Shown here: one piece after another, positions 1-64,000 of the stretch
Position numbering within the stretch: the stretch's first letter is position 1
Layout: every line of letters starts with the position of its first letter
DNA from: Nostoc sp. FACHB-280
GTDB lineage: Bacteria; Cyanobacteriota; Cyanobacteriia; Cyanobacteriales; Nostocaceae
DNA: 64,000 nucleotides
Assembly: GCF_014697615.1 (NCBI RefSeq)
Contig: NZ_JACJSD010000004.1
Span: 62,001 to 126,000 of the forward strand
Direction: 5' to 3'
Translations under genes and position numbers: made by a program
Notes under the pieces: model-generated
What the model was told of the DNA's origin: nothing
What the model saw: the letters and a program-made list of their open reading frames with translations, nothing else
Database searches by the model: none

Positions 1-744
1 TCTAGCTAAAAATGTTTGGGCTTTTTCTGGGTTAGCATTCCATAATTTTAAAGCTGTTTCTAATTGTAAATTTAAAGCAGTTAAAGAATGTCCTAAAGAA
101 TCATGAATTTCTCGCGCGATGCGGGTGCGTTCTTCTAAAGTGGCTTGATTTTCAATTCGCAAAGCATATTGGCGGAGTTTATCATTAGCGATCGCTAGTT
201 TTTCTCGACTCTGCCGTTCAGCTAAAACTGTATTCATTAATAATAAAACGAAAACCAAACTTAAACCAAATAATAATGCTGTGTTGAATGTAATAAAACG
301 AAATCTCTCTTGGGCTTGTGGCGGTAAAGACTTGGGTAAACGAGAATTTAAGGTAATTAAAAATAAGCTAAAAGATAAACCCGTTACAACTAAACGCCCT
401 GGTAATTGAAAAATTAAACAACTACGGGTGACTAAAATTAAATAAATAAATGGAAACAACCGCGCCACTCTACCACCAAACATCCCCGTAATAAATAACA
501 ATAAAATTTCAATACTCGTGTAAATTATTTTATTTATCGGTTTATCTGTGGGTATTCTTAAACCCATCACACCAAAGATAATTAAACAACCAATAGTCAG
601 TTCAGGAAATTGATTGGCATAATTAGCAAAGCGTGGTGAAGGGTCAGGAAAGGTAGATGATGAAATAGCAAGAGTAAGCAATATCCATTCTAAATACAGT
701 AAAAACCGAAAGGGATGATTGTGAATTTGAATAGGTTCATTCAT
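1..744 (-). CDS. Sensor histidine kinase, NarL/DesK type (3' part cut off by window edge)
   Basis: The reading frame is open from an ATG at 744 down to base 1 (248 residues), so the C-terminal part lies outside the window. Residues about 15-175 are strongly hydrophobic with roughly five or six membrane segments. A linker with helical character follows, then the phospho-acceptor box REIHDSLGHSLTALN with His214, the HDxxGH signature of HisKA_3 kinases that pair with NarL/LuxR-type regulators. The ATPase domain and the partner regulator are not visible. It is read away from the secreted-protein genes that start at 965, so it is probably unrelated to them. The signal sensed cannot be told from the sequence; the sensor is a plain membrane domain without a large extracytoplasmic loop. 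Confidence 0.85.
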   Translation of the reverse strand, partial: MNEPIQIHNHPFRFLLYLEWILLTLAISSSTFPDPSPRFANYANQFPELTIGCLIIFGVMGLRIPTDKPINKIIYTSIEILLLFITGMFGGRVARLFPFIYLILVTRSCLIFQLPGRLVVTGLSFSLFLITLNSRLPKSLPPQAQERFRFITFNTALLFGLSLVFVLLLMNTVLAERQSREKLAIANDKLRQYALRIENQATLEERTRIAREIHDSLGHSLTALNLQLETALKLWNANPEKAQTFLAR

Positions 745-864
745 AGCAATATCAGATTTATAGCGTTAGTAGAAAAGGGCGAGATTATACTTAATCCCGC
801 CTGTTGTTGTCACTTGAAATTACTAGTTATTGTTACTCAAATCACAGAAAAATAAAGCATGACT

Positions 865-890
865 AAAGTCATGGGTGTAACCATGACTTT
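865..890. repeat. Perfect hairpin upstream of the Spy-like gene
   Basis: Arms AAAGTCATGG and CCATGACTTT (10 bp, perfect) flank a 6-base loop. It lies between the divergent kinase gene and the secreted-protein gene at 965. No clean T-run follows on the + strand, so a structured leader or a protein-binding site is as likely as a terminator. Confidence 0.5.
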
Positions 891-964
891 CTCCTCATGT
901 GATTAGCAAGAGTAAATTCCTATGATGATGGCATCCTCAAACGGAACAGAAAACAAGCTACAAA

Positions 965-1486
965 ATGAAACTCAAATCATTATCATTCATTGCTGGTGCG
1001 ATCGCTCTAACTCTGACCACAACTTCCTTAGCTGTAAAAGCTCAAGCCTTCTCCCATTCTCCTCTGTTAGTAGCCCAAGCAGAAGGACAAGGCCGTTGGC
1101 AAGGTAAAAAAGGCCCTTGGGCAGAATTAGGTTTAACTGACGCACAAAAGAGCCAAATTGAGCAAATTCAACGCAACACCCGCACTCAAATTGAAAACGT
1201 TTTCACCCCAGAACAAAAGGCAAAAATCAAAGCAGCAATAGAAGCACGCCGCGCCGAAAGACAAGCAAACCAAGGTCAACCAGGACAGCGTGCTGGCCGC
1301 AGAGGTGGTAAGGATTTTGCTGATTTGAACTTAACCGAAGCGCAAAAAACCCAAATCCGGCAAATACGTGAATCTTCTAAACAACAAATTGAAGCAGTTT
1401 TAACTCCCGAACAAAGAACAAAACTTCAGCAATTACGCCAAGAAGGTAAAGAACGTCGTCAACAACGCCGTCAACCCAATAGCTAA
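965..1486 (+). CDS. Secreted Spy/CpxP-like protein with two LTxxQ repeats
   Basis: The first 29 residues form a signal peptide (MKLK, hydrophobic core, AQA near the cleavage point), so the 173-residue product is probably periplasmic. The mature part holds two homologous helical repeats, at about residues 55-96 (GLTDAQKSQIEQIQ...FTPEQKAKI) and 121-161 (NLTEAQKTQIRQIR...LTPEQRTKL). These match the LTxxQ signature of Spy/CpxP proteins, which bind unfolded proteins or metals in the periplasm of enterobacteria. A Gln/Arg/Gly-rich linker joins the repeats and the tail is very basic. A second small secreted protein follows 60 bases downstream on the same strand, so the two may be co-expressed. The family call is good; a chaperone role here is inference. 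Confidence 0.75.
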   Translation: MKLKSLSFIAGAIALTLTTTSLAVKAQAFSHSPLLVAQAEGQGRWQGKKGPWAELGLTDAQKSQIEQIQRNTRTQIENVFTPEQKAKIKAAIEARRAERQANQGQPGQRAGRRGGKDFADLNLTEAQKTQIRQIRESSKQQIEAVLTPEQRTKLQQLRQEGKERRQQRRQPNS

Positions 1487-1546
1487 TTCTGGCAAATCAG
1501 CCTTGAAATTGAGAGCCACAACAATAACTACTTACAAGGTTATTTT

Positions 1547-1846
1547 ATGAACCGCTTTACCTATGCTGTTATATGTGCTGTTGCTGTTTTCTTGCCTACC
1601 GTAGCATCTGCTGGCGAAATTCATGCGCGGGAAGTTCATCAGCAGCAGCGCATCTATCACGGTGTTAAAAATGGCTCAATCAACAGAGCAGAATTACGGC
1701 AATTAGAACGGCGAGAAGCATCCCTAGAAGCTGCCAGAAGACGGGATATTCGTAGTGACGGACACCTAACTCCTCAAGAAAGAAGACAACTCAACCGCCG
1801 CCAAAATCGTCTCTCTCGTACCATCTACCGCGATAAGCACGACTAG
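1547..1846 (+). CDS. Small secreted basic helical protein, function unknown
   Basis: This 99-residue product starts with a clear signal peptide (MNRFTYAVICAVAVFLPTVASA). The mature part is short, highly charged and rich in Arg, Glu and Gln, with two similar stretches: NGSINRAELRQLERREASLE and DGHLTPQERRQLNRRQNRL. Each resembles the loop-helix of a degenerate EF-hand (DG or NG, then a hydrophobic residue, then E). I recognise this as a recurrent bacterial hypothetical family but know no function. It sits directly downstream of the Spy-like gene, which suggests a shared envelope role. Confidence 0.7.
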   Translation: MNRFTYAVICAVAVFLPTVASAGEIHAREVHQQQRIYHGVKNGSINRAELRQLERREASLEAARRRDIRSDGHLTPQERRQLNRRQNRLSRTIYRDKHD

Positions 1847-2012
1847 TACAACAAGGCAAAAGGAAAAAAGCAAAAGGCAAAAGAAAGAATAGCCATACCA
1901 AAAGCCTTTTTGCAATTCCTGATAGTCTGTTTACTTCCGCCGCACTGTACTAGTTATTTAGCCAGGGTGGGTGTTATTTCCCCACCCCCATTAATACTTT
2001 CATCTCAGAATT

Positions 2013-2528
2013 ATGCAAACTGATCTTGCTTCCTCCAAATCAACTCCTCCCATCCAACAATTTTTAGACAAACTCGATCGCATTACCGAAGCACGCGGCA
2101 AAAATGTGCCACAAATTGTTTATGTAGAAAAATTGCGATCGCTACCTGTTGATAGTTTTGGTCAAGCTTGGGTTGATTTTCTTGATGCACACAACCTCAA
2201 ACCTTTTACTACAGGTCTTCGCCGCAAACAACTTCATGATGGCGTTCACGTCCTCACTGGTTACGGTGCAGACCCCATAGGTGAAGCAGAAGTACAAGCA
2301 TTTTTATTAGGCGCAAAATTCGGCTTATTTAATGTTCTATTAGGGTTAGGACTCTTAAGAGTTATTTATAAAAATCTTGATTCTCGTCAAGCATTTGCTT
2401 GGCAAAGATTATGGCAAGCATATCAGCGCGGTCGTCACTCCAACTTTGACCCCGATACTTGGCAACCGGAATTAGTTTGGCACTTACCCCTAACTGAAAT
2501 ACAAGCAATATTTTCCGTCAACAAATAA
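2013..2528 (+). CDS. Coq4-like protein
   Basis: The 171-residue product carries His75-Asp76-x-x-His79, then eleven residues, then Glu91, the HDxxHx11E zinc-ligand motif of the Coq4 family. The helical C-terminal half (FLLGAKFGLFNVLLGLGLL and after) is also typical. In yeast and animals Coq4 is needed for ubiquinone synthesis and has been linked to C1 decarboxylation/hydroxylation of the quinone ring. Cyanobacteria make plastoquinone rather than ubiquinone, so the role here is open; a role in quinone or isoprenoid-lipid handling is inference. There is no signal peptide. It stands alone between the secreted proteins and sipA. Confidence 0.75.
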   Translation: MQTDLASSKSTPPIQQFLDKLDRITEARGKNVPQIVYVEKLRSLPVDSFGQAWVDFLDAHNLKPFTTGLRRKQLHDGVHVLTGYGADPIGEAEVQAFLLGAKFGLFNVLLGLGLLRVIYKNLDSRQAFAWQRLWQAYQRGRHSNFDPDTWQPELVWHLPLTEIQAIFSVNK

Positions 2529-2705
2529 ACTTTTAACTTTTGATTTTTGACTTTTTACTTACTCAAGCTTCCTTGCAGAAGATGGCGAGAGGGGAGAAGT
2601 TCCATCTCCTTTCGCATTCCTTAATTTCCTTCCCAACTAATAACAAAATTGGCAACCCCTTTAGGATAAAGTTAGGAGTTAATTCAAACTTCTAGCTTTT
2701 TTTAT

Positions 2706-2969
2706 ATGACCAAAGAATTCGCTATTGGTAGCAAAGTCAAAGTTGTGGCGCTACCACCCTACGTCAAAACCGCCGACCCGATGCCCATGTTACGTCCCCC
2801 AGACGTGATAACTCTTGGTGAAGAAGGTATAGTCCTTGATCGCCGTCCGGGAGGTTATTGGGGTATCCGCTTTACCAGAGGAGCTTTTCTTCTTGATAGC
2901 CAATACATCGAAAGTACAGATATCCCTGGTGAATCCGAATCAAGTGATAATAGTGACCAAGAATTGTAA
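2706..2969 (+). CDS. sipA: Regulatory protein SipA (DUF3148)
   Basis: The 87-residue product is almost entirely one small beta-rich domain with the conserved strings VKVVALPPYVKTADPMPMLR and GGYWGIRFTRGAFLLDSQYI. This fits DUF3148, the SipA family of cyanobacteria. SipA is known to bind the essential sensor kinase NblS (Hik33) and to affect its autophosphorylation, linking it to light and nutrient stress control. The acidic C-terminal tail (about 15 residues rich in Glu, Ser and Asp) lies outside the domain. The peroxiredoxin gene starts only about 30 bases downstream, so the two could share a transcript. Confidence 0.82.
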   Translation: MTKEFAIGSKVKVVALPPYVKTADPMPMLRPPDVITLGEEGIVLDRRPGGYWGIRFTRGAFLLDSQYIESTDIPGESESSDNSDQEL

Positions 2970-3001
2970 ACTTATGTAAAGTTGTAATTTTGGTCTACAC
3001 C

Positions 3002-3559
3002 ATGATTTCACGGCGCAATTTTTTGAGTATATTATTTGTCAGCTGCTTTGCCCTCATCAGTTGGTTCAACTTTTCACCTGCGGCTAACGCCCTGGGTGGT
3101 AAACTACCAGCAGTAAATCAACCTGCACCAGAGTTTACATTGCCGACAAATACAGGTGACGGCAAAATCTCTCTGACTGATTTGCGTGGTCAGTGGGTAG
3201 TACTGTACTTTTATCCCAAAGACTTTACCTCTGGTTGCACCATCGAAGCACGGCGTTTTCAGCAAGACTTACCCAAATATTTAGCAAAAAATACACAAAT
3301 AATTGGCGTGAGTGCTGATGATGTCGATTCTCATGCTGAATTTTGCGATTCTGAAGGATTAAAATTTCCCTTATTAGCTGATACCACTGGTGCAGTGAGC
3401 AAAGCTTATGGTTCTTGGATTGGTTTTGTCTCGATGCGCCACAGTTTTATCATTGACCCAGAAGGTATCTTGCGCGAGACTTTTGTCAAAGTTAATCCAT
3501 CGGTTCACAGTCAAGAAGTACTAGCCAGATTAGAACAATTACAATCTTCAGCTTCGTAA
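3002..3559 (+). CDS. Peroxiredoxin of the PrxQ/BCP family with Tat-type signal
   Basis: I start at the ATG at 3002, giving 185 residues; a longer reading from a TTG at 2990 adds only four. The N-terminus SRRNFLSI plus a hydrophobic stretch ending near ANA looks like a twin-arginine signal, so the enzyme probably acts in the periplasm or thylakoid lumen. The thioredoxin fold follows, with the peroxidatic Cys79 in FTSGCTIEARRF. In classical PrxQ the resolving Cys is five residues later; here that position is Arg84. Another Cys occurs at 115 (HAEFCDSEG). The enzyme should reduce hydroperoxides using the peroxidatic Cys, with either a 1-Cys cycle or Cys115 as partner. Confidence 0.85.
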   Translation: MISRRNFLSILFVSCFALISWFNFSPAANALGGKLPAVNQPAPEFTLPTNTGDGKISLTDLRGQWVVLYFYPKDFTSGCTIEARRFQQDLPKYLAKNTQIIGVSADDVDSHAEFCDSEGLKFPLLADTTGAVSKAYGSWIGFVSMRHSFIIDPEGILRETFVKVNPSVHSQEVLARLEQLQSSAS

Positions 3560-3678
3560 ATTTTGTATATCTGTCTTGATGGTTCAATTTCGCCATCAAG
3601 ACATAGATACTCAAGATATTTGCGTGACTCCAACTGATTCGCTAGGCTATTTGTATCCTCTTACTTCTATAGCCTGCT

Positions 3679-4173
3679 ATGGATTTTGAAGGCAAAGCTA
3701 CCACCACAACTGCTCCAAGTAACACAGAATTTGCTCAATCAGTAACGGCACGTAAACCGCTAGAATTGTTACGAGATACTGAGGCTTTACTACGTCGCCC
3801 TGCTGTAGCAACATTAGTGCCGATTCTGCCCCCAAAGTTGAGTAACAGAATGCAAGAAGTCTCAACTGTTGCGGAAACATCTTTGCAAGAATTGGCAGAA
3901 ATTGACCTAGAAAAAATTACTGACTGGGAATTACAACCCGTGCGGCTACGTGTGGGTTTATGCTTTGTGGGTTTTGGCGCATTGATGATTTTAGTGTTGC
4001 TGCTGTACTTGAATACGCTGCATCCTGAACTCAGTACAGTGGGACAGATTCACCAATATTGGTATCAATATGTTTGGTTTGTCTGCTTCGGGATAGCAGG
4101 AATGTTTATGATTGGTCGAGAAACGATGCGACCAACCATCAAGCTAAAAAAGCCAAGAAAAAATTTTAAGTAG
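3679..4173 (+). CDS. Hypothetical membrane protein with two C-terminal transmembrane segments
   Basis: The 164-residue product has a polar N-terminal domain (residues 1-90) that contains an amphipathic helix (LLRDTEALLRRPAVATLVPILPP split by prolines) and an acidic stretch. Two membrane segments follow at about 92-112 and 130-146, and the tail is basic (KLKKPRK). I do not recognise a named family. The topology suggests a cytoplasmic N-domain anchored in a membrane. The stop codon lies inside the palindrome at 4170-4197, so that palindrome probably also acts as the transcript end. The ATG at 3679 is the only good start. Confidence 0.65.
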   Translation: MDFEGKATTTTAPSNTEFAQSVTARKPLELLRDTEALLRRPAVATLVPILPPKLSNRMQEVSTVAETSLQELAEIDLEKITDWELQPVRLRVGLCFVGFGALMILVLLLYLNTLHPELSTVGQIHQYWYQYVWFVCFGIAGMFMIGRETMRPTIKLKKPRKNFK

Positions 4174-4197
4174 AGACGTTGTATACAACGTCTCTAC
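4170..4197. repeat. 28-bp perfect palindrome, TAGAGACGT family, copy 1
   Basis: The half-site GTAGAGACGTTGTA is followed directly by its exact complement. It overlaps the stop codon of the upstream gene. Related copies at 44402-44427 and 44977-45005 keep the outer TAGAGACGT/ACGTCTCTA arms. All three lie just after a gene end, so they may work as transcript ends or be a small mobile repeat. Confidence 0.8.
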
Positions 4198-4271
4198 AGA
4201 ATTTATAGAGCGCAACTTCTCAATATATAGGCGATCGCACCTCAGACTTCACACTTCATACTTTATTAATC

Positions 4272-5141
4272 ATGAATCACGATGCTTTTATTGTGCCGCC
4301 AGGTGCTAAGGTCTCTTTGCAAAAAGATTATGACCCTGCGTATACAGCTAATTACCATGACCGCAATGATGCAACACTAAAATTACGCTCAGACATTGAA
4401 CGATTAGCCAAGTATCAAGATATCCTGTATGCACAAAACAGCTATGCCTTGCTAATTATCTTTCAAGCGATGGATGCGGCTGGAAAAGACAGCACAATTA
4501 AACATGTAATGTCTGGGATTAATCCCCAAGGTTGTCAAGTTTTTAGCTTCAAATCTCCCAGTCATGAAGAATTAGACCATGATTACCTATGGCGATCAAT
4601 GAAAGCTTTGCCGGAAAGAGGCAGAATTGGCATTTTCAATCGTTCTTATTACGAAGAAGTATTAGTAGTGCGCGTTCATCCAGAAATTTTGCAAAAACAG
4701 CAACTTCCTCACCTACCAAAAGGCAATAAAATTTGGCAACAGCGTTTTACCGAAATCAATAATTTTGAAAAATATTTAGTAGATAATGGCATTGTAATTC
4801 TCAAATTTTTTCTGAATGTCTCAAAGGCAGAACAGAAAAAAAGATTTTTAGCAAGAATTGACTCTCCTGAAAAAAATTGGAAATTCTCAATTAATGATGT
4901 GCAAGAAAGAGCATTTTGGTCAGAATATATGAATGCTTATGAAGAGGTTTTTCATCATACTAGTACTACATACGCTCCTTGGTATATCATCCCTGCCGAT
5001 CGCAAATGGTTTATGCGGATGGTAGTCGCTGATATTATCTGTTCTAAATTAGAGTCACTCAAGTTAAAGTACCCTACTGTCAGTGAAGAAGCTCAACAAC
5101 ATCTTCTACAAGCAAAGTTCGCCTTAGAGCAAGAAGAATAA
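4272..5141 (+). CDS. Polyphosphate kinase 2 (PPK2) family protein
   Basis: The 289-residue product has the PPK2 core: a Walker A-like loop at about 68-74 (DAAGKDS), a Walker B-like segment at 121-129 (IFNRSYYEE) and the conserved lid region that follows with RVHPE. PPK2 enzymes transfer phosphate between polyphosphate and nucleotides, usually in the direction that phosphorylates AMP, ADP or GDP. The length fits single-domain PPK2 proteins. The exact class (ADP-, AMP- or dual-acting) cannot be fixed by eye. I see no Pho box upstream although other genes in this window belong to the phosphate regulon. It is cytoplasmic and stands alone, with gene-free DNA on its 3' side. Confidence 0.88.
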
Positions 5142-5469
5142 CTTATCATTGTATAAATTTAATCAATCTACATAAACTTTTCTAAATCTGCTCTACCTAG
5201 AGGCTGATCACAAGCTTATGTAAATATGTCATTCTGGGCAAAGTGTGGATATTCAGAATATATTTACGTGTGACTTGATGAAAATCAAAATTAATTATAT
5301 ATGTTTATGAATTTAAAATAATCTCATCAATTACATAGCTTTAGTTGGCTTGATTGATTTATTTCTTCACAATTTTCTCAACTTCTTTTGATAATTTTAA
5401 GATAAAGACCAAGTATTGTTTATCTTGGCATTTCATTTATTTCCTTGAACATAAACAAAGGAACTAATT
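5142..5469. other. Gene-free interval, AT-rich
   Basis: This 328-base spacer is AT-rich and holds no convincing open frame. Near its 3' end is a purine-rich AAAGGAAC that serves as ribosome-binding site for the gene at 5470. I see no clear terminator hairpin for the PPK2 gene. Confidence 0.4.
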
Positions 5470-5697
5470 ATGGATACTGCTGTTAAATACGACATTGAAC
5501 TGATTAAAGAAGAAGCACGTCAATTGGTTAAAAAGGGACTTATTAGCCGTCAGCGACCAATTTACGCGTTGTGTAAGTATATCCCTGAACGTGAATGGGG
5601 TGTGTTTGAACTGGAGTTAGAGAAAAACGAATTTCTGCTCAGAGATAGAATTATTGACTTATTAGGTAGCGAAAATTGGGAAGAGGACGGTAGCTGA
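5470..5697 (+). CDS. DUF4327 family protein
   Basis: This 75-residue soluble protein matches the cyanobacterial DUF4327 pattern: an N-terminal helix (YDIELIKEEARQLVKKG), then ISRQRPIYALCKYIPEREW, then the conserved ELEKNEFLLRDRIIDLL. No function is established. A good ribosome-binding site (AAAGGAAC) lies 7 bases before the ATG. It stands alone, with a repeat-containing spacer downstream. Confidence 0.8.
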   Translation: MDTAVKYDIELIKEEARQLVKKGLISRQRPIYALCKYIPEREWGVFELELEKNEFLLRDRIIDLLGSENWEEDGS

Positions 5698-5910
5698 TTA
5701 TCCCAACTATGGATCTTGGGAATGATTTGGTGGAAATAAATAGGCGATCGCAGCCCACCCTGAAATAGTTAGTAAACTCACTAAGCAAGAAGCTAGAACA
5801 AGAGTAGTCATTTTAAAAATGAATTAAAACTTTATTTTGCATATCTTCAAGCTATCAATTGAGTATGACAGTCATGCGACTAGCTTGTGTCAATTCTTTG
5901 TACAAATAAA

Positions 5911-5980
5911 GTGCTGAGTGCTGTACACTGAGCGGACTTGTACTGAGCGCAGCCGAAGTAGCCGAAATGTGAGTGCTGAG
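5911..5980. repeat. Degenerate repeat of GTGCTGAGTGCT and ACTGAGCG..CCGAAGT type
   Basis: Between 5698 and 6016 no gene is visible. This part combines the heptamer GTGCTGA, also found as tandem arrays inside recJ at 37652 and 38304, with ACTGAGCGcAGcCGAAGT, a decayed form of the TGAGCGAAGTCGAA loop seen around the GIY-YIG gene at 7216. Confidence 0.55.
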
Positions 5981-6016
5981 TATAGAGCGAGTTATTTGAA
6001 AACTTTGCAACAGCCA

Positions 6017-7123
6017 TTAAGCCAAAGGTAGGCAAAAACTAAATGTACTACCAATTTCTAATTCGCTTTCTACTTGAATTTCTCCGCCTTGTAATTCAAC
6101 TAAATGCCGAGAAATAGTTAACCCAATACCAGTTCCTCCCGAATGGCGATCGCGTGATTGATCAGCCCGCCAAAAGCGTTCAAACACATGGGGTAAATCT
6201 TCAGGGGAAATGCCAATACCTGTATCAATGACAGCAATCCAAAGTTTCGAGGCTTCTGGCCAAGCTTGCAGAGTAATTTTACCTTTAGCTGTGTAGCGGA
6301 TGGCATTGCCGAGTAAGTTGACTAACACCTGTTCAGTGCGATCGACATCCGCCAATACCATTGGTAATTGAGTAGGAAAATCCAAATGCAGCACAGGCCC
6401 ATCTTCTAATAATTGTTCGCTAAATCTTTCTACTAAAGACTCCAACAAAGGGCGCAGATTTATTGCCTGTATTTTAATTGGTAAATAACCGGCTTCTGCC
6501 TTAGAAAGTTCTTGCAAATCATTGACTAATCTTTCTAAGCGCCTAGTTTCTTTGGCTAAACGTCGATAAACTTCCGGCGAAGGTTCTATTACACCATCTG
6601 CTAATTCTTCTAAATAACCACGCACAACTGTTAGCGGTGTTCGCAATTCATGAGTCATATCACCAATGAGTTCCCGCCGTCGTGCTTCTACACCCTCTAA
6701 ACTTGCAGCCATACGGTTAAAACTAGTACCCAGGCGATTTAGTTCAGGAATATCAGACAGAGGTAATCGTGCATCTAATTCACCAACGGCAAACTTTTGG
6801 GTAATTTGTTCCATTTCTGTTAACCGCTGCATAATTCTTTTAGAAACCCAATAACTCAATCCTCCCGCCGCCGTAGTCCCAACAATCACCGACCAAATTG
6901 TGCTGCGTCGCCAAGCTGTTTCAAAGCCTTCTACTAGTTCGGTACGAACATTAATTAAATCTAACCCCTGGCTTTGTAGTCGTTCTAGGTGCAGCACAAA
7001 AAAACGTGGTGACGAAACTTTGCTGATAATCACAAAGCTGACTACCCCCACAATCATCACTACCAAGTGGGAAACAAATAAACGTGATGCCAAAGGCAAG
7101 GATTTTGTCCAACGCCAACTCAT
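6017..7123 (-). CDS. Sensor histidine kinase (BaeS-like, HAMP-HisKA-HATPase)
   Basis: The 368-residue product has a membrane segment at about 17-36, a short extracytoplasmic loop of about 40 residues, a second segment at about 75-92, a HAMP linker (to about 145), the phospho-acceptor box DMTHELRTPL with His158, and the ATPase with N-box (VLVNLLGNAIRYT), DTGIGIS and GGTGIGL boxes. It is a complete OmpR-partner type kinase. The matching regulator gene lies upstream on the same strand (7986-8696) but is separated from it by the GIY-YIG gene and repeats, so a former two-gene operon seems to have been split. The sensed signal is unknown; the loop is short. Confidence 0.9.
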   Translation of the reverse strand: MSWRWTKSLPLASRLFVSHLVVMIVGVVSFVIISKVSSPRFFVLHLERLQSQGLDLINVRTELVEGFETAWRRSTIWSVIVGTTAAGGLSYWVSKRIMQRLTEMEQITQKFAVGELDARLPLSDIPELNRLGTSFNRMAASLEGVEARRRELIGDMTHELRTPLTVVRGYLEELADGVIEPSPEVYRRLAKETRRLERLVNDLQELSKAEAGYLPIKIQAINLRPLLESLVERFSEQLLEDGPVLHLDFPTQLPMVLADVDRTEQVLVNLLGNAIRYTAKGKITLQAWPEASKLWIAVIDTGIGISPEDLPHVFERFWRADQSRDRHSGGTGIGLTISRHLVELQGGEIQVESELEIGSTFSFCLPLA

Positions 7124-7168
7124 TTTAAAAAGTAAAAGTAGCTTTATCTCAATTTGTAATCCTTCGAC

Positions 7169-7194
7169 GCTCCCTGAGCGAAGTCGAAGGGAGC
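7169..7194. repeat. Hairpin with TGAGCGAAGTCGAA loop, downstream of the GIY-YIG gene
   Basis: Arms GCTCCC and GGGAGC enclose the 14-base core TGAGCGAAGTCGAA. A wider alternative pairing, CCTTCGAC (7161-7168) with GTCGAAGG (7183-7190), also exists. The same core recurs at 7932-7945 and, inverted, in three copies between 7574 and 7863. Confidence 0.8.
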
Positions 7195-7215
7195 ATCCTT
7201 ATATAAGAGCATTAA

Positions 7216-7536
7216 TCATATCAAATCGTCAAAACCAGCCAACCTGCTGTAATGAGTTTCATTTTGACATTCAGCTAACTTATGCAACAAATTTGTATCC
7301 CCTAAAATCAGAGCTTGCTTCTTCTTCCGACTCCAACCTTGCACTTGCTTTTCATGCTCAAAAGCATCCATCACAGACTGATAATACTCACAGAAAACCA
7401 ATTTTACAGGCAAGCGTTTTGCTGTGTAGTTTGCACCTTCACCTTGCTGATGTTGCCACAACCGCCGCTCAAGATTCTTTGTACTACCCGTATAATAACT
7501 ACCATCAACACATTCAAGAATGTACATGTAAGCCAT
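7216..7536 (-). CDS. GIY-YIG nuclease family protein (UPF0213/YhbQ-like)
   Basis: The 106-residue product is a single GIY-YIG domain: YMYILECVDGSYYTGSTKN gives the two Tyr/Gly strands, ERRLWQHQ supplies the conserved Arg, and AFEHEKQVQGW the catalytic Glu helix. There is no DNA-binding domain, as usual for the small UPF0213 type. The ATG at 7536 sits only five bases from a 132-bp tandem repeat array and the 3' end lies 22 bases from a hairpin of the same repeat family. It interrupts a sensor/regulator pair. The family's cellular role is poorly known; a link to movement or processing of the surrounding hairpins is my inference. Confidence 0.85.
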   Translation of the reverse strand: MAYMYILECVDGSYYTGSTKNLERRLWQHQQGEGANYTAKRLPVKLVFCEYYQSVMDAFEHEKQVQGWSRKKKQALILGDTNLLHKLAECQNETHYSRLAGFDDLI

Positions 7537-7541
7537 AATAA

Positions 7542-7913
7542 TTGACTTGCGACGCTCTGTTGTTACCCAGATTGTTCCCTTCGACTTCGCTCAGGGAACA
7601 GTTTTGGCGCAAAGTTCAAGGAATCTTCTCTCTACCGAACAACGCAAACGCTCAGGGCGTGTCAGCCATGATGTTGACTTACGCTGCTCTGTCGTTACCC
7701 AGATTGTTCCCTTCGACTTCGCTCAGGGAACAGTTTTGGCGCAAAGTTCAAGGAATCTTCTCTCTACCAAACAACGCAAACGCTCAGGGCGTGTCAGCCA
7801 TGATGTTGACTTACGCTGCTCTGTCGTTACCCAGATTGTTCCCTTCGACTTCGCTCAGGGAACAGTTTTGGCGCAAAGTTCAAGGAATCTTCTCTCTACC
7901 AAACAATGCAAAC
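7542..7913. repeat. Tandem array of a 132-bp repeat, nearly three units
   Basis: Units begin at 7542, 7674 and 7806 (exact 132-base period; the last is shortened). They differ at only a few positions. Each contains GTTCCC, the core TTCGACTTCGCTCA, then GGGAAC, forming a hairpin at 7574-7599, 7706-7731 and 7838-7863. Because 132 is divisible by three, long stop-free frames run through the array; these are not supported as genes. Confidence 0.92.
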
Positions 7914-7963
7914 GCTCCCTTCAACGCTCCCTGAGCGAAGTCGAAGGGAGCGTTGAAGGGAGC
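7914..7963. repeat. Large hairpin: 18-bp perfect arms around TGAGCGAAGTCGAA
   Basis: Left arm 7914-7931 (GCTCCCTTCAACGCTCCC) pairs perfectly with right arm 7946-7963; the 14-base loop TGAGCGAAGTCGAA is at 7932-7945. It lies 22 bases beyond the stop codon of the regulator gene and ends the repeat array. Confidence 0.9.
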
Positions 7964-7985
7964 AGTCGAAGTTTTTTCATCACGC

Positions 7986-8696
7986 TCACATTACAGGAGA
8001 GTCTTCAAATTTATAACCTACCCCAACAACAGTTTTAATAAACGAGGGGTTAGCAGGATCTGGCTCAATTTTTTTCCGCAACCTTGCTACATGGGTGTCA
8101 ACAACTCGCTCGTCACCGAAAAAATCATCGCCCCAAAGTTTATCAATTAGTTGAGTGCGGTTCCAAACTCGCCCAGGGTTACTGACAAAGGTGCTTAATA
8201 AATTAAATTCTAGGTTGGTTAAGTCTAAAGTTTCTGCTTCTTGGGAATTTAACTGGCGCGAAGCGGTGCGTTGTTCAATATCTACAATAAAGTTTTGCGT
8301 CCGGGTAACTTGATGTTGTCCGCCTTGACGCAGACTCCGCCGCAATAACGCCCGGACTCTGGCCACTAATTCTCTAGGGCTGAAGGGTTTAACCATATAG
8401 TCATCAGCACCAGTAGATAAACCAATGACGCGATCGATTTCTTCGCTTTTGGCTGTCAACATTAAAATATAAGGGTCTTTACTTCCAGGTTTTTGGCGAA
8501 TTCTGGCGCAAACTTCCAAGCCATCCAACCCAGGAATCATTAAGTCGAGAATAATTAAATCAGGTGGTTGTTCCTGAAACATCCGCAAGGCGTTTACACC
8601 ATCGCGGCTAACACGACAAGAAAATCCTTCTTTTTCTAAAGCCAGTTGGATTAACTGAGCAATTTCAGCTTCATCCTCAACAATTAAAATATCCAT
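7986..8696 (-). CDS. OmpR-family response regulator (BaeR-like)
   Basis: The 236-residue product has a receiver domain with acidic pocket (VEDEAE), phospho-acceptor Asp51 in LIILDLMIPG and the KPFSPREL segment with its conserved Lys, followed by a winged-helix DNA-binding domain ending GVGYKFED. It is complete. Its likely kinase partner is the gene at 6017-7123, which would directly follow if the GIY-YIG/repeat block were removed. The ATG at 8696 gives the expected MDILIVEDE start. Target genes are unknown. Confidence 0.9.
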   Translation of the reverse strand: MDILIVEDEAEIAQLIQLALEKEGFSCRVSRDGVNALRMFQEQPPDLIILDLMIPGLDGLEVCARIRQKPGSKDPYILMLTAKSEEIDRVIGLSTGADDYMVKPFSPRELVARVRALLRRSLRQGGQHQVTRTQNFIVDIEQRTASRQLNSQEAETLDLTNLEFNLLSTFVSNPGRVWNRTQLIDKLWGDDFFGDERVVDTHVARLRKKIEPDPANPSFIKTVVGVGYKFEDSPVM

Positions 8697-8785
8697 CGCT
8701 ATTCAAAATTCAACGGAATACGCAGAGTTATTTCCTGGCTTGCATTGTACTCTAAAAACCTGTGATAGGTAATGAGTAACAGATT

Positions 8786-9496
8786 TTACAGGTGAGAATT
8801 AGAAAGCGATCGATAGTTGTAACCTAAATGGGAGTCTTTTTGAATTTCCTGTTTAATGCTATCCAGATCAAGGAAGTAGTCAGCTACATCAATCAAGCTA
8901 TCACTAGTCATAGGTCGCAAACTCACAACTTCAACTCGACCACCTTTGCTAGTCACTGCTTCCACTGCATAAGCTAACGCGCCATCACCGCTAACCAAAA
9001 TAGCTGTATCGTAATAGGGGGCTAAAGTGATCATATCGACAGCAATTTCTACATTCAAATTAGGTTTTTTAGAATTGTCTGTCGGTTGTGCTTCTTTAGT
9101 CACTACTCGATAACCATTGCGCCGCATCCAAAACAAAAAGCCTTGTTGTTTGTCATTCGCCCGTGGACGTGCGGGAGTAGGGCGATTAACGTCCACTATT
9201 GTGTAAAAGAAAGCCCGCAATAGCCGCGAACCAGAGGTTAAACGACAAAGTAATTTGAGATAGTCGATTTCAATTCCTAGTTGCAAAGCTGCATGAAATA
9301 GATTGACACCATCAATAAAAATAGCCACTCGCCCACGGTTTAATCCGTTAATTGTTGAGCTGTTGGTTCTCGGTTCTCGATTGTGATAATGTTCACTTTT
9401 GGCAGGATTTTTCAAGACCATCTTTGGTGATGAGGGCGATTCTGATTCCAGGTGTTTATATACGTTGTTGGCTTTGGTAAAATTAGTGAAAGTCAT
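8786..9496 (-). CDS. LabA-like NYN domain protein
   Basis: The 236-residue product has an unstructured polar N-terminal segment of about 55 residues, then a NYN (PIN-like) domain: RVAIFIDGVNLF with Asp62 and Asn65, VEIAVDMITLA, and ILVSGDGALAYAV. These acidic residues match the metal site of the family, which includes predicted RNases. LabA of Synechococcus elongatus affects circadian output through KaiC-dependent negative feedback; many NYN paralogues exist in cyanobacteria, so orthology is not assured. It has the same strand as the upstream two-component genes but is separated from them by 89 bases. Confidence 0.8.
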   Translation of the reverse strand: MTFTNFTKANNVYKHLESESPSSPKMVLKNPAKSEHYHNREPRTNSSTINGLNRGRVAIFIDGVNLFHAALQLGIEIDYLKLLCRLTSGSRLLRAFFYTIVDVNRPTPARPRANDKQQGFLFWMRRNGYRVVTKEAQPTDNSKKPNLNVEIAVDMITLAPYYDTAILVSGDGALAYAVEAVTSKGGRVEVVSLRPMTSDSLIDVADYFLDLDSIKQEIQKDSHLGYNYRSLSNSHL

Positions 9497-10315
9497 TGAC
9501 TCCTCGGAAATTTTAAATTTGTGAAGATTGTGGAGAAATTAGCAAGATAGGATTTGTGCTAGTTAATTTACCTAGCAACAAAGGATGTGGCATTATTTGT
9601 GCTGAAGCTGTTATCTATCTAAGTTGCACATTGGCTTGCAGAGTTTGTGTGATGTCATTAGTCATGAATATTGATGAGAATGACCAGCAAAATGACTAAT
9701 GAATTAATACTTAGTTGGATGAGCTTGATACACAGAAATTGTGTTAATTTTGCAGATCCCAAAGGTAAACTCTCTAGAGTTGTTAACTCTGATCAGAGCG
9801 AGTTTTACGAGATATTCCCTTTGCCTATAAATATAAGGCTCTTTATCTATTCCCTCTGCATCTCAACTTACCACAGGATGCTAACAATTGCTCAAAGGCA
9901 GTTTGCTGTAAGGTGAATAGTGAAGAGCGATCGCATCTATAACTTATTGTACAACTGAATGGCAAAATCCCACAATCACCTCCAGCTTTGTGTATAGATA
10001 TCCATATATATCAAAAATGCCAAAGCTTTGATTTATTAGGCAAATATGTGCAGAATTTCTGGCAAATATATATTTAAAATTATGGAGTTCATAATTATTT
10101 AAAATTAATCGTTAAAACAATTACAGTTATATTTGCGAATATTTGCTGTTTAATAGTTTACCTCCTGAATAACCAGTTAAATAAGCAGTTGAACAAACTG
10201 TTATCAAAATCACTTATCAACTTAACCTTTAATTGTTCTTAAGATGGAGTGCATTGATTGAATAATAGAGCTAAATTGATATCTAGACTAGTCCACAAAA
10301 TGTCTTTGCTCATCT

Positions 10316-10351
10316 CCTCCAGTGGTTATTTGACCCCGGAGGTTATTTTTT
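10316..10351 (+). terminator. Orphan Rho-independent terminator
   Basis: CCTCC (10316-10320) pairs with GGAGG (10338-10342), with an inner GG/CC extension, followed by TTATTTTTT. No gene precedes it on this strand, so it probably ends a small RNA. A 17-codon frame starting at ATG 10300 runs through it but has no ribosome-binding site. Confidence 0.6.
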
Positions 10352-10598
10352 AAGTAGGCAGGAAGCAGGAGAAGATACCCATAAATAAATTTATCTTAAT
10401 TAAGATATGAACTAAAAATTCTAGAGAGACAAGGTAGACACGGGAGACAAGGGAGAGAGATGTTTGTAAAACTGGTCTATATAAATCTGTTTTGTAAATT
10501 AAATTACTGTCTAGATAATACATTAAGAAATACTAAGAAAGTTTCTCATGTTTTCTGATTCTTATGCTATCCTGTCAATAATTTGTACCTAAAGGAAA

Positions 10599-10640
10599 AT
10601 GTTAGAAAAACTACGGTTTTTCTTAGCTAGTTTGTTTTAG
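10599..10640 (+). other. 13-codon open frame with strong ribosome-binding site
   Basis: An ATG follows AAAGGAAA at the edge of a predicted transcript and encodes MLEKLRFFLASLF, then stops. Inside it a hairpin AGAAAAAC/GTTTTTCT can form. It could be a leader peptide or chance. It precedes the terminator at 10743. Confidence 0.25.
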
Positions 10641-10742
10641 GTAGACTGATAACGGAAAGCAAGTCATGTCTTAAGAAATCAAACTTTGTTTTCTGTTTAA
10701 TTCACTTTGTTTATAACACGCTAACAAACCGATAACACGATC

Positions 10743-10777
10743 GCGCCAGTTTGATTCCGCTTTAACTGGCGCTTTTT
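10743..10777 (+). terminator. Strong orphan Rho-independent terminator
   Basis: Arms GCGCCAGTT (10743-10751) and AACTGGCGC (10764-10772) are perfectly complementary and are followed by TTTTTAT. No annotated gene lies upstream on this strand for more than 1 kb, so an untranslated or very small transcript must end here. On the minus strand it is downstream of nothing. Confidence 0.75.
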
Positions 10778-10861
10778 ATATTTGGTGGAGAGGGTTATAG
10801 GGGTTGAGGTTGTAAGGGTTTTGAACACCTACACCCTTTCCTAAACCCTTGATTTTTCGTC

Positions 10862-11833
10862 TCACTGCGTCAGTCCTAATTCACTTGCTTGTGCCAAAAT
10901 TTCTAAAAGCGATCGCTCCATCACTCCACTCACAAATTGATTACCCTGCAAATTCATGTGAATGGTGTCATGATATAAAGCTTGTGGGTTGTCTGTTTGA
11001 TTAAATAGCGGCAGAAAATCTATATAGGGAATTTGTTGGGTTTGAGTAAACGCACTCAATCTTTTACGTGCAGTAATTTCGTAATCTAAGGGGCCGGGTT
11101 TACCGAGTTCCCGCCGTAAGGGAGTCATGGCTAAGAGAAATTGACTTTGGTTTTGACTGGCGATCGCTTGAATTTGTTTAATTGCTTCCAGATTCACACC
11201 GACGCGATCGCCTGGTTCGGCTTGGAGTGCTTGCAATTCGGGAATTGGCTGTTGTTTAGTTGCATAACGTTGCCATACTTCTACTAATCCTAACGGCGGT
11301 TTCGTCGCTGGATAGTTGCGATCGCGTCCTACTGGTAAAGCTGTGGGAGAATGGGCAAACAAATCATCTGTATTAATTAATAAAATTATTATCTGGGCTG
11401 AAAAATTGCCAAATCGCTGCAAATAAGCTAATTCGTTTCTTGGCCCCCAAGAGTTAGCCGAAGCATTCAAAACTTCCACCTGCTGATATTTGTCAGCAAT
11501 CTCTGATTTGAGGGAATTCATGATTAAGCTGGAGATGGTGTTTTTTTGATCAGTCCACCAGCCACCATTAGCAATAGAATCTCCTAACAACAGGACGCGC
11601 AAAGTTTTTGGTGCAGGGATTTTAGCGATGGAACTGCTACGCATCGAAAATTCATTAATTTCAATGCAATTTCCAAATCGGCGCGTGCTTTGATTTGGTG
11701 CTAACAAGTAACCTATCTGGGGGTCGCCAATGTAAATTAAGGGATTACCAAAACCAAAAAGCGATCGCAACCCAATCTCAATAATTACCAGTAGCACTAT
11801 CACTACCAAAATCATGAATATGACTACTTTCAC
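10862..11833 (-). CDS. Membrane-anchored SGNH/GDSL-type hydrolase
   Basis: The 323-residue product begins with an uncleaved membrane anchor (residues 2-20, very hydrophobic) and then an SGNH fold: block I LLLGDSIANGG with Ser86, a block with NASANSWGPRNEL, and a C-terminal Asp289-x-x-His292 (HDTIHMN), the usual catalytic dyad partner. Such enzymes hydrolyse or transfer acyl groups on polysaccharides or lipids, here likely outside the cytoplasmic membrane. The gene stands alone. It is not close enough to any named esterase for a substrate call. Confidence 0.82.
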   Translation of the reverse strand: MKVVIFMILVVIVLLVIIEIGLRSLFGFGNPLIYIGDPQIGYLLAPNQSTRRFGNCIEINEFSMRSSSIAKIPAPKTLRVLLLGDSIANGGWWTDQKNTISSLIMNSLKSEIADKYQQVEVLNASANSWGPRNELAYLQRFGNFSAQIIILLINTDDLFAHSPTALPVGRDRNYPATKPPLGLVEVWQRYATKQQPIPELQALQAEPGDRVGVNLEAIKQIQAIASQNQSQFLLAMTPLRRELGKPGPLDYEITARKRLSAFTQTQQIPYIDFLPLFNQTDNPQALYHDTIHMNLQGNQFVSGVMERSLLEILAQASELGLTQ

Positions 11834-12318
11834 TGCTGAATCCTCACCTATAAATAATTTTTATTTGCCTTATTAAAGTAATTAACTATACTCGATTTTT
11901 TCCGTGATTCTTTAAAAAAAGATAAATATATCAACTCGTAGATTTACTGAAAAATATTGCTAACTAACAACTAATCTGATTAATTCTTACCCAGTAATTC
12001 TCAACTATAAACAGGAGAAAAACAGCCTTTGCTTCTCCTATCTCTGGTTGGTGAATCTCGACACTTCTCCTACCGGAGACGCTACGCGAACGACAAGCTC
12101 AGTGCATCGCTTCGCTCGATTACCGCGTAGCCGAACCACTAACTCCTGTTTTATGTATATAAACTGAACTACTACCACCTGCGACGTAAGTAAATTTAGG
12201 GATGTATTCGTTGCAAAGCTTAAACAAAATAAAAGCAGAACCTTAACTAGTTTTGCTAACAGAAGGACTACAATCAAAACGGACAAATTAGGACTCTAAC
12301 GAAGGAGGATTAAACGCG
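11834..12318. other. Gene-free interval with GGAGACGCTACGCGAAC repeat
   Basis: The interval is AT-rich up to about 12030. At 12055-12135 it holds GGAGACGCTACGCGAACGAC and a nearby inverted CGCGTAGCCGAAC, a dispersed repeat type common in Nostocales genomes. No gene is supported here; the 82-codon open frame on the minus strand is made of this repeat. Confidence 0.5.
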
Positions 12319-12459
12319 ATGTCCGACTTAAATAGAGGAATTATGAAATTTGAGGGTGCAGACTCCCCCAAAGTAGTGACTGTTTCTACAGTTTTGCTCT
12401 TGGGTTCGATTGCTGGCCTAATTATTTGGGCGCTGCAAGCGGCTTATGCCTTAAATTAA
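12319..12459 (+). CDS. Small single-span membrane protein (46 residues)
   Basis: A strong ribosome-binding site (AAGGAGGA) lies 9 bases before the ATG at 12319. The product begins MSDLNRGIMKFEGADSPKVV and has one membrane span (about residues 21-43), ending ALN. It is too short for usual ORF cut-offs. The layout of a short polar N-terminus and one helix is that of small photosystem or cytochrome-complex subunits. I think it may belong to the group annotated as Psb35-related, but I cannot confirm this. It is on the same strand as, and 198 bases before, the fusion gene at 12658. Confidence 0.75.
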   Translation: MSDLNRGIMKFEGADSPKVVTVSTVLLLGSIAGLIIWALQAAYALN

Positions 12460-12657
12460 GTGACCAGTGCTGAAAAATTAGTGTTGATTTGGATATGGGC
12501 AGAATGTCAGCAAAACCTAGGTTTGCACTGCTGCCCAATGTCCATTTGAGACATATTAATAAAGTGTCCGAAAAATCGGAAAAAAACTTCCAAAAAATTT
12601 TAGATTTTGCGATTTGAGATTTTAGATGCAATATAAATCTAAAATCCAACATCAACA

Positions 12658-15552
12658 ATGCTTGAACTTTGGGGTGCCTTAGTTATTTTAATTGCCTGCC
12701 CCTTATTAGGCGGCTTACCGCTAATCGCCTGGATTACCAACGGGTTGACAGGTAGGCAATTGTCACAGATAGGCACAAAAAACATCAGCGTTTCAGCCGC
12801 TTTTTATCATGGCGGCACATTGGTAGGGCTTTTGGCGGTAGTCTCAGAAGCCTTAAAGGGAATCGCCGCCGTTTTTCTGACTCGTATGTTTTTCCCAGAT
12901 GGTTCGCCTTGGGAAATAATCGCCATCATTGCTTTAGTCTTAGGGCGATTTTGGCTAGGTAAAGGGGCGGGAACCACAAATGCTGCTTGGGGATTTTTAA
13001 TTCATGATCCATTGGTGGCGGTATTTGTCAGTTTTTTAGCAATCACCACATTTTTAGTATTTCGTGCCAAACGACCAGTGAAGTATGGAGTATTAATGCT
13101 GTTTCCTTTACTGGTCATCGTTTTGCATTCTGATGATTTGTTTAGAATTCTGGCTGCGATCGCTTTAGCTGTGTTACTGGGGTGGATTTATCGGCAAATG
13201 CCGGATGATTTAGATTTACCAGTAGAAGCAGCCCAGACCAATACCCAAGCAACCTTAGCAACCTTGCAAAGCGATCGCCCAATTTTGACTTTAGATGATG
13301 AACTAGATGGGGCGATAGTCGGACAAAAAGCCGCTACCCTATCTCAAATTAAGCGTTGGGGTTATCCTGTCCCTAAAGGGTGGGTAATTGTTCCCGGTGC
13401 AGATCCCGAAAAATTAATCACCATCCTCAAACCTTCCGATTTATCGCCGTTAATTGTACGTTCCTCAGCCATTGGGGAAGATTCCGAACAAGCTTCCGCC
13501 GCCGGACAGTATGAAACGGTGGTGAGTGTCGCTAGTAAAGAACAATTGCAAACTGCGATCGCCCAAGTGAGAGATTCCTACAATCATCCCAGTGCGGTAC
13601 AGTACAGGATTGATCGCGGTTTACCAGAAACAGCGATGACAGTGTTGGTGCAGCAGCAAGTCCAAAGCGTTTATTCGGGAGTGGCCTTTACCCGTGATCC
13701 CATAACCCAGCAAGGGGATGCGATCGTCATTGAAGCCTTACCCGGTAGTCCGATTCAAGTCGTCTCTGGACAAGTTACGCCCGAACAATATCGCGCCTTT
13801 GTTGTCGAAACCGATAATATTTCCTCAATTCACATCGAAGGGACAGGACAAGTCCCCCAAGCCATCATCAAACAAGTGGCTTACCTCGCCTACCGTATCG
13901 AAAAACGTTACCACGGCATACCCCAAGATATTGAGTGGTGTTATGACGGTCAAACTCTGTGGGTGTTGCAAGCCCGACCAATTACTACACTGTTACCAAT
14001 CTGGACAAGGAAAATCGCCGCCGAAGTGATTCCGGGGGTGATTCATCCTTTAACTTGGTCAATTAATCGCCCCTTAACTTGTGGCGTGTGGGGAGATATT
14101 TTCACAATTGTGTTAGGCGATCGCGCTTCTGGGTTAGATTTTACGGAAACTGCTACCCTGCACTACTCTAGAGCTTATTTTAATGCCTCCCTCTTAGGAG
14201 ATATTTTTCTGCGGATGGGTTTACCGCCGGAAAGTTTAGAATTTCTCACCAGAGGCACAAAAATGAGTAAACCGCCTTTGCAGTCCACAATGCAGAATCT
14301 CCCCGGATTAATGCAGTTGTTGAAACAGGAATTGAATTTAGACAAAGACTTTAAGCAAGACTACCGCCAGTTATTTATTCCTGGGTTATCGCAATTAGCC
14401 CATGAATCAATTGAGGAGATGGAACCAGAGCAAATCTTAGAGAGAATTGATTTTAACTTAGAATTACTGCGGCGTGGCACTTATTACAGCATTTTAGCGC
14501 CTTTGAGTGCCGCCATTAGACAAGGCATCTTTCGGGTGAAAGATGGGCAGATTGATAATAGTGTGACACCAGAAGTGGCTGCTTTGCGATCGCTCAGTGC
14601 TTTAGCTGCCGATGCCAGACAAATATTAACAGAGTTGGAACCAGACCAAGTATTTGAACAGTTAGAACAAACACCCGAAGGTCAAAAAGTTCTTTACGAA
14701 TTTAACGAACTGCTGGAAGATTACGGTTATTTAAGTGATGTCGGAACTAACATTGCTATTCCTACCTGGAAAGAAGACCCCCGACCAGTGCAGCAGTTAT
14801 TTGTGCAACTAATTCAAGGTAATCAACCAGAAACAGGTGATGTTGACCCCATTAATCGGGCTTTATCTGGCAAACGCAAACGTGGCTTTGTCCAAGAACG
14901 TGTAGATATTAAAGGCAGAGTGACAGAGGTTTATTCCCGACTGTTGGCAGAATTGCGCTGGCGATTTGTTGCTATTGAGAAAACTTGGTTAAAATCTGGG
15001 TTACTCAAAGAGGTGGGCGATATCTTTTTCCTCGAAATGGCAGAAATTAGACAGCTAATTGCCGAAGCTGATACGCCATTGCGAGAACGCTTACCAGAAA
15101 TTATCGAATATCGGCGATCGCAATTTCTCGAAGATAGCAAAATTCCCCAAGTCCCGATTTTGATTTACGGCCATACACCACCCCATCCCCTAGCACCTTC
15201 TCCTATTTACTCTGACCAAACATTACAAGGTATTCCCGCCAGCCACGGACAAGCCGAAGGTCGAGTTAAGGTAGTACGAAACTTACAAGATTTGCCCCAA
15301 ATTGACCGCGATACTATTTTAGTGGTTCCTTATACCGATTCTGGTTGGGCTCCTTTATTAGTGCGGGCTGGCGGACTGATTGCTGAAGCTGGTGGTAGAT
15401 TATCTCATGGCGCAATTGTCGCCCGTGAATATGGTATCCCGGCGGTGATGGATGTCAGAGGCGCAACTTGGTTGTTGCAAGATGGTCAACGGGTCAGAAT
15501 TGATGGCTCTAGGGGTATTGTAGAACTATCTAACGACTTAAGGCCACAATGA
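12658..15552 (+). CDS. PlsY-like membrane domain fused to PEP synthase-like ATP-grasp/phosphohistidine protein
   Basis: The 964-residue product joins two parts. Residues 1-190 are a multi-span membrane domain with PlsY-like signatures: GTKNISVSAAFYHGG (compare the GSGNIGATN loop) and GRFWLGKGAGTTNAAWG (compare the FKGGKG loop). Residues about 213-445 form a pyruvate phosphate dikinase-type ATP-grasp (GQKAATLSQIKRWGYPVPKG, VRSSAIGEDSE, LQARPITTL). A central helical region follows, and the C-terminus (about 850-960) is a mobile phosphohistidine domain with GGRLSHGAIVARE, His917. The PEP-binding TIM barrel of PEP synthase is absent, as in rifampin phosphotransferase. A cupin gene overlaps its stop by four bases. 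The substrate is unknown; acyl-phosphate or lipid chemistry at the membrane is inference. Confidence 0.85.
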   Translation: MLELWGALVILIACPLLGGLPLIAWITNGLTGRQLSQIGTKNISVSAAFYHGGTLVGLLAVVSEALKGIAAVFLTRMFFPDGSPWEIIAIIALVLGRFWLGKGAGTTNAAWGFLIHDPLVAVFVSFLAITTFLVFRAKRPVKYGVLMLFPLLVIVLHSDDLFRILAAIALAVLLGWIYRQMPDDLDLPVEAAQTNTQATLATLQSDRPILTLDDELDGAIVGQKAATLSQIKRWGYPVPKGWVIVPGADPEKLITILKPSDLSPLIVRSSAIGEDSEQASAAGQYETVVSVASKEQLQTAIAQVRDSYNHPSAVQYRIDRGLPETAMTVLVQQQVQSVYSGVAFTRDPITQQGDAIVIEALPGSPIQVVSGQVTPEQYRAFVVETDNISSIHIEGTGQVPQAIIKQVAYLAYRIEKRYHGIPQDIEWCYDGQTLWVLQARPITTLLPIWTRKIAAEVIPGVIHPLTWSINRPLTCGVWGDIFTIVLGDRASGLDFTETATLHYSRAYFNASLLGDIFLRMGLPPESLEFLTRGTKMSKPPLQSTMQNLPGLMQLLKQELNLDKDFKQDYRQLFIPGLSQLAHESIEEMEPEQILERIDFNLELLRRGTYYSILAPLSAAIRQGIFRVKDGQIDNSVTPEVAALRSLSALAADARQILTELEPDQVFEQLEQTPEGQKVLYEFNELLEDYGYLSDVGTNIAIPTWKEDPRPVQQLFVQLIQGNQPETGDVDPINRALSGKRKRGFVQERVDIKGRVTEVYSRLLAELRWRFVAIEKTWLKSGLLKEVGDIFFLEMAEIRQLIAEADTPLRERLPEIIEYRRSQFLEDSKIPQVPILIYGHTPPHPLAPSPIYSDQTLQGIPASHGQAEGRVKVVRNLQDLPQIDRDTILVVPYTDSGWAPLLVRAGGLIAEAGGRLSHGAIVAREYGIPAVMDVRGATWLLQDGQRVRIDGSRGIVELSNDLRPQ

Positions 15553-15890
15553 TTACCACTTCCCTGAATAACTTGCCCGAAGAATCTGTTTCTCACAACC
15601 CCGAAATTAAAAAAAAGGTGATGTTGCGCTTTGGCGATTTACCTCACCTCACCAACTTTTCTCAAGCCCGCTTTGCCCCTGGACAGACAGCCGCAGCACA
15701 CGCACATCAAGATATGTGTGAAGTATTTTTTGTGGAAGCTGGTTCTGGGGTAATTCGCGTAAATAATCAAGAATATCCCCTACTACCCGGAAACTGCATC
15801 GCCATCGAAGCTGGAGAAGTTCACGAAGTAATTAACAATGGCGTAACGGAATTAGTTTTGACTTACTTTGGTTTACGGATAGAAGTATAA
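15549..15890 (+). CDS. Single-domain cupin protein
   Basis: The start codon overlaps the stop of the fusion gene (ATGA), implying translational coupling and a joint function. The 113-residue product has cupin motif 1 (AAHAHQDMCEVFFVEAGSG, two His and one Glu) and motif 2 (GNCIAIEAGEVHEVINN). Metal ligands are therefore intact. Small cupins can be isomerases, dioxygenases or ligand sensors; which applies cannot be told. Its tight link to a PEP-synthase-like protein suggests it binds or modifies the same substrate. Confidence 0.85.
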   Translation: MITTSLNNLPEESVSHNPEIKKKVMLRFGDLPHLTNFSQARFAPGQTAAAHAHQDMCEVFFVEAGSGVIRVNNQEYPLLPGNCIAIEAGEVHEVINNGVTELVLTYFGLRIEV

Positions 15891-15973
15891 AACAGCATCT
15901 ATATTTACAATATTCTCAGCAAATAAATATAATTTCAATCTCATATATAACTCCTGAATCCTGAATTCTGAAT

Positions 15974-16549
15974 TTAATATTTCTCTGGTTGCCAATCAGG
16001 ATTAGTGAGACTGGTAAGAATATGGTCTTGCCACTTGCCGTTAATTAATAAATAGTCTCTAGCATATCCTTCAACCACAAATCCCAAACGTTTGAGGACA
16101 TTACCACTACGTTGATTATGTGGCATATAATTTGCCATAATGCGATGAAAATTTAAATCATCAAATACATATTGAATTGCTGCTTTTAATCCTTCGGTCA
16201 TGTAGCCTTTACCTTGTTGATTTTCGGCTAGGCTATAACCTACATAACAAAAATGGGCGGCTCCCCTAATAAAATTATTAAAATTAATTGTGCCAACGAT
16301 AATCTTAGGATTTTTGCGAGAAAATATAAATAATTTTAAAGATTGGTCATGAATAAATTCTAAAAACGTATTTTCTAGTTGATATTGCCAATACTCTTCT
16401 GTAAAAAAACCATCCCCCCATTTCGGATAAAAAGGAGTCAGATAAGATTTGTTGTCTAAAAAATATTTTAAGATTTGGGGAATATCTTCCTTGATAGCAA
16501 TGCGTAATAATAAGCGATCGCTAGTAATAATTGGCAATTCTGAGTGCAT
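15974..16549 (-). CDS. GNAT N-acetyltransferase, RimJ/RimL type
   Basis: The 191-residue product begins with the RimJ-like LPIITSDRLLLRIAIKED and has the acetyl-CoA loop SLAENQQGKGYMTEGL (Q-x-G-x-G/A pattern) followed by NFHRIMANYMPHNQRSGNVLKRLGF, typical of the ribosomal-protein or amino-acid acetylating branch. The substrate is not determinable. It is convergent with the cupin gene, and a short heptamer-like repeat (CTGAATC, CTGAATT) lies between the two. Confidence 0.85.
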   Translation of the reverse strand: MHSELPIITSDRLLLRIAIKEDIPQILKYFLDNKSYLTPFYPKWGDGFFTEEYWQYQLENTFLEFIHDQSLKLFIFSRKNPKIIVGTINFNNFIRGAAHFCYVGYSLAENQQGKGYMTEGLKAAIQYVFDDLNFHRIMANYMPHNQRSGNVLKRLGFVVEGYARDYLLINGKWQDHILTSLTNPDWQPEKY

Positions 16550-16673
16550 ACAAACTTGACCAACTTGATAACTGATAGCTACAGCATTTTATTCTGGCTG
16601 TTTGCTGTTGTGAGTACCAAACAGTAAAACTGTTATAACAAGATTTAGCAGAATTAGCATTTTCGAGATTTTG

Positions 16674-16709
16674 TCTACTTTGTCTACCATATCTCCCTTA
16701 TCTCCCTTG
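16674..16709. repeat. Nine-base tandem repeat (TCTCCCTTG type)
   Basis: Four 9-base units TCTACTTTG, TCTACCATA, TCTCCCTTA and TCTCCCTTG follow each other. The same repeat is present at 60495-60530, near 62163-62198 and, inverted, near 10428-10460. Confidence 0.75.
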
Positions 16710-16797
16710 TTCAGAATATTATAAAAGTGCGATCGCCCTCCACCAGTTGATAAAATTCGGGAAATTAGGCGATCGCTCTTTCAATATATTCAATGCT

Positions 16798-17583
16798 TTA
16801 ATAGCTCAGAGCCAGTTGTAACTTCAGGTAGTCAACAAAATCTACAAGTTCTGTCTCTGAGAGATGGTAACGTGATTTTTTGCCATATTTTTGCTGTAAA
16901 TACTCTCTACCCTGCTGAGGAGTCCAATTTAACTGTGATAAATATGCGTCTGTTTTAGAAATAAAATCAGCACGAATTTCTGCGTTAATTTCATTATTCA
17001 GTATTTTTCTTGTGTCTGAAGTTACAGTTTTTTTACCGTTAATTTTCAGACTCACTCGTTTTCCTAAAACTTGCCAGTCTATTTCTTTATGTCCGTCCCA
17101 ACTTACCCCCACAGAGCGATAAGTCATGGGATGGTAAATTGTACAAAATACTATGGCTTTTTCCCCTGGACTCACTGCAATAGTTAATGGCTGAAGCAAT
17201 TGTTCATAGCTTAAGGCATCTAATGAAAGGAGTAAACTTTTAGAAAAATAAGATTCGCTACCTGAACGAACAATATAGGGCTTATCCGCCAAAATATGCA
17301 AATCTGTTTTTTCACTTTTTCCCTGAGAAGTTTCTATTATTTTGTTAACTTCTATTTCCGTAATCACTCCCGTTAATGCTCTGTCATAAATAGGTATTTG
17401 TTTAGCATCATCAGAGAGCATATACCAACAATGATCACTTTCTTTACTCACAAATACATACTGAGGTTTTGGGATAGAGCCGAACCCTAATTTAATATCC
17501 ATATTCCAGGAGAATACTTGGCTCTCCCAGACTTGGGTTGATAAATTAACACTAAAAAATGGCTCAAATGATTGATATAACAA
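16798..17583 (-). CDS. Hypothetical protein, 261 residues
   Basis: I do not recognise the family. The product is soluble, has no signal peptide or membrane span, and appears mixed alpha/beta: strands in the first 160 residues (PQYVFVSKESDHCWYML, KAIVFCTIYHPMTYRSVG) and a helical C-terminus (YLQQKYGKKSRYHLSETELVDFVDYLKLQL). Base composition resembles its neighbours. It stands alone between a GNAT gene and an Uma2 gene. The long, well-formed frame and codon use make it very likely a real gene. Confidence 0.65.
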   Translation of the reverse strand: MLYQSFEPFFSVNLSTQVWESQVFSWNMDIKLGFGSIPKPQYVFVSKESDHCWYMLSDDAKQIPIYDRALTGVITEIEVNKIIETSQGKSEKTDLHILADKPYIVRSGSESYFSKSLLLSLDALSYEQLLQPLTIAVSPGEKAIVFCTIYHPMTYRSVGVSWDGHKEIDWQVLGKRVSLKINGKKTVTSDTRKILNNEINAEIRADFISKTDAYLSQLNWTPQQGREYLQQKYGKKSRYHLSETELVDFVDYLKLQLALSY

Positions 17584-17807
17584 GGTTTCGCTAATATAAA
17601 AACAATGATTTAATAAAAATTTACTTTATTACTCCTGAATCCCAGACTATGTAAGGATTTAACCTGATATTAAGTATTAATTTGCTATAGCTAGTCTAGG
17701 AGAGCCGAATACTTATGTAACTAAATTGTCAACAAGCAATTAGCTTTATAATTCCCTAGTCAGTTAGTTGATTAACAACCTTGCATAAAAAACAGAGCCA
17801 AATATCA

Positions 17808-17849
17808 CAAGCCACGTTTCTCAATCCTGTCCTTGAGAAACGTGGCTTG
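17808..17849. repeat. 17-bp perfect inverted repeat
   Basis: The left arm CAAGCCACGTTTCTCAA (17808-17824) pairs perfectly with 17833-17849 around an 8-base loop. It lies 28 bases beyond the Uma2 stop codon and likely ends that transcript or is a small dispersed repeat; no T-run follows on the minus strand. Confidence 0.75.
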
Positions 17850-17876
17850 TAATAGCGAGAGATTTAATAATGGTCT

Positions 17877-18599
17877 TCAGGCTAAACTTTCAGGTTCTAC
17901 ACCTAAAGCTCTTAATTGTTCAGCCAGCAATTGCATTTTTTGTTCTGTTTGGATACGTAGCTGACGCTCAAAATTTAATTGTTCTTCGATTTCGTAAATG
18001 CGTTCTTCGGGGGTGGGTAACTTTTGTCCTTCCTCGTTATACCAATACAACCATTCTCGTGCAAGACCTTGATATATGCCCCGTTCTAGACCAATTCCTA
18101 AACCAATTTCTGGTAGCCAAACCGGATTTCCTGGTATTAAGAAATATTCCCCATCTTGTAATTGATAAACTTCCAGAGGGGGCTTTTTCTTTCGCAGAGG
18201 TTTGTAGATAACGTAATATAAAACACCCAATTCTTTAGCGTAAAATTCTTTTCTGGTACTGTATTCACCATGACTGATTTGAGAAACGACCTCTAGTGCT
18301 AAAACTGGTGGTTGTTTTTCTTCCCACATCACATAACTCAGGCGTAAGTCACCATCAATAAAGCGTTTAACCCCCACACTCAGAAAAGCATCAGGCGCGA
18401 TCGCGGCTTTTTTAGGGTCGTAATAAATTCCCATCTTCACGCCAAAAAACCAATCCCAACGCTCAGACCACACAAAGGCGAGTGTCGATTTTAGCAAGCT
18501 GGGAATTAAATCTTGTAGTTCATTATCCACAGGTGTATCCTCTGAGTCTGGTAGCTCTTCGGAAGATGGTAAACAGTGTAACGGGTTGTAGTTTAACAT
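17877..18599 (-). CDS. Uma2 family (DUF820) putative restriction-endonuclease-like protein
   Basis: The 240-residue product has the Uma2 fold: a central VLALEVVSQISHGE strand with the acidic residue, KEFYAKELGVLYYVIYKP, then GIGLERGIYQGLAREWLYWYNEEG. A C-terminal coiled coil (about 195-230, EEQLNFERQLRIQTEQKMQ) follows, as in many cyanobacterial members. Uma2 proteins are very numerous in filamentous cyanobacteria and belong to the PD-(D/E)XK group, but no activity is firmly established. The gene stands alone. Confidence 0.85.
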   Translation of the reverse strand: MLNYNPLHCLPSSEELPDSEDTPVDNELQDLIPSLLKSTLAFVWSERWDWFFGVKMGIYYDPKKAAIAPDAFLSVGVKRFIDGDLRLSYVMWEEKQPPVLALEVVSQISHGEYSTRKEFYAKELGVLYYVIYKPLRKKKPPLEVYQLQDGEYFLIPGNPVWLPEIGLGIGLERGIYQGLAREWLYWYNEEGQKLPTPEERIYEIEEQLNFERQLRIQTEQKMQLLAEQLRALGVEPESLA

Positions 18600-18708
18600 G
18601 AGTGGTCTGAGTAGATGCGATTTCTAGAAAGATTTTAGAAAATAATGGAATTTTGATATATGTAGATATCACAAAGTTTTACTCTCTAAATTAATACTGT
18701 AGTTTTAG

Positions 18709-18800
18709 TAAGGCTTACGCAATAACTCTCTCAAACTCTTATAACTTTGTGTCCTTTGCGTCCTTTGCGGTTCGTTTTTTCATACTTTCCCGTAAGTGTT
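18709..18800. mobile_element. Degenerate MITE-like element, same family as 43378-43470
   Basis: About 92 bases that align along the full length with 43378-43470. They share TTACGCAA at the left, the interior GTGTCCTTTGCG(T/C)CCTTTGCGG and TTCGTTTTTTCAT, and CGTAAGT at the right. The terminal inverted repeats are decayed here. It ends 58 bases before the next gene's start codon and may supply part of its promoter region. Confidence 0.7.
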
Positions 18801-18857
18801 GTTTAGTTATAATCAAACTGAGTAACATCTAAATATAGATGAGATAATTTTTGTCAA

Positions 18858-19463
18858 GTGTCATACAGTCAATTTACTATAGAAACTGTCGAAACCACTT
18901 TTGGCATTACCATCAGGGAATCTGTGGGTATCTTTGCTGACATACCTGCCATAGAATATAGCGATTTTTTAGCACAAGCACTTAAAAAATATATACCATT
19001 GGCTTTAGCGATCGCCACTGAAAAATCGCGTTCAGAATTAATCTTGACACCAATACTTGTAGAACTAAAAGAACAATTGCAAAATCAAATTAGCTTGTTT
19101 TCAGGTAGAGAATTTAACGTTAGTCCCGAAAAAGGTTTAAGTGGTTTTTGTGATTTTCTTATTAGTAAATCTCCAGAACAAATAATTATTAAAGCACCTG
19201 TAGTTGCCTTAGTGGAAGCAAAAAATGATAACATCCAATCTGGATTAGGGCAGTGTATCGCTGAAATGGTAGCCGCACAATTATTTAATCAACAAAAAGG
19301 TAATGTCATTGAAAGTGTCTATGGTAGCGTAACAACAGGAACTAACTGGAAATTTATGCGCCTCACTGGTCAAATAGTAGAAATTGATTTAAATGAATAT
19401 TTCTTAAGCGATGTAGGCAAGATTTTAGGCATTATTAAAAGCTTTATCGAGTCTCATAATTAG
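18858..19463 (+). CDS. Putative PD-(D/E)XK nuclease superfamily protein
   Basis: The start is a GTG at 18858; no in-frame ATG is near. The 201-residue product is helical at its N-terminus, then has GLSGFCDFLISKSPEQ and VALVEAKNDNIQSGLGQCIAEM: an Asp followed about 25 residues later by Glu-x-Lys (EAK) and then a helix with a Gln, the classic PD-(D/E)XK core layout. Similar small proteins are widespread in cyanobacteria without known function. A degenerate MITE lies just upstream and a terminator hairpin (19472-19497) just downstream, shared with convergent ndhD. Confidence 0.7.
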   Translation: MSYSQFTIETVETTFGITIRESVGIFADIPAIEYSDFLAQALKKYIPLALAIATEKSRSELILTPILVELKEQLQNQISLFSGREFNVSPEKGLSGFCDFLISKSPEQIIIKAPVVALVEAKNDNIQSGLGQCIAEMVAAQLFNQQKGNVIESVYGSVTTGTNWKFMRLTGQIVEIDLNEYFLSDVGKILGIIKSFIESHN

Positions 19464-19471
19464 CTGTATAT

Positions 19472-19497
19472 AAAAAAGGCGAGTATAAAACCCGCCT
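19472..19497 (-). terminator. Terminator for ndhD
   Basis: Read on the minus strand, AGGCG...CGCCT forms a hairpin directly followed by TTTTTTA. It lies 30 bases beyond the ndhD stop codon and just after the convergent gene, so it may work in both directions. Confidence 0.75.
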
Positions 19498-19527
19498 GAA
19501 AAAATAATTTTATTGATCAATTGCTGA

Positions 19528-21105
19528 CTAATTACCAATTGTTGGCGCATTCAATGAAAGCTTTGGTGCTTCTTCTTTTTTCTGCGCTAACGTTGGCACA
19601 GAATCGCGCAATCTTGCTGTCAATTGTACGGTTGTAGAGTCGTAAATTTGAGTCAGCAATTTAGGATAGAACCCGATACCAATAATTGGTACTAGCAAAC
19701 AAGCAATGATAAAGACTTCGCGGGGTTCAGCATCGATAAGTTTTTGGTGTGAAACCAATTCTTCGTTTTCTTTGCCGTAGAAGATTTCCCGCAACATTGA
19801 TAGCAAATAAATTGGCGTTAAAATTACACCCACTGCCATCAAAAATACCACGATAACCTTGAAGGTAGAGCTATAAGCATCGCTAGTGGCAAAGCCCACA
19901 AATACCATTAATTCTGCTACGAAACCGCTCATTCCTGGCAATGCTAAAGAAGCCATTGAACAAGTAGTAAACATAGCGAAAATTTTCTGCATCCGCTTAC
20001 CAACACCACCCATTTCATCCAACATGAGGGTGTGTGTGCGATCGTAAGTTGCACCAACCAAAAAGAACAAACTCGCCCCAATTAAGCCATGAGACACCAT
20101 TTGTAAAACCGCGCCACTCAAGCCCAAATCGGTGAAGGAGGCGATACCGATAGTCACAAAGCCCATATGGGAAATTGAGGAGTAGGCAATTTTGCGCTTA
20201 AGGTTACGTTGGGCAAATGATGTTAGGGCGGCGTAGATGATGTTAACTACCCCTAAAATTATGAGAACCGGGGCAAAATACGCATGGGCATCGGGCAGCA
20301 TTTGGGCATTCATCCGAATCAAGGCGTACCCGCCCATTTTCAAGAGAATACCTGCCAGTAACATGTGTACAGGTGCTGTAGCTTCACCGTGGGCATCTGG
20401 TAGCCAGGTATGTAGGGGAATGATGGGTAATTTGACGGCGTAGGCAATCAAAAAGCCAGCATAGAGTAACAGTTGGAAATTGAGTGCGTAATCTTTGAGG
20501 CCGAGGGAGTGCATATCAAAGGTGACTGTATCGCCATAAAAGGCCATCGTCAACGCGCCAACCAAAATAAACAGCGAACCGCCAGCAGTGTACAAAATAA
20601 ACTTAGTCGCTGCGTATTGCCGCTTTTTACCACCCCAAATTGCCAACAGCAGGTAAACCGGAATCAATTCCAGTTCCCACACCAAGAAAAACAGCAACAT
20701 ATCCTGGACAGCGAAGACGGCAATTTGTCCGCCATACATCGCCAGGATTAAAAAGTAAAACAGCCTGGGCTTGAGGGTCACAGGCCACGCTGCTAAAGTC
20801 GCTAGGGTAGTAATAAATCCGGTCAAAATAATGAGGGGCATAGATAAGCCATCTGCCCCTACTGACCACTTCAAATCTAGTTGTGGAACCCAGGCATAAC
20901 TTTCAACTAGCTGCAAATCTGGGTTGGAGAAGTCGTACCCGGTATAAAAGGCGTAGACAATCAGCGCGAAGTCTATCAACCCGACAATCAGGGAATACCA
21001 ACGCACTGTTTTACCATCTTTATCCGGGATAATCGGAATCAAGAGTGATGCCGCAATCGGGAAGAGGATAATTGTCGTCAGCCACGGGAAATTAGCTGTA
21101 TTCAT
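19528..21105 (-). CDS. ndhD: NAD(P)H-quinone oxidoreductase chain 4 (NdhD, NDH-1L type)
   Basis: The product (525 residues from the ATG at 21105; a GTG three bases earlier is possible) is a multi-span antiporter-like subunit of the thylakoid NDH-1 complex, which drives cyclic and respiratory electron flow. Key features are [19 protein letters not shown] with the conserved Glu, [19 protein letters not shown] with the conserved Lys and His, and [11 protein letters not shown]. Its length and its link to a long NdhF point to the D1/F1 type rather than the CO2-uptake D3/F3 type. It follows ndhF in the same direction but a PAS kinase gene and a terminator now separate them. Confidence 0.93.
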
Positions 21106-21339
21106 CACAATTTGTCTACAATCAAAATCATGTTTATCAAGGAAGCCCTAGCTATTAAGTAGCAGCTTTTTGGGGATTTGGCATTCCTTGTTAGGTTGAT
21201 TTAATTAAGTGGACAATCCCCATTTGTGGTTTTGGTAGTATCTTTTAACTTTAGCGGTGACTCAGTATCGGTGAGAATACCCCCTTTGCGCCAGACATTT
21301 AGCTAAAATTTTAGGACTGCGATCGCACCATCTCAGAAA

Positions 21340-21374
21340 AATTCGTAATTCGTAATTCACAATTCGTAATTAAG
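21340..21374. repeat. Heptanucleotide STRR, AATTCGT x5
   Basis: Five 7-base units (AATTCGT, AATTCGT, AATTCAC, AATTCGT, AATTAAG) lie directly before the PAS kinase stop codon at 21388. Heptamer arrays of this kind are typical of Nostocales genomes. Confidence 0.8.
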
Positions 21375-21387
21375 ACAGTTGGCAAAT

Positions 21388-23526
21388 TCAACTCTCTAGC
21401 TCTAAGTGAATGGGAATTGTAATAATAAATTCCGCACCCTTTCCTGGAGAAGAAATACATTCTAAAGACCCTTGATGTCTGTTAGTAATAATTTGGTAAC
21501 TAATAGACAAACCCATCCCCGTTCCTTTACCTACAGGTTTACTTGTAAAAAAGGGGTCAAATATTTTTTGTCTGACTTCATCCGACATCCCCACCCCATT
21601 ATCAATAATGCTGATTTTGACTTGTTTGGGGTTTGGCATAACTGTACGGATGCAAATAGTTGGTGTTAGCTGTTGGCAATTTTCTTCTAACGCATCAATC
21701 GCATTCAGCAAAATATTCATAAATACTTGGTTGAGCTGCCCAGCATAACATTTAACTAAAGGTAAATTGCTATATTCTTTAATCACTAAAATATTAGGTC
21801 TATCTATTTTAGATGCTAAACGATGCTCTAAAATCATTAAAGTACTATCTAGACCCTCATGTATATCCGCAACTTTTAAATCAGATTCATCTAGACGAGA
21901 AAAGGTACGTAGAGAAGTGACAATATCACTAATTCGAGTTGCTCCAACTGTCATTGAAGAGTAAAGCTTTGGCAAATCATCAATTAAAAATTCCAAGTCA
22001 CAATTCTCCGTCTCCGCTTGAATTTCTACGTCTGGTTTTGGATAATGATATTGGTAAAGTTTCAGGATTTTGATAATATTTTGAGTATATTGATAGGCAT
22101 GTTTAAGATTGCCAAAAATAAAATTAACTGGATTATTGATTTCATGAGCCACTCCCGCAACTAGTTGCCCCAAAGAAGACATTTTTTCAGTTTGAATCAG
22201 CTGCAATTGTGTATGTTGCAATTCTTGTAAAGCTTGTTCTAGTTCTTTGGCTTTTTGATTGAGTTCTGCTTCTGCTTGTTTACGCGCAGTAATATCATTA
22301 CGAATAGCCACATATTGTTGAGGCTTGCCTTGCTCATCAAATAAAGGCACAATTGTCGTGTCTACCCAATAATATGTGCCATCTTTTGCCAAATTTTTAA
22401 CTTCGCCTTTCCATACTTTTCCCTGGCTAATAGTTAACCACATTTCTTGAAAAAACTCTTGGGAGTGATAGCCAGAATTGATAATTCTGTGGGTTTTACC
22501 AATTAGTTCTTCTGGTTGGTATTGGGAGATTTGACAAAACTTATCATTCACATATTCAATCATGCCTTTATTGTTAGTTACAGCAACAATAGATGATTGG
22601 TCTAAAGCAAATTTTATATCTGCTACTTCTTTAAGGGATTTTTTAAGAGTGATTTCAGTTTGTTTACGCGCAGTAATATCATTACGAATAGCTACATATT
22701 GCTGGGGTTTATCTTGCTCATCTAAAACAGGCACAATTGTTGTGTCTACCCAATAATATGTGCCATCTTTTGCCAAATTTTTAACTTCGCCTTTCCATAC
22801 TTTTCCCTGGCTAATAGTTAACCACATTTCTTGAAAAAACTCTTGGGAGTGATAGCCAGAATTGATAATTCTGTGGGTTTTACCAATTAGTTCTTCTGGT
22901 TGGTATTGGGAGATTTGACAAAACTTATCATTCACATATTCAATCATGCCTTTATTAGTAGTTACAGCAACAATAGATGATTGGTCTAAAGCAAATTTTA
23001 TATCTGCTAATTCCTTAAGAGATTTTTTGAGATTAGTTTCTGCTTTGTGGTAAGCAGTAATATAGGTATTTTTACGATTTGTAATATCTTCAACAATGGA
23101 CAAAACACCAGTCACATTTTCTTGAAAATCAAATATAAGAGTGTGATGCCATTCACAAATAATTATTTTGCCATCTTTAGTAAAATTCTCATTGGTACAG
23201 TAATTTCCCCCATTTTGCTTGAGTAATGCAGTCATTAACTGATTGGCATCTTCTTTAGAAATACTAGGTAATAGAATTTCTGCAATATGAAGTTTCAGTA
23301 CCTCTTGTTTACTGTAGCCAAAGATCCTCTCAGCCGCCGGATTCCAGTCTAAAACCTCAAAGTCTATATTCCACTGAATGATTCCTAAAGGATGATATTC
23401 AACCAAAGAAAAGAATTTTTGCTGAGTGTCTTGAAGTGATTTTCGTGTATTCTCTAAATCTCCTATTAGATGATCTCGCTGCTGGCAACAAGTCGGTAGC
23501 TCTGGATACTCAGATTCAAGGAACAT
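21388..23526 (-). CDS. PAS-domain sensor histidine kinase with a recently duplicated PAS-PAC unit
   Basis: The 712-residue product has a coiled-coil start, a first PAS (about 35-150, IIQWNIDFEVLDWNPAAERI), then two almost identical PAS-PAC units of 128 residues (IKFALDQSSIVAVT...AIRNDITARKQ), a coiled coil, and a kinase core with LVAGVAHEINNPVNF (phospho-acceptor His in the AHEINNP box), an N-box (NILLNAIDALEEN), DNGVGM and GTGMGLSIS. There is no membrane span, so it is a cytosolic sensor. No regulator gene is adjacent. It sits between ndhF and ndhD, flanked by an STRR and spacer with terminator, which suggests insertion into an ndh operon. Confidence 0.9.
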   Translation of the reverse strand: MFLESEYPELPTCCQQRDHLIGDLENTRKSLQDTQQKFFSLVEYHPLGIIQWNIDFEVLDWNPAAERIFGYSKQEVLKLHIAEILLPSISKEDANQLMTALLKQNGGNYCTNENFTKDGKIIICEWHHTLIFDFQENVTGVLSIVEDITNRKNTYITAYHKAETNLKKSLKELADIKFALDQSSIVAVTTNKGMIEYVNDKFCQISQYQPEELIGKTHRIINSGYHSQEFFQEMWLTISQGKVWKGEVKNLAKDGTYYWVDTTIVPVLDEQDKPQQYVAIRNDITARKQTEITLKKSLKEVADIKFALDQSSIVAVTNNKGMIEYVNDKFCQISQYQPEELIGKTHRIINSGYHSQEFFQEMWLTISQGKVWKGEVKNLAKDGTYYWVDTTIVPLFDEQGKPQQYVAIRNDITARKQAEAELNQKAKELEQALQELQHTQLQLIQTEKMSSLGQLVAGVAHEINNPVNFIFGNLKHAYQYTQNIIKILKLYQYHYPKPDVEIQAETENCDLEFLIDDLPKLYSSMTVGATRISDIVTSLRTFSRLDESDLKVADIHEGLDSTLMILEHRLASKIDRPNILVIKEYSNLPLVKCYAGQLNQVFMNILLNAIDALEENCQQLTPTICIRTVMPNPKQVKISIIDNGVGMSDEVRQKIFDPFFTSKPVGKGTGMGLSISYQIITNRHQGSLECISSPGKGAEFIITIPIHLELES
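22281..23040. repeat. In-frame tandem duplication, 384-base period, inside the kinase gene
   Basis: The stretch starting TACGCGCAGT at 22281 recurs at 22665, an exact 384-base (128-codon) offset. The copies differ by few substitutions, mostly near the PAC end, indicating a recent or gene-converted duplication of one PAS-PAC unit. Confidence 0.88.
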
Positions 23527-23883
23527 AGTGGTTAATCTCCAGCCTAGTTAAAAGAGGGAAAACAAATAAGTTTTTGATGTTCTTAGTATTAATATTGCCC
23601 AAATAAGTCTGGGTAATTTACTTGTGTGGCGAAGACTATTGATTGAGTTTAGTTTGATAGCTCCAGACTTCAGTCTGATACCAGGACAAGCAGAGGGAGC
23701 AGAGGAAGAGATTTATCTCAGGGACTGCCAACTAAAAAGATACACAATCACTGCCTAAGTAGAGTGTAGGGGAAACAGAAAGGTATAAAGGCTTCAGCCA
23801 AACGGTGTAGAGGTATACTTATTCAAAACCCTTATACCCATTCTGAGTAGACAAGCTTGGCGCGTAAGTACTGCTATATAAAC

Positions 23884-23910
23884 AAAAAAAAGAGTCTACA
23901 ATGAGACTCT
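23884..23910 (-). terminator. Strong terminator for ndhF
   Basis: On the minus strand AGAGTCT, a 6-base loop and AGACTCT are followed by eight T residues. It lies about 50 bases after the ndhF stop codon and should keep ndhF transcripts from reading into the PAS kinase gene. Confidence 0.85.
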
Positions 23911-23957
23911 CAAAAATGAAAAACTGAAGGGCAGACAACTAGCCCACCCCTAAAGAA

Positions 23958-26048
23958 TCAGGTAATCCCAAAAACGATCACCAAGCCCAAAACTGCGCCA
24001 AACACAATCAAGGCATAGAATTGAACGCGACCATTTTCTAAATATTTCAACCCTTCACCACTGACTAGGGTGAAAAAGCCTGTGAGGTTAACAGCACCAT
24101 CAACAACGCGGAAGTCAACTTCCATGACTTGTCTAGCTAGGCGACGCAAGCCGAGGACAAAGACACGATGGTAAATGTCATCAAAGTACCACTTGTTGAG
24201 GGATAGCTCGTACAAAGGTTTGATTTTGGCTGCGATCGCAGCAGGATCAATTTTCCGTTGCAAGTACATCAAGGAAGCCAAGGTAATCCCAATCAAGGAA
24301 ATTCCCACAGAAGCCCCCGCCATAATATAAAATTCCGTCGGCTCAAATTCGGCGGCTTTTTCTAAAACTTCAGCGAGAGTTTCGTTAGGGGAGTAAATAA
24401 ATTCCTCGAAATAATTAGCAAAGGGAGTTCCCACCAAACCAATCAAAATCGAAGGTACAGCCAACACTAATAATGGCAAGGTCATTGTCCACGGTGATTC
24501 ATGGGGAGAATCGCTGTGATGACCACCAGAACCATGATGGTCTCCTGTTGCAGCTAGTTCACCATGTTTCATCGCCCCAGGGCCAAAATTCGGGGCTGGT
24601 TCTTCAGCTTCTAATTCGAGGATGATTGTAGCAGCTTTCTTAAGTTTGGCTTTGATTTTCTCGTCAGTACCCCGGAATTTGCCTTCAAATGTCATGAAAT
24701 ACATTCTGAACATATAAAAAGCAGTGATTCCCGCCGTTAGCCAGCCAATGATCCACAAAAATGGATTAGCAGCAAAAGCCTTACCGAGAATTTCATCTTT
24801 TGACCAAAAACCCGCAAACGGAGGCATCCCGGAAATTGCCAAGCAGCCAATCAAAAAGGTAATGGCTGTAACGGGCATATATTTCCGCAGTTTGCCCATA
24901 AGTCGCATATCTTGGGCTAAAGCGGGGTCATGGCCAACGACTCCTTCCATCCCGTGAATTACAGAACCGGAACCTAAGAACAGCATCGCCTTGAAGTAAG
25001 CGTGAGTCATTAGGTGAAATAAGCCAGCACTGTAAGCACCTACGCCCATCGCCATCACCATGTAACCTAATTGGGAGATGGTGGAGTAAGCCAAGCCTTT
25101 TTTGATGTCGTTTTGCGTAATCGCAATTGTCGCCCCTAAAAATGCTGTAAATGCCCCAGTAAAGGCAATTACGTTCATCGCGGCGGGGACATGTTCAAAC
25201 ACAGGGTACATCCGGGCTACCAGAAATACACCTGCTGCCACCATTGTGGCGGCGTGGATTAAGGCGGAAATTGGTGTCGGGCCTTCCATCGCATCTGGAA
25301 GCCAGACGTGGAGGGGGAACTGGGCTGATTTGGCAACAGGGCCGAGGAACACCAAAATCGCAAACAGCACGGCGAGGAAATTGCTGATTGTTCCTGATTG
25401 CACCAGTTGGGCGAGGCGATCGCCCATGATATGAAAATCAAAGCTACCGGTTGCCCAAAACAGACCTAAAATCCCCAATAATAAGCCAAAGTCACCAACG
25501 CGGTTGGTGACAAATGCTTTTTGACAGGCATCGGCTGCTGACTTGCGATCGTACCAAAAGCCGACCAGCAAGTAGGAACACATCCCTACCAGTTCCCAGA
25601 AGATATAAATTTGCACTAAGTTGGGGCTGACCACCAGACCCAACATTGAGGAGCCGAATAAGCTCAGATAAGCGTAAAACCTTACATATCCTGGATCATG
25701 TGCCATATAGCCATCGGTATAGACCATGACTAAAAAGGCTACGGTTGTCACAATTACCAGCATAAGGGCTGTCAGGTGGTCAATTGTATAGCCCATGCTC
25801 AGGTGAAAATTCCCTGCTGCTGCCCATTCCAAAGTCCGCAGATAAGTCGGGTGTCCTTGAATTTGACTCCACAGCAAGGCAAACGACAAACCCATCGCTG
25901 CTCCCATCAAGGAGATAATCAACGCAGCGTTGAGTTGCCGCAGGCGGTTCGTCACCTGATTGATCGAAATTAATCCCAAACCGACCAGCATTGCCCCCAG
26001 AAGAGGTAACACCGGAATCAGCCAGGCATATTCATAGATTGCTTCCAT
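23958..26048 (-). CDS. ndhF: NAD(P)H-quinone oxidoreductase chain 5 (NdhF, NDH-1L type)
   Basis: From the ATG at 26048 (a GTG lies three bases before) the product is 696 residues, the length of NdhF1; the CO2-uptake NdhF3/F4 are nearer 610. It has about 15 spans, the conserved IYIFWELVGMCSYLLVGFWY (proton-channel Glu), FPLHVWLPDAMEGPTPISAL and AYSTISQLGYMVMAMG, an internal His-rich cytoplasmic loop near residues 485-510 (HHGSGGHHSDSPHESP), and the long C-terminal helix region typical of chain 5. It works in proton pumping of NDH-1L. Its own terminator follows. Confidence 0.93.
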   Translation of the reverse strand: MEAIYEYAWLIPVLPLLGAMLVGLGLISINQVTNRLRQLNAALIISLMGAAMGLSFALLWSQIQGHPTYLRTLEWAAAGNFHLSMGYTIDHLTALMLVIVTTVAFLVMVYTDGYMAHDPGYVRFYAYLSLFGSSMLGLVVSPNLVQIYIFWELVGMCSYLLVGFWYDRKSAADACQKAFVTNRVGDFGLLLGILGLFWATGSFDFHIMGDRLAQLVQSGTISNFLAVLFAILVFLGPVAKSAQFPLHVWLPDAMEGPTPISALIHAATMVAAGVFLVARMYPVFEHVPAAMNVIAFTGAFTAFLGATIAITQNDIKKGLAYSTISQLGYMVMAMGVGAYSAGLFHLMTHAYFKAMLFLGSGSVIHGMEGVVGHDPALAQDMRLMGKLRKYMPVTAITFLIGCLAISGMPPFAGFWSKDEILGKAFAANPFLWIIGWLTAGITAFYMFRMYFMTFEGKFRGTDEKIKAKLKKAATIILELEAEEPAPNFGPGAMKHGELAATGDHHGSGGHHSDSPHESPWTMTLPLLVLAVPSILIGLVGTPFANYFEEFIYSPNETLAEVLEKAAEFEPTEFYIMAGASVGISLIGITLASLMYLQRKIDPAAIAAKIKPLYELSLNKWYFDDIYHRVFVLGLRRLARQVMEVDFRVVDGAVNLTGFFTLVSGEGLKYLENGRVQFYALIVFGAVLGLVIVFGIT

Positions 26049-26286
26049 CACTGACGCGTAATTTGAGAATTCTTGACTAGCTTAGGACAGTTTTGCGGCG
26101 GCTGTCTTCCGCAGGCAACTGTCCTGGTCGGAACTGTTAATAATTGTGACACACACCCCTGATGATAAAATACCCCACCCAAGAGTAATTGGGCGGGGTA
26201 ATTAAGCATGGTTTTAGATTTGGATAGAGTCAATAGCATCTTTCACTAATGATCATCAACTATTGACCATTGACCAATGACTTGTA

Positions 26287-26673
26287 TTATGCAGTTCGGC
26301 ATTCTAAATCTGCTGTTTGGGAGTGATTGTATGTTTTAGAACGATTGGTATAGGTGAGCTTAATTTCTTCTAGAGCCAGACGTAAATCGTCTCTGCCACG
26401 AAAACCTTCTAGGCGATGTCGGATAATCCCGTTTTCTACTAAAAGTAAAGTGGGTAGTGACTTGAGACGATAAGTATTGGATAGTTTGAAGTTTTCATCT
26501 GCATTCACTCCAACCAATTTAATTTGCTCCCCGCATTGAGATTTAAATTGCAATAACAAAGGGTGGATGATACGGCATAAGCCGCACCAAGGTGCTTCAA
26601 AATTAACTAAAACAGGTACTGGAGATTCTAAAACTTCTTGAGTAAATGTCCGCTCACTAACCGACAACACCAT
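26287..26673 (-). CDS. Thioredoxin-like protein with CGLC active site
   Basis: I take the ATG at 26673 (128 residues); a TTG 33 bases upstream would add 11 residues unlike any thioredoxin. The fold is a complete thioredoxin: SVSERTFTQEVLESPVPVLVNF, active site APWCGLCRII, cis-Pro in KSLPTLLL, and the GFRG helix end. The active site is CGLC instead of CGPC, which should change the redox potential. A C-terminal tail of about 25 residues (YTNRSKTYNHSQTADLECRTA, here shortened in description) extends past the fold and includes a further Cys. It lies between ndhF and Z-ISO. Confidence 0.85.
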   Translation of the reverse strand: MVLSVSERTFTQEVLESPVPVLVNFEAPWCGLCRIIHPLLLQFKSQCGEQIKLVGVNADENFKLSNTYRLKSLPTLLLVENGIIRHRLEGFRGRDDLRLALEEIKLTYTNRSKTYNHSQTADLECRTA

Positions 26674-26818
26674 GATGCCTCGAAAATTATAGGGTTTTAA
26701 TATCAAACTAGCTATCAGCAGGAAGAATTGGCAACTTAGTCAGCACCTATCTATGAATCAGCATTCAGGATTTAAGATGATTAAAAAATTACTGCCGCTT
26801 TGATTTTAACTCTGATAA

Positions 26819-26859
26819 AAAAGCCAGCGCGACTTTCACGGTGGCTTTTAGTTTTTTTT
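26819..26859 (+). terminator. Terminator-like hairpin without an obvious gene
   Basis: AAAAGCCA (26819-26826) pairs with TGGCTTTT (26842-26849) and a run of T at 26852-26859 follows on the + strand. The only gene ending nearby is none on this strand; a short RNA between 26710 and 26860 is possible. The rest of the 376-base spacer (26707-27082) shows no gene. Confidence 0.5.
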
Positions 26860-27082
26860 AACTCCTGATTGCCGCTGTCATCGAGGGTGTTGAGAAGACT
26901 GTGCCACGCAAATCTCAACCAAGATATTTGACCAGCGACTTACCACTGTATTGAAGATCAAACTGGTTAAGTTTACCCCCACTGACAACTATTTGATTTG
27001 ATCCTACATTGATTTGGCAGCAATTGATAAGCCGAAATTGGCATTTACATAATTTTTTGTTGATAGTTGGGATCAGTAAAAA

Positions 27083-27805
27083 TCACCATTCTATTTGACT
27101 AGTTGCTACGATCAACAGTGGATGTAACCACCACAGTAGAGCAACAAAAATTGCTACTCCTAAATAAGCAGGGCGAATAAATTCTTGCCATTTGAGAGAT
27201 TGACGACCATCAATAATAGCTTGGAAGGGGATGATGGAAGTTCTTTGTTTGACAAGTTCAAAAGCTTCGCCGTAGCGTTGGGATAAGCGGCGATCGCCAT
27301 GCCAAACTCCAAATAAGTGATGTAATACTAATCCCAAAGATGTGACTAAGGTAAAGCTTGTCCCTAACCACAGAGTATGGGCGACACACCAAATAATTTG
27401 CCCTACCATCTGGGGATGACGGGTAATACGGATAATCCCAGTTTCATACAGATGAACTTGGGGCTTTTGAATAGCAGCAATTTCTAGTAGATTGAAGGTG
27501 GCAGGATACAAAAACAAAAACGAAATTGCTGACAACACCCAAACTACAGCTTGTATTCCTGGTACTCCTTGTACCTGCCAGATTTGCCAGCCATCATAAC
27601 GGTGGTTAAAAAAGTAAATAATTAGGATGACAGCCAACGGTAAACTAACTAATGCAAACAAAATGCGATAAAGCCTTGCTCCTATGCGCTTCTCAGCCAA
27701 TGGACGTAGAGCAGCCCCGCCACTGTGGGCGATCGCAAAAGCAAATTGTAACCCCAACATGACAAAATGACTGGGAGTAAACAAAGGATTAGGCATCGTA
27801 GACAT
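27083..27805 (-). CDS. 15-cis-zeta-carotene isomerase (Z-ISO, NnrU family)
   Basis: The 240-residue polytopic membrane protein follows the plant Z-ISO sequence closely: AIAHSGGAALRPLAEKRIG, VSLPLAVILIIYFFNHRYDG, ITRHPQMVGQIIWCVAHTLW, and HHLFGVWHGDRRLSQRYGE. Z-ISO uses heme b held by conserved His residues to isomerise the 15-cis bond of zeta-carotene in carotenoid synthesis. The relevant His residues (in IAHSGG, TRHPQ, VAHTLW and LHHLFG) are present. It is divergent from the rbcR gene; the shared spacer (27806-28012) must hold both promoters. The related NnrU of denitrifiers is less similar. Confidence 0.88.
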   Translation of the reverse strand: MSTMPNPLFTPSHFVMLGLQFAFAIAHSGGAALRPLAEKRIGARLYRILFALVSLPLAVILIIYFFNHRYDGWQIWQVQGVPGIQAVVWVLSAISFLFLYPATFNLLEIAAIQKPQVHLYETGIIRITRHPQMVGQIIWCVAHTLWLGTSFTLVTSLGLVLHHLFGVWHGDRRLSQRYGEAFELVKQRTSIIPFQAIIDGRQSLKWQEFIRPAYLGVAIFVALLWWLHPLLIVATSQIEW

Positions 27806-28012
27806 GGGTGAAGTTATTTAAACAAAAGTTAATACAGTACAACCAATAACACAAAGTATTCAACAGGGGACTTGCGCGAAGATGCAGTAGTACTGTTTTT
27901 TTCGAGTCAAGTCTTCCGATTTGAAGATGCAATAAATCATTTCTTACTTTTTGGTGATCAAAGCCGATGTATTGCCAAAGCTGCTCCTTTCAAAGTTTGT
28001 GGGTTGAACCTT

Positions 28013-29026
28013 ATGTCTGACCTTCCTTTCACTTTAGATCAGTTACGTATCCTGAAAGCGATCGCACAAGAAGGGAGCTTCAAGCGTGCCGCTGATAGTC
28101 TTTATGTCTCCCAACCTGCCGTGAGTTTGCAAGTGCAGAACCTGGAACGGCAACTAGATGTCCCTTTATTTGACCGTGGTGGCCGTCGCGCCCAATTAAC
28201 CGAAGCTGGACATCTACTTTTAAGTTACGGCGAAAAAATCCTCAGTCTGTGTCAAGAAACTTGCCGCGCTATTGAGGATTTACAAAATCTCCAAGGTGGT
28301 ACTTTAATTGTCGGTGCTTCCCAAACCACCGGGACTTATTTATTACCACGGATGATTGGGATGTTTCGCCAAAAATATCCCGATGTGGCAGTGCAACTGC
28401 ATGTCCACTCAACTCGCCGGACTGCTTGGAGTGTCGCCAATGGCCAAGTTGATTTAGCCATCATTGGCGGGGAAATTCCTGGCGAATTAGCCGAATCTTT
28501 GGAAATTATTCCTTACGCTGAAGATGAACTGGCCCTGATTCTGCCAGTTTTCCATCCTTTTGCTAAACTGGACACAATTCAAAAAGACGACCTATATAAA
28601 TTACAATTCATCGCCCTAGATTCCCAATCAACTATTCGCAAAGTCATCGATCAAGTCCTAGCACGCTGCGAGATTGATACCAGACGTTTCAAAATCGAAA
28701 TGGAACTCAATTCCATCGAAGCCATCAAAAATGCCGTGCAATCAGGCTTAGGAGCGGCTTTCGTCTCGACATCCGCGATCGCCAAAGAACTCCAAATGGG
28801 TGTACTTCACTGCGCCCCAATTGAAGGTGTAATCGTCAAACGCACACTCTGGCTGATTTTTAATCCCAACCGATATAGATCCAAAGCCGCAGAGGCATTC
28901 AGCCAGGAAATCTTACCCCAGTTTGCTACTCCAGGATGGAACCAAGACCTGATAAAATTGTCACAAAAAAAACTAGTCGTAAATACATTCGATGTAGCAA
29001 CACCCAGTTCCTCTGACGAGGGCTGA
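28013..29026 (+). CDS. rbcR: LysR-type regulator of carbon metabolism (RbcR/PacR)
   Basis: I start at the ATG at 28013 ([19 protein letters not shown]); the frame is open about 140 bases further upstream but that part has no family likeness. The 337-residue product has an N-terminal winged helix-turn-helix ([20 protein letters not shown]) and a two-lobed effector domain with [18 protein letters not shown]. This is the RbcR type, called PacR in Anabaena, which controls genes of carbon assimilation and photosynthesis. From memory, in Anabaena PCC 7120 the gene neighbours devH, ndhF and ndhD, as here. Confidence 0.88.
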
Positions 29027-29030
29027 TACT

Positions 29031-29105
29031 TGTCAATAGTCAATAGTCATTAGTTAAGGGCTACAGGCTATTGACTATTAACTGTGGACTATTGACTAAA
29101 AACTA
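29031..29105. repeat. Heptamer-type repeat with inverted halves
   Basis: TCAATAG repeated three to four times at 29034-29054 and its complement (CTATTGA) at 29070-29097 can fold on each other. It fills the whole spacer between rbcR and the kinase gene and may end the rbcR transcript. Confidence 0.6.
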
Positions 29106-29107
29106 AC

Positions 29108-30469
29108 ATGGAAGCTTACTGCACTCGTCCACGCTGCCCCCGCCCGAAAAACTACTTTGCCGACTTAGATGATGTGTCAACCCTCAAAACAGCGCAGCAA
29201 AAATATTGCGCTACCTGTGGTATGCCACTCATTCTTGATGGGAGATATATGTCTACCAAACTACTGGGTCGGGGAGGATTTGCCTCTGCCTTTCTCGCAC
29301 GCGATCGCCGCATTCCAGGGATTCGTGCCTGTGTAGTCAAACAGTTCCAACCCGCGGGAGACATTAGTGCTAATCAACTACGCATCGCCCAGCAATTATT
29401 TGAAAGAGAAGCAGATGTCTTAGCCGAAATTGGCCGAGAACACGAACAAATCCCAGAACTCTACGCTTTTTTCCAAATTACTGTTCCTAGTTTTACCCAA
29501 CCCAATCAAGAAGAACAGTTTTTTTACTTAGTCCAAGAATATATTGATGGTCTGAATCTTGAGGAAGAATTAACCCAAAAAGGGAAATTTTCGGAAGCCG
29601 AAATTTTATATATGTTGCAGGAAATTCTCAAAATCCTCAAGTTTGTTCATGATAAAAGTATTATTCATCGAGATATCAAGCCATCAAATATTATGCGCCG
29701 CCAAGATGGGAAATTATTTCTCTTAGATTTTGGCGCAGTCAAGCAAGTTACCAATGTGGCATCAGGAACAGTCGCCTCATCAACGGGAATTTATTCCGCC
29801 GGATTTGCCCCCCCAGAACAAATGACAGGAAATCAAGTATTTCCCTGTACAGATTTATATGCTTTAGCGGTGACTGCTGTGACTTTACTCACCGGTCAAC
29901 CAGCCCCCCAGTTATTCGATCCGCTAATTAATCAGTGGACTTGGCGATCGCATGTGGACATTGACCCCCACCTTGCTAATACTTTAGATAAAATGCTGTT
30001 GCCTGCGGTCAGTCAACGTTTTCAATCAGCCGAAGAAGTACTGAAAGAACTGTTTCCGCAGTTCATCCCTCCAACTACACTCACAAACACACCAACTCAA
30101 CCGCCAGTTATACAGCCACCTGCTAGTTTTTCTACCACAGATTTATTATCAGGAGCTGCTGTGAGCGGTTTTGAAGGTGCATTGATAGCGATCGCTCTAT
30201 CTAGTTTGATATCACCCATGATCGCTTTCATTATTACCATCGTGATTTTGAGTGTGATAATTTTTGCTCAAACTCGACGCTGGATTAAAACCACAAATTT
30301 ATTGATTGTGGCAACAATTACCTTTGCGATCGTTCTTTTTGTTCCTTCCTTGCAGGCAGGAATGGATATTCAACAAATAGTAATATTAGGAATTGCTGGC
30401 AGTTTAGTAGCTATTGCCGTAACAGCACTATTTAAACTTATATATAAATTATTATCTATGATGTTTTAA
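29108..30469 (+). CDS. Membrane-anchored Ser/Thr protein kinase with N-terminal four-Cys zinc ribbon
   Basis: The 453-residue product starts with a zinc-ribbon-like stretch (Cys5, Cys10, Cys34, Cys37), then a Hanks-type kinase: glycine loop LLGRGGFASAF, catalytic Lys in ACVVKQF, catalytic loop IIHRDIKPSNI, DFG in LLDFGAVKQV, and FAPPEQ. A Pro/Thr-rich linker and about four membrane spans (residues 345-450) end the protein. It is a typical cyanobacterial Spk-like kinase. The neighbour downstream encodes a phosphate-binding protein, so the pair may link phosphate status to protein phosphorylation, which is inference. Confidence 0.9.
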   Translation: MEAYCTRPRCPRPKNYFADLDDVSTLKTAQQKYCATCGMPLILDGRYMSTKLLGRGGFASAFLARDRRIPGIRACVVKQFQPAGDISANQLRIAQQLFEREADVLAEIGREHEQIPELYAFFQITVPSFTQPNQEEQFFYLVQEYIDGLNLEEELTQKGKFSEAEILYMLQEILKILKFVHDKSIIHRDIKPSNIMRRQDGKLFLLDFGAVKQVTNVASGTVASSTGIYSAGFAPPEQMTGNQVFPCTDLYALAVTAVTLLTGQPAPQLFDPLINQWTWRSHVDIDPHLANTLDKMLLPAVSQRFQSAEEVLKELFPQFIPPTTLTNTPTQPPVIQPPASFSTTDLLSGAAVSGFEGALIAIALSSLISPMIAFIITIVILSVIIFAQTRRWIKTTNLLIVATITFAIVLFVPSLQAGMDIQQIVILGIAGSLVAIAVTALFKLIYKLLSMMF

Positions 30470-30581
30470 ATAAAACATCATAAAATGCTATATTTTTGTC
30501 TCAACCAGTAATTTCAGGAATCTAATTTCAGTACTGTGTATCATATTTCGTACTAATAAAATTGCAACTAGGAAATTAGAG

Positions 30582-30611
30582 TTTAATCAAACTTTAACCT
30601 AGAGTTACCCA
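30582..30611 (+). promoter_or_regulatory. Predicted Pho box (SphR operator)
   Basis: Three 8-mers TTTAATCA, TTTAACCT and GTTACCCA occur with exact 11-base spacing, matching the cyanobacterial Pho box (repeats near CTTAACCT separated by three bases). A TAAAAT element at 30612-30617 could be the -10. The box abuts the ATG at 30616, which favours translation from the later ATG at 30658. Confidence 0.65.
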
Positions 30612-30615
30612 TAAA

Positions 30616-31692
30616 ATGAGAAATTACTTTCAGGGTAAGAAAACTACGCCACCAACTATGACACAACAACATAGAACTAACGAAACTAAAGTTTTGGTTC
30701 TAACACTAGCAATCACCTTGGGACTAGTAGGTGGTTTGTTGTGGTGGTTTTCTCACAGCTATGGCATCAAAGGCAGTTATCTCACTAGAGCCAGGGTAGA
30801 AACGCCAAATACTGATACCTTCTCGCAAATACCCGATGTACCCACGGGGTTATTTAGTTATGGGGGTAGTACAACTTGGGCTCCAATTCGCCAGCAGGTA
30901 GACTCAGCCGTAGCTATTGTCTGGCCCAAATTTCAACTACGTTACACCGAGCCGATAGAAGCTGCACCCGGTTCTGGAACTGGAATTAAGATGCTGCTGG
31001 GTAATCAGTTAGCATTTGCTCAGTCTTCCCGTGCTGTGAAGCCAGAAGAAAATGAACAGGCAAAAAAACTAGGGTTTGCCCTCAAAGAAATACCTGTAGC
31101 AATTGATGGAATTGCGATCGCAGTTCATCCGAACCTCAACCTTCCTGGCTTAACCCTCACCCAGCTAAAAGACATCTACACAGGTAAAGTTAATAATTGG
31201 GAACAGTTAGGCGGGCCAAAATTACCCATAACCCCATATTCTCGCCGTCCAGAAGATAGTGGCACCATTGAGTTTTTTGATGAAAACGTCCTAGGTGGAG
31301 AAAAATTTGCTACCAACGTCCAATTTATCGACACTACAACTAACGCCTTAAAAGAAGTAGCCAAAAATCCTGGTGCAATTTACTATGCTTCCGCACCAGA
31401 GGTAATTGGACAATGCAGTATCAAAGCCTTACCTCTAGGTAAACAGCCAGACAAATTTGTAGAACCTTACAAAAAACCTTATATTCCCTTAGATAAATGT
31501 CCGCAACAGCGTAATCAACTGAATACAGAGGCATTTCAAACTGGCGAATATCCCATCACCCGACGTTTATTTGTCATTGTCAAACAAAATGGACAAACAG
31601 ATCAGCAAGCAGGTGAAGCTTACGCCAACTTGTTACTGACAGATCAAGGACAAGAATTAATTGCTAAAGCTGGATTTGTGAGACTGCGCTAA
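30616..31692 (+). CDS. PstS/SphX-like phosphate-binding protein
   Basis: The 358-residue frame begins at an ATG at 30616, but the Pho box ends only four bases before, so initiation at ATG 30658 (MTQQHRTNETK, 344 residues) is plausible. One membrane anchor (VLVLTLAITLGLVGGLLWWF) is followed by a periplasmic PBP2 fold: FSYGGSTTWAPIR, APGSGTGIKMLL, QSSRAVKPEE, PYSRRPEDSGTIEFF. These loops match the phosphate-binding residues of SphX/PstS. No pstC/A/B genes are adjacent, so it may be a stand-alone binding protein like SphX. The upstream kinase is on the same strand, 146 bases away. Confidence 0.85.
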   Translation: MRNYFQGKKTTPPTMTQQHRTNETKVLVLTLAITLGLVGGLLWWFSHSYGIKGSYLTRARVETPNTDTFSQIPDVPTGLFSYGGSTTWAPIRQQVDSAVAIVWPKFQLRYTEPIEAAPGSGTGIKMLLGNQLAFAQSSRAVKPEENEQAKKLGFALKEIPVAIDGIAIAVHPNLNLPGLTLTQLKDIYTGKVNNWEQLGGPKLPITPYSRRPEDSGTIEFFDENVLGGEKFATNVQFIDTTTNALKEVAKNPGAIYYASAPEVIGQCSIKALPLGKQPDKFVEPYKKPYIPLDKCPQQRNQLNTEAFQTGEYPITRRLFVIVKQNGQTDQQAGEAYANLLLTDQGQELIAKAGFVRLR

Positions 31693-31798
31693 TCATGACC
31701 ACCTACTGGTCTGTGAAGACTGGATATAGGTGTAAAAGGGTATGGTGTGAAGGGTTTTGAACATATATACCCCTATACTCTTTCCCAAACCATCTCAC

Positions 31799-31922
31799 TA
31801 GACCTCTTGCATAAATCAGATTATGCCTACTAAACAAGCGAATTTTCTGTAACTCTTTGCGCCTTTGCGCCTTTGCGTGAGACCTAAAATTCGTGTTTTA
31901 TAACATTCGTGCAAGAGGTCTA
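31799..31922. mobile_element. MITE-like element with 13-bp perfect terminal inverted repeats
   Basis: Ends TAGACCTCTTGCA and TGCAAGAGGTCTA are exactly complementary and bound a 124-base element without coding capacity. The interior TTTGCGCCTTTGCGCCTTTGCG resembles the core of the 43378-43470 family. No clear target duplication is visible. Confidence 0.75.
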
Positions 31923-31953
31923 CTGTGTAAGGTAAAAATGGCATAAAAATGGC

Positions 31954-31981
31954 AATTGGAGCCTAGGGTTAGGCTCCAATT
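31954..31981. repeat. 12-bp perfect hairpin
   Basis: AATTGGAGCCTA pairs with TAGGCTCCAATT around a 4-base loop. It is in the gene-free stretch 31693-32453, which also has a CCTTTGTGA/TCACAAAGG inverted pair at 32253-32294 followed by TCTTTTTAT. No protein gene is visible in that interval. Confidence 0.6.
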
Positions 31982-32453
31982 CTGTGAATTAATTAACCGT
32001 ATTTTCACTGCACCACTGATAACAACAAGGCAGACAATAGCACTGAACTAGTCTAGGGTAATCAATACTTTCGACTCTAATTGTGAGTTTTTTAGACCAC
32101 CCAAACTTCATTGAAAGTTGGCTGATATTTATGACTGGAATCTACTACACTTTTGCCTTAAACAAGGATTATCTTGACTGTTTAACTTAGTTCCTGTGAT
32201 TGGCAGGCAAAAAAAATCATAAATTAGTTCTCTACCAAGAACTGTTATTTTTCCTTTGTGAATATCCTGTCTAAGAAAAAACTTCTCACAAAGGTCTTTT
32301 TATCCAGAAAACACCCGATTACGCACAATCTGTTTGTGGTGGTCAAACAGATTGGTCAAACACAACAGTAAGGAGGTGTTGCTGCGCCAACTTACTGATG
32401 ACTGATCGGGATCAAGTTCTGATAGATGCCATTACAGGAACTCTAATAGCGTC

Positions 32454-33212
32454 TTAGCTTGCTCTATTAATCGACTCTGCTGGCAAGCAAATGAGATTAT
32501 CTCCTTGAGTGAGGATTAAACCTCTTTGACGCAATTTACCCATTAAGCGGGTCACAGTTACACGGGTAGAGCCGATCGCACTACCAATTTGGGCATGAGT
32601 AAGAGGGAAAGGCAAACAATAGCCACGAATCACATCGGGATCAGTTTCGCTCATAGCGGGTTCGCCATATTCCTCAATTAACAAGGTGAGGAATCCTAGT
32701 AGGCGGTCAATTGTGCGCCGCTGACCCAAGGCACTCAGCCACAACAATTTACGCTGATGCTGATACCTAAAGGCATCCATAACCTCGCGCCGGAAGTGAG
32801 GCCAGTTATCTAAATCATGCCAGTACATCCACAGCACCGCAGTTTGGTCAACATGAGCGTATGCCTGGAGAGTGAATGGTGACTGAGCCACAATTTCAAA
32901 TGGTTGTCCTGCTCCCACAAAACCCAAGAAGGCTTCTTCTGGAGTTCTGTTAATGCGTCGAGATGTTAACTGACTGGCAGTAGCACTCACTTGAGCGGTA
33001 CCCACCATACGGATCGCACCTCTTTGCACCAAATACAGCAAACCAGGTCTAGCTGGAATGCGCTCATCTTTGCTAAAGGTGCGGCAACGATAGTGTTCTT
33101 GAGCCCAATCAAGAATACGTTGCCAAGTCAAAAAGGGGCGTGATGCCTCAGAAAAGGAGGATGGAGATTGCATAGGTAACAAAGAGCGTTCGGCTGAAGA
33201 CAAAGACGTCAT
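32454..33212 (-). CDS. devH: Crp/Fnr-family regulator, DevH-like
   Basis: The 252-residue product has a cyclic-nucleotide-binding-like beta domain (GLLYLVQRGAIRMVG, FLGFVGAGQPFEIVAQSPF) and a C-terminal Crp helix-turn-helix (LTHAQIGSAIGSTRVTVTRLMGKLRQRG). It is distinct from NtcA in length and N-terminus. I name it DevH from general likeness and from synteny: in Anabaena PCC 7120, as I remember, devH lies next to and convergent with the LysR gene all3953, and here it is convergent with rbcR. DevH is needed for functional heterocysts (envelope glycolipids) and depends on NtcA. A GTAN8TAC site lies 128 bases upstream, consistent with that. Confidence 0.75.
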   Translation of the reverse strand: MTSLSSAERSLLPMQSPSSFSEASRPFLTWQRILDWAQEHYRCRTFSKDERIPARPGLLYLVQRGAIRMVGTAQVSATASQLTSRRINRTPEEAFLGFVGAGQPFEIVAQSPFTLQAYAHVDQTAVLWMYWHDLDNWPHFRREVMDAFRYQHQRKLLWLSALGQRRTIDRLLGFLTLLIEEYGEPAMSETDPDVIRGYCLPFPLTHAQIGSAIGSTRVTVTRLMGKLRQRGLILTQGDNLICLPAESINRAS

Positions 33213-33339
33213 AAAACAAGGTGCAAGGAGTGTCTTTGTGTTGACGGGTAGGCTTAACGCCTAACAGCGCCAGCCATCCAAAGAGTAGAGAGCAATTTAG
33301 CGCCTACTCTTTTGTTATACTTCTTACTGTACAATGATG

Positions 33340-33353
33340 GTAGTAAAGTTTAC
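33340..33353. promoter_or_regulatory. NtcA-type site GTAN8TAC
   Basis: GTA GTAAAGTT TAC matches the NtcA consensus exactly. It lies 128 bases upstream of the devH-like start and 132 bases upstream of the divergent gene at 33485. On the minus strand a TATAAC element occurs about 20 bases further, near the usual 22-base spacing. Confidence 0.6.
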
Positions 33354-33484
33354 TTACTATTCATAGAATATTTATTAAATTTTATGGTCTTCTCATTTTT
33401 CTTTATATAGATAAAACTTATATCTAAAGGAAGATGACAAGCCATTGTTAAAGAAATAATTAAAAGCCGTTCTTATCAGATTAA

Positions 33485-34363
33485 GTGGATTATAGGCTTA
33501 TAGCAAGCAGTTACTCATCAATTAAGCAGCTAACAAATGCTTTGTTACGGGAGGCACTCAGTGATATTGCTAGTGCAGAAAATATACAATTCAAAGAATT
33601 AAAAAAAAATCATCTATATAAAGATAGAGATAATAAAAAAATCTTGTATATCTCAGGAGTGGCACAGCAGTTGGCAAAATCTCATAATTGCACTGCTATG
33701 GATATAGCTAATACTCTTGTCCCTAAATTATTGGCGACCAGTGGCGACGTTTTTATAGTTAAAATTGTTCCACCTGGTTGGATTTATTTTGAATTGAAAC
33801 CAACTTATTTGGCAAGTTGGCTACAAAGCTGGGTTATGGGAAGCAGAGAAAAACTTGGAAAGATGGGAACAGAAAACACAACTCCCAAATTTAACAATCA
33901 CAACCCATCCCAGATATTTGCTATTCAATACGCTTATGCAAGATGTTGTTCGTTACTCTTGCTTGGTCATCGTGAAAGATTAATAAAACTACGGGAACCT
34001 TTACCAGATACAAGCACAACGTTGTGGCAACCAGTATCTCAACAACCAATACCTTGGTTAAACCAAGACAACCAACTTTGGCTGTATCACTCCACAGAGA
34101 AGAATTTACTCGCTCAGTTAGTGCAGGTAGTGGACGACTTGGTATGTTCTGAGATTGATGATGCAATTCACTGGCAAAAAACCGCTTTGAAGTTGAGCCA
34201 GGCTTTTGAAAAATTGTGGTGTCAGTGTCGTATTTGGGGTGATGTAAAAATTAATTCACCGGAATTAGCTCAAGCTCGTTTGGGTTTGGTAATAGTAACC
34301 CAACATTTACTGAGATATTTACTAGTAGAAAAACTAGGAGTTGCTGCTTTGTGGGAGCTATGA
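33485..34363 (+). CDS. ArgRS-like protein without catalytic core (Add1 domain plus DALR domain)
   Basis: The start is a GTG at 33485. In the 292-residue product, residues about 50-110 (GVAQQLAKSHNCTAMDIANTLV, VPPGWIYFEL) resemble the N-terminal additional domain of arginyl-tRNA synthetase (compare AFQLAK...PREIA and GPGFINFFL). The C-terminal half ends LAQARLGLVIVTQHLLRYLL VEKLGV, like the DALR anticodon-binding domain. Between them there is no HIGH or KMSKS motif and no Rossmann fold, so it cannot aminoacylate. Two tRNA-contact domains without catalysis suggest a tRNA-binding or regulatory role. It is divergent from devH and shares the NtcA-type site region. Confidence 0.75.
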   Translation: MDYRLIASSYSSIKQLTNALLREALSDIASAENIQFKELKKNHLYKDRDNKKILYISGVAQQLAKSHNCTAMDIANTLVPKLLATSGDVFIVKIVPPGWIYFELKPTYLASWLQSWVMGSREKLGKMGTENTTPKFNNHNPSQIFAIQYAYARCCSLLLLGHRERLIKLREPLPDTSTTLWQPVSQQPIPWLNQDNQLWLYHSTEKNLLAQLVQVVDDLVCSEIDDAIHWQKTALKLSQAFEKLWCQCRIWGDVKINSPELAQARLGLVIVTQHLLRYLLVEKLGVAALWEL

Positions 34364-34694
34364 AACTGTAGTTTTGTAAGGAAGCTGCAACAAAGAAGGC
34401 AGGAGGCTGAATATTGAATTGATGAAAAAATCAATATACTGGATCAGACTTCTTTCCTACTCCTGTACGGCGGGTTAATGAAGAATTTTGTTTACCCACA
34501 GATTCATTGAGTAAACCCGCCTCTACCCATTCGCTATCTACACAACTAGATTCGGAAATCAAACCGGATTCCTAGAATTTATGGACGTTATAAAGTTGTA
34601 ATTTTAAGAAACAGCTACGCAATTTTGCGAGAAACGAGCGTGCTGTTCATCAGTATTGTTTCTGAGGAAAATATGACGGTTTTTATCATAGCTA

Positions 34695-34723
34695 TTGACT
34701 CGGAAAAGTAGTTCGACTATACT
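34695..34723 (+). promoter_or_regulatory. Consensus-like sigma70 promoter for candidate sRNA
   Basis: TTGACT (34695-34700) and TATACT (34718-34723) are separated by exactly 17 bases. Transcription should begin near 34730. No protein gene follows on this strand; a terminator hairpin does, 20 bases later. Confidence 0.7.
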
Positions 34724-34729
34724 TGCTGT

Positions 34730-34796
34730 TGTGTGAGGAGCGAACCAGCAAGAGCGCCGAGACGAAACACGGCCAGTCGTCGGCGCTCTTTCTGAT
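34730..34796 (+). ncRNA. Candidate small RNA of about 65 nt
   Basis: From the predicted start near 34730 the RNA would open with GUGUGAGGAGCGAACC and then fold into a strong hairpin, AAGAGCGCCGA (34750-34760) with TCGGCGCTCTT (34780-34790), followed by TCTGATTTC as a weak U-tract. The unpaired 5' part is the exact complement of CUCCUCACAC, the core of the conserved cyanobacterial sRNA Yfr1. Read on the opposite strand, that core would itself sit in the loop of a 7-bp stem (CTTGCTG/CAGCAAG), so a Yfr1-like RNA on the minus strand is an alternative. The strong promoter supports the + strand. Confidence 0.55.
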
Positions 34797-34828
34797 TTCA
34801 TAATGTAAAAAAGTTTAAACAGTTTGCT

Positions 34829-35689
34829 TTAAGAAAGTAAAAATTTTTCGATGGCGATCGCAACTCCATCTTTTTCTACACTGGGAGCTGTCCACTGAGC
34901 GATCGCTTGCACTTCTGTGGGTGCATCGCCCATTGCTACACCAACACCAGCATATTCCAACATTTCTAAATCATTAAAGTTATCACCAATAGTCATAACG
35001 TTATTTCTTTGCAAACCGAGAAGTTCTTCAGCAAAATAACGTACAGCCGCACCTTTATTAACAGCAGGATTTGTGGCTTCAAAAAAAGTAGCAACAGAAG
35101 TTGTGAGATAAAGTTCTGCGGGTGTATATTGGCGACGCAAATTTCCTAATAATTGGCTAATTGCTTCTGTGTCATCACACAAAGCTAGAATTTTTGTCGG
35201 TTCATATTCAATTAAAATTTTGCGTAAATCACCCACAGCAATGGGGGTAATTCCTGAACGTTGTGCGTAAATTTTAGTTTCTCTCGTTAACTCCCGCACA
35301 TACAGTTGATCATTAATGTAAAAGTGAATAGAAAGCAGCGATCGCCACTGGGGTTGTTCAAAATAGTCTAGTAGTTGGTATGCGATTTCTCTGGCTACAG
35401 GTAAGTGATAGTGGATTTTCTGGTTAGTTGGGTCTTGTATCCAGGCTCCCTGATAAGCTGCTAATGGCAGGTTAGAGCGAATTTCTTGATGAAAGCGTAA
35501 AGCAGAACGATACATACGCCCAGTAGCAATTGCAACATGAATGCCTTTAGCTTGGGCTGCTGCGATCGCTTGTTTGACAGGTTTGCTTACAGAATTGGAT
35601 TTACCTGCGATCGTACCATCGATATCTAAAACTAGTAACTTAATGTCTTGTGTAGGTAGAGCTTGATTTTCAGGCGATGCCATATACAT
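34829..35689 (-). CDS. Cof-type HAD-IIB phosphatase
   Basis: The 286-residue product has HAD motif I LLVLDIDGTIAGKS (nucleophile Asp and DxD), motif II IATGRMY, a C2-type cap domain (about 85-190), motif III Lys in AVNKGAAVRYF, and motif IV IGDNFNDLEMLEYAGVGVAMGDA. All catalytic residues are intact. Cof-like HADs dephosphorylate sugar phosphates or nucleotide-like small molecules; the substrate here is unknown. It is cytoplasmic and stands alone, convergent with the candidate sRNA. Confidence 0.9.
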   Translation of the reverse strand: MYMASPENQALPTQDIKLLVLDIDGTIAGKSNSVSKPVKQAIAAAQAKGIHVAIATGRMYRSALRFHQEIRSNLPLAAYQGAWIQDPTNQKIHYHLPVAREIAYQLLDYFEQPQWRSLLSIHFYINDQLYVRELTRETKIYAQRSGITPIAVGDLRKILIEYEPTKILALCDDTEAISQLLGNLRRQYTPAELYLTTSVATFFEATNPAVNKGAAVRYFAEELLGLQRNNVMTIGDNFNDLEMLEYAGVGVAMGDAPTEVQAIAQWTAPSVEKDGVAIAIEKFLLS

Positions 35690-35814
35690 AAATTTTTAAA
35701 CTGTGAACTCCCAGTATGAGGTTAACAGGCATTGGCACAATCTGATTCAGGCAAAATAATTTAGCTAAAACACAACTAAATTCCTTAAACACACCACAAC
35801 ATATCAACCAAAAT

Positions 35815-35844
35815 AAAAAACCCAGACTAAAAGTCTAGGTTTTT
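35815..35844. terminator. Bidirectional terminator
   Basis: AAAAAACCCAGACT and AGTCTAGGTTTTT flank a 3-base loop. On the minus strand it can end the PEP-CTERM transcript (stop at 35997) before the HAD gene starts. Confidence 0.75.
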
Positions 35845-35996
35845 CACTGTTAAATAAAAGATGATTCTGACAATAATAATCGACATGAACTGTGTCTAAC
35901 AGATGCACACCTTTGTAAATAATGCAATGTGCTTTTTGGTTGTTAATTGGTATTAGTAGATTGAATCAGGTGAGAAGACTCACCTATTTCTACCAA

Positions 35997-36740
35997 TTAG
36001 TTAGACGCTTTGAGCCAATTTTTTCTGCGTTGGGACATTAAACCGATTCCTGCCACTAAGCCAAGACCAATTGCAGCAGAAGGTTCGGGTACAGATGCTG
36101 GGTCGTATTCGTAGGTGACAGTCAAACCTGCGGCAGCATAAGTATTAATCAAAGAGCTAATGTTGCCTGAACCTTGAATGCTGGAAGTTGCATCTGCATA
36201 GAAATTAAAGTCTGCTGTTCCTTTGCCAAGGAAATTAGTAAAAAGTCCATCACTACTAGTGAATGTTCTTGTTTGTGTCAAAGTAGCCGTCAGCCCATTC
36301 AGTGTTCTGCCAGAAGCACCAGCGTAATCAGTATTTCCATCATATCTGGCGACGTTGTAACTATAAGACTGTGTTGGTTCAATGTTAAATTGCTCTACAC
36401 CTTTTGGTAGTTCTAATCTCAAAGTACCTGCAAGATTTACTAAAACCGTAGAAGCTCTGTTGCTTCTATTTTCAAAAGCTGCATCTCCCTTTAATTGACC
36501 GACAAAATCTATAGTTACACTTTTGAGAGTACCTAATTTTGAGTCAAACTTTTGGACACTGATTATATCTTCGATATCTGTCGCGTAGAAGCCATCAGCT
36601 GACACTGGTGTACCATCTGTAGGCTTGTATTGGTATTGAGTGGTGTAAGAAAGAGAAGCTGCGTTTGCTGCGCCTGCGGTGGCTACGATACCGGCCAAGG
36701 TGGTAGCTGCTGCTAGAGTTTGAAATAGTTTTGTTGTCAT
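35997..36740 (-). CDS. PEP-CTERM sorting-signal protein, exported
   Basis: The 247-residue product has a signal peptide (MTTKLFQTLAAATTLAGIVATAGAANA region, residues 1-27), a mature beta-rich domain of about 185 residues rich in Thr, Ser and Asn, and the C-terminal VPEPSAAIGLGLVAGIGLM followed by basic QRRKNW. That is the PEP-CTERM tripartite signal (VPEP, one span, basic tail) processed by exosortase. The mature domain is not one I recognise. The protein is probably released or anchored at the outer envelope. Its own terminator follows. Confidence 0.85.
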   Translation of the reverse strand: MTTKLFQTLAAATTLAGIVATAGAANAASLSYTTQYQYKPTDGTPVSADGFYATDIEDIISVQKFDSKLGTLKSVTIDFVGQLKGDAAFENRSNRASTVLVNLAGTLRLELPKGVEQFNIEPTQSYSYNVARYDGNTDYAGASGRTLNGLTATLTQTRTFTSSDGLFTNFLGKGTADFNFYADATSSIQGSGNISSLINTYAAAGLTVTYEYDPASVPEPSAAIGLGLVAGIGLMSQRRKNWLKASN

Positions 36741-37205
36741 GGGAATTTATCTTCTCAAACTGGATAAACGCAAGATTGCTACATTATTTCTAACTCGTAG
36801 TTTTTGGTTCTTGGCTTGCTAAATCTACCGAAATTTCTGTGAAGCTTTGATTAGGAAAAAACTCGGATAAATCTAGCTTTGAGAACTATAGATAAAGTTG
36901 TGTTAAGGTTGGCAAATTAGATGGAGTATTACTAGAGCCTTGTTGGACTATCAAAAAGTATCAGAATTTTTGCTAAATCACAACTTTTTCCAAGCAGTAA
37001 ATCCTCATAGCTTAGGTGCTTTTTTATACATAATTCTGTAATATAAATAGAAAAATAGCTAGTATGATAAACATAAAATCTAGATTTTATCTTAAAAATT
37101 TAAAATTTATATAGGTGTAATTAAGCACCATGTATAGTTTGTAAAATATATTGCGTATGCAAATATGAAAAAGTGAGTCCTGTAATGACTCAGGACTTGG
37201 AACTT
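36741..37205. other. Gene-free AT-rich interval
   Basis: This 465-base spacer separates the PEP-CTERM promoter region from the recJ stop codon. It has long A/T tracts (around 37020-37110) and no convincing frame, hairpin or repeat that I can see. Confidence 0.45.
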
Positions 37206-39650
37206 TTATGCTATGGGTCGATTAACAAGCGCCACAATTGTAGATAAAGGCACTTCAGAAAAATATTGTTGCTGAAACTGTTCCTCGCTGACTGCGGACA
37301 GAAATTGAGTAACGGCTGTATCTACTAGATGGGATGAAATTGTTTGGGAATTTTGGCTGATTTGTAAATAACGGTCTTGTCTGGTAGCTATAAATCCGCA
37401 ATATTTTAAAGCTTTGATTCCTAGTAGTAAGCTGCGATCGCCTATGCCTAATTTTCCTAGTAGTTGCGTGCGGGTAACTAGCTGCTGTGTACGACTCAGA
37501 TATTTAGCTATGCCAACTAGAGTCTGCCAAATTTCTTGCGGTGGTTGTAAGTGAGGTTTAGACCAAGCTAAGGCTAATTGTTGATGATTGTAAAGTGAGC
37601 GTTGCCACCACATACGTATTTCATCCCAGCTAGTGGGGCATTGTTCGAGGATGAGTGCTGAGTGCTGAGTGCTGAGTGCTGAGTATTCCTGGTTGCGCCA
37701 GTCGAGGATTTGTGTTGAATATTGTTGAGTGAGTTCTGAGTTATTGCTAGGACGGACGGCGATTAATCTGATTTCATAGCGTTTTTTGAAACTGTTGTAA
37801 TCTAATTCGACGATGCAATCAGATTTGCCTACAGGTAATTCATCTTTATAATGCCCCCACCACACGCCAGGAAAAGGATTTTTAGTAGAGTCATCCCGAA
37901 TATTAAAATCGGTTTTAATGTACTGTACTTTTTTTCCTTGCCAGTCTTGCTGATTGCGATGCCAAGCATTTTCAAACCAGCAGTTTTGAATGAGTAGTTT
38001 TGGGACTGGGTTTCCCATCCCACAAGGTTCTAGGAGTTTTAATTCTAAAAATAATTCTTTGCCCAAGTCTGCTACGGTAACTTTTAAATCTGCTTGAACC
38101 GTAGGCATCAATTCTGTACTACCCAAAGATTGCCGCAACTGCTGATTAATTGCTTGGGTAAATAAAGGAATATTCTCGACTGGTAAACTCAAACCCGCGG
38201 CGTAGGGATGTCCACCAAAGCGATGTAATAAATGTGCTTGGTCTTTGACTAGTTGATATAAATCAACAGAATTGATGGAACGGGCTGAACCACGGGCTAG
38301 TACAAGTGCTGAGTGCTGAGTGTTGAGTGCTGAGTTAGAAGATAAAGGAGCTAATTCTTCTAAAGCTCCTCTGTTTCCCAGGTTACTGAGCGGAGTCGAA
38401 GTATGGTTACTGAGCGAAGTCGAAGTATGCTCTTCTGCTAATTCAGTGCTTAACAAAATTGTGGGGCGGCCTGTTTCTTGGGCTACTTGTCCGGCGACTA
38501 AGCCTAATACACCGGCTGGCCATTGGGGATCTTCAAGGACGATGACGCTGGTGGTTGATAAATCTAATTGGGTGAGTTTTTGGGCTACCTGGGTTTGGAC
38601 ATCTTTTTGTAATGACTTGCGGCGAGTGTTGGCAAGTTCTGTCTCTTCAGCCAATTGATTGCAGTGTTTGGCATCGCGGCTAGTCAGTAATTCTACGCAA
38701 AAACTCGCATCACCTTGAATGCGACTAACTGCGTTGATGCGCGGCCCCAAACCAAAGGAAATATCTGTGGGGCGATCGCCACTTTTTTGGCACAATTCTA
38801 ATAATCGCCCTACACCTGGTCGTCGTCGTGCGGTTGGTGGTTGTTTAAAGTCTGCTTGTAAACGTTGGATTCCCAATTGTGCTAAATACCGACAATCTCC
38901 TTTGAGTTGTACTAAGTCAGCAATTAACCCGACTGCGACTAAATCTAATAAATTTTCCAGTGCATCTTGCGGGACGTTCGGCAGAGTTTGATAAAGTGCT
39001 TCTACTAACTTGTAAGCAACTGCTACCCCAGAAAGATGAAATAATGTATGTTCACTTGGTAAATAACGGGGGTTAATAATAGCTGTAACTGGTGGACGTT
39101 GGGCGGGTAAGGTGTGATGGTCGGTAACAATGACATCTATACCTAACTGTTGAGCATAGATAATTTCATCAATATTTGTGCTACCTGTATCACAAGTAAC
39201 TATTAATTTAAAATTTTGTTTTGCTAAATTCTCGATTCCTGAATTATTCAGTCCGTGAGATTCTCTAAGGCGATTGGGAATGTAATAAGTTAACTGTGTA
39301 TGTTGCTGAAAAAATTGCCCCAAGCCATCCCATAACACCGCAGTAGAAGTGATACCATCAGCATCAAAATCTCCCCAAATCGCCACTTTTTCACCAAGCT
39401 TACTTGCTTGTTGTAATCTGGTGATTGCTAGGTGCATTTCTTCCCCAAATTCAAAGGGACTAGCAGGTTGATAATTTTGATAGTTAACAAAAGTGGCTAG
39501 TTGTTGAGAATCTTGAATACCTCTTTGCCACAATAATTGTGCTGCATATAATCCACTCGATGCAGGTGTGTACTGCTTGACTGCTGCAATAAACCAATCT
39601 GGGGGTTGTTCAGTTGGTGCTAAAATCCATTGTGTTTGGTCATTTGTCAT
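37206..39650 (-). CDS. recJ: Single-stranded-DNA-specific exonuclease RecJ, with repeat-encoded insertions
   Basis: The 814-residue product has the DHH core (VAIWGDFDADGITSTAVLW, CDTGSTNIDE, VTDHHT) and the DHHA1 region (RINAVSRIQG, RFGGHPYAAGLSL), so catalysis should be intact. RecJ degrades single strands 5' to 3' in repair and recombination. Two segments look foreign: about residues 402-452 (containing TSTSLSNHTSTPLSN and NTQHSALVL) and about 655-672 (STQHSAL). Both are encoded by heptamer arrays and a TGAGCGAAGTCGAA-type repeat that also occur outside genes. They lie between conserved blocks, probably as surface loops. Cyanobacterial RecJ is already longer than the enterobacterial enzyme. 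Confidence 0.92.
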   Translation of the reverse strand: MTNDQTQWILAPTEQPPDWFIAAVKQYTPASSGLYAAQLLWQRGIQDSQQLATFVNYQNYQPASPFEFGEEMHLAITRLQQASKLGEKVAIWGDFDADGITSTAVLWDGLGQFFQQHTQLTYYIPNRLRESHGLNNSGIENLAKQNFKLIVTCDTGSTNIDEIIYAQQLGIDVIVTDHHTLPAQRPPVTAIINPRYLPSEHTLFHLSGVAVAYKLVEALYQTLPNVPQDALENLLDLVAVGLIADLVQLKGDCRYLAQLGIQRLQADFKQPPTARRRPGVGRLLELCQKSGDRPTDISFGLGPRINAVSRIQGDASFCVELLTSRDAKHCNQLAEETELANTRRKSLQKDVQTQVAQKLTQLDLSTTSVIVLEDPQWPAGVLGLVAGQVAQETGRPTILLSTELAEEHTSTSLSNHTSTPLSNLGNRGALEELAPLSSNSALNTQHSALVLARGSARSINSVDLYQLVKDQAHLLHRFGGHPYAAGLSLPVENIPLFTQAINQQLRQSLGSTELMPTVQADLKVTVADLGKELFLELKLLEPCGMGNPVPKLLIQNCWFENAWHRNQQDWQGKKVQYIKTDFNIRDDSTKNPFPGVWWGHYKDELPVGKSDCIVELDYNSFKKRYEIRLIAVRPSNNSELTQQYSTQILDWRNQEYSALSTQHSALILEQCPTSWDEIRMWWQRSLYNHQQLALAWSKPHLQPPQEIWQTLVGIAKYLSRTQQLVTRTQLLGKLGIGDRSLLLGIKALKYCGFIATRQDRYLQISQNSQTISSHLVDTAVTQFLSAVSEEQFQQQYFSEVPLSTIVALVNRPIA
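37652..37686. repeat. Heptamer STRR (TGAGTGC x5) inside recJ
   Basis: Four perfect TGAGTGC units and a partial fifth lie in the coding strand of recJ, read as STQHSAL-type peptide. 35 bases of repeat are accommodated without a frameshift. Confidence 0.85.
38304..38331. repeat. Heptamer STRR (GAGTGCT type x4) inside recJ
   Basis: Units AAGTGCT, GAGTGCT, GAGTGTT, GAGTGCT. About 50 bases away, at 38381-38428, two 24-base copies of GGTTACTGAGCG(G/A)AGTCGAA lie in tandem, also within the coding region. Confidence 0.85.
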
Positions 39651-39961
39651 TTGTCGTTCGTCATTTATTATTTATTACTTTACCTCTCATGTATTCTCAG
39701 TTTTCTACTCCATATTTCCTATCATCTTTCTTCAGAAATAGACGTAGTGTGGGCATGTTCAGTAAAATTATTAGTCAACATAAAATATAGTAGTTAATAA
39801 CTAGCTTACAGCTACCTAAGTTTTTTCAAAAATAAAATATGAGTCCTATAGTATTAACGCTTCTCATGATAGTTGCAGCTTTTAATCTAGAGTATTTGTG
39901 ATATTTACACCTCACAAAACTTTACAAAACTTTAAGATTAAGACTAGGAAATTAAGGCTCG
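39651..39961. other. Gene-free interval
   Basis: This 311-base spacer begins with a heptamer-like array directly before the recJ start (TTTGTCA, TTTGTCG, TTCGTCA, TTTATTA on the + strand, 39635-39670). The rest is AT-rich without gene or clear hairpin. Confidence 0.45.
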
Positions 39962-40351
39962 TCAAAGAGATTTTTTCAACCAATTTAAATATTTTTCAGA
40001 AGCTCTTTTACAGTCCACGGGAGCTGTAACTGAAAATGGTTTATCCGCATAATTGCAAACTAAAGTTAGGTATACTATCCACTCTTTTTTTGAATTTATA
40101 CTACTTTCTGTAGAATCCATCCATCGAAAATATTCTGAAAAAGCACGTTCACAAAGGATTGAATCAACTCCCTCAATATCACAGACAGAATCTCTATAAA
40201 ACATTAATTGTGTATACGTTCCAAACCATTCTTGCGAACCATAAATTGCTGGCGAGACGACTGGTGGTGTTAATTTTTCGTTACCTTTAACTGGTGTGCT
40301 TAAAAGGCTTAAAAACAGAGGTATAATCACAATATTTTTGATTTTTGACAT
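39962..40351 (-). CDS. Small exported protein with four Cys, unknown
   Basis: The 129-residue product has a signal peptide (SKIKNIVIIPLFLSLLSTP, to about residue 24) and a mature domain with four Cys (VCDIEG, ILCERAF, LVCNYAD, VDCKRA), suggesting two disulfide bonds in the periplasm. Two halves look alike: each has Cys...(E/K)RA(F/S)E(Y/K)(F/Y)xxW near its end, ERAFSEYFRWM and KRASEKYLNWL, so it may be an internal duplication. I do not recognise a named family. It stands alone; codon use fits its neighbours. Confidence 0.7.
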   Translation of the reverse strand: MSKIKNIVIIPLFLSLLSTPVKGNEKLTPPVVSPAIYGSQEWFGTYTQLMFYRDSVCDIEGVDSILCERAFSEYFRWMDSTESSINSKKEWIVYLTLVCNYADKPFSVTAPVDCKRASEKYLNWLKKSL

Positions 40352-40489
40352 TAATGCTCGATTTAGTCAGGTAAATGTTTTAACTTTTTCCCGATTATAG
40401 AAGCTACACCCTCTAGCTTCCATAGGAATCATATTTGATTTTTGAACTAGGGTGGTAGGTGATCGTACTTCATGTTCCCCAAAGGTAGG

Positions 40490-40507
40490 GGCGAACGGCC
40501 GTTCGCC
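40490..40507. repeat. 18-bp palindrome GGCGAACGGCCGTTCGCC
   Basis: A perfect palindrome in a short spacer. Its flanks AGGG and TTAG extend it imperfectly. Sequences of this type are dispersed in Nostocales genomes. Confidence 0.7.
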
Positions 40508-40583
40508 TTAGATTTTTTCAAAAATCAAATCTGCTATAGCCTCAAAAAAGTGTACCTCACTAAACCAAGAAGTGCTATATCAA

Positions 40584-41384
40584 TTAAAGGGTGACTTCTT
40601 GAATGTTATCAATATTTATTAATGGATATGTTACTGTGTCTTCAGTTGATGATGTACGTTGACAACGAACGGCAAATTGGCAGTAATTACAGGCTTTACT
40701 AGTCTCGATAACTTGTGGGAATGGATGATTTTTTTGATAAAGTTTTAGCCAATTAGTTAGATTATTTAATAGCTGGTTGAGTTCTTTTGCTGTTTGCTGA
40801 TGCTGCTTATTATCATAGGTGTATTTTATATTTTGTGGTCTACCTTCAGACTGAACAAACCAGTAGGTCATTGAGATATTTTCTGGTAAGTATTCGCTGG
40901 TTTCGGCTAATACGTACATATAAAGGCGTGTTTGCCAGTTTTGGGCTAATTTACGTTTATCTGGCGGTTTGGGATAGGTCTTCCAATCTAAAATTTGCGC
41001 TTGCTGGTTATCTGCAATTAATAAATCATAAATAACAGTTAGTAAATAATTTTGAACTTGTAGAGTACGATAGTGTTCGCTTTCCCGGAAAATTTGATTA
41101 TTGATTGTAGGCGTTACAATTTCGGGAGCAGCATTAGCAAATGCAGACATCCATTTTTGTAGTTGAGAATCGGCTTGTAATAAACTATCAATTGGTAAAC
41201 CGATTTCTCTCTGCTGCATGAGCAAGTGAAACCGACTACCCAAAGTTTGTCTTTCTTCGTGTTCTGGATTTGCGGGAGAATTGAGTTGCTCTAAATACGT
41301 ATGCTGAAACTGACGGGGACAACGTTCTAATAAGTTGAGTTGTCCTTGGGATAGTCTTAATAAATTAGGAGAATTTGATAGCAT
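40584..41384 (-). CDS. PD-(D/E)XK nuclease with probable Fe-S cluster (RecB/Cas4-like)
   Basis: The 266-residue product starts RLSQGQLNLLERCPRQFQHTYL, the AddB/RecB-nuclease opening with a Cys. It continues with LGSRFHLLMQQ (His), YDLLIADNQQAQILDWKTYPK (Asp and DWK of the catalytic core), QTRLYMYVLAE (Gln/Tyr helix), and ends with CNYCQFAVRC. One early Cys plus three late Cys is the pattern of 4Fe-4S nucleases of this group. There are no cas genes near, so it is more likely a DNA repair nuclease than Cas4. The recJ gene is 0.9 kb away on the same strand. Confidence 0.83.
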   Translation of the reverse strand: MLSNSPNLLRLSQGQLNLLERCPRQFQHTYLEQLNSPANPEHEERQTLGSRFHLLMQQREIGLPIDSLLQADSQLQKWMSAFANAAPEIVTPTINNQIFRESEHYRTLQVQNYLLTVIYDLLIADNQQAQILDWKTYPKPPDKRKLAQNWQTRLYMYVLAETSEYLPENISMTYWFVQSEGRPQNIKYTYDNKQHQQTAKELNQLLNNLTNWLKLYQKNHPFPQVIETSKACNYCQFAVRCQRTSSTEDTVTYPLINIDNIQEVTL

Positions 41385-41480
41385 TTTTCTATTATAGATT
41401 TAGCTGCGATCGCCTTGCTGGCTCCTATTTTATTTGTAATAATTTTTATCTGGGTTTTCCCTTAATAAATATCCAAAAAT

Positions 41481-42527
41481 TTAACTCAAGGCTTCACTCA
41501 ATAATTCGCGGTGCATTAAGGCTCTATCGACTAAAGATTGGATTTTTTCTGGCAGAAGTGGTTCACCCTTAGCATAATATTCCAGCCAAGTTTTACTAAT
41601 GATATTTGCTTCATCTGGTAAATTTTCTAAATCCCAGCCAGGTATGGCTAAATCTTCCATTAAACGATTTACTTTGGGATCATAACTCAAGGCAAAACAG
41701 CGACAACCTTCAGCCGCAGCCATAATTAAACTGTGTAACCGCATTCCAATTGCCATTTCCACACCACGATATACACCTTTTAATAGTTGTGGATCTTCCA
41801 GACACAATATTTGGCTAACATCAGCAAGCTGGGGTTGAATGGCTTGGGCTATACCTAAATCTTCACTTTTTTGAAATGGCAGCAATAAAATAAATGCTTG
41901 GGTAGCTTTTTGAAAATCGACTAATGCTTTGGTGAGGTTAGCTAGGCGGGTTGGGGTGAGTTGAGGGTGCGATCGCAATGTTACAGCAACTCTCGGCGCA
42001 GGTAAATCGGCAAGTTCGGCGACTGGTTTTCCTTGTAGCGCCCAAACAGGATCAGGTGCGATGATGTGGGGAATTTGCCAATTTGATAATAAAGCCGCAC
42101 TGGCGCGATCGCGGACACTAACTTTGGTACAATCAGCAAAATTGCGTCTGGCTAACCAGCGCGTTTGCGGACGCAATAAAGGGCCGATACCTTGCGCCCA
42201 AGCAATGGTTTTCAAATTCATTGTTTGCGCCAATGTCATCAATCCCCCATAATACAGAGGGCTAATGGTACTGGTGACATCTTGAATTAAACTACCGCCG
42301 CCCCAAATCAAAGCATCACAAGAACGTAAAGCTTGCAGTACAGGTAGTATAGCCATACGATTGTAAGTTTCTACATTGTAGCGATCGCGCGTTTCTTCGG
42401 GATTGCCAGAAAGCACCACAGGTGTAACATGAGATGGCAACATTTGTAAAAGCGTCGCCAGTAAAGCTTCATCACCACCGTTACCTTTGCCATAATAACC
42501 AGACAATAACGCCCGCATAGTTCCCAT
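41481..42527 (-). CDS. csaB: Polysaccharide pyruvyl transferase CsaB
   Basis: The 348-residue product has the CsaB opening MRALLSGYYGKGNGGDEALL, followed by LIWGGGSLIQDVTS and SVRDRASAALL, and a second Rossmann-like half with AIGMRLHSLIMAAAEG. CsaB adds pyruvate to a cell-wall polysaccharide, making the ligand for SLH domains. That is apt here, since two SLH-domain porins are encoded at 54-57 kb. An ATG nine bases inside is an alternative start. It is followed by the PD-(D/E)XK gene on the same strand after about 96 bases. Confidence 0.88.
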   Translation of the reverse strand: MGTMRALLSGYYGKGNGGDEALLATLLQMLPSHVTPVVLSGNPEETRDRYNVETYNRMAILPVLQALRSCDALIWGGGSLIQDVTSTISPLYYGGLMTLAQTMNLKTIAWAQGIGPLLRPQTRWLARRNFADCTKVSVRDRASAALLSNWQIPHIIAPDPVWALQGKPVAELADLPAPRVAVTLRSHPQLTPTRLANLTKALVDFQKATQAFILLLPFQKSEDLGIAQAIQPQLADVSQILCLEDPQLLKGVYRGVEMAIGMRLHSLIMAAAEGCRCFALSYDPKVNRLMEDLAIPGWDLENLPDEANIISKTWLEYYAKGEPLLPEKIQSLVDRALMHRELLSEALS

Positions 42528-42661
42528 CTTTAGAATTTGGATTTTAGAATATCAACTTTTTCTCAACAGTTCATAGTATGTCAGCCATCTTGTCAATCAA
42601 AGAGGAATTTCCTTGTGGGAAGATTGAAGAACAGAAGAAAGAATCAGAGGAAGATTAACTT

Positions 42662-42696
42662 TTGACTCTTGACTTTTGACTTTTGACTTTTGACTT
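42662..42696. repeat. Heptamer STRR, TTGACTT x5
   Basis: TTGACTC and four TTGACTT units lie directly upstream of the ATG at 42701. Each unit resembles a -35 box, and the array occupies the position of a ribosome-binding site, which is otherwise not evident. Confidence 0.8.
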
Positions 42697-42700
42697 ATTT

Positions 42701-43048
42701 ATGCACGCCTTATCAATTCCCACTTGGATTATTCACATTTCTAGCGTTATTGAGTGGATTGCCGCGATTTGGTTAATCTGGACTTACGGCGAACTCACTG
42801 GTAATCGTAGTTGGTGGGGATTGTCCCTGGCCATGTTACCAGCTTTGGTGAGTGCCATGTGTGCTTGCACTTGGCATTATTTTGACAATGCAGAATCTCT
42901 AGAATGGCTGGTAACTTTGCAAGCTACCATGACTTTAGTTGGTAATTTTACACTGTGGGCAGCTGCGGTATGGATTTGGCGTTCCAGCAAGTCTGCCAAA
43001 AGTGTCACAGATAATGTTGCAGTCTCATCTATTAAATCAAAACCATGA
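42701..43048 (+). CDS. DUF2499 membrane protein
   Basis: I start at the ATG at 42701; the frame is open upstream only through the STRR. The 115-residue product has three spans and the conserved HALSIPTWIIHISSVIEWIAA, ACTWHYFDNAESLEWLV, LQATMTLVGNFT. DUF2499 occurs in cyanobacteria and plastids; the function is unknown. Its stop overlaps the start of the DUF3593 gene (ATGA), so the two are translationally coupled and probably form one complex in the thylakoid or cytoplasmic membrane. Confidence 0.85.
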   Translation: MHALSIPTWIIHISSVIEWIAAIWLIWTYGELTGNRSWWGLSLAMLPALVSAMCACTWHYFDNAESLEWLVTLQATMTLVGNFTLWAAAVWIWRSSKSAKSVTDNVAVSSIKSKP

Positions 43049-43359
43049 TCTCAAAAGAAACCCTGTTTGCCCTTTCCTTGTTTCCCTATTTGGGTTTCTT
43101 GTGGTTTCTTAGCCGCAGTCAACAAGTACCCCGTTTAGCACTGTATGGATTTTACGGCACACTTGTATTTGTCGGTATTACCATCCCCGCAGGTATCTAC
43201 GCCAAAGTGCATTATGGCGAAGCTTTGGCAAATGTCGATTGGTTACATGGGGGTGCGGAAGTCTTTTTAACCCTATCTAACATCTTGCTGGTGATTGGTT
43301 TTCGCCAAGCTGTGAAGGAATTAAAAGGCAGAAGGCAGGAGGCAGAAGGCAGGAGTTAG
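43045..43359 (+). CDS. DUF3593 membrane protein with repeat-encoded tail
   Basis: The 104-residue product has three spans and the family strings SLFPYLGFLWFLSRS and VDWLHGGAEVFLTLSNILLV. It is coupled to the DUF2499 gene by a four-base overlap. The last 11 residues (KGRRQEAEGRS) are encoded by heptamers GGCAGAA, GGCAGGA, GGCAGAA, GGCAGGA at 43327-43354, so the original C-terminus was probably shorter and the STRR supplied a new stop codon. A MITE follows 18 bases later. Confidence 0.85.
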   Translation: MISKETLFALSLFPYLGFLWFLSRSQQVPRLALYGFYGTLVFVGITIPAGIYAKVHYGEALANVDWLHGGAEVFLTLSNILLVIGFRQAVKELKGRRQEAEGRS

Positions 43360-43377
43360 AAGGCAGTGAAAGAATAA

Positions 43378-43470
43378 TAGGACTTACGCAAGAACCCTCT
43401 CAAATCCTCTTAACTTCGTGTCCTTTGCGCCCTTTGCGGTTCGTTTTTTCATGATTTTGCGTAAGTCCTA
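43378..43470. mobile_element. MITE with 14-bp perfect terminal inverted repeats
   Basis: The 93-base element has ends TAGGACTTACGCAA and TTGCGTAAGTCCTA and no coding capacity. The flanks are AATAA on both sides, a possible 5-base target duplication. The interior holds GTGTCCTTTGCGCCCTTTGC. A decayed relative is at 18709-18800. It must rely on a transposase encoded elsewhere. Confidence 0.85.
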
Positions 43471-43559
43471 AATAATTTTTATTTTTCCTACACCCTCACA
43501 CCCTTACCCCCATTAATTCCCCACTCCCTCTTTTTGAAAATTAACCAAGGATAAGATAA

Positions 43560-44333
43560 ATGGATGTAATACCAGCAATTGATTTACTTGAAGGTCGTTG
43601 TGTGCGACTGTATCAGGGAGATTATGAAAAATCCCAAGTTTTTAGTGAAAATCCTGTTGATGTGGCTAAACAATGGGTAGATCAAGGTGCAACTCGCTTG
43701 CACTTGGTTGATTTAGATGGTGCAAAAGCGGGTAAAGTAGTAAACTTGAAAGCGATCGCAGCGATCGCTCAAGCAATATCAGTACCAATTGAAATCGGTG
43801 GTGGATTGCGCGATCACTCTAGTGTGCAGCAAGTGTTTAACTTGGGTGTACAATGGGCAATTCTGGGGACTGTCGCCGTCGAACAACCACAGCTAGTCCA
43901 AGAACTCTGCCAAGAATTTCCCCAAAAAATTATCATTGGTATTGATGCGCGGAATGGGAAAGTAGCCACCCGTGGTTGGTTAGAAACTTCGGAAGTTTTA
44001 GCCACCCAACTAGCTGTGCGAATGCAAGAATTAGGTGCAGCAGCCATTATCTACACAGATATTCACCGTGATGGTACTCTTAGTGGCCCCAACATTGAAG
44101 CATTACGCGAACTCGCCAATGCGATTTCCATCCCAGTAATTGCTTCTGGCGGTGTGAGTTCGGTAACTGATTTGTTGAGTTTATTAGCCTTAGAACCACT
44201 AGGTGTCACAGGTGCAATTGTGGGACGTGCTTTGTATACTGGCGATATTTTACTCAAAGAAGCACTACGAGCGATCGGCCCAGGACGCATTCAAGATATA
44301 CCACCCAATCTTGGCTTTTCTTCCTTTGCTTAA
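43560..44333 (+). CDS. hisA: HisA, phosphoribosylformimino-5-aminoimidazole carboxamide ribotide isomerase
   Basis: The 257-residue TIM barrel begins [22 protein letters not shown] with the first catalytic Asp (AID), has [10 protein letters not shown] (phosphate site), the second catalytic Asp in [15 protein letters not shown], and [10 protein letters not shown]. It performs the fourth step of histidine synthesis (ProFAR to PRFAR). All motifs are intact; length is normal. No other his gene is adjacent, as usual in cyanobacteria. A MITE is the nearest element upstream. Confidence 0.95.
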
Positions 44334-44401
44334 CAATAGCTTCGATGCAAAATCGCGGCTAAACAAACTCATACTAAGTTGCTTTCAATAGTTCCAACAA
44401 G

Positions 44402-44427
44402 TAGAGACGTTGTGTACAACGTCTCTA
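44402..44427. repeat. Palindrome, TAGAGACGT family, copy 2
   Basis: TAGAGACGTTGT and ACAACGTCTCTA with a GT centre; near-identical to 4170-4197. It lies 70 bases after hisA. Confidence 0.8.
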
Positions 44428-44498
44428 ATTTCCGGAATTGCTATTTACACTGTTGGAGTTAAAGTAGTAAAGATTTTACGAACAATCAGTGTGATCTT

Positions 44499-44624
44499 AT
44501 GCCTCGTCAAAAACCCCGTAATAACGGTAAGCCAAGTAAAACAGAACCTGGTGCTACTCGGTTTATTGGCAAAATTGACAAAATCAATCAACAGAACTCG
44601 AACGAAATTAATAAACCAGAATAG
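44499..44624 (+). CDS. Small basic protein with NNGKPSKTEP motif (41 residues)
   Basis: An ATG at 44499 opens a 41-residue frame starting MPRQKPRNNGKPSKTEPGAT and ending NKPE; it is too short for usual cut-offs. The evidence that it is real is a second small frame at 44825-44938 with the same core, RKKPLNNGKPNKTEP. The shared core is conserved while flanks differ. A terminator hairpin (44709-44739) follows. It is polar and basic, with no span; a nucleic-acid- or filament-binding role would be a guess. No strong ribosome-binding site is visible. The coiled-coil genes lie close by on the other strand. Confidence 0.6.
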   Translation: MPRQKPRNNGKPSKTEPGATRFIGKIDKINQQNSNEINKPE

Positions 44625-44708
44625 TTTTTTATAAAACTTCAATAAGTTATAACAAGCACATTTACTAAAACTTTTAATTTTCTACAATATTGGGTTTCTT
44701 CTCTGTCT

Positions 44709-44739
44709 AGAGGCGCAAGTATAATCGCGTCTCTTTTTT
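44709..44739 (+). terminator. Terminator after the first small-protein gene
   Basis: AGAGGCGC (44709-44716) pairs with GCGTCTCT (44727-44734, one mismatch), followed by six T. It resembles the arms of the TAGAGACGT palindromes. Confidence 0.7.
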
Positions 44740-44824
44740 ATTTTTATATGTAAATTTTTTAACTAATTTCTGGATTCAGTAATATTCTTGTTGTATGTCA
44801 ATATAGAGTTAATTCCACAGTATT

Positions 44825-44938
44825 ATGTCTAACCAAAAATCAAACACCAACCCCCAACCCAACAAAAAATCTAATGAAAGCGCAACTCCTCGTAAGAAAC
44901 CTCTGAACAATGGTAAACCCAATAAAACCGAACCCTGA
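44825..44938 (+). CDS. Small basic protein with NNGKPNKTEP motif (37 residues)
   Basis: The frame from ATG 44825 to TGA 44938 encodes 37 residues, rich in Asn, Lys and Pro, ending RKKPLNNGKPNKTEP. It is a paralogue of the product of 44499-44624; the match covers the last 15 residues here and the first 17 there. The TAGAGACGT palindrome at 44977-45005 follows and could terminate transcription from both sides, as the coiled-coil gene at 45015 converges. Function unknown. Confidence 0.6.
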   Translation: MSNQKSNTNPQPNKKSNESATPRKKPLNNGKPNKTEP

Positions 44939-44976
44939 TTATCAATAATCATTTATTACAAATTATGCCTAAAAAG

Positions 44977-45005
44977 TAGAGACGTAATCACTAATTACGT
45001 CTCTA
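44977..45005. repeat. Palindrome, TAGAGACGT family, copy 3
   Basis: TAGAGACGTAAT and ATTACGTCTCTA around a 5-base loop, between two convergent genes. The inner part of the stem differs from copies 1 and 2 but stays complementary. Confidence 0.8.
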
Positions 45006-45014
45006 AATTAATGT

Positions 45015-46100
45015 CTATTTATTCTTCACCTGACTTTTTGCTTGTTCTAATGCAATCTCTTTAATTGCTTGGTAAGAATTGACATTTGCAGTTCCTTCAA
45101 TCGCCTTAACTGCCAAATCTTGAACTTGTTTCAGTGCAGAGTCTAATTGTTTAGATAGATTTTGAATGCGTGTTTCTTGATTAGTGATGGTTTGTTCTAG
45201 AGATTGTAATCTTTGCTCATAGAAACGCTTTTGCCCTTCGACTTCTTTTGCATATAAATCAGCTTTTACTTTAGCTTGGTAATGAGCAATTCCTTTACCT
45301 TCTTCTGTAGCTTTTTTGATGGCTGCTTCTTTCTCTTTCGGAAATGCTTCTACCTTTGCTTTCGCTTCTTCAAATTGCTTTTCGCGTTCTGAGATTTGTT
45401 TTTCCTTTTCAGCCCATTGCTTTTCTGTTTCTTGCTGAAATTCTTCTAATTGTTTATATAAAGTTTTTTGAGCTTGTTCATATTCATCAGATTCTAGCTT
45501 GCGTTGCAGTTCCAAATCATATTTGTACTCGGCTGTATCTCGCTGTCGGGTTTTATTTAAATTATCATTGCGTTCTTTGATTGATTGCTTATATTCATCC
45601 TGTTCTTTTTGCCAAGCAATGCGTTGCTCAAGTATTTCTTGGGATAATATTTCATAACGCTGATTATATTCTTCCTGATATGCCTTAGAATTATCTTCAT
45701 AAGCTGTAATCAGAGTATCTAAAGTATCTTCGCCAACTTCTAAATTATGTAATTGTTTTAATGCGGTAGTTTCTGTTTCTACAGATTGTCTAATTTCCCC
45801 TAATTTAGAAGCTTGTGTTGTTAACTGTTCTGATAACTCATTTGCCGCACTACCAAAACCCAATTGAATTTTAGCTAAACTTTCAATTGTATAATTCATC
45901 TTTTGTTGGATAGTTGCAGGCTGAGTCATAGTTATAATTGTATTTTGTTCTACTTTTGGCTTTTCTACGTTGGTATTTTGATTTGCTTTTAAAGCCTGAT
46001 TTAGTTGAGTTTTTAACCCTGATGTTTCTTTGGACAACTCTTCATAAGCTTGCAAAATTTCCGCTTTAGTATTCTTATCTGTGAGTTTTTTACTAGCCAT
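45015..46100 (-). CDS. Coiled-coil protein, LfiB-like filament candidate
   Basis: The 361-residue product is almost wholly alpha-helical and charged, with heptad-rich coiled coil from about residue 100 to 335 (many EQ/EK/KE repeats, e.g. EKQWAEKEKQISEREKQFEE). The N-terminus KKLTDKNTKAEILQAYEELSKE is a motif I associate with cyanobacterial coiled-coil proteins. It is a paralogue of the next gene upstream. In Anabaena PCC 7120 the pair alr4504/alr4505 (LfiA/LfiB), which co-assemble into long filaments, is as I recall next to and divergent from the sphR homologue all4503; the same layout is seen here. A filament role is therefore inference from synteny and shape. Confidence 0.8.
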   Translation of the reverse strand: MASKKLTDKNTKAEILQAYEELSKETSGLKTQLNQALKANQNTNVEKPKVEQNTIITMTQPATIQQKMNYTIESLAKIQLGFGSAANELSEQLTTQASKLGEIRQSVETETTALKQLHNLEVGEDTLDTLITAYEDNSKAYQEEYNQRYEILSQEILEQRIAWQKEQDEYKQSIKERNDNLNKTRQRDTAEYKYDLELQRKLESDEYEQAQKTLYKQLEEFQQETEKQWAEKEKQISEREKQFEEAKAKVEAFPKEKEAAIKKATEEGKGIAHYQAKVKADLYAKEVEGQKRFYEQRLQSLEQTITNQETRIQNLSKQLDSALKQVQDLAVKAIEGTANVNSYQAIKEIALEQAKSQVKNK

Positions 46101-46142
46101 ATTTAACCTCCAATGATTCTAAATTACTCAGATAAGAATTAT

Positions 46143-47132
46143 CTATTTAGCAGCAGAATTACCAAAAGCTCTCATAGCTAAATCTTGCGCTTGCTTCAGA
46201 GTTGCTTGTAATTGGGTAGAAATACTTTCGATTTGCTCAGTTTGCTTAGTAATTGTCTGTTCTAAGCCTTGGATTTTGAGTTCATAGCTTTGCTTGGTAG
46301 ATTCCCATTCTTTCTCAAACAAATCAGCTTCAATTTTGGCTTTTTGACTAGTTCCTTTAATTGCTTCTTCTCGCGCCTTTTTCACTGCTTCTTCCAACTC
46401 AGTGGGGAAAGCTGCGACTTTTTGCTGATATTCTTTGAATAAAGCTTGATTATTAGATAGAACTTTCTCCCGTTCAGTCCAGTCTTTTTCTTTTTCCTGT
46501 GTCTTTTCTTGGATATCTCTTTCTGAGTTGCGTTTCTTGGCTTCGTAAGCATCAGTGTTGAGTTTACGAGTAGTTTCTAATTTATATTGATATTCTTCTT
46601 GTTCTTGTTGACGTTCTTTATTAGTAGAATCATTGTATGTGGTGACTGCTTCTTCATACTCTGACTGTTCTTTTTGCCATTCTTTACGTTTGAGAGCAAT
46701 TTCTTTTTCAATAGATTCTTTTTTACTGGCGGTATCTTGTTCTAAAGTTTTTAACTTTTCTTGATGTTCTTGAGTGAGAATATCTAATGTATCTGCAACA
46801 ATTCTAATTCTTTGTAGTTCTTGAAGGTTTTGAGTGGCAATTTCTATCGCTCGGTTTAGTTCATCTAATTTGGAATTTTCTTTCGCCAGTTTTTCGGAGA
46901 GAGAGGTGACAATACTACCAAATTCTAGTTGTAAATCGGCTAAACCTTTAACAATACTATCAACTGTATATGTAGAAGCCGCAGTTAAAATTTCTTGGTT
47001 TTTGATTTTTTCAGCTTCTTCTTGTTTAGTGGCAATTTTTGATTCTAATTTTTTTTGTTCAGCTAAAATTTGTTGAAATGCTTGCATGAGTTGCTGTTTA
47101 CTGTCTTTAACTGCAACTGAAGTCATACTCAA
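46143..47132 (-). CDS. Coiled-coil protein, LfiA-like filament candidate
   Basis: The 329-residue product shares its layout and several blocks with the downstream neighbour: LADLQLEFGSIVTSLSEKL against LAKIQLGFGSAANELSEQL, RKEWQKEQSEYEEAV, KVAAFPTELEEAVKKA, and a C-terminal SISTQLQATLKQAQDLAMRA. It lacks the longer N- and C-terminal tails of that protein. Coiled coil spans about residues 90-315. The two genes are 42 bases apart on one strand, so they form an operon and probably a hetero-oligomer. It is divergent from sphR, as are the LfiA/LfiB genes of Anabaena by my recollection. Confidence 0.8.
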   Translation of the reverse strand: MSMTSVAVKDSKQQLMQAFQQILAEQKKLESKIATKQEEAEKIKNQEILTAASTYTVDSIVKGLADLQLEFGSIVTSLSEKLAKENSKLDELNRAIEIATQNLQELQRIRIVADTLDILTQEHQEKLKTLEQDTASKKESIEKEIALKRKEWQKEQSEYEEAVTTYNDSTNKERQQEQEEYQYKLETTRKLNTDAYEAKKRNSERDIQEKTQEKEKDWTEREKVLSNNQALFKEYQQKVAAFPTELEEAVKKAREEAIKGTSQKAKIEADLFEKEWESTKQSYELKIQGLEQTITKQTEQIESISTQLQATLKQAQDLAMRAFGNSAAK

Positions 47133-47760
47133 ACTCCCTTAATTAGCAATGAATTGATTGGGTAGCAAACCATACCAATAGCTACCCTATGCAGACATCA
47201 GAGTAACCTTTAAAACCATGATTTTTGTTCAGTACAAATACTGGAATGAAGAAATGCAGAAAATCAAGTACGATATCAATTAACCGTACTGTTTTTTTGT
47301 TGGTATGGCTTCTATTAGCAATAGGCAGGAGGCAGAAGGCAAAAGTCTTACTTTGCCTAGCATTCGTGCTTTTTAGATGTTTTCACCTAATACTGCGATC
47401 GCTTGTATATAGTAAATTTGTACTAATAAGTATACTCAAACTCTCTTGCCCTTGTCAAGAGAGAGTGATGGCTGACGTGAAAAGCTTGTTTTTCGGCAAT
47501 GTAGCAGTGTAGAATCACCTAGTCTGCAACTAGTAGCAGATAACAGCAAACTCCATAACACTTGAGTGTGAAGTTTGACAACGAGTTTTTTGCTAATATG
47601 CAACAAACTTGCTTTATAATGTTTTGTAGACATGACTGTTATATATGTTACTTTTTGCAAAGTAATTTGCTCAGGTGCGACAGTGAATGCACCGAAAGAT
47701 TAGATAATTGACTCGTTTCTCAATATTGATACAAGCACAGGGCAGACTTTTGTGATATCA
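47133..47760. other. Divergent promoter interval, 0.63 kb
   Basis: This spacer separates the coiled-coil operon from sphR. It holds a short heptamer array (GGCAGGA, GGCAGAA near 47324-47340) and a hairpin ACTCTCTTG/CAAGAGAGAGT near 47428-47465. I found no CTTAACCT-type Pho box before sphR and no protein gene. Confidence 0.5.
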
Positions 47761-48513
47761 ATGTACACCAGTGAATCGACCAAGTATTCTGCCAGAGCAG
47801 ATATCGGACACACAAGTCAGATTCTAGTGGTAGAAGATGAAGAATTAATCCAAGAGATGCTATCTGTAGCATTGGAAGAGGAAGGTTACGGGGTCGTAAC
47901 AGCGCCAGATGGAAGGGTTGCGATCGAGTATCTCAAAAGTGTTGAACCCAACTCCGGTGAGTTCCCCTTTGATTTGGTGATTCTTGACTTGATGTTGCCG
48001 CAAATCAATGGTTTAGATATTTGTCGCTTGCTGCGCCATCAAGGCAATCCAGTACCGATTTTGATGCTGAGTGCCAAGGGAAGTGAAACCGATCGCGTGT
48101 TGGGTTTAGAAGTTGGCGCAGATGACTATCTCACCAAACCATTTAGTATGCGGGAATTAGTGGCTCGTTGTCGCGCCTTGCTGCGTCGTCAACGTTTAAG
48201 CACTTTACCGCAATTACCAGTTCTGAAATACAAAGACGTGACCTTAAACCCCCAAGAATGTCGAGTATTAGTCCGGGGTCAAGAAGTCAATCTTTCCCCC
48301 AAAGAATTTCGGTTGTTGGAATTGTTTATGAGTTATGCGCGGCGAGTTTGGTCGCGGGAACAGTTGTTAGATCAGGTTTGGGGGCCAGATTTCGTTGGCG
48401 ATAGCAAGACTGTAGATGTTCACATTCGCTGGTTGCGGGAGAAGTTAGAGTTAGACCCTAGCCACCCCGAATATATTGTGACTGTAAGAGGATTTGGCTA
48501 TCGTTTCGGATAA
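47761..48513 (+). CDS. sphR: SphR (PhoB-type) phosphate response regulator
   Basis: I use the ATG at 47761 (MYTSESTKYSA, 250 residues); a GTG nine bases before is possible. A polar N-terminal extension of about 20 residues precedes the receiver domain (ILVVEDEELIQEML, phospho-acceptor in LVILDLMLPQ, YLTKPFSMREL) and the OmpR/PhoB winged helix (NLSPKEFRLLELF, VDVHIRWLREKLE, VRGFGYRFG). Followed by a kinase and PhoU, it fits SphR, which binds Pho boxes when phosphate is short. Target-like boxes occur before phoX (50832) and the PstS/SphX gene (30582). Confidence 0.88.
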   Translation: MYTSESTKYSARADIGHTSQILVVEDEELIQEMLSVALEEEGYGVVTAPDGRVAIEYLKSVEPNSGEFPFDLVILDLMLPQINGLDICRLLRHQGNPVPILMLSAKGSETDRVLGLEVGADDYLTKPFSMRELVARCRALLRRQRLSTLPQLPVLKYKDVTLNPQECRVLVRGQEVNLSPKEFRLLELFMSYARRVWSREQLLDQVWGPDFVGDSKTVDVHIRWLREKLELDPSHPEYIVTVRGFGYRFG

Positions 48514-48573
48514 TTGGTGAAGATAGTTGTTAGTTTTTATTAATCACGACGCAACTAGCAACTGGGACTCACA

Positions 48574-49899
48574 ATGTTCTTATTGGGATTAATTCTAGGT
48601 TTGGCGGTAGGTATTGGGTTTTGGATTTGGCAACAGATTCAATTAAACCGTTACCTGGGGAGAGTTCTTCAACCCTACTCTAGTTCGACGGATGTAGCTC
48701 TACCGCTATTACCTCGTTTGCGTCAGGAAATCAAGACATTACAACAGCAGCGCCAAGATTTACAGCAATCTCTACAAACTTATCAAGACCTATTGGATTT
48801 TGCACCGATAGGATATTTGCAAGTAGATGAAGAAAATCAATTGCTGTGGTGCAACGAACAAGCACGAGAAATTTTATATCTGCAAAGATGGCAACCGGGG
48901 CAAGTGCGCTTGTTGTTAGAGTTGGTACGGTCGTATGAATTAGATCGGTTGGTGGAACAAACACGCGATCGCCAAAAACCCCAAACCAAAGAGTGGTTAT
49001 TTCATCCCTCATCCGACAATCCAGCCGAACTACCTACAATCAAGTCTATGACCTTACGCGCCTCTGGCTTGCCCTTACCCAACGGTCAAGTAGGCGTATT
49101 TTTAGAAAATCGTCAACCACTTTTAGACGTAAATCAAGAACGCGATCGCTCATTTTCTGATTTAGCCCATGAACTCAGAACACCCTTAACTTCCATTCGC
49201 CTGGTTGCAGAAACCTTACAACATCGCCTAGAACCACCCTTAAACCGTTGGGTTGACCGCTTGATGCAAGAAGTTGACCGATTGATTAGCTTAGTCCAAG
49301 GCTGGTTAGAACTAACGCAAATCGAAGCTAACCCAACTATACAACTGCATTTAGAACCAGTGGAAGTGCGATCGCTGATTACATCAGTTTGGGAAACCTT
49401 AGAACCCTTAGCACAAAGACAACACCTGTCACTTCACTATTCTGGGCCGGAAGATATTTGGGTAAAAGCTGATCAAGCCAGAATTTATCAAGTTTTTCTC
49501 AATTTGCTTGACAATAGTATTAAATACAGTTCTCCTAGCACCAACATTCAAGTAGAAGCCAAGATTAAATTTTCAGTAGATAATCATCAAAATAATTCTA
49601 TACCCCCCTTCTTAGAAGTAAATTTAATTGATTCCGGTACAGGTTTTTCCGAAGCAGATTTACCGCATATTTTTGAGCGATTTTATCGGGGAGATAAAGC
49701 CAGAACACACTCGCCCTTACAAGACAATTCCATTGGTTCTATTGTCGGTAATGGTTTGGGTTTAGCGATCGTCCGGCAAATTCTCTTAGCACATGGTGGT
49801 TCCATTAAAGCCATGAACCATCCCCAAACAGGAGGGGCTTGGATGCAACTAACCCTCCCCGAAGTGGTGGCGAACTCTCAAAGCCAAGATTATAGTTAA
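48574..49899 (+). CDS. sphS: SphS (PhoR-type) phosphate sensor kinase
   Basis: The 441-residue product has one N-terminal membrane-type segment (MFLLGLILGLAVGIGFWIW), a coiled linker, a PAS domain (about 70-175, LLDFAPIGYLQVDEENQLLW), the H-box DLAHELRTPLTSIRLV, N-box (VFLNLLDNSIKYS), DSGTGF and GNGLGLAIV. The layout equals that of SphS/PhoR. It follows sphR after 60 bases and precedes phoU by 28, so the three probably form an operon. Signal input is expected through PhoU and the phosphate transporter rather than by a periplasmic domain, of which there is none. Confidence 0.9.
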   Translation: MFLLGLILGLAVGIGFWIWQQIQLNRYLGRVLQPYSSSTDVALPLLPRLRQEIKTLQQQRQDLQQSLQTYQDLLDFAPIGYLQVDEENQLLWCNEQAREILYLQRWQPGQVRLLLELVRSYELDRLVEQTRDRQKPQTKEWLFHPSSDNPAELPTIKSMTLRASGLPLPNGQVGVFLENRQPLLDVNQERDRSFSDLAHELRTPLTSIRLVAETLQHRLEPPLNRWVDRLMQEVDRLISLVQGWLELTQIEANPTIQLHLEPVEVRSLITSVWETLEPLAQRQHLSLHYSGPEDIWVKADQARIYQVFLNLLDNSIKYSSPSTNIQVEAKIKFSVDNHQNNSIPPFLEVNLIDSGTGFSEADLPHIFERFYRGDKARTHSPLQDNSIGSIVGNGLGLAIVRQILLAHGGSIKAMNHPQTGGAWMQLTLPEVVANSQSQDYS

Positions 49900-49927
49900 T
49901 AGTATCTTCACTTTTGAGAATACAAGT

Positions 49928-50593
49928 GTGGAAGCTGTCGTTTACAATTCCAACCCGGACAGTTCTCAGTTGGCGCGTGCCATCAGGCGCTTAGAACGAG
50001 ATGTTTTACGTATGGGAGCTTTGGTAGAACAATCATTTCGCCTCAGCCACCAAGCGTTATTTGCTCGTAACCTTACGGCTGCTGAAGAACTCCCCCAATT
50101 AGATAAAAAAATTGACCGTTTTTATAGACAAATAGAATCAGACTGTACAGCCATCATGACTCAAGCACCAACAGCCCAAGATTTGCGCTGTTTGAGTGCT
50201 TTCATGCAATTAGTCCGAGATTTAGAACGGATAGGAGATTATGCTAAAGATTTAGGCAAAATAGCAGTTAAACTTTTCCCTTATCCACCTCATACATCTT
50301 TACCAGAAATTGAAATCATGTCACACCATGCCCAGGCAATGTTAGCAACTAGCTTGGTAGCTTTGGCTGATTTAGATGAAGCTGGCGGACGGGGAATTAA
50401 GCACTTAGATGATGCGGTAGATAATGCTTACGATCGCCTTTATCAAACTTTAGCTCAACAACGGGATATTCCGGGAGTTGTGGAGCCAATTATTTTGTTG
50501 GCATTAGCAATTCGTTGTTTGGAACGGATGGCAGATCACGCTACTAATATTGGTCAGAGAGTAGCATATATTGTCACTGGTCAACGCGGTTAA
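49928..50593 (+). CDS. phoU: PhoU, negative regulator of phosphate signalling
   Basis: It starts at a GTG (49928), 28 bases after sphS. The 221-residue product is a pair of three-helix bundles typical of PhoU: first repeat LERDVLRMGALVEQSFRLS...LVRDLERIGDYAKDLGKIA, second repeat ...RCLERMADHATNIGQRVAYI. The (E/D)RIGD and ERMADHATN metal-binding motifs are intact. PhoU links the phosphate transporter to the kinase and keeps it inactive when phosphate is plentiful. A strong terminator follows at 50672. Confidence 0.92.
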   Translation: MEAVVYNSNPDSSQLARAIRRLERDVLRMGALVEQSFRLSHQALFARNLTAAEELPQLDKKIDRFYRQIESDCTAIMTQAPTAQDLRCLSAFMQLVRDLERIGDYAKDLGKIAVKLFPYPPHTSLPEIEIMSHHAQAMLATSLVALADLDEAGGRGIKHLDDAVDNAYDRLYQTLAQQRDIPGVVEPIILLALAIRCLERMADHATNIGQRVAYIVTGQRG

Positions 50594-50671
50594 CAATAAT
50601 TGATGAGAGATTTTTCCCAATTACTGAATTGATAATTTAGCAAATCTTTTGTTACTAAATACAACATAAAA

Positions 50672-50716
50672 AAATAGAGAATTGGGATATATAAAGTTCC
50701 AATTCTCTATTTTTTT
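50672..50716 (+). terminator. Terminator of the sphR-sphS-phoU operon
   Basis: AAATAGAGAATTGG pairs perfectly with CCAATTCTCTATTT around a 13-base loop and a run of T follows. Confidence 0.88.
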
Positions 50717-50731
50717 AGCTGAGGAATCAAA

Positions 50732-50764
50732 AGATCCCCGACTTCTTTAAGAAGTCGGGGATCT
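50732..50764. repeat. AGATCCCCGACTTCTT palindrome, copy 1
   Basis: The 15-bp arms AGATCCCCGACTTCT and AGAAGTCGGGGATCT are complementary. Near-identical copies lie at 57504-57536 and 57932-57964, all followed by GA. Confidence 0.88.
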
Positions 50765-50831
50765 GAACTGACTAGTATTTTGAACTACCAAAAAGTTAAA
50801 ACTTGCTTAACTGAGTTAGATTTCACTGAAT

Positions 50832-50861
50832 TTTTACCTATTCTTAACCTTAGCTGATTAG
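50832..50861 (+). promoter_or_regulatory. Predicted Pho box upstream of phoX
   Basis: 8-mers TTTTACCT, CTTAACCT and CTGATTAG are each separated by three bases, the 11-base spacing of cyanobacterial Pho boxes; the middle one is a perfect consensus. It ends 40 bases before the phoX ATG. SphR is encoded 2.3 kb upstream. Confidence 0.72.
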
Positions 50862-50901
50862 AGTATCGGAAATCACAGGAACTATCGCTTTACTGATATA
50901 A

Positions 50902-53136
50902 ATGAGTATCAAGCGTCGGGATTTATTGCTATTAATGGGAGGTAGCGCAAGTGCATTGGCACTGGCTAATCTCACAGGTTGCGGTCAAAAAACAACGACG
51001 CAAAGAAACACATCATCTGTAGGAGAATCGACATTTTCGTTTAAACCCATCAAAGGGCCGATTCCCTTAGAAACAGCAGGCTTTAATCGAGAACAACAAC
51101 AAGTCCAATATAGTAGTTATGAAGTTGTAGATGACTTGGTGCTACCAGAAGGGTTTGGATATCAAGTCATTGCGGCTTGGGGTGATCAAGTCGGAGATTC
51201 GCGGTTTGGTTACAACAACGATTATTTATCGTTTATCTCCACCACAGAAAATGCTGGTTATCTGGCTGTGAATTTTGAGTATATCAGTGCAATTCCTTGG
51301 ATGGAAACCTATCAGCAAGTCATTGGTCAGTCATTACCGTTTGCTGAGGTGAAAGCAGCTTTAGACAGCACAAATACTGGTAAAAATGCCATTAATGCTT
51401 ATGCTTTGCCAGATAATGACCCAGTAAAAGCTCAAATTGCCGAAATTTGTCAAGCAGCCTTAATAGACCAAGGTTTAGGTGTAATTTCCCTGCAAAAAAC
51501 AGCTAATGGCAAGTGGGAAAGAACTAATTCCCCAGCAGATAGACGCATTAGTGGAATTTCGGGCTTAAAGGATAATCGTTATTTAAAAGCCACAGGCCCA
51601 TCCGTGGCAATATTCCGCAAGCAAACAGGTCAGGGGTATATAGATAAACTGGGCGATCGCATTATCGGCACTTTTGGCAACTGTGCGGGGGGAACAACAC
51701 CGTGGGGTACAGTTTTGAGTGCAGAAGAAAACTTTCAAGCCCAAGTCCCGGAACCAGTTTATGCTGATGGTACAGCTTTTAACCCTGAGACATTGCCCTT
51801 TGCTTTGGGTGATGAAGAATTATTTGGCCAAGGAAATGTATTTGGTTTAGCTGGGAATAAATATGGTTGGATTGTGGAAATCGACCCCGCTAACCCCCAA
51901 GACTACGGGACAAAACACACTTGGTTAGGACGTTATCGCCATGAAGCCGTCGGTGTGCGAGTAGAAGCAGGTAAACCACTGGCCTTTTATTCAGGATGCG
52001 ATCGCCGTGGCGGACATATATATAAGTTTGTTAGTCGTGATCAGGTAAAAAATCCCCAAGACAAAGGCAATTCGCGGTTATTACAACAGGGAATGTTGTA
52101 CGCCGCCAAATTCAACGCCGATGGGACTGGTAGCTGGATACCTCTGAAAGCCGAGACACTGGTGAATCCAGATGTGCCGAGTCAGATAGCTGGTAATATC
52201 ATTTTGTTGCCCCTGGGAACCAAAGCTGAAACAACAGACCCAACTGCGGGTTATTTTGCAGTCACAAAAGATGAAGCGATCGCCCAGTACAAACAAAAGT
52301 ATCAAAAACTCGCAGACCTTTACACAGGCAACACCGAAGAAAAGCAAGGCGCAATTTTAATTGATGCACATTACGCTGCTAATGCTGCTGGCGCTACCTG
52401 CACAGCCCGTCCAGAAGATACAGAAGTTGCCCCCAACGGCGATTTATACATCAGTTTTACTTCTGGTGCGCCGGACAAACAAGGTGGTTCGGATGTGCGA
52501 GTGTTTAAAAGTCTTCAAGGTGAAACAGGCTATGAATACGGCTGGGTGATGCGTTTAACCGAAGATAACAACGACCCCGCCGCCATGAGTTTTCGTTGGC
52601 AAATGTTAGCCACAGGCGGAGAACCCACCGCAGGCGGAATGGGTTTTGCCAATCCCGATAATTTATTACTCGACCGTCAAGGTCATGTCTGGATGGTAAC
52701 TGATATTTCCACCACCAAACTCAATAACGCTGTGAATAACCGCAACGCTAGTTTGTCTGGTTTGTTTGGCAATAACTCAATGTGGTTTATTCCTACCAGT
52801 GGCGCAGATGCAGGGAAAGCCTTTTTATTTGCAATGGGGCCAATGGAATGTGAAACTACAGGCCCTTGTTTCACAAATGATCAAACAACTATGTTCTTAT
52901 CTATACAACATCCAGGTGAAACAAATGGCACAAGAAAAAACCAAGCAATAGAAACTAGACAATTTGTGATTACCTCTACCACAGGCGAAGAATTTTTGCA
53001 AACTCGCCAAGTTCCCATTGGTTCTAATTGGCCTGATAAAACACCAAATGCACCACCAAAACCAGCGGTTATCGCTATCACAAAAGCGGCAATATCTACT
53101 AACAAAACATATCAAAATCCTCAATTAGCCACATAA
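50902..53136 (+). CDS. phoX: PhoX-type alkaline phosphatase (Tat-exported)
   Basis: The 744-residue product starts MSIKRRDLLLLMGGSASALALA with a twin-arginine signal, and the Gly-Cys after it (TGCGQ) resembles a lipobox, so it may be lipid-anchored. The rest is the PhoX/DUF839 beta-propeller: FGNCAGGTTPWGTVLSAEEN (metal-binding loop), GRYRHEAVGV, YSGCDRRGGHIYKFV, ATCTARPEDTEVAPNGDLYI. PhoX uses calcium and iron to release phosphate from organic phosphoesters outside the cytoplasm. A Pho box and the SphS/SphR operon directly upstream support phosphate control. Confidence 0.9.
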   Translation: MSIKRRDLLLLMGGSASALALANLTGCGQKTTTQRNTSSVGESTFSFKPIKGPIPLETAGFNREQQQVQYSSYEVVDDLVLPEGFGYQVIAAWGDQVGDSRFGYNNDYLSFISTTENAGYLAVNFEYISAIPWMETYQQVIGQSLPFAEVKAALDSTNTGKNAINAYALPDNDPVKAQIAEICQAALIDQGLGVISLQKTANGKWERTNSPADRRISGISGLKDNRYLKATGPSVAIFRKQTGQGYIDKLGDRIIGTFGNCAGGTTPWGTVLSAEENFQAQVPEPVYADGTAFNPETLPFALGDEELFGQGNVFGLAGNKYGWIVEIDPANPQDYGTKHTWLGRYRHEAVGVRVEAGKPLAFYSGCDRRGGHIYKFVSRDQVKNPQDKGNSRLLQQGMLYAAKFNADGTGSWIPLKAETLVNPDVPSQIAGNIILLPLGTKAETTDPTAGYFAVTKDEAIAQYKQKYQKLADLYTGNTEEKQGAILIDAHYAANAAGATCTARPEDTEVAPNGDLYISFTSGAPDKQGGSDVRVFKSLQGETGYEYGWVMRLTEDNNDPAAMSFRWQMLATGGEPTAGGMGFANPDNLLLDRQGHVWMVTDISTTKLNNAVNNRNASLSGLFGNNSMWFIPTSGADAGKAFLFAMGPMECETTGPCFTNDQTTMFLSIQHPGETNGTRKNQAIETRQFVITSTTGEEFLQTRQVPIGSNWPDKTPNAPPKPAVIAITKAAISTNKTYQNPQLAT

Positions 53137-53271
53137 TCAGCAATCTATTATTTAGCTAAAAATTATTCTGAGTTTATCAAGCAAATAGCTGTTAGGAATT
53201 AGCCTCAATAATTTTGCTGCGATCGCCTTGAGAAAAAATCAAAACTTTCACTAGATCCCATAAAATTTATA

Positions 53272-53892
53272 ATGACATCTACTAGTCTGACACCAACATT
53301 CTCGACCGCATCCATTAGTGAACAATTATCACTAAAAATCTTTGCCCGTAAAGAAATTATTCCCCTGCGAAATGAGGTAATCTGGAGAATAGAACGTGGC
53401 GCAGTTCGTACCCTAACTTGGGCAGAAGATGGAACCTTCATCACTTTAGGTTATTGGGGGCCTGGAGATTTGATTGGCTCTCCCTTATCGAAAGTGAAAC
53501 CCTACCAAATTGAGTGCCTTACCAGCGTAGAGGTAAGTATTGTACCATCTTATCTCTGGCACCAAGATATGGCAGGTTTATTTGCCCATATTCAACAGTC
53601 AGAAGAGCTTTTAAGCATCGTCCATCTCAAACCAATTTCCTTGCGGTTATGGAAATTTTTGGTTTGGCTGAGTGATAAATTTGGACGTAATGTCGAACAA
53701 GATAGAGTTATCGACATCAACATCACCCATCAAGAAATTGCCGAAGTTTTAAACACAACTAGGGTGACAATTACCAGACTATTACAACAATTTGAAGAAG
53801 AAGGGGTCTTGTTAAGATACAAGCGGCGGATTATTTTGCGTTTACCCAATAAATTCACTACCCAAACTATAGTTAAAAACAATGTTTATTAA
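53272..53892 (+). CDS. Crp/Fnr-family transcriptional regulator
   Basis: The 206-residue product has a reduced effector-binding beta domain (IIPLRNEVIWRIERGAVRTL, TLGYWGPGDLIGSPLSK) and a Crp helix-turn-helix (ITHQEIAEVLNTTRVTITRLLQQFEEEG). The phosphate-binding cassette residues of CRP are not evident, so cAMP binding is doubtful. It is of the cyanobacterial small Crp type found in regulators of nutrient response. It lies between phoX and the porin genes on the same strand, which makes those genes candidate targets, by inference only. Confidence 0.85.
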   Translation: MTSTSLTPTFSTASISEQLSLKIFARKEIIPLRNEVIWRIERGAVRTLTWAEDGTFITLGYWGPGDLIGSPLSKVKPYQIECLTSVEVSIVPSYLWHQDMAGLFAHIQQSEELLSIVHLKPISLRLWKFLVWLSDKFGRNVEQDRVIDINITHQEIAEVLNTTRVTITRLLQQFEEEGVLLRYKRRIILRLPNKFTTQTIVKNNVY

Positions 53893-54001
53893 CTTGTGTT
53901 AATTACATCACATCTGTTATATTGATACCTGGAATTATGTGTGTATACCCATAAAACAAGCATCAATTGTAGCTGAAATACATCCATATATTGCACTGGT
54001 G

Positions 54002-54009
54002 GGTGTGAG
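54002..54009 (+). promoter_or_regulatory. GGTGTGAG leader element before porin gene 1 (candidate Yfr1 site)
   Basis: GGTGTGAG followed by TGAGAG lies 22 bases before the ATG. It is complementary to the CUCACACC part of Yfr1. The same element, GGTGTGAG followed by TGAAAG, is 25 bases before the ATG of porin gene 2 (55762-55769), although the sequence between these genes otherwise differs. Confidence 0.45.
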
Positions 54010-54023
54010 TGAGAGTAAAGATA

Positions 54024-55670
54024 ATGAACAAACTTTTTTGGAATGTACTGAAAATTAGTCCAGCAATTTTAGCTGCTTCTTTATTAGCAGCTAATAGTGC
54101 CTTAGCAGGAGAAGCTAACGAACAAATCACAACTGTAGCTCAGTTGTCTGAACAATCAGATAGCATGGCACAAGTAACATCCGTATCACAGTTTTCGGAT
54201 GTACAACCAACAGATTGGGCATTCCAAGCATTACAGTCTTTGGTAGAACGTTATGGATGTATTGCAGGTTATCCCAACGGTACATATCGTGGGAATCGTG
54301 CTTTAACTCGTTATGAGTTTGCGGCTGGTTTGAATGCTTGTTTAGACAGGGTTAACGAACTGATTGCGACAGCAACAGCCGATTTAGTCACCAAAGAAGA
54401 TTTAGCCACATTACAACGTTTACAAGAAGAATTTTCTGCGGAATTGGCAACTTTGCGTGGTCGGGTAGATGCACTAGAAGCCCGCACTTCTGAGTTAGAA
54501 GCAAACCAATTCTCTACTACCACCAAGTTAGTTGGGGAAGCAATTTTTGACGTATCTCAAGCATTTGGTGATAACCAAGCTGTATCGAATCCTCAAACAC
54601 CAACAAGGGATTTAACCTCCAACACTACTTTTGACTACCGGGCGCGTTTAAATCTATTAAGCAGCTTCACAGGTACAGATCAACTGCAAGTCCGGTTACA
54701 AGCTGGTAATATCGCCAACAACAGAGGTGTAACTGGTACAAGTCAAACCCGCTTATCCTTTGCTGACCCCACTGACAACCAAGTTCAAGTTGATAAAATT
54801 AACTACGCTTTCAATTTGAGCGATTATATTCGGGTGAAAGTTGATGCTAACACTGGGGAGTTATGGGAAAACGTCAATGTCTTCAACCCAGATTTTAGAA
54901 GCAGTGGTACAGGTTCAATTTCACGTTACGGACGTTTCAGCCCAATTTATCGTGTAGGTTCTGGCGGCGCTGGCTTAACGGTTACTCTTAACCCTAAAGG
55001 TGCTATTACCTTCACCGGAGCTTATTTAGCATCTAAAGCTAGTACTCCCGATGCAGGTTTTGGCTTGTTCAACGGTGACTATGCGGCTTTTGGACAACTA
55101 GAATTTAAGCCTAGCAAAGCCTTTAACATTGGTTTTGCCTACGCCCATACTTACGACGGTGCTAGAACTTCACCTGCTGGTACTGCAAGCAACGCTGTCA
55201 ACTTCATCGGCAATACTGGTAGTGCATTTGCAATTAGCCCCTTTGGTACTGGTGTTGCTACCACAGGTAATCACTACGGTATCCAAGCCAGCTTTAAACC
55301 TAATGATAAGTTGACAATTGGTGGTTGGGCTGGTTACTCCAATGCTATAGCTGAAGATAGTACAGCTACCATCAGAAGAGGACAAAATGCAGATATTGTC
55401 TACTGGGCTGGAACCTTAGCACTCAGAGACTTTGGGAAAGAAGGTAACGTACTGGGTCTAGTATTCGGTCAGCAGCCAACAGTTACAGATACACCTGTTG
55501 CTAATCGTAGAGATGGAGATACTGCTTATCATTTGGAGGGTCTCTACAAAATCAAAGTTAACAACAATATTCAAGTAACTCCTGGCTTGTTGGTGATTTT
55601 CAACCCTGAAAATAACGACAACAACGATACTATCTACGTAGGTACACTCCGCACAACTTTCACTTTCTAA
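54024..55670 (+). CDS. SLH-domain OprB-type porin 1
   Basis: I start at ATG 54024 (548 residues); the frame is open upstream from a GTG inside the leader. A signal peptide (to about LAGEA, residue 30) is followed by an SLH domain (DVQPTDWAFQALQSLVERYG, TRYEFAAGLNACLDRV), a coiled coil (about 125-155, LQEEFSAELATLRGRVDALE) and an outer-membrane beta barrel ending in TLRTTFTF with a terminal Phe. SLH attaches to pyruvylated wall polysaccharide, the coiled coil spans the periplasm. Family members pass sugars, ions or iron. The gene is followed by a paralogue; the first 180 residues are almost identical, the barrels differ. Confidence 0.9.
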   Translation: MNKLFWNVLKISPAILAASLLAANSALAGEANEQITTVAQLSEQSDSMAQVTSVSQFSDVQPTDWAFQALQSLVERYGCIAGYPNGTYRGNRALTRYEFAAGLNACLDRVNELIATATADLVTKEDLATLQRLQEEFSAELATLRGRVDALEARTSELEANQFSTTTKLVGEAIFDVSQAFGDNQAVSNPQTPTRDLTSNTTFDYRARLNLLSSFTGTDQLQVRLQAGNIANNRGVTGTSQTRLSFADPTDNQVQVDKINYAFNLSDYIRVKVDANTGELWENVNVFNPDFRSSGTGSISRYGRFSPIYRVGSGGAGLTVTLNPKGAITFTGAYLASKASTPDAGFGLFNGDYAAFGQLEFKPSKAFNIGFAYAHTYDGARTSPAGTASNAVNFIGNTGSAFAISPFGTGVATTGNHYGIQASFKPNDKLTIGGWAGYSNAIAEDSTATIRRGQNADIVYWAGTLALRDFGKEGNVLGLVFGQQPTVTDTPVANRRDGDTAYHLEGLYKIKVNNNIQVTPGLLVIFNPENNDNNDTIYVGTLRTTFTF

Positions 55671-55761
55671 AATCACACTTACGTGATATAATAAAAACAA
55701 AGTTTATGGGTATTTTCCCTTAAAAAATAATAAGGGATGTACCCATAAATTTTGACGGTAT

Positions 55762-55769
55762 GGTGTGAG
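55762..55769 (+). promoter_or_regulatory. GGTGTGAG leader element before porin gene 2 (candidate Yfr1 site)
   Basis: GGTGTGAG followed by TGAAAG, 25 bases before the ATG at 55787, matches the leader element of porin gene 1 in sequence and position. Confidence 0.45.
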
Positions 55770-55786
55770 TGAAAGCAAACAAAATC

Positions 55787-57427
55787 ATGAAAAATTCTTT
55801 CTGGAATGTACTGCGAGTTAGTCCAGCAGTTTTGGCTGCGTCTTTACTAGCGGCTAACAGTGCTTTAGCAGGAGAAGCTAATGAACAAATCACAACTGTT
55901 GCACAATTAACCCAACAAAACGACAGCATGGGTCAAGTGACATCCGTATCACAGTTTTCGGATGTACAACCAACAGATTGGGCATTCCAAGCATTACAGT
56001 CCTTAGTAGAGCGTTACGGATGTATTGCAGGTTATCCCAACGGTACATATCGTGGGAATCGTGCTTTAACTCGTTATGAGTTTGCGGCTGGTTTGAATGC
56101 TTGTTTAGACAGAGTTAATGAACTAATTGCTACAGCCACAGCCGATTTAGTTACTAAAGAAGATTTAGCCACATTACAGCGTTTACAAGAAGAATTTTCT
56201 GCGGAATTGGCAACTCTGCGCGGTCGGGTAGATGCACTGGAAGCCCGCACTGCTGAGTTAGAAGCAAATCAATTTTCTACTACTACCAAGCTAGTTGGGG
56301 AAGCTATTTTTACCATAGCAGCACCTTTCGGGGATGACCGCGCTGATACAGACACTAATCGCAACAACAACCGTGATTTAGATAGCAACATTATTTTTGC
56401 TGACCGGGTGCGGTTGAACTTGTACACCAGCTTCACAGGTTCAGACAGATTGCAAACTCGTTTGCAAGCTCGAAATCTCACGCCATTTGGTACTGCTGTT
56501 ACAGGAACCAACATGACTCGCTTAGGCCATGATGGTGACAACGGAAACGAGGTTGAAATTGATAAACTCAACTATGAATTCAACCTGGTGAGTGATGCAG
56601 TGCGAGTCAAGGTTGATGCGTTTGGTGCGGAACTTTGGAACAACATTAACGTATTCAACCCAGACTTTAGAAGTAGCGGTACAGGTGCTTTATCCCGCTA
56701 CGGACGTTTCAGCCCAATTTATCGTGCATCATCTCCTGGTGGTGCTGGTTTGACAGTCACAGTCAACCCCAAAGGGCCTATCAGCTTAACAGGTGCCTAT
56801 CTTGCACCTAACGCTAGTGACCCCAGCCAAGGTAATGGTCTGTTCAACGGATCTAATGCCTACTTTGGTCAAATAGACTTCAAACCCAGCAAACAGATCA
56901 ACGTTGGTTTTGCATACTCTCATACCTATCAAAATGATAGTCCCACTGTAGACGGTATTGATGTAAACCTTTTTGGTAGCCAAGGTAGTTCTCTTTCCAA
57001 CAGACCTTTTGGTAATATTGCTACCTCTGCTAATAACTACAGTTTCATGGCTAACTTCCGCCCCACCGATAAGATTGGCGTTGGTGGTTGGGTAGGCTAC
57101 ACGGATGCACAGGTTGAACAGGGTACAACCTCCGGTAGTGCAGATATTTGGTACTGGGCTGCTAATTTATCTATCAAAGACCTGGGTAGAGAAGGCAACA
57201 CTTTGGGTATCATTTTTGGTCAACCACCCAAAGTTACTGACCTGAATTTTGGTACTAGAGCAAATACTGACAGAGACACTTCTTACCATTTAGAAGGTCT
57301 TTATAAAATCAAAGTCAGCGATAACATCTTAGTCACTCCTGGCTTGTTAGTAATCTTCAACCCAGAACATAACGACAACAACGATACTATCTACGTAGGT
57401 ACACTCCGCACAACTTTCACTTTCTAG
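55787..57427 (+). CDS. SLH-domain OprB-type porin 2
   Basis: From ATG 55787 the product is 546 residues, with the same signal peptide, SLH domain, coiled coil and C-terminal TLRTTFTF as its upstream neighbour. The DNA of the first 500 bases is also very similar, pointing to a recent duplication or gene conversion; the barrel from about residue 185 on has diverged, with different loops (RADTDTNRNNNRDLDSN against AVSNPQTPTRDLTSN). The two porins may differ in solute choice. The wall-binding SLH domain fits with csaB at 41.5 kb. A terminator follows at 57452. Confidence 0.9.
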   Translation: MKNSFWNVLRVSPAVLAASLLAANSALAGEANEQITTVAQLTQQNDSMGQVTSVSQFSDVQPTDWAFQALQSLVERYGCIAGYPNGTYRGNRALTRYEFAAGLNACLDRVNELIATATADLVTKEDLATLQRLQEEFSAELATLRGRVDALEARTAELEANQFSTTTKLVGEAIFTIAAPFGDDRADTDTNRNNNRDLDSNIIFADRVRLNLYTSFTGSDRLQTRLQARNLTPFGTAVTGTNMTRLGHDGDNGNEVEIDKLNYEFNLVSDAVRVKVDAFGAELWNNINVFNPDFRSSGTGALSRYGRFSPIYRASSPGGAGLTVTVNPKGPISLTGAYLAPNASDPSQGNGLFNGSNAYFGQIDFKPSKQINVGFAYSHTYQNDSPTVDGIDVNLFGSQGSSLSNRPFGNIATSANNYSFMANFRPTDKIGVGGWVGYTDAQVEQGTTSGSADIWYWAANLSIKDLGREGNTLGIIFGQPPKVTDLNFGTRANTDRDTSYHLEGLYKIKVSDNILVTPGLLVIFNPEHNDNNDTIYVGTLRTTFTF

Positions 57428-57451
57428 ATTTCAGTTTTGGATGAGATGAAT

Positions 57452-57477
57452 AAAACCCCGCTTAAAGGTGGGGTTTT
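57452..57477 (+). terminator. Terminator of porin gene 2
   Basis: AAAACCCC pairs with GGGGTTTT around a 10-base loop, followed by ATTTATT. Confidence 0.82.
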
Positions 57478-57503
57478 ATTTATTAAGAGCATTCGTGAAG
57501 AAC

Positions 57504-57536
57504 AGATCCCCGACTTCTTTGAGAAGTCGGGGATCT
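57504..57536. repeat. AGATCCCCGACTTCTT palindrome, copy 2
   Basis: Same palindrome as 50732-50764 with one base changed in the loop (TTG instead of TTA). It lies 16 bases from the stop codon of the convergent zinc-ribbon gene. Confidence 0.88.
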
Positions 57537-57551
57537 GATGTCTCTCGATTT

Positions 57552-57812
57552 TCACAAATTCAAGTTATCTTCTGGTTTGACTAAATCTGATGGCGGTCTG
57601 TCGCTACTCCAAGCCCACCACGCACAACCACAATGGCAGTGATAAAACTCTTGCCATTTGCGGCGATGTTCTTCTGAGAATACAGGCGATCGCCGATTGA
57701 TCCAAACCTGTAATGCTTCTAAACTACTAGAACGGCAAGTTGGACAGCAAAATTCATAGGCGTGAACTGCCTCGGATGTCCATTCAGGTGGGATGGGAGC
57801 AAAAGCGTCCAT
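57552..57812 (-). CDS. Small zinc-ribbon protein, unknown function
   Basis: The 86-residue product has FCCPTCRSSS and YHCHCGCAWW: two Cys pairs about 35 residues apart, which should bind one zinc as a ribbon. The rest is polar with several Trp (INRRSPVFSEEHRRKWQEF). No signal peptide or span. It looks like a cyanobacterial family of unknown role; the ribbon suggests nucleic-acid or protein contacts. It stands alone between two copies of the AGATCCCCG palindrome. Confidence 0.75.
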   Translation of the reverse strand: MDAFAPIPPEWTSEAVHAYEFCCPTCRSSSLEALQVWINRRSPVFSEEHRRKWQEFYHCHCGCAWWAWSSDRPPSDLVKPEDNLNL

Positions 57813-57931
57813 GTAATTTAAAATTTAATCTCAGTAGGCAGCATATCAGCCCGAATTAATATATATCTGTTTATCTGGTATTTTGCTAAATTCGTCTGTT
57901 TTTTTACAACTCTTAATTTCGCTAAAGGTCA

Positions 57932-57964
57932 AGATCCCCGACTTCTTTGAGAAGTCGGGGATCT
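57932..57964. repeat. AGATCCCCGACTTCTT palindrome, copy 3
   Basis: Identical to copy 2, 428 bases away. It lies 55 bases upstream of the DUF3318 gene's ATG and could sit in its leader. Confidence 0.88.
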
Positions 57965-58018
57965 GAACATCTCAATTTTTCATCAAAACTAACCACAACA
58001 GTCGCAAATAACATAAAG

Positions 58019-58633
58019 ATGGAACAAAATGCTGAAATTCGTCGGTTGTTAGATGTCATGCCGGCTTCGGGGAGAATGACACTTAAAATCGTCAGTAAAC
58101 CAGAGCAGGCACAAGTAATTGATGCTACTTTTCCTCTACCTTGGCAACAGTATAGACCGATATGTATTAATTTTGATTTGTGGGGACGTTTAACTAAGCC
58201 ACAACGGGATTTATTGCTGTTGCAGAAGGTGAGTTGGTTGAGTGGGGTGAGATGGTTTAAACCGGATATTTATCAAGGTGTTGTGCTGCTGGGGTTGTTG
58301 GCGGGATTAATTGAATCGTCACAGTCAGATGCTGTGGGTGTGGGTGTGGCTGTGGGATTAAGTGCGATCGCAGCTTTCCGCATTTGGCGCAGCAATAAAT
58401 CATCAGAGTCAGAGTTAAATGCAGATAAAGCAGCCATTAAAATAGCCCAACGCCGGGGTTATTCGGAAACAGAAGCAGCACAATTTTTACTCTCTGCAAT
58501 TGAAGCCGTAGCCAAAATAGAAAAACGTTCTGGGTTAGATTTTACCGAGTTAATTCGTTGTCAAAATTTGCGAGCGATCGCAGGTTTATCACCTGTGGGT
58601 ATACCGGAGTTTTTTAACGCAGAGGAACGCTAA
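58019..58633 (+). CDS. DUF3318 family protein
   Basis: I start at ATG 58019 (204 residues, MEQNAEIRRLLDVMPASGRM); the frame open upstream is only the palindrome. The family signature LLDVMPASGRMTLKIVSKPEQ, then PICINFDLWGRLTKPQRDLLLL is clear. Two weak membrane segments (IYQGVVLLGLLAGLIES and AVGVGVAVGLSAIAAF, about 93-130) follow, then a helical cytoplasmic C-terminus (YSETEAAQFLLSAIEAVAKIEKRS). A conserved but uncharacterised cyanobacterial protein. Confidence 0.82.
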   Translation: MEQNAEIRRLLDVMPASGRMTLKIVSKPEQAQVIDATFPLPWQQYRPICINFDLWGRLTKPQRDLLLLQKVSWLSGVRWFKPDIYQGVVLLGLLAGLIESSQSDAVGVGVAVGLSAIAAFRIWRSNKSSESELNADKAAIKIAQRRGYSETEAAQFLLSAIEAVAKIEKRSGLDFTELIRCQNLRAIAGLSPVGIPEFFNAEER

Positions 58634-58658
58634 GGTATGTGGGGAGAATAACAAATGA

Positions 58659-60425
58659 CTATTCACAATGATAAATCTTGTATTCATAGCCGTTAACTGC
58701 TGGTAAAGATTTAGTTTCAGCAATACATTTTTCGGTTTCTGCTGCTATGGGTGCATGAAAATTTACTAACCACAAATCAAAAGGTTTTGGTAGAGTTTTT
58801 AAAATATTATTGAGAGTGTTTGTAGATTTATTTGGGTCTTGGTCTTGATGAGCAAGAATAAATTGTATTGATGGTGAGGGTTGGTTTTGAATTTTCCATT
58901 CTCTGGCAACACCCATCATTTCACCAATCTGCACATGAGTAATTTGAGTAGTAGCAATTACCACCGGAACTTGGGATGTTTGCCTGATAAGTTGTAAAAA
59001 TAAATCAGGGCGATAGTATTTTTGATAGCCTAAATTACAAATTACAGTTACAGCACTACAAAACCCCATCAGCCAAATTATAGCTAGGGCTTGTTGACCT
59101 GTAATTTTATAATTATTTTGCTGAGTTTGCCAACGAACTGCTAAACTTGCGCCGAGTAAAAGAATGACAGCCGGAAAATAAACAAAGTTATAACGTGCGC
59201 CTCTGGTTAAATCAATTCCCAGGAAATAAGTAAAGACAAAAAATAAAGCGATCGCAGCTAAAATAATCCCCCAAATCACCTGAGTTTCTGGTTGTTGTAA
59301 TTGTACTTTGATTCCCCGAATCAATATTGGTAAAAACCAAATAAAGAAAACCAACATTACTAAACCAGAAATTAAAATAATTGCTAGTTTTGGTGATTCA
59401 ATTGGCAGTAAAAACAGCATTGTCACCCAAGCAGCAAAGGCTTGAAAAAATGGGTTTAACCACTCAAAACCTTGGCGCGGTTGTTGTATCCAATCGGTTA
59501 ATTTATCGCCATAATTATTCTGTAAAAATATGGGTACCCAAACTATCCCAGAAACAGCAGTACCAGCAGCAACCGCATAAATTCGCCGCCAAGGTGGAGA
59601 GATAAAATTACGTTGTCGCCAGCCGAGGAAAAGTAATACTAAAGCTTCACTACCAAGAGTAAGAACAAAAAAGTAATGTGTCGCAATTCCGAAAGCGTTA
59701 ATTACTACCCAAGCTAGTGCTGTGGTGATGGGTAACGGTGTGCGATTTTGAATGTGGCGTGTAGCGATAATGAAGCAAGCCAAAGATGCAATTACCCACA
59801 AAATTGCTAAAGTGTAATGACGTGCTTCTTGGGCTAAAAAAATTGCGTAAGGTGATACCGCCATTATGGCAGCAGCGATATGTGCAATCAAGCGAGAACG
59901 AAAAGTTAGCCATCCTAAACCATAAATAGCGGGAATAGATATCGCACCAAAGATTGCAGCGAGCGATCGCGCCCCCCATAATGAAACTAGACCTTGTTGT
60001 GTCGGAAATAACTGCATCCACCAATGAGCCAAGAAAAAATATAGTGGCGGATGATTAGTTTCGTGGCTCAAGTGCATCCAAACATCTTGGATAGTATCAC
60101 TTGCTTGGGGTTGTAATGGTTGTAATAAAATATCAGGTGCGATCGCTTGGTCTAAGGGTACTGGTAAAAAACTATTCCCCAAGCTAAACACTAAAGTCGA
60201 AAATTCATCAGTCCAAGGCGGTTTAGCTGTTAAATTAGTTAACCGCAAACCCAGACCAATCAAAAACCACAGCAGTAACAGCAAAGGATGAAACCAGCGA
60301 CTATTAGTCACAAAATGCCAATGTCCCGACATGGTTTGTGGGGTAACGCGGCGGTTAGCAAAGGTAGATAACAACAGGATCGCATTTTTGTAAAACTTCG
60401 ATGCACTCCAAAACAAAACTTTCAT
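58659..60425 (-). CDS. Glycosyltransferase family 39-like membrane protein
   Basis: The 588-residue product has about 11-12 spans. After the first span comes LTAKPPWTDEFSTLVFS, with the Asp-Glu pair of GT39/ArnT-type enzymes, then WMHLSHETNHPPLYFFLAHWWM, the usual second motif. Such enzymes move a sugar from a polyprenyl phosphate donor onto a protein or lipid on the outer face of the membrane. The C-terminal 130 residues form a soluble domain. The next gene on the same strand encodes a polyprenyl-phosphate sugar synthase with GtrA domain, which would make the donor; the two are about 120 bases apart. Confidence 0.85.
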   Translation of the reverse strand: MKVLFWSASKFYKNAILLLSTFANRRVTPQTMSGHWHFVTNSRWFHPLLLLLWFLIGLGLRLTNLTAKPPWTDEFSTLVFSLGNSFLPVPLDQAIAPDILLQPLQPQASDTIQDVWMHLSHETNHPPLYFFLAHWWMQLFPTQQGLVSLWGARSLAAIFGAISIPAIYGLGWLTFRSRLIAHIAAAIMAVSPYAIFLAQEARHYTLAILWVIASLACFIIATRHIQNRTPLPITTALAWVVINAFGIATHYFFVLTLGSEALVLLFLGWRQRNFISPPWRRIYAVAAGTAVSGIVWVPIFLQNNYGDKLTDWIQQPRQGFEWLNPFFQAFAAWVTMLFLLPIESPKLAIILISGLVMLVFFIWFLPILIRGIKVQLQQPETQVIWGIILAAIALFFVFTYFLGIDLTRGARYNFVYFPAVILLLGASLAVRWQTQQNNYKITGQQALAIIWLMGFCSAVTVICNLGYQKYYRPDLFLQLIRQTSQVPVVIATTQITHVQIGEMMGVAREWKIQNQPSPSIQFILAHQDQDPNKSTNTLNNILKTLPKPFDLWLVNFHAPIAAETEKCIAETKSLPAVNGYEYKIYHCE

Positions 60426-60494
60426 AGCCGCGCCATTTACAAGTCAACTCTTTGCTATTTTGACTTGATTTGTAAATTTAAGTTCATTTAGATT

Positions 60495-60530
60495 TCTCCC
60501 TTGTCTCCCTTGTCTACCTTGTCTCCCTTC
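60495..60530. repeat. Nine-base tandem repeat, TCTCCCTTG x4
   Basis: Units TCTCCCTTG, TCTCCCTTG, TCTACCTTG, TCTCCCTTC between the two glycosyltransferase genes; see also 16674-16709. Confidence 0.85.
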
Positions 60531-60543
60531 CCAACAAAATCCC

Positions 60544-61779
60544 TCATTTCACATCAGTTACGCGCCAACTCAGTTTTAAGTTCACCCAAAAATTCCAGAT
60601 AGTCGCAACTGCGATCGCAATCAAGTTAGCAATATAACGATTGGGAATTACAAAATTAAACACCAAGTTTAACACCAAAACATTGATTAACAATCCCGCC
60701 AAGCACACCAGATTGAATTTCAAAAACCGCTTTGCACGATGATGCCATTCTTGCTGGTGCATCGCCACATCAGCAAATGTCCAAGCATCATTCCACAAAA
60801 AGTTGTTGAAAATGGCAATTTCACCCGCAATAATTTTGCTGCGTGTTAAAGGTAAAGCTAAAGTTGATGGGTCACTCAATAAATAAAGTATTGCCATATC
60901 CACAAATACACCACTTAACCCTACTAAGCCAAAGCGGAGAAATCGACCAATAGGAAAAGTAGATTTTTGTCCCACTTGTTGTGTCGTTAGCCGTAAGCGC
61001 AATAAGTGATGTAAGTATTCGACATAGTGTTTCCAGGTTACTTTGCTTTCACCTTGTTTGCGCTCACAGAATACATAACCCACCTCGGCGATTTCTGCGA
61101 CATTTCCCCTACCAATGACCTCTAAGAGAATTTTGTAGCCTACGGGATTCAGTTGTACCCCTGCAATACAACGGCGACGCACCATAAAATAACCACTCAT
61201 CGGGTCAGAAACTCTCCCTAATACCCCTGGTAAGAAGATCAAACCCAAAACTTGAGCGCCACGAGATAAAAAACGCCTCACTGCACTCCAACGGCTTACC
61301 CCACCACCTTCTATATGACGACTCGCAACAGCCAAGTCTGCACCTTGTTCAATACTACGTAATAACTGTGCCAATACTTCTGGCGGATGTTGTAAATCCC
61401 CATCAATTACGCCCAATACACTTCCCCTCGCAACTTGCCAGCCCCGGATAACTGCTGAAGATAATCCCCGTTCTTGTTGGCGACGCATCACCCGCAAATT
61501 GGGGTATTCTGCCATCATCGATTGCGCGACTTCCCAAGTGTGGTCTGGACTATCATCATCTACCACAATTAACTCATAATCATCTGGGATAACTTCCTCT
61601 AGCAGTTCACTCAGTACTTTGATGAGCCTAACGATGTTGTCACGTTCTTTATAAGTAGGAATGATCAGCGAAAAATAAATATTTGTTTGATCAGTCGTTA
61701 GATGATGAGGTGGAAATTCTGAAATCTGCAAACCGCCAGATGGCACTGATAATAATGTATTGCTTGGGCTGTTTCTCAT
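60544..61779 (-). CDS. Polyprenyl-phosphate glycosyltransferase (GT2) with GtrA domain
   Basis: The 411-residue product has a GT2 domain of DPM1 type (FSLIIPTYKERDNIVRLI, LIVVDDDSPDHTWE, GVIDGDLQHPPEVL with DxD, and SDPMSGYFMVRRR) at about 30-270. A four-span GtrA domain (about 285-405, FLRFGLVGLSGVFVDMAILYLL, FLWNDAWTF) follows. This fusion makes and helps flip a polyprenyl-phosphate sugar, the donor for GT39 enzymes such as the downstream gene. The 35-residue N-terminal extension is polar. The start ATG 61779 is the best choice. Confidence 0.9.
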   Translation of the reverse strand: MRNSPSNTLLSVPSGGLQISEFPPHHLTTDQTNIYFSLIIPTYKERDNIVRLIKVLSELLEEVIPDDYELIVVDDDSPDHTWEVAQSMMAEYPNLRVMRRQQERGLSSAVIRGWQVARGSVLGVIDGDLQHPPEVLAQLLRSIEQGADLAVASRHIEGGGVSRWSAVRRFLSRGAQVLGLIFLPGVLGRVSDPMSGYFMVRRRCIAGVQLNPVGYKILLEVIGRGNVAEIAEVGYVFCERKQGESKVTWKHYVEYLHHLLRLRLTTQQVGQKSTFPIGRFLRFGLVGLSGVFVDMAILYLLSDPSTLALPLTRSKIIAGEIAIFNNFLWNDAWTFADVAMHQQEWHHRAKRFLKFNLVCLAGLLINVLVLNLVFNFVIPNRYIANLIAIAVATIWNFWVNLKLSWRVTDVK

Positions 61780-62793
61780 AGAGCTAAATTACGGTGGGGA
61801 AGAGAAAATCAGAATGCTAACCTATTTTATATTTCTTTACATAGTTTCTTGTTCCCCAAGTTTACTTATAATCATAAATTTGCTCAAGTCGCTAGATTAG
61901 CACATAGTTTATCTTGCGGATGGGGAAATGGGACAAGGACGACAAAGAGATCAGATGTGTACAACTACTTAGGGGTTGTGAGTTAACAACCTTGCTTCTT
62001 TTAATTAAGTTAAAAATCCTTATTTAGTAATCTTTCTAGATAGCGAATTATAAAAGTTGTTTCTTGACAGGCTCTTATGAGATTCTGGTTTCGACTTTTG
62101 ATTTTGCGTTTAGGGTATGCCCAATCATCAATTATCCAATTTGTTGACTCAACAAGACTTTTATCTACTTTGTCTCCCTTGTCTACTTGATCCCCCTGCT
62201 TTCTACTCCTGAACATCACATAAGTCAGATCACCTATAAAACAAATGCACCTAACAAGTAGGTGCAATAATTAGGTAATTACAGAATTAGTACTACTATG
62301 TAAAAATAAGTAGGTAATAACTCAGGAGCTAATAGAGTTTATCTGAATCATGAATAAATTGTTTCCGTAAAAATACTGAATTTTCTATTAAAAATCATTA
62401 GATATCTTCTGACAAGTATTTTTACGAATAGCAAATTTTCTTAAGTAATAAATCTTAGATTTTTGATGTATGAAAGAAAATCTCTGTACAAAGCCCTGTA
62501 TTTTTGCTAAATAAGCGCATTGAAGAAGAATTCAGAACTCAGCATTCAGGGGCGATGCACTGAGTCTACTGAAATGTTGTACCGAATATTCATCTGAATT
62601 CTGATTCCTGATAGCAATTCACGAAATTACTGATACAAATAACGTCCTCTGCTTCCTCTACCTCCTCTGCTTACCCATCCGCATCATTTTTTAAGTGAAA
62701 TGCTATGACTCCTGAATTCTGTTTTGATAAAAGTTATAGGATCGAACTAATAGCCAGCGTTGACTAAAAACAGTACAGTTTTAGTGATTAATT
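61780..62793. other. Gene-poor interval of 1 kb with repeats
   Basis: It holds the doubtful frame 62010-62267, a nine-base repeat near 62163-62198 and a decayed heptamer/ACTGAGT region near 62530-62580. AT-rich stretches fill 62270-62520. The cofH promoter should lie near its right end. No RNA gene or strong terminator is evident. Confidence 0.45.
62010..62267 (-). CDS. Doubtful 85-residue protein crossing a tandem repeat
   Basis: The product would be MHLLVRCICFIGDLTYVMF followed by KQGDQVDKGDKVDKS, which is just the translated nine-base repeat, and then a polar helix ending RYLERLLNKDF. No family is recognised and no ribosome-binding site is convincing. The last 45 residues have gene-like composition, so it may be the remnant of a larger gene interrupted by the repeat. 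Confidence 0.25.
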   Translation of the reverse strand: MHLLVRCICFIGDLTYVMFRSRKQGDQVDKGDKVDKSLVESTNWIIDDWAYPKRKIKSRNQNLIRACQETTFIIRYLERLLNKDF

Positions 62794-63927
62794 GTGATAA
62801 ACACTTCTGTTACAAACATTCTTGAGCGTGCCTTAATGGGGTACGATTTATCTCCTCAAGAAGGAGTATTGTTGTTAAAGCAAACGGAGCCTGAAGCGAT
62901 CGCGGCAATTCGTCACACAGCCGATCAACTCCGCTACAATCAGGTAGGCGATACCATTACTTACGTAATTAACCGTAATATTAATTTTACTAACATTTGT
63001 GAACAGCATTGTAGTTTTTGTGCTTTCCGCCGAGATGCTGATGATGTAGGTGCTTATTGGTTAGATTGGGGGCAAATTTTAGAAAAGTCCCAAGATGCGG
63101 TTAAGCAGGGGGCGACAGAAATTTGTATGCAGGGCGGATTAAACCCCGAAGCCCAAATAAATGGTCAATCTTTACCTTATTACATCAAGTTAGTTGAAAC
63201 GATTAAACAGGAATTTCCGCAAATTCATTTACACGCCTTCTCTCCCCAAGAGGTGCAGTTTATCGCCAGAGTTGACGGGCTGGATTATGCAACGGTAATT
63301 GCAGCTTTGCGGGATGCTGGCGTTGGTTCGATGCCAGGAACGGCGGCTGAGGTGTTGGATGATGAAGTGAGAAAAATATTATGCCCAGAGAAAATTAACA
63401 CAGCAACTTGGCTAGAAATTATCTCCACAGCCCATAAATTGGGTTTACCTACTACCAGTACCATGTTATCGGGGCATATCGAAACCCCAGAACAACAAAT
63501 TGGGCATTTAGAAAAATTGCGATCGCTCCAACAAACAGCCATCAATCACGGCTATCCAGCACGCATTACAGAATTTATCTTATTACCCTTTGTGGGTCAA
63601 GAAGCGCCAAAATCTTTACGCCGTCGGGTAGGGCGTGATCAACCAGTTTTAGCAGATGCTTTACTTTTAGGCGCAGTCGCCCGAATTTACTTGGGTAATT
63701 GGATTCCTAACCATCAGCCTAGTTGGGTAAAGTTGGGGTTGGCTGGGGCGACAGAAGCCTTAGTTTGGGGTTGTAACGATATTGGTGGCACATTGATGGA
63801 AGAACATATCACCACAATGGCTGGTGCTGTGGGCGGTACTTGTATGGAAGTGGACACCTTACAAACTGCGATCGCATCTTTGGGAAGACCTTATCAACAA
63901 CGAGATACTTTGTATCAAAAAGTATAA
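62794..63927 (+). CDS. cofH: CofH, FO synthase subunit 2 (radical SAM)
   Basis: It starts at a GTG (62794); the 377-residue product is of normal length. The radical-SAM cluster motif is [11 protein letters not shown] (CxxxCxxC). Other family strings are [46 protein letters not shown] and the C-terminal GGTLMEEHI...AGAVGGTC. CofH condenses the tyrosine-derived radical with the ribityl-diaminouracil to form, with CofG, the deazaflavin FO used as cofactor of photolyases in cyanobacteria. CofG is not in the window. The final 73 bases of the window show no gene. Confidence 0.93.
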
Positions 63928-64000
63928 AATTTGTTGCTGATTTTGTCCTTCATGCTTCTCCTGATCCCCTAGATACCATTCCAAGATAGGATGGACGATG

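Follow-up and report, generated by a model that had tools for sequence, protein, structure and literature searches.

Introduction

Enzymes of the GIY-YIG type hydrolyse DNA and have no joining activity, and some of them are tied to particular repeats: the Ssn proteins, reportedly presented in Nature Communications in 2025, are said to be site-specific single-strand GIY-YIG nucleases with the NTS repeats of Neisseria as their partners and with effects on transformation. The genomes of Nostoc, for their part, reportedly carry small dispersed repeats, described by Elhai et al. in 2008 as very small mobile repeats in Nostocales. A second example of an enzyme gene found among its own repeats is the REPIN/RAYT system, which the consulted parts of PMC3116915 and PMC2817692 describe as short palindromes, often arranged as inverted doublets and with many solo copies, in which the enzyme gene is flanked by its palindromes. 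REPs tagged with GTAG or CGTC are likewise small palindromes, and the consulted part of PMC3733652 places them also in Anabaena and Nostoc; the main text of that paper contains 0 occurrences of GIY-YIG.

Here we describe, in Nostoc sp. FACHB-280, a small GIY-YIG gene associated with hairpins whose arms covary, whose copy number in a genome is linked to the gene and which form, together with the gene, a cassette lacking from the same site in relatives. No report of this link between a GIY-YIG gene and hairpins was found in the literature covered on GIY-YIG proteins together with REPs, Ssn, YhbQ/UPF0213 or hsd (titles and abstract openings, the texts PMC3733652, PMC1564403 and PMC3116915, and few subscription journals), and of six core strings sought there one appeared, in a single paper on another subject; since subscription journals were mostly outside this literature, the absence of a report is no proof of novelty.

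Results

A GIY-YIG gene enclosed by hairpins

The window, by which we mean the whole stretch of 64,000 nt that was analysed, holds the following features.

7124..7975, no strand assigned: inserted cassette of hairpins and GIY-YIG gene, its right edge accurate to a few bases, with some 35 bp of uncertainty at the left; 29/29 fetched relatives have the same neighbours without the cassette
7216..7536, minus strand: GIY-YIG nuclease gene, 106 aa (open reading frame, Pfam match, alignment)
7169..7194, plus strand: hairpin with 6-bp arms GCTCCC/GGGAGC, core 7175-7188
7573..7600, minus strand: hairpin in the tandem array, 7-bp arms, core 7580-7593
7705..7732, minus strand: hairpin in the tandem array, 7-bp arms, core 7712-7725
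7837..7864, minus strand: hairpin in the tandem array, 7-bp arms, core 7844-7857
7914..7963, plus strand: hairpin with perfect 18-bp arms, core 7932-7945
7527..7917, no strand assigned: tandem array, 3.0 copies of 132 bp, one hairpin per unit
5941..5960, plus strand: solo core TGAGCGCAGCCGAA at 5944-5957 with 3-bp arms TAC/GTA
38384..38427, plus strand: two tandem 24-bp units in recJ, cores 38387-38400 and 38411-38424; recJ, named by its domains, lies on the minus strand
6017..7123, minus strand: sensor histidine kinase gene, downstream of the insertion (domains HAMP, HisKA, HATPase_c)
7986..8696, minus strand: response regulator gene, upstream of the insertion (domains Response_reg, Trans_reg_C)

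The original prediction, made from the letters of this stretch, had a GIY-YIG gene at 7216-7536 flanked on both sides by hairpins, with 6-bp arms at 7169, three tandem copies and a perfect 18-bp arm pair at 7914-7963, and the locus is indeed built in this way: one hairpin lies on the downstream side of the gene and four on the upstream side, three of the four constituting the 132-bp array, and all five enclose the core TGAGCGAAGTCGAA between complementary arms of 6, 7, 7, 7 and 18 bp. The window contains eight cores in all (six exact, one with 1 mismatch and one with 2), against an expectation of 0.28 and with 0/100 shuffles reaching 8. Those outside the cassette are the solo copy at 5944, which had been taken for a decayed element, and two in recJ, one of them mismatched relative to the exact core. 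Because position 7 of the core is free and position 10 is either T or C across copies, the copy at 5944 has to be regarded as a standard form rather than a decayed one; the cores proposed for recJ are present, more exactly as a tandem pair of 24-bp units within a linker that varies.

The 106-aa protein matches the Pfam GIY-YIG domain with an E value of 5e-17 and has no match in NCBIfam. GIY-YIG was the sole domain found in it, with no Y1 domain, and its residues Y5, Y15-G17, H29, E62 and N92, which we take to be the conserved active-site residues, are invariant in 15/15 close homologues. Over about 77 residues of the GIY-YIG domain it resembles the UPF0213 structures 1zg2 and 1ywl, which were deposited as hypothetical proteins. 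A GIY-YIG homing endonuclease encoded within a self-splicing intron or an intein was considered and rejected, given that the gene stands free between other genes and that no RNA family is found in 5800-8700 by Rfam at gathering score. Reading the stretch 7527-7917, we observed that the 132-bp unit repeats, along with the upstream hairpin, the beginning of the GIY-YIG gene with its start codon, so that the array resembles duplicated 5' ends of the cassette.

An insertion between a response regulator and its kinase

The cassette, of about 850 bp, lies between a response regulator gene and the gene of its kinase. The regulator has matches in 115 genomes, from which 30 loci were fetched, the window's own among them, and 29/29 of the other genomes have regulator and kinase without a cassette and with no cores between the two; in the two closest relatives the junction of the two genes is a few bases long. 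Eight of these 29 genomes (G006, G010, G015, G029, G035, G038, G056 and G072) hold the gene elsewhere, so that its place is not fixed. Comparison with the relatives leaves the right edge clear; at the left edge about 35 bp are absent from them and the exact ends are ambiguous, and with this ambiguity no clean target-site duplication was seen at the cassette ends against the closest relatives.

The linker in recJ is also variable, measuring 69-213 bases in 12 Nostocaceae genomes, in which it carries two cores in the Nostoc genome under study and a single one in G072, the remaining ten having no core there. On reading the window at 38200-38450, the linker seems to gather several kinds of short repeats, in frame.

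A constant core between covarying arms

The 14-base core TGAGCGNAGYCGAA remains constant while the two arms vary in concert. The genome that provided the window (7.64 Mb) contains 64 exact cores, or 123 if the seventh base is left free, and 0 matches to a reversed-core control. Of the 123, we read the 79 copies lying in stretches that had been selected for the 64 exact cores; the arms measure 3-7 bp in 67 of them, 1-2 bp in 6 and 8-18 bp in 6; their 57 unique arm pairs give a mean stem of 4.11 bp compared with 1.12 in shuffled pairs, and arm positions 1-3 are paired in 100, 95 and 93% as opposed to 40-51%. The same holds for 389 copies in 80 relatives (see below), whose 329 unique arm pairs have a mean stem of 4.29 bp versus 1.12, with 0/2000 shuffles above 1.33; both tests were run on unique arm pairs and, having no tree correction, ignore kinship. 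The earlier view that the core is constant, that the arms covary and that the hairpin itself is maintained is thus borne out (mean stems of 4.1-4.3 bp versus 1.1 shuffled), the sequence of the arms being free. Tandem arrays of the core occur elsewhere in the same genome, with ten 24-bp units at C34:18199-18428 and four 25-bp units at C2:48903-48991.

The link between gene and core in Nostocaceae

Among 118 Nostocaceae genomes, 31 match the protein: 16 by a close homologue (64-100% identity), one by a broken copy (G043) and 14 by a distant one (33-42%). A core lies within 63 bp of the gene, on at least one side, in 16/16 close homologues, and 15/16 have cores on both sides within 300 bp, while chance would place a core within 300 bp of 0.17 of the 16 close genes if the genomes are assumed to be independent. 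Distant GIY-YIG genes have no core within 1.5 kb in any of 13 fetched loci, taken from 13 of the 14 genomes (G068 and a broken second fragment in G105 were left out); similarly, no core is found near the other four GIY-YIG genes of the window's own genome, nor near the 30 fetched GIY-YIG loci of 14 genomes that bear cores and have no close gene, the cores in these searches being those with T at position 10. A general partnership of every GIY-YIG gene with the hairpins is therefore ruled out by these three sets (0/13, 0/4 and 0/30), as is chance as the source of core number and gene proximity by the shuffles, the reversed control and the expected 0.17 of 16. The link between gene and hairpin is real and confined to one part of the GIY-YIG family: the proposed connection to small GIY-YIG genes holds for the close subfamily and fails for distant small genes, 0/13 fetched ones having it.

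Copy number follows the same division. The median is 50 cores (8-295) in the 16 genomes with a close gene and 2 in the 102 others (p 2e-9, related genomes being treated as independent), the latter including G043, whose broken copy (50% identity) has no core in its locus and whose genome has 4 cores in all. Medians are 1 in the 14 genomes with a distant match alone and 2 in the 87 matchless ones, and at least 10 cores are present in 15/16 genomes with a close gene as against 25/102 others. In G001, which has 203 cores, a close gene was not found, and a search for a hidden one gave two other GIY-YIG matches without nearby cores, so that hairpins can persist without the gene; a lost gene, an assembly gap or another mover are all possible there.

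Relatives in eight phyla

GTDB genomes, many of them metagenome bins, were scanned with an alignment (A1) and two peptide patterns of the subfamily, and the best 80 of at least 562 confirmed stretches were studied. By the naming of their records, these 80 relatives belong to the Cyanobacteriota, Bacteroidota, Pseudomonadota, Thermodesulfobacteriota, Myxococcota, Calditrichota, Chloroflexota and Cloacimonadota. A core lies within 500 bp of the gene in 76/80 of them, and the reversed-core control around the same genes gave 0 matches; the proximity of gene and cores, which the original prediction had named as a check, is found, far above chance, in both the Nostocaceae (16/16) and this set. Cores are concentrated around the gene, with 274 in the 38.9 kb at most 250 bp from gene ends and 59 in the 512 kb beyond 1 kb, where the bin just before the gene also counts cores overlapping its 3' end. 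The four relatives without a core at this distance show variants by eye, namely TGAGCTTGTCGAA (L157), TGAGCGTAAGTCGAA (L192), TGAGCAGAGCCGAA (L162) and TGAGTAG...CGTATCGAA (L191). Of the 80 relatives' genomes 42 were submitted to a genome-wide copy count and 41 searched, 40 of which have at least one core (range 0 to 323). The recurrence of the same partnership in eight phyla suggests that the enzyme recognises the hairpins and may help to spread them.

The Flavobacteriaceae provide a second test. In 149 genomes of this family the median number of cores falls with the quality of the protein match, from 14 for matches below 1e-33 (n=11) to 7 below 1e-14 (n=41), 2 for weaker matches (n=46) and 0 for none (n=51), with a p value of 2e-11 that likewise treats related genomes as independent; even weaker matches have more cores than no match (p 0.001 on the same assumption). 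Core copies are thus far commoner where the gene is present in both families, and this check named in the original prediction comes out in favour of a real link. Around the genes of 30 fetched loci, the canonical core is found in 15, a 13-base variant in 3 and neither in 12, the hairpin scan showing other palindromes elsewhere, which indicates that the pairing is looser in this family or that the motif has changed; G286 has the gene and no core. In three loci (L254, L272 and L273) palindromes of another kind, among them a stem with GCCGAAC and a TTT loop as well as AGCGATAGCG, flank genes that belong to the wider family; these are perhaps other cognate sites.

Layout, neighbouring genes and type I restriction operons

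Relative to the gene, the core closest to it upstream has plus orientation in 41/57 cases (41:16) and the one closest downstream has minus orientation in 51/70 (51:19), and the window conforms to this layout. The neighbour is co-oriented with the gene in 68/77 cases upstream and in 42/66 downstream; the cassette lies mostly 3' of a co-oriented gene and could hence be read from host promoters. In 18/80 relatives, from four phyla, the gene has hsdM on one side and hsdS on the other, in some cases with small genes intervening (L125, L126, L129, L131, L133, L135, L137, L141, L144, L149, L150, L154, L156, L158, L159, L169, L198 and L200); the query genes of this search were confirmed as HsdM, HsdS and R-type proteins. 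The neighbours scanned outside these loci are diverse, as judged from the 25 commonest families among 43 upstream and 38 downstream proteins from loci with no hsd match, and a fixed partner gene was consequently rejected, the neighbours being diverse apart from hsdM and hsdS. Diverse neighbours together with the hsd loci indicate that the cassette enters many places, often in operons, and that type I restriction systems are a repeated location. In two of the hsd loci, L154 and L159, cores lie inside the reading frame of hsdM.

Discussion

The explanation that we favour, and that we consider likely, is that the 106-aa GIY-YIG nuclease has as its predicted site the hairpin formed by TGAGCGNAGYCGAA with any complementary arms, and that gene and hairpins make up a single selfish cassette. 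The covariation, the proximity, the copy numbers and the breadth of the association are, taken together, most simply explained if the nuclease recognises the hairpin, and we infer it strongly from these sequence comparisons. The enzyme might also move or trim the hairpins, as was originally proposed by analogy.

The nearest analogue appears to be Ssn. The likeness to Ssn as reportedly described lies in the protein, which is small, has GIY-YIG as its single domain and conserves the active-site residues, and in a multi-copy, putatively cognate repeat that is both dispersed and placed around the gene (here 16/16 and 76/80, and 15/30 in Flavobacteriaceae), whereas the present hairpins differ in that their arms are free and the core alone is fixed. 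Gene and hairpin are probably a member of this recently described kind, and by the same analogy the 106-aa protein is most likely an Ssn-type nuclease that, together with its cognate hairpin, spreads as a selfish unit in the manner of a REPIN. To REPIN/RAYT the resemblance is one of arrangement, the cassette hairpins being dispersed, often in inverted pairs, and flanking the enzyme gene; the differences are a GIY-YIG nuclease here instead of a Y1 HUH transposase, and the lack of a fixed foot motif. The GTAG/CGTC REPs differ from the present elements, whose arms have many sequences and no common tag at the next-to-core positions examined. The hairpins may belong among the Nostoc small dispersed repeats reportedly described by Elhai et al. 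in 2008. The UPF0213 structures 1zg2 and 1ywl offer a further comparison; the distant small GIY-YIG genes of Nostocaceae have no nearby cores (0/13 fetched).

As to how such a cassette would propagate, the hairpin could fold when its site becomes single-stranded on the lagging strand, during transformation or in repair, the enzyme would then nick the folded hairpin in the constant core or close to it, and the DNA between hairpins would be spread, deleted or exchanged through repair or through recombination with other copies. Solo hairpins are scattered across the genome. Since GIY-YIG enzymes hydrolyse DNA and do not rejoin it, spread or transposition of this kind would need host repair or recombination.

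An alternative that we regard as quite plausible, if somewhat short of an even chance, is that the nuclease regulates DNA uptake and recombination: single strands that come in or are displaced would be cut at the hairpins, which would control how flanking genes are exchanged, and the nuclease would not itself move the hairpins. The role in transformation reported for Neisseria Ssn, the lack of joining activity in GIY-YIG enzymes and the 18/80 loci between hsdM and hsdS, where the exchange of alleles would matter, all fit such a regulator; yet the insertion of about 850 bp, the presence of 0, 1 or 2 cores in recJ and the range of 8-295 cores per genome in the gene-bearing Nostocaceae show that these sequences multiply, the means not being thereby indicated.

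It is quite improbable, in our estimation, that the hairpins are REP-like elements moved by Y1 transposases of the IS200/IS605 or RAYT type with the GIY-YIG gene as a passenger. The palindromes are dispersed and often in inverted pairs, as such elements would be, and Y1 genes are present in 5/6 genomes searched; against this, among 30 Y1 loci read (of 49 matches) a core lies within 500 bp in 3, all of them in G006 and identical in match score, which makes them probable copies of one element, the genome with the most cores (G035, 295) has no Y1 match, and the free variation of the arms leaves no fixed foot motif. The analogy to REP/REPIN elements and their RAYT enzymes in the original prediction therefore stands for the layout and not for the enzyme, the protein having no Y1 domain and G035 no Y1 match.

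The association might also be the mere result of shared ancestry, a single ancestral locus having been inherited with its repeats and with no functional pair involved. The protein tree of the 80 relatives does cluster by phylum, with 11 label changes for a minimum of 7; nevertheless, the neighbouring genes differ widely among loci, relatives that have the gene elsewhere lack the cassette at this site, and a single 14-base core would hardly be retained by neutral flanks across eight phyla with arms that vary, which makes common descent of this kind a highly improbable account. That the hairpins, often intergenic as they are, should be selected transcription terminators or mRNA stabilisers next to the gene by chance is barely credible, in view of the scarcity of T runs (at least 5 T within 8 bases after the stem in 2 of 78 own-genome copies on the top strand and 3 on the bottom strand), the lack of any Rfam match, the occurrence of cores in both orientations and within the recJ and hsdM frames, the constant unpaired loop and a gene association far above chance (independence assumed), whereas no weight attaches to the zero matches of a terminator scan that takes loops of at most 8 bases and is blind to hairpins with a 14-base loop.

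The features of most note are that the arms are free, that one core is so widespread, that insertions lie in operons and that the gene is repeatedly found between hsdM and hsdS. Bacteria commonly carry REP-like hairpins, many of them without a known enzyme, and one hairpin family, seen here in eight phyla, now gains a strong candidate. Its core is conserved enough for immediate use as an oligonucleotide substrate; should the protein cut in the way reported for Ssn enzymes, it would act on single strands as a site-specific nuclease, and its hairpin site would be a defined one. Why the cassette turns up repeatedly between the hsdM and hsdS genes of type I restriction operons is a testable question.

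A more detailed version of the cassette model, which we advance tentatively and hold to be rather more doubtful than the outline above, concerns the core itself. Its top strand would fold as a mini-hairpin in which a T-A pair, tandem sheared G.A/A.G pairs, a G-C pair, a bulged T or C and a C-G pair lead to a GNA loop closed by the latter, and the enzyme would read this fold and not the arms; the whole would be a REPIN-like selfish system with a hydrolytic nuclease replacing the HUH transposase, and its repeated presence in type I restriction operons could favour the exchange of hsdS. Both the GNA loop and the tandem sheared G.A pair are stable structures in DNA, and such an inner fold would explain the variable base at the loop tip, the variable bulge, the free arms and the persistence of one pair across eight phyla. 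DNA folding with standard parameters did not show the proposed inner fold and left the core mostly open. Among 184 hairpins whose TGAG/CGAA ends were fixed by the search and whose inner part has six bases, the inner part reads CGNAGY in 176. The few inner parts of five bases (CTTGT, GTTCT and GCTCT, the 13-base variants) retain a bulged T together with a C-G or G-C pair, and these variants seem to swap C-G for G-C while keeping the bulge.
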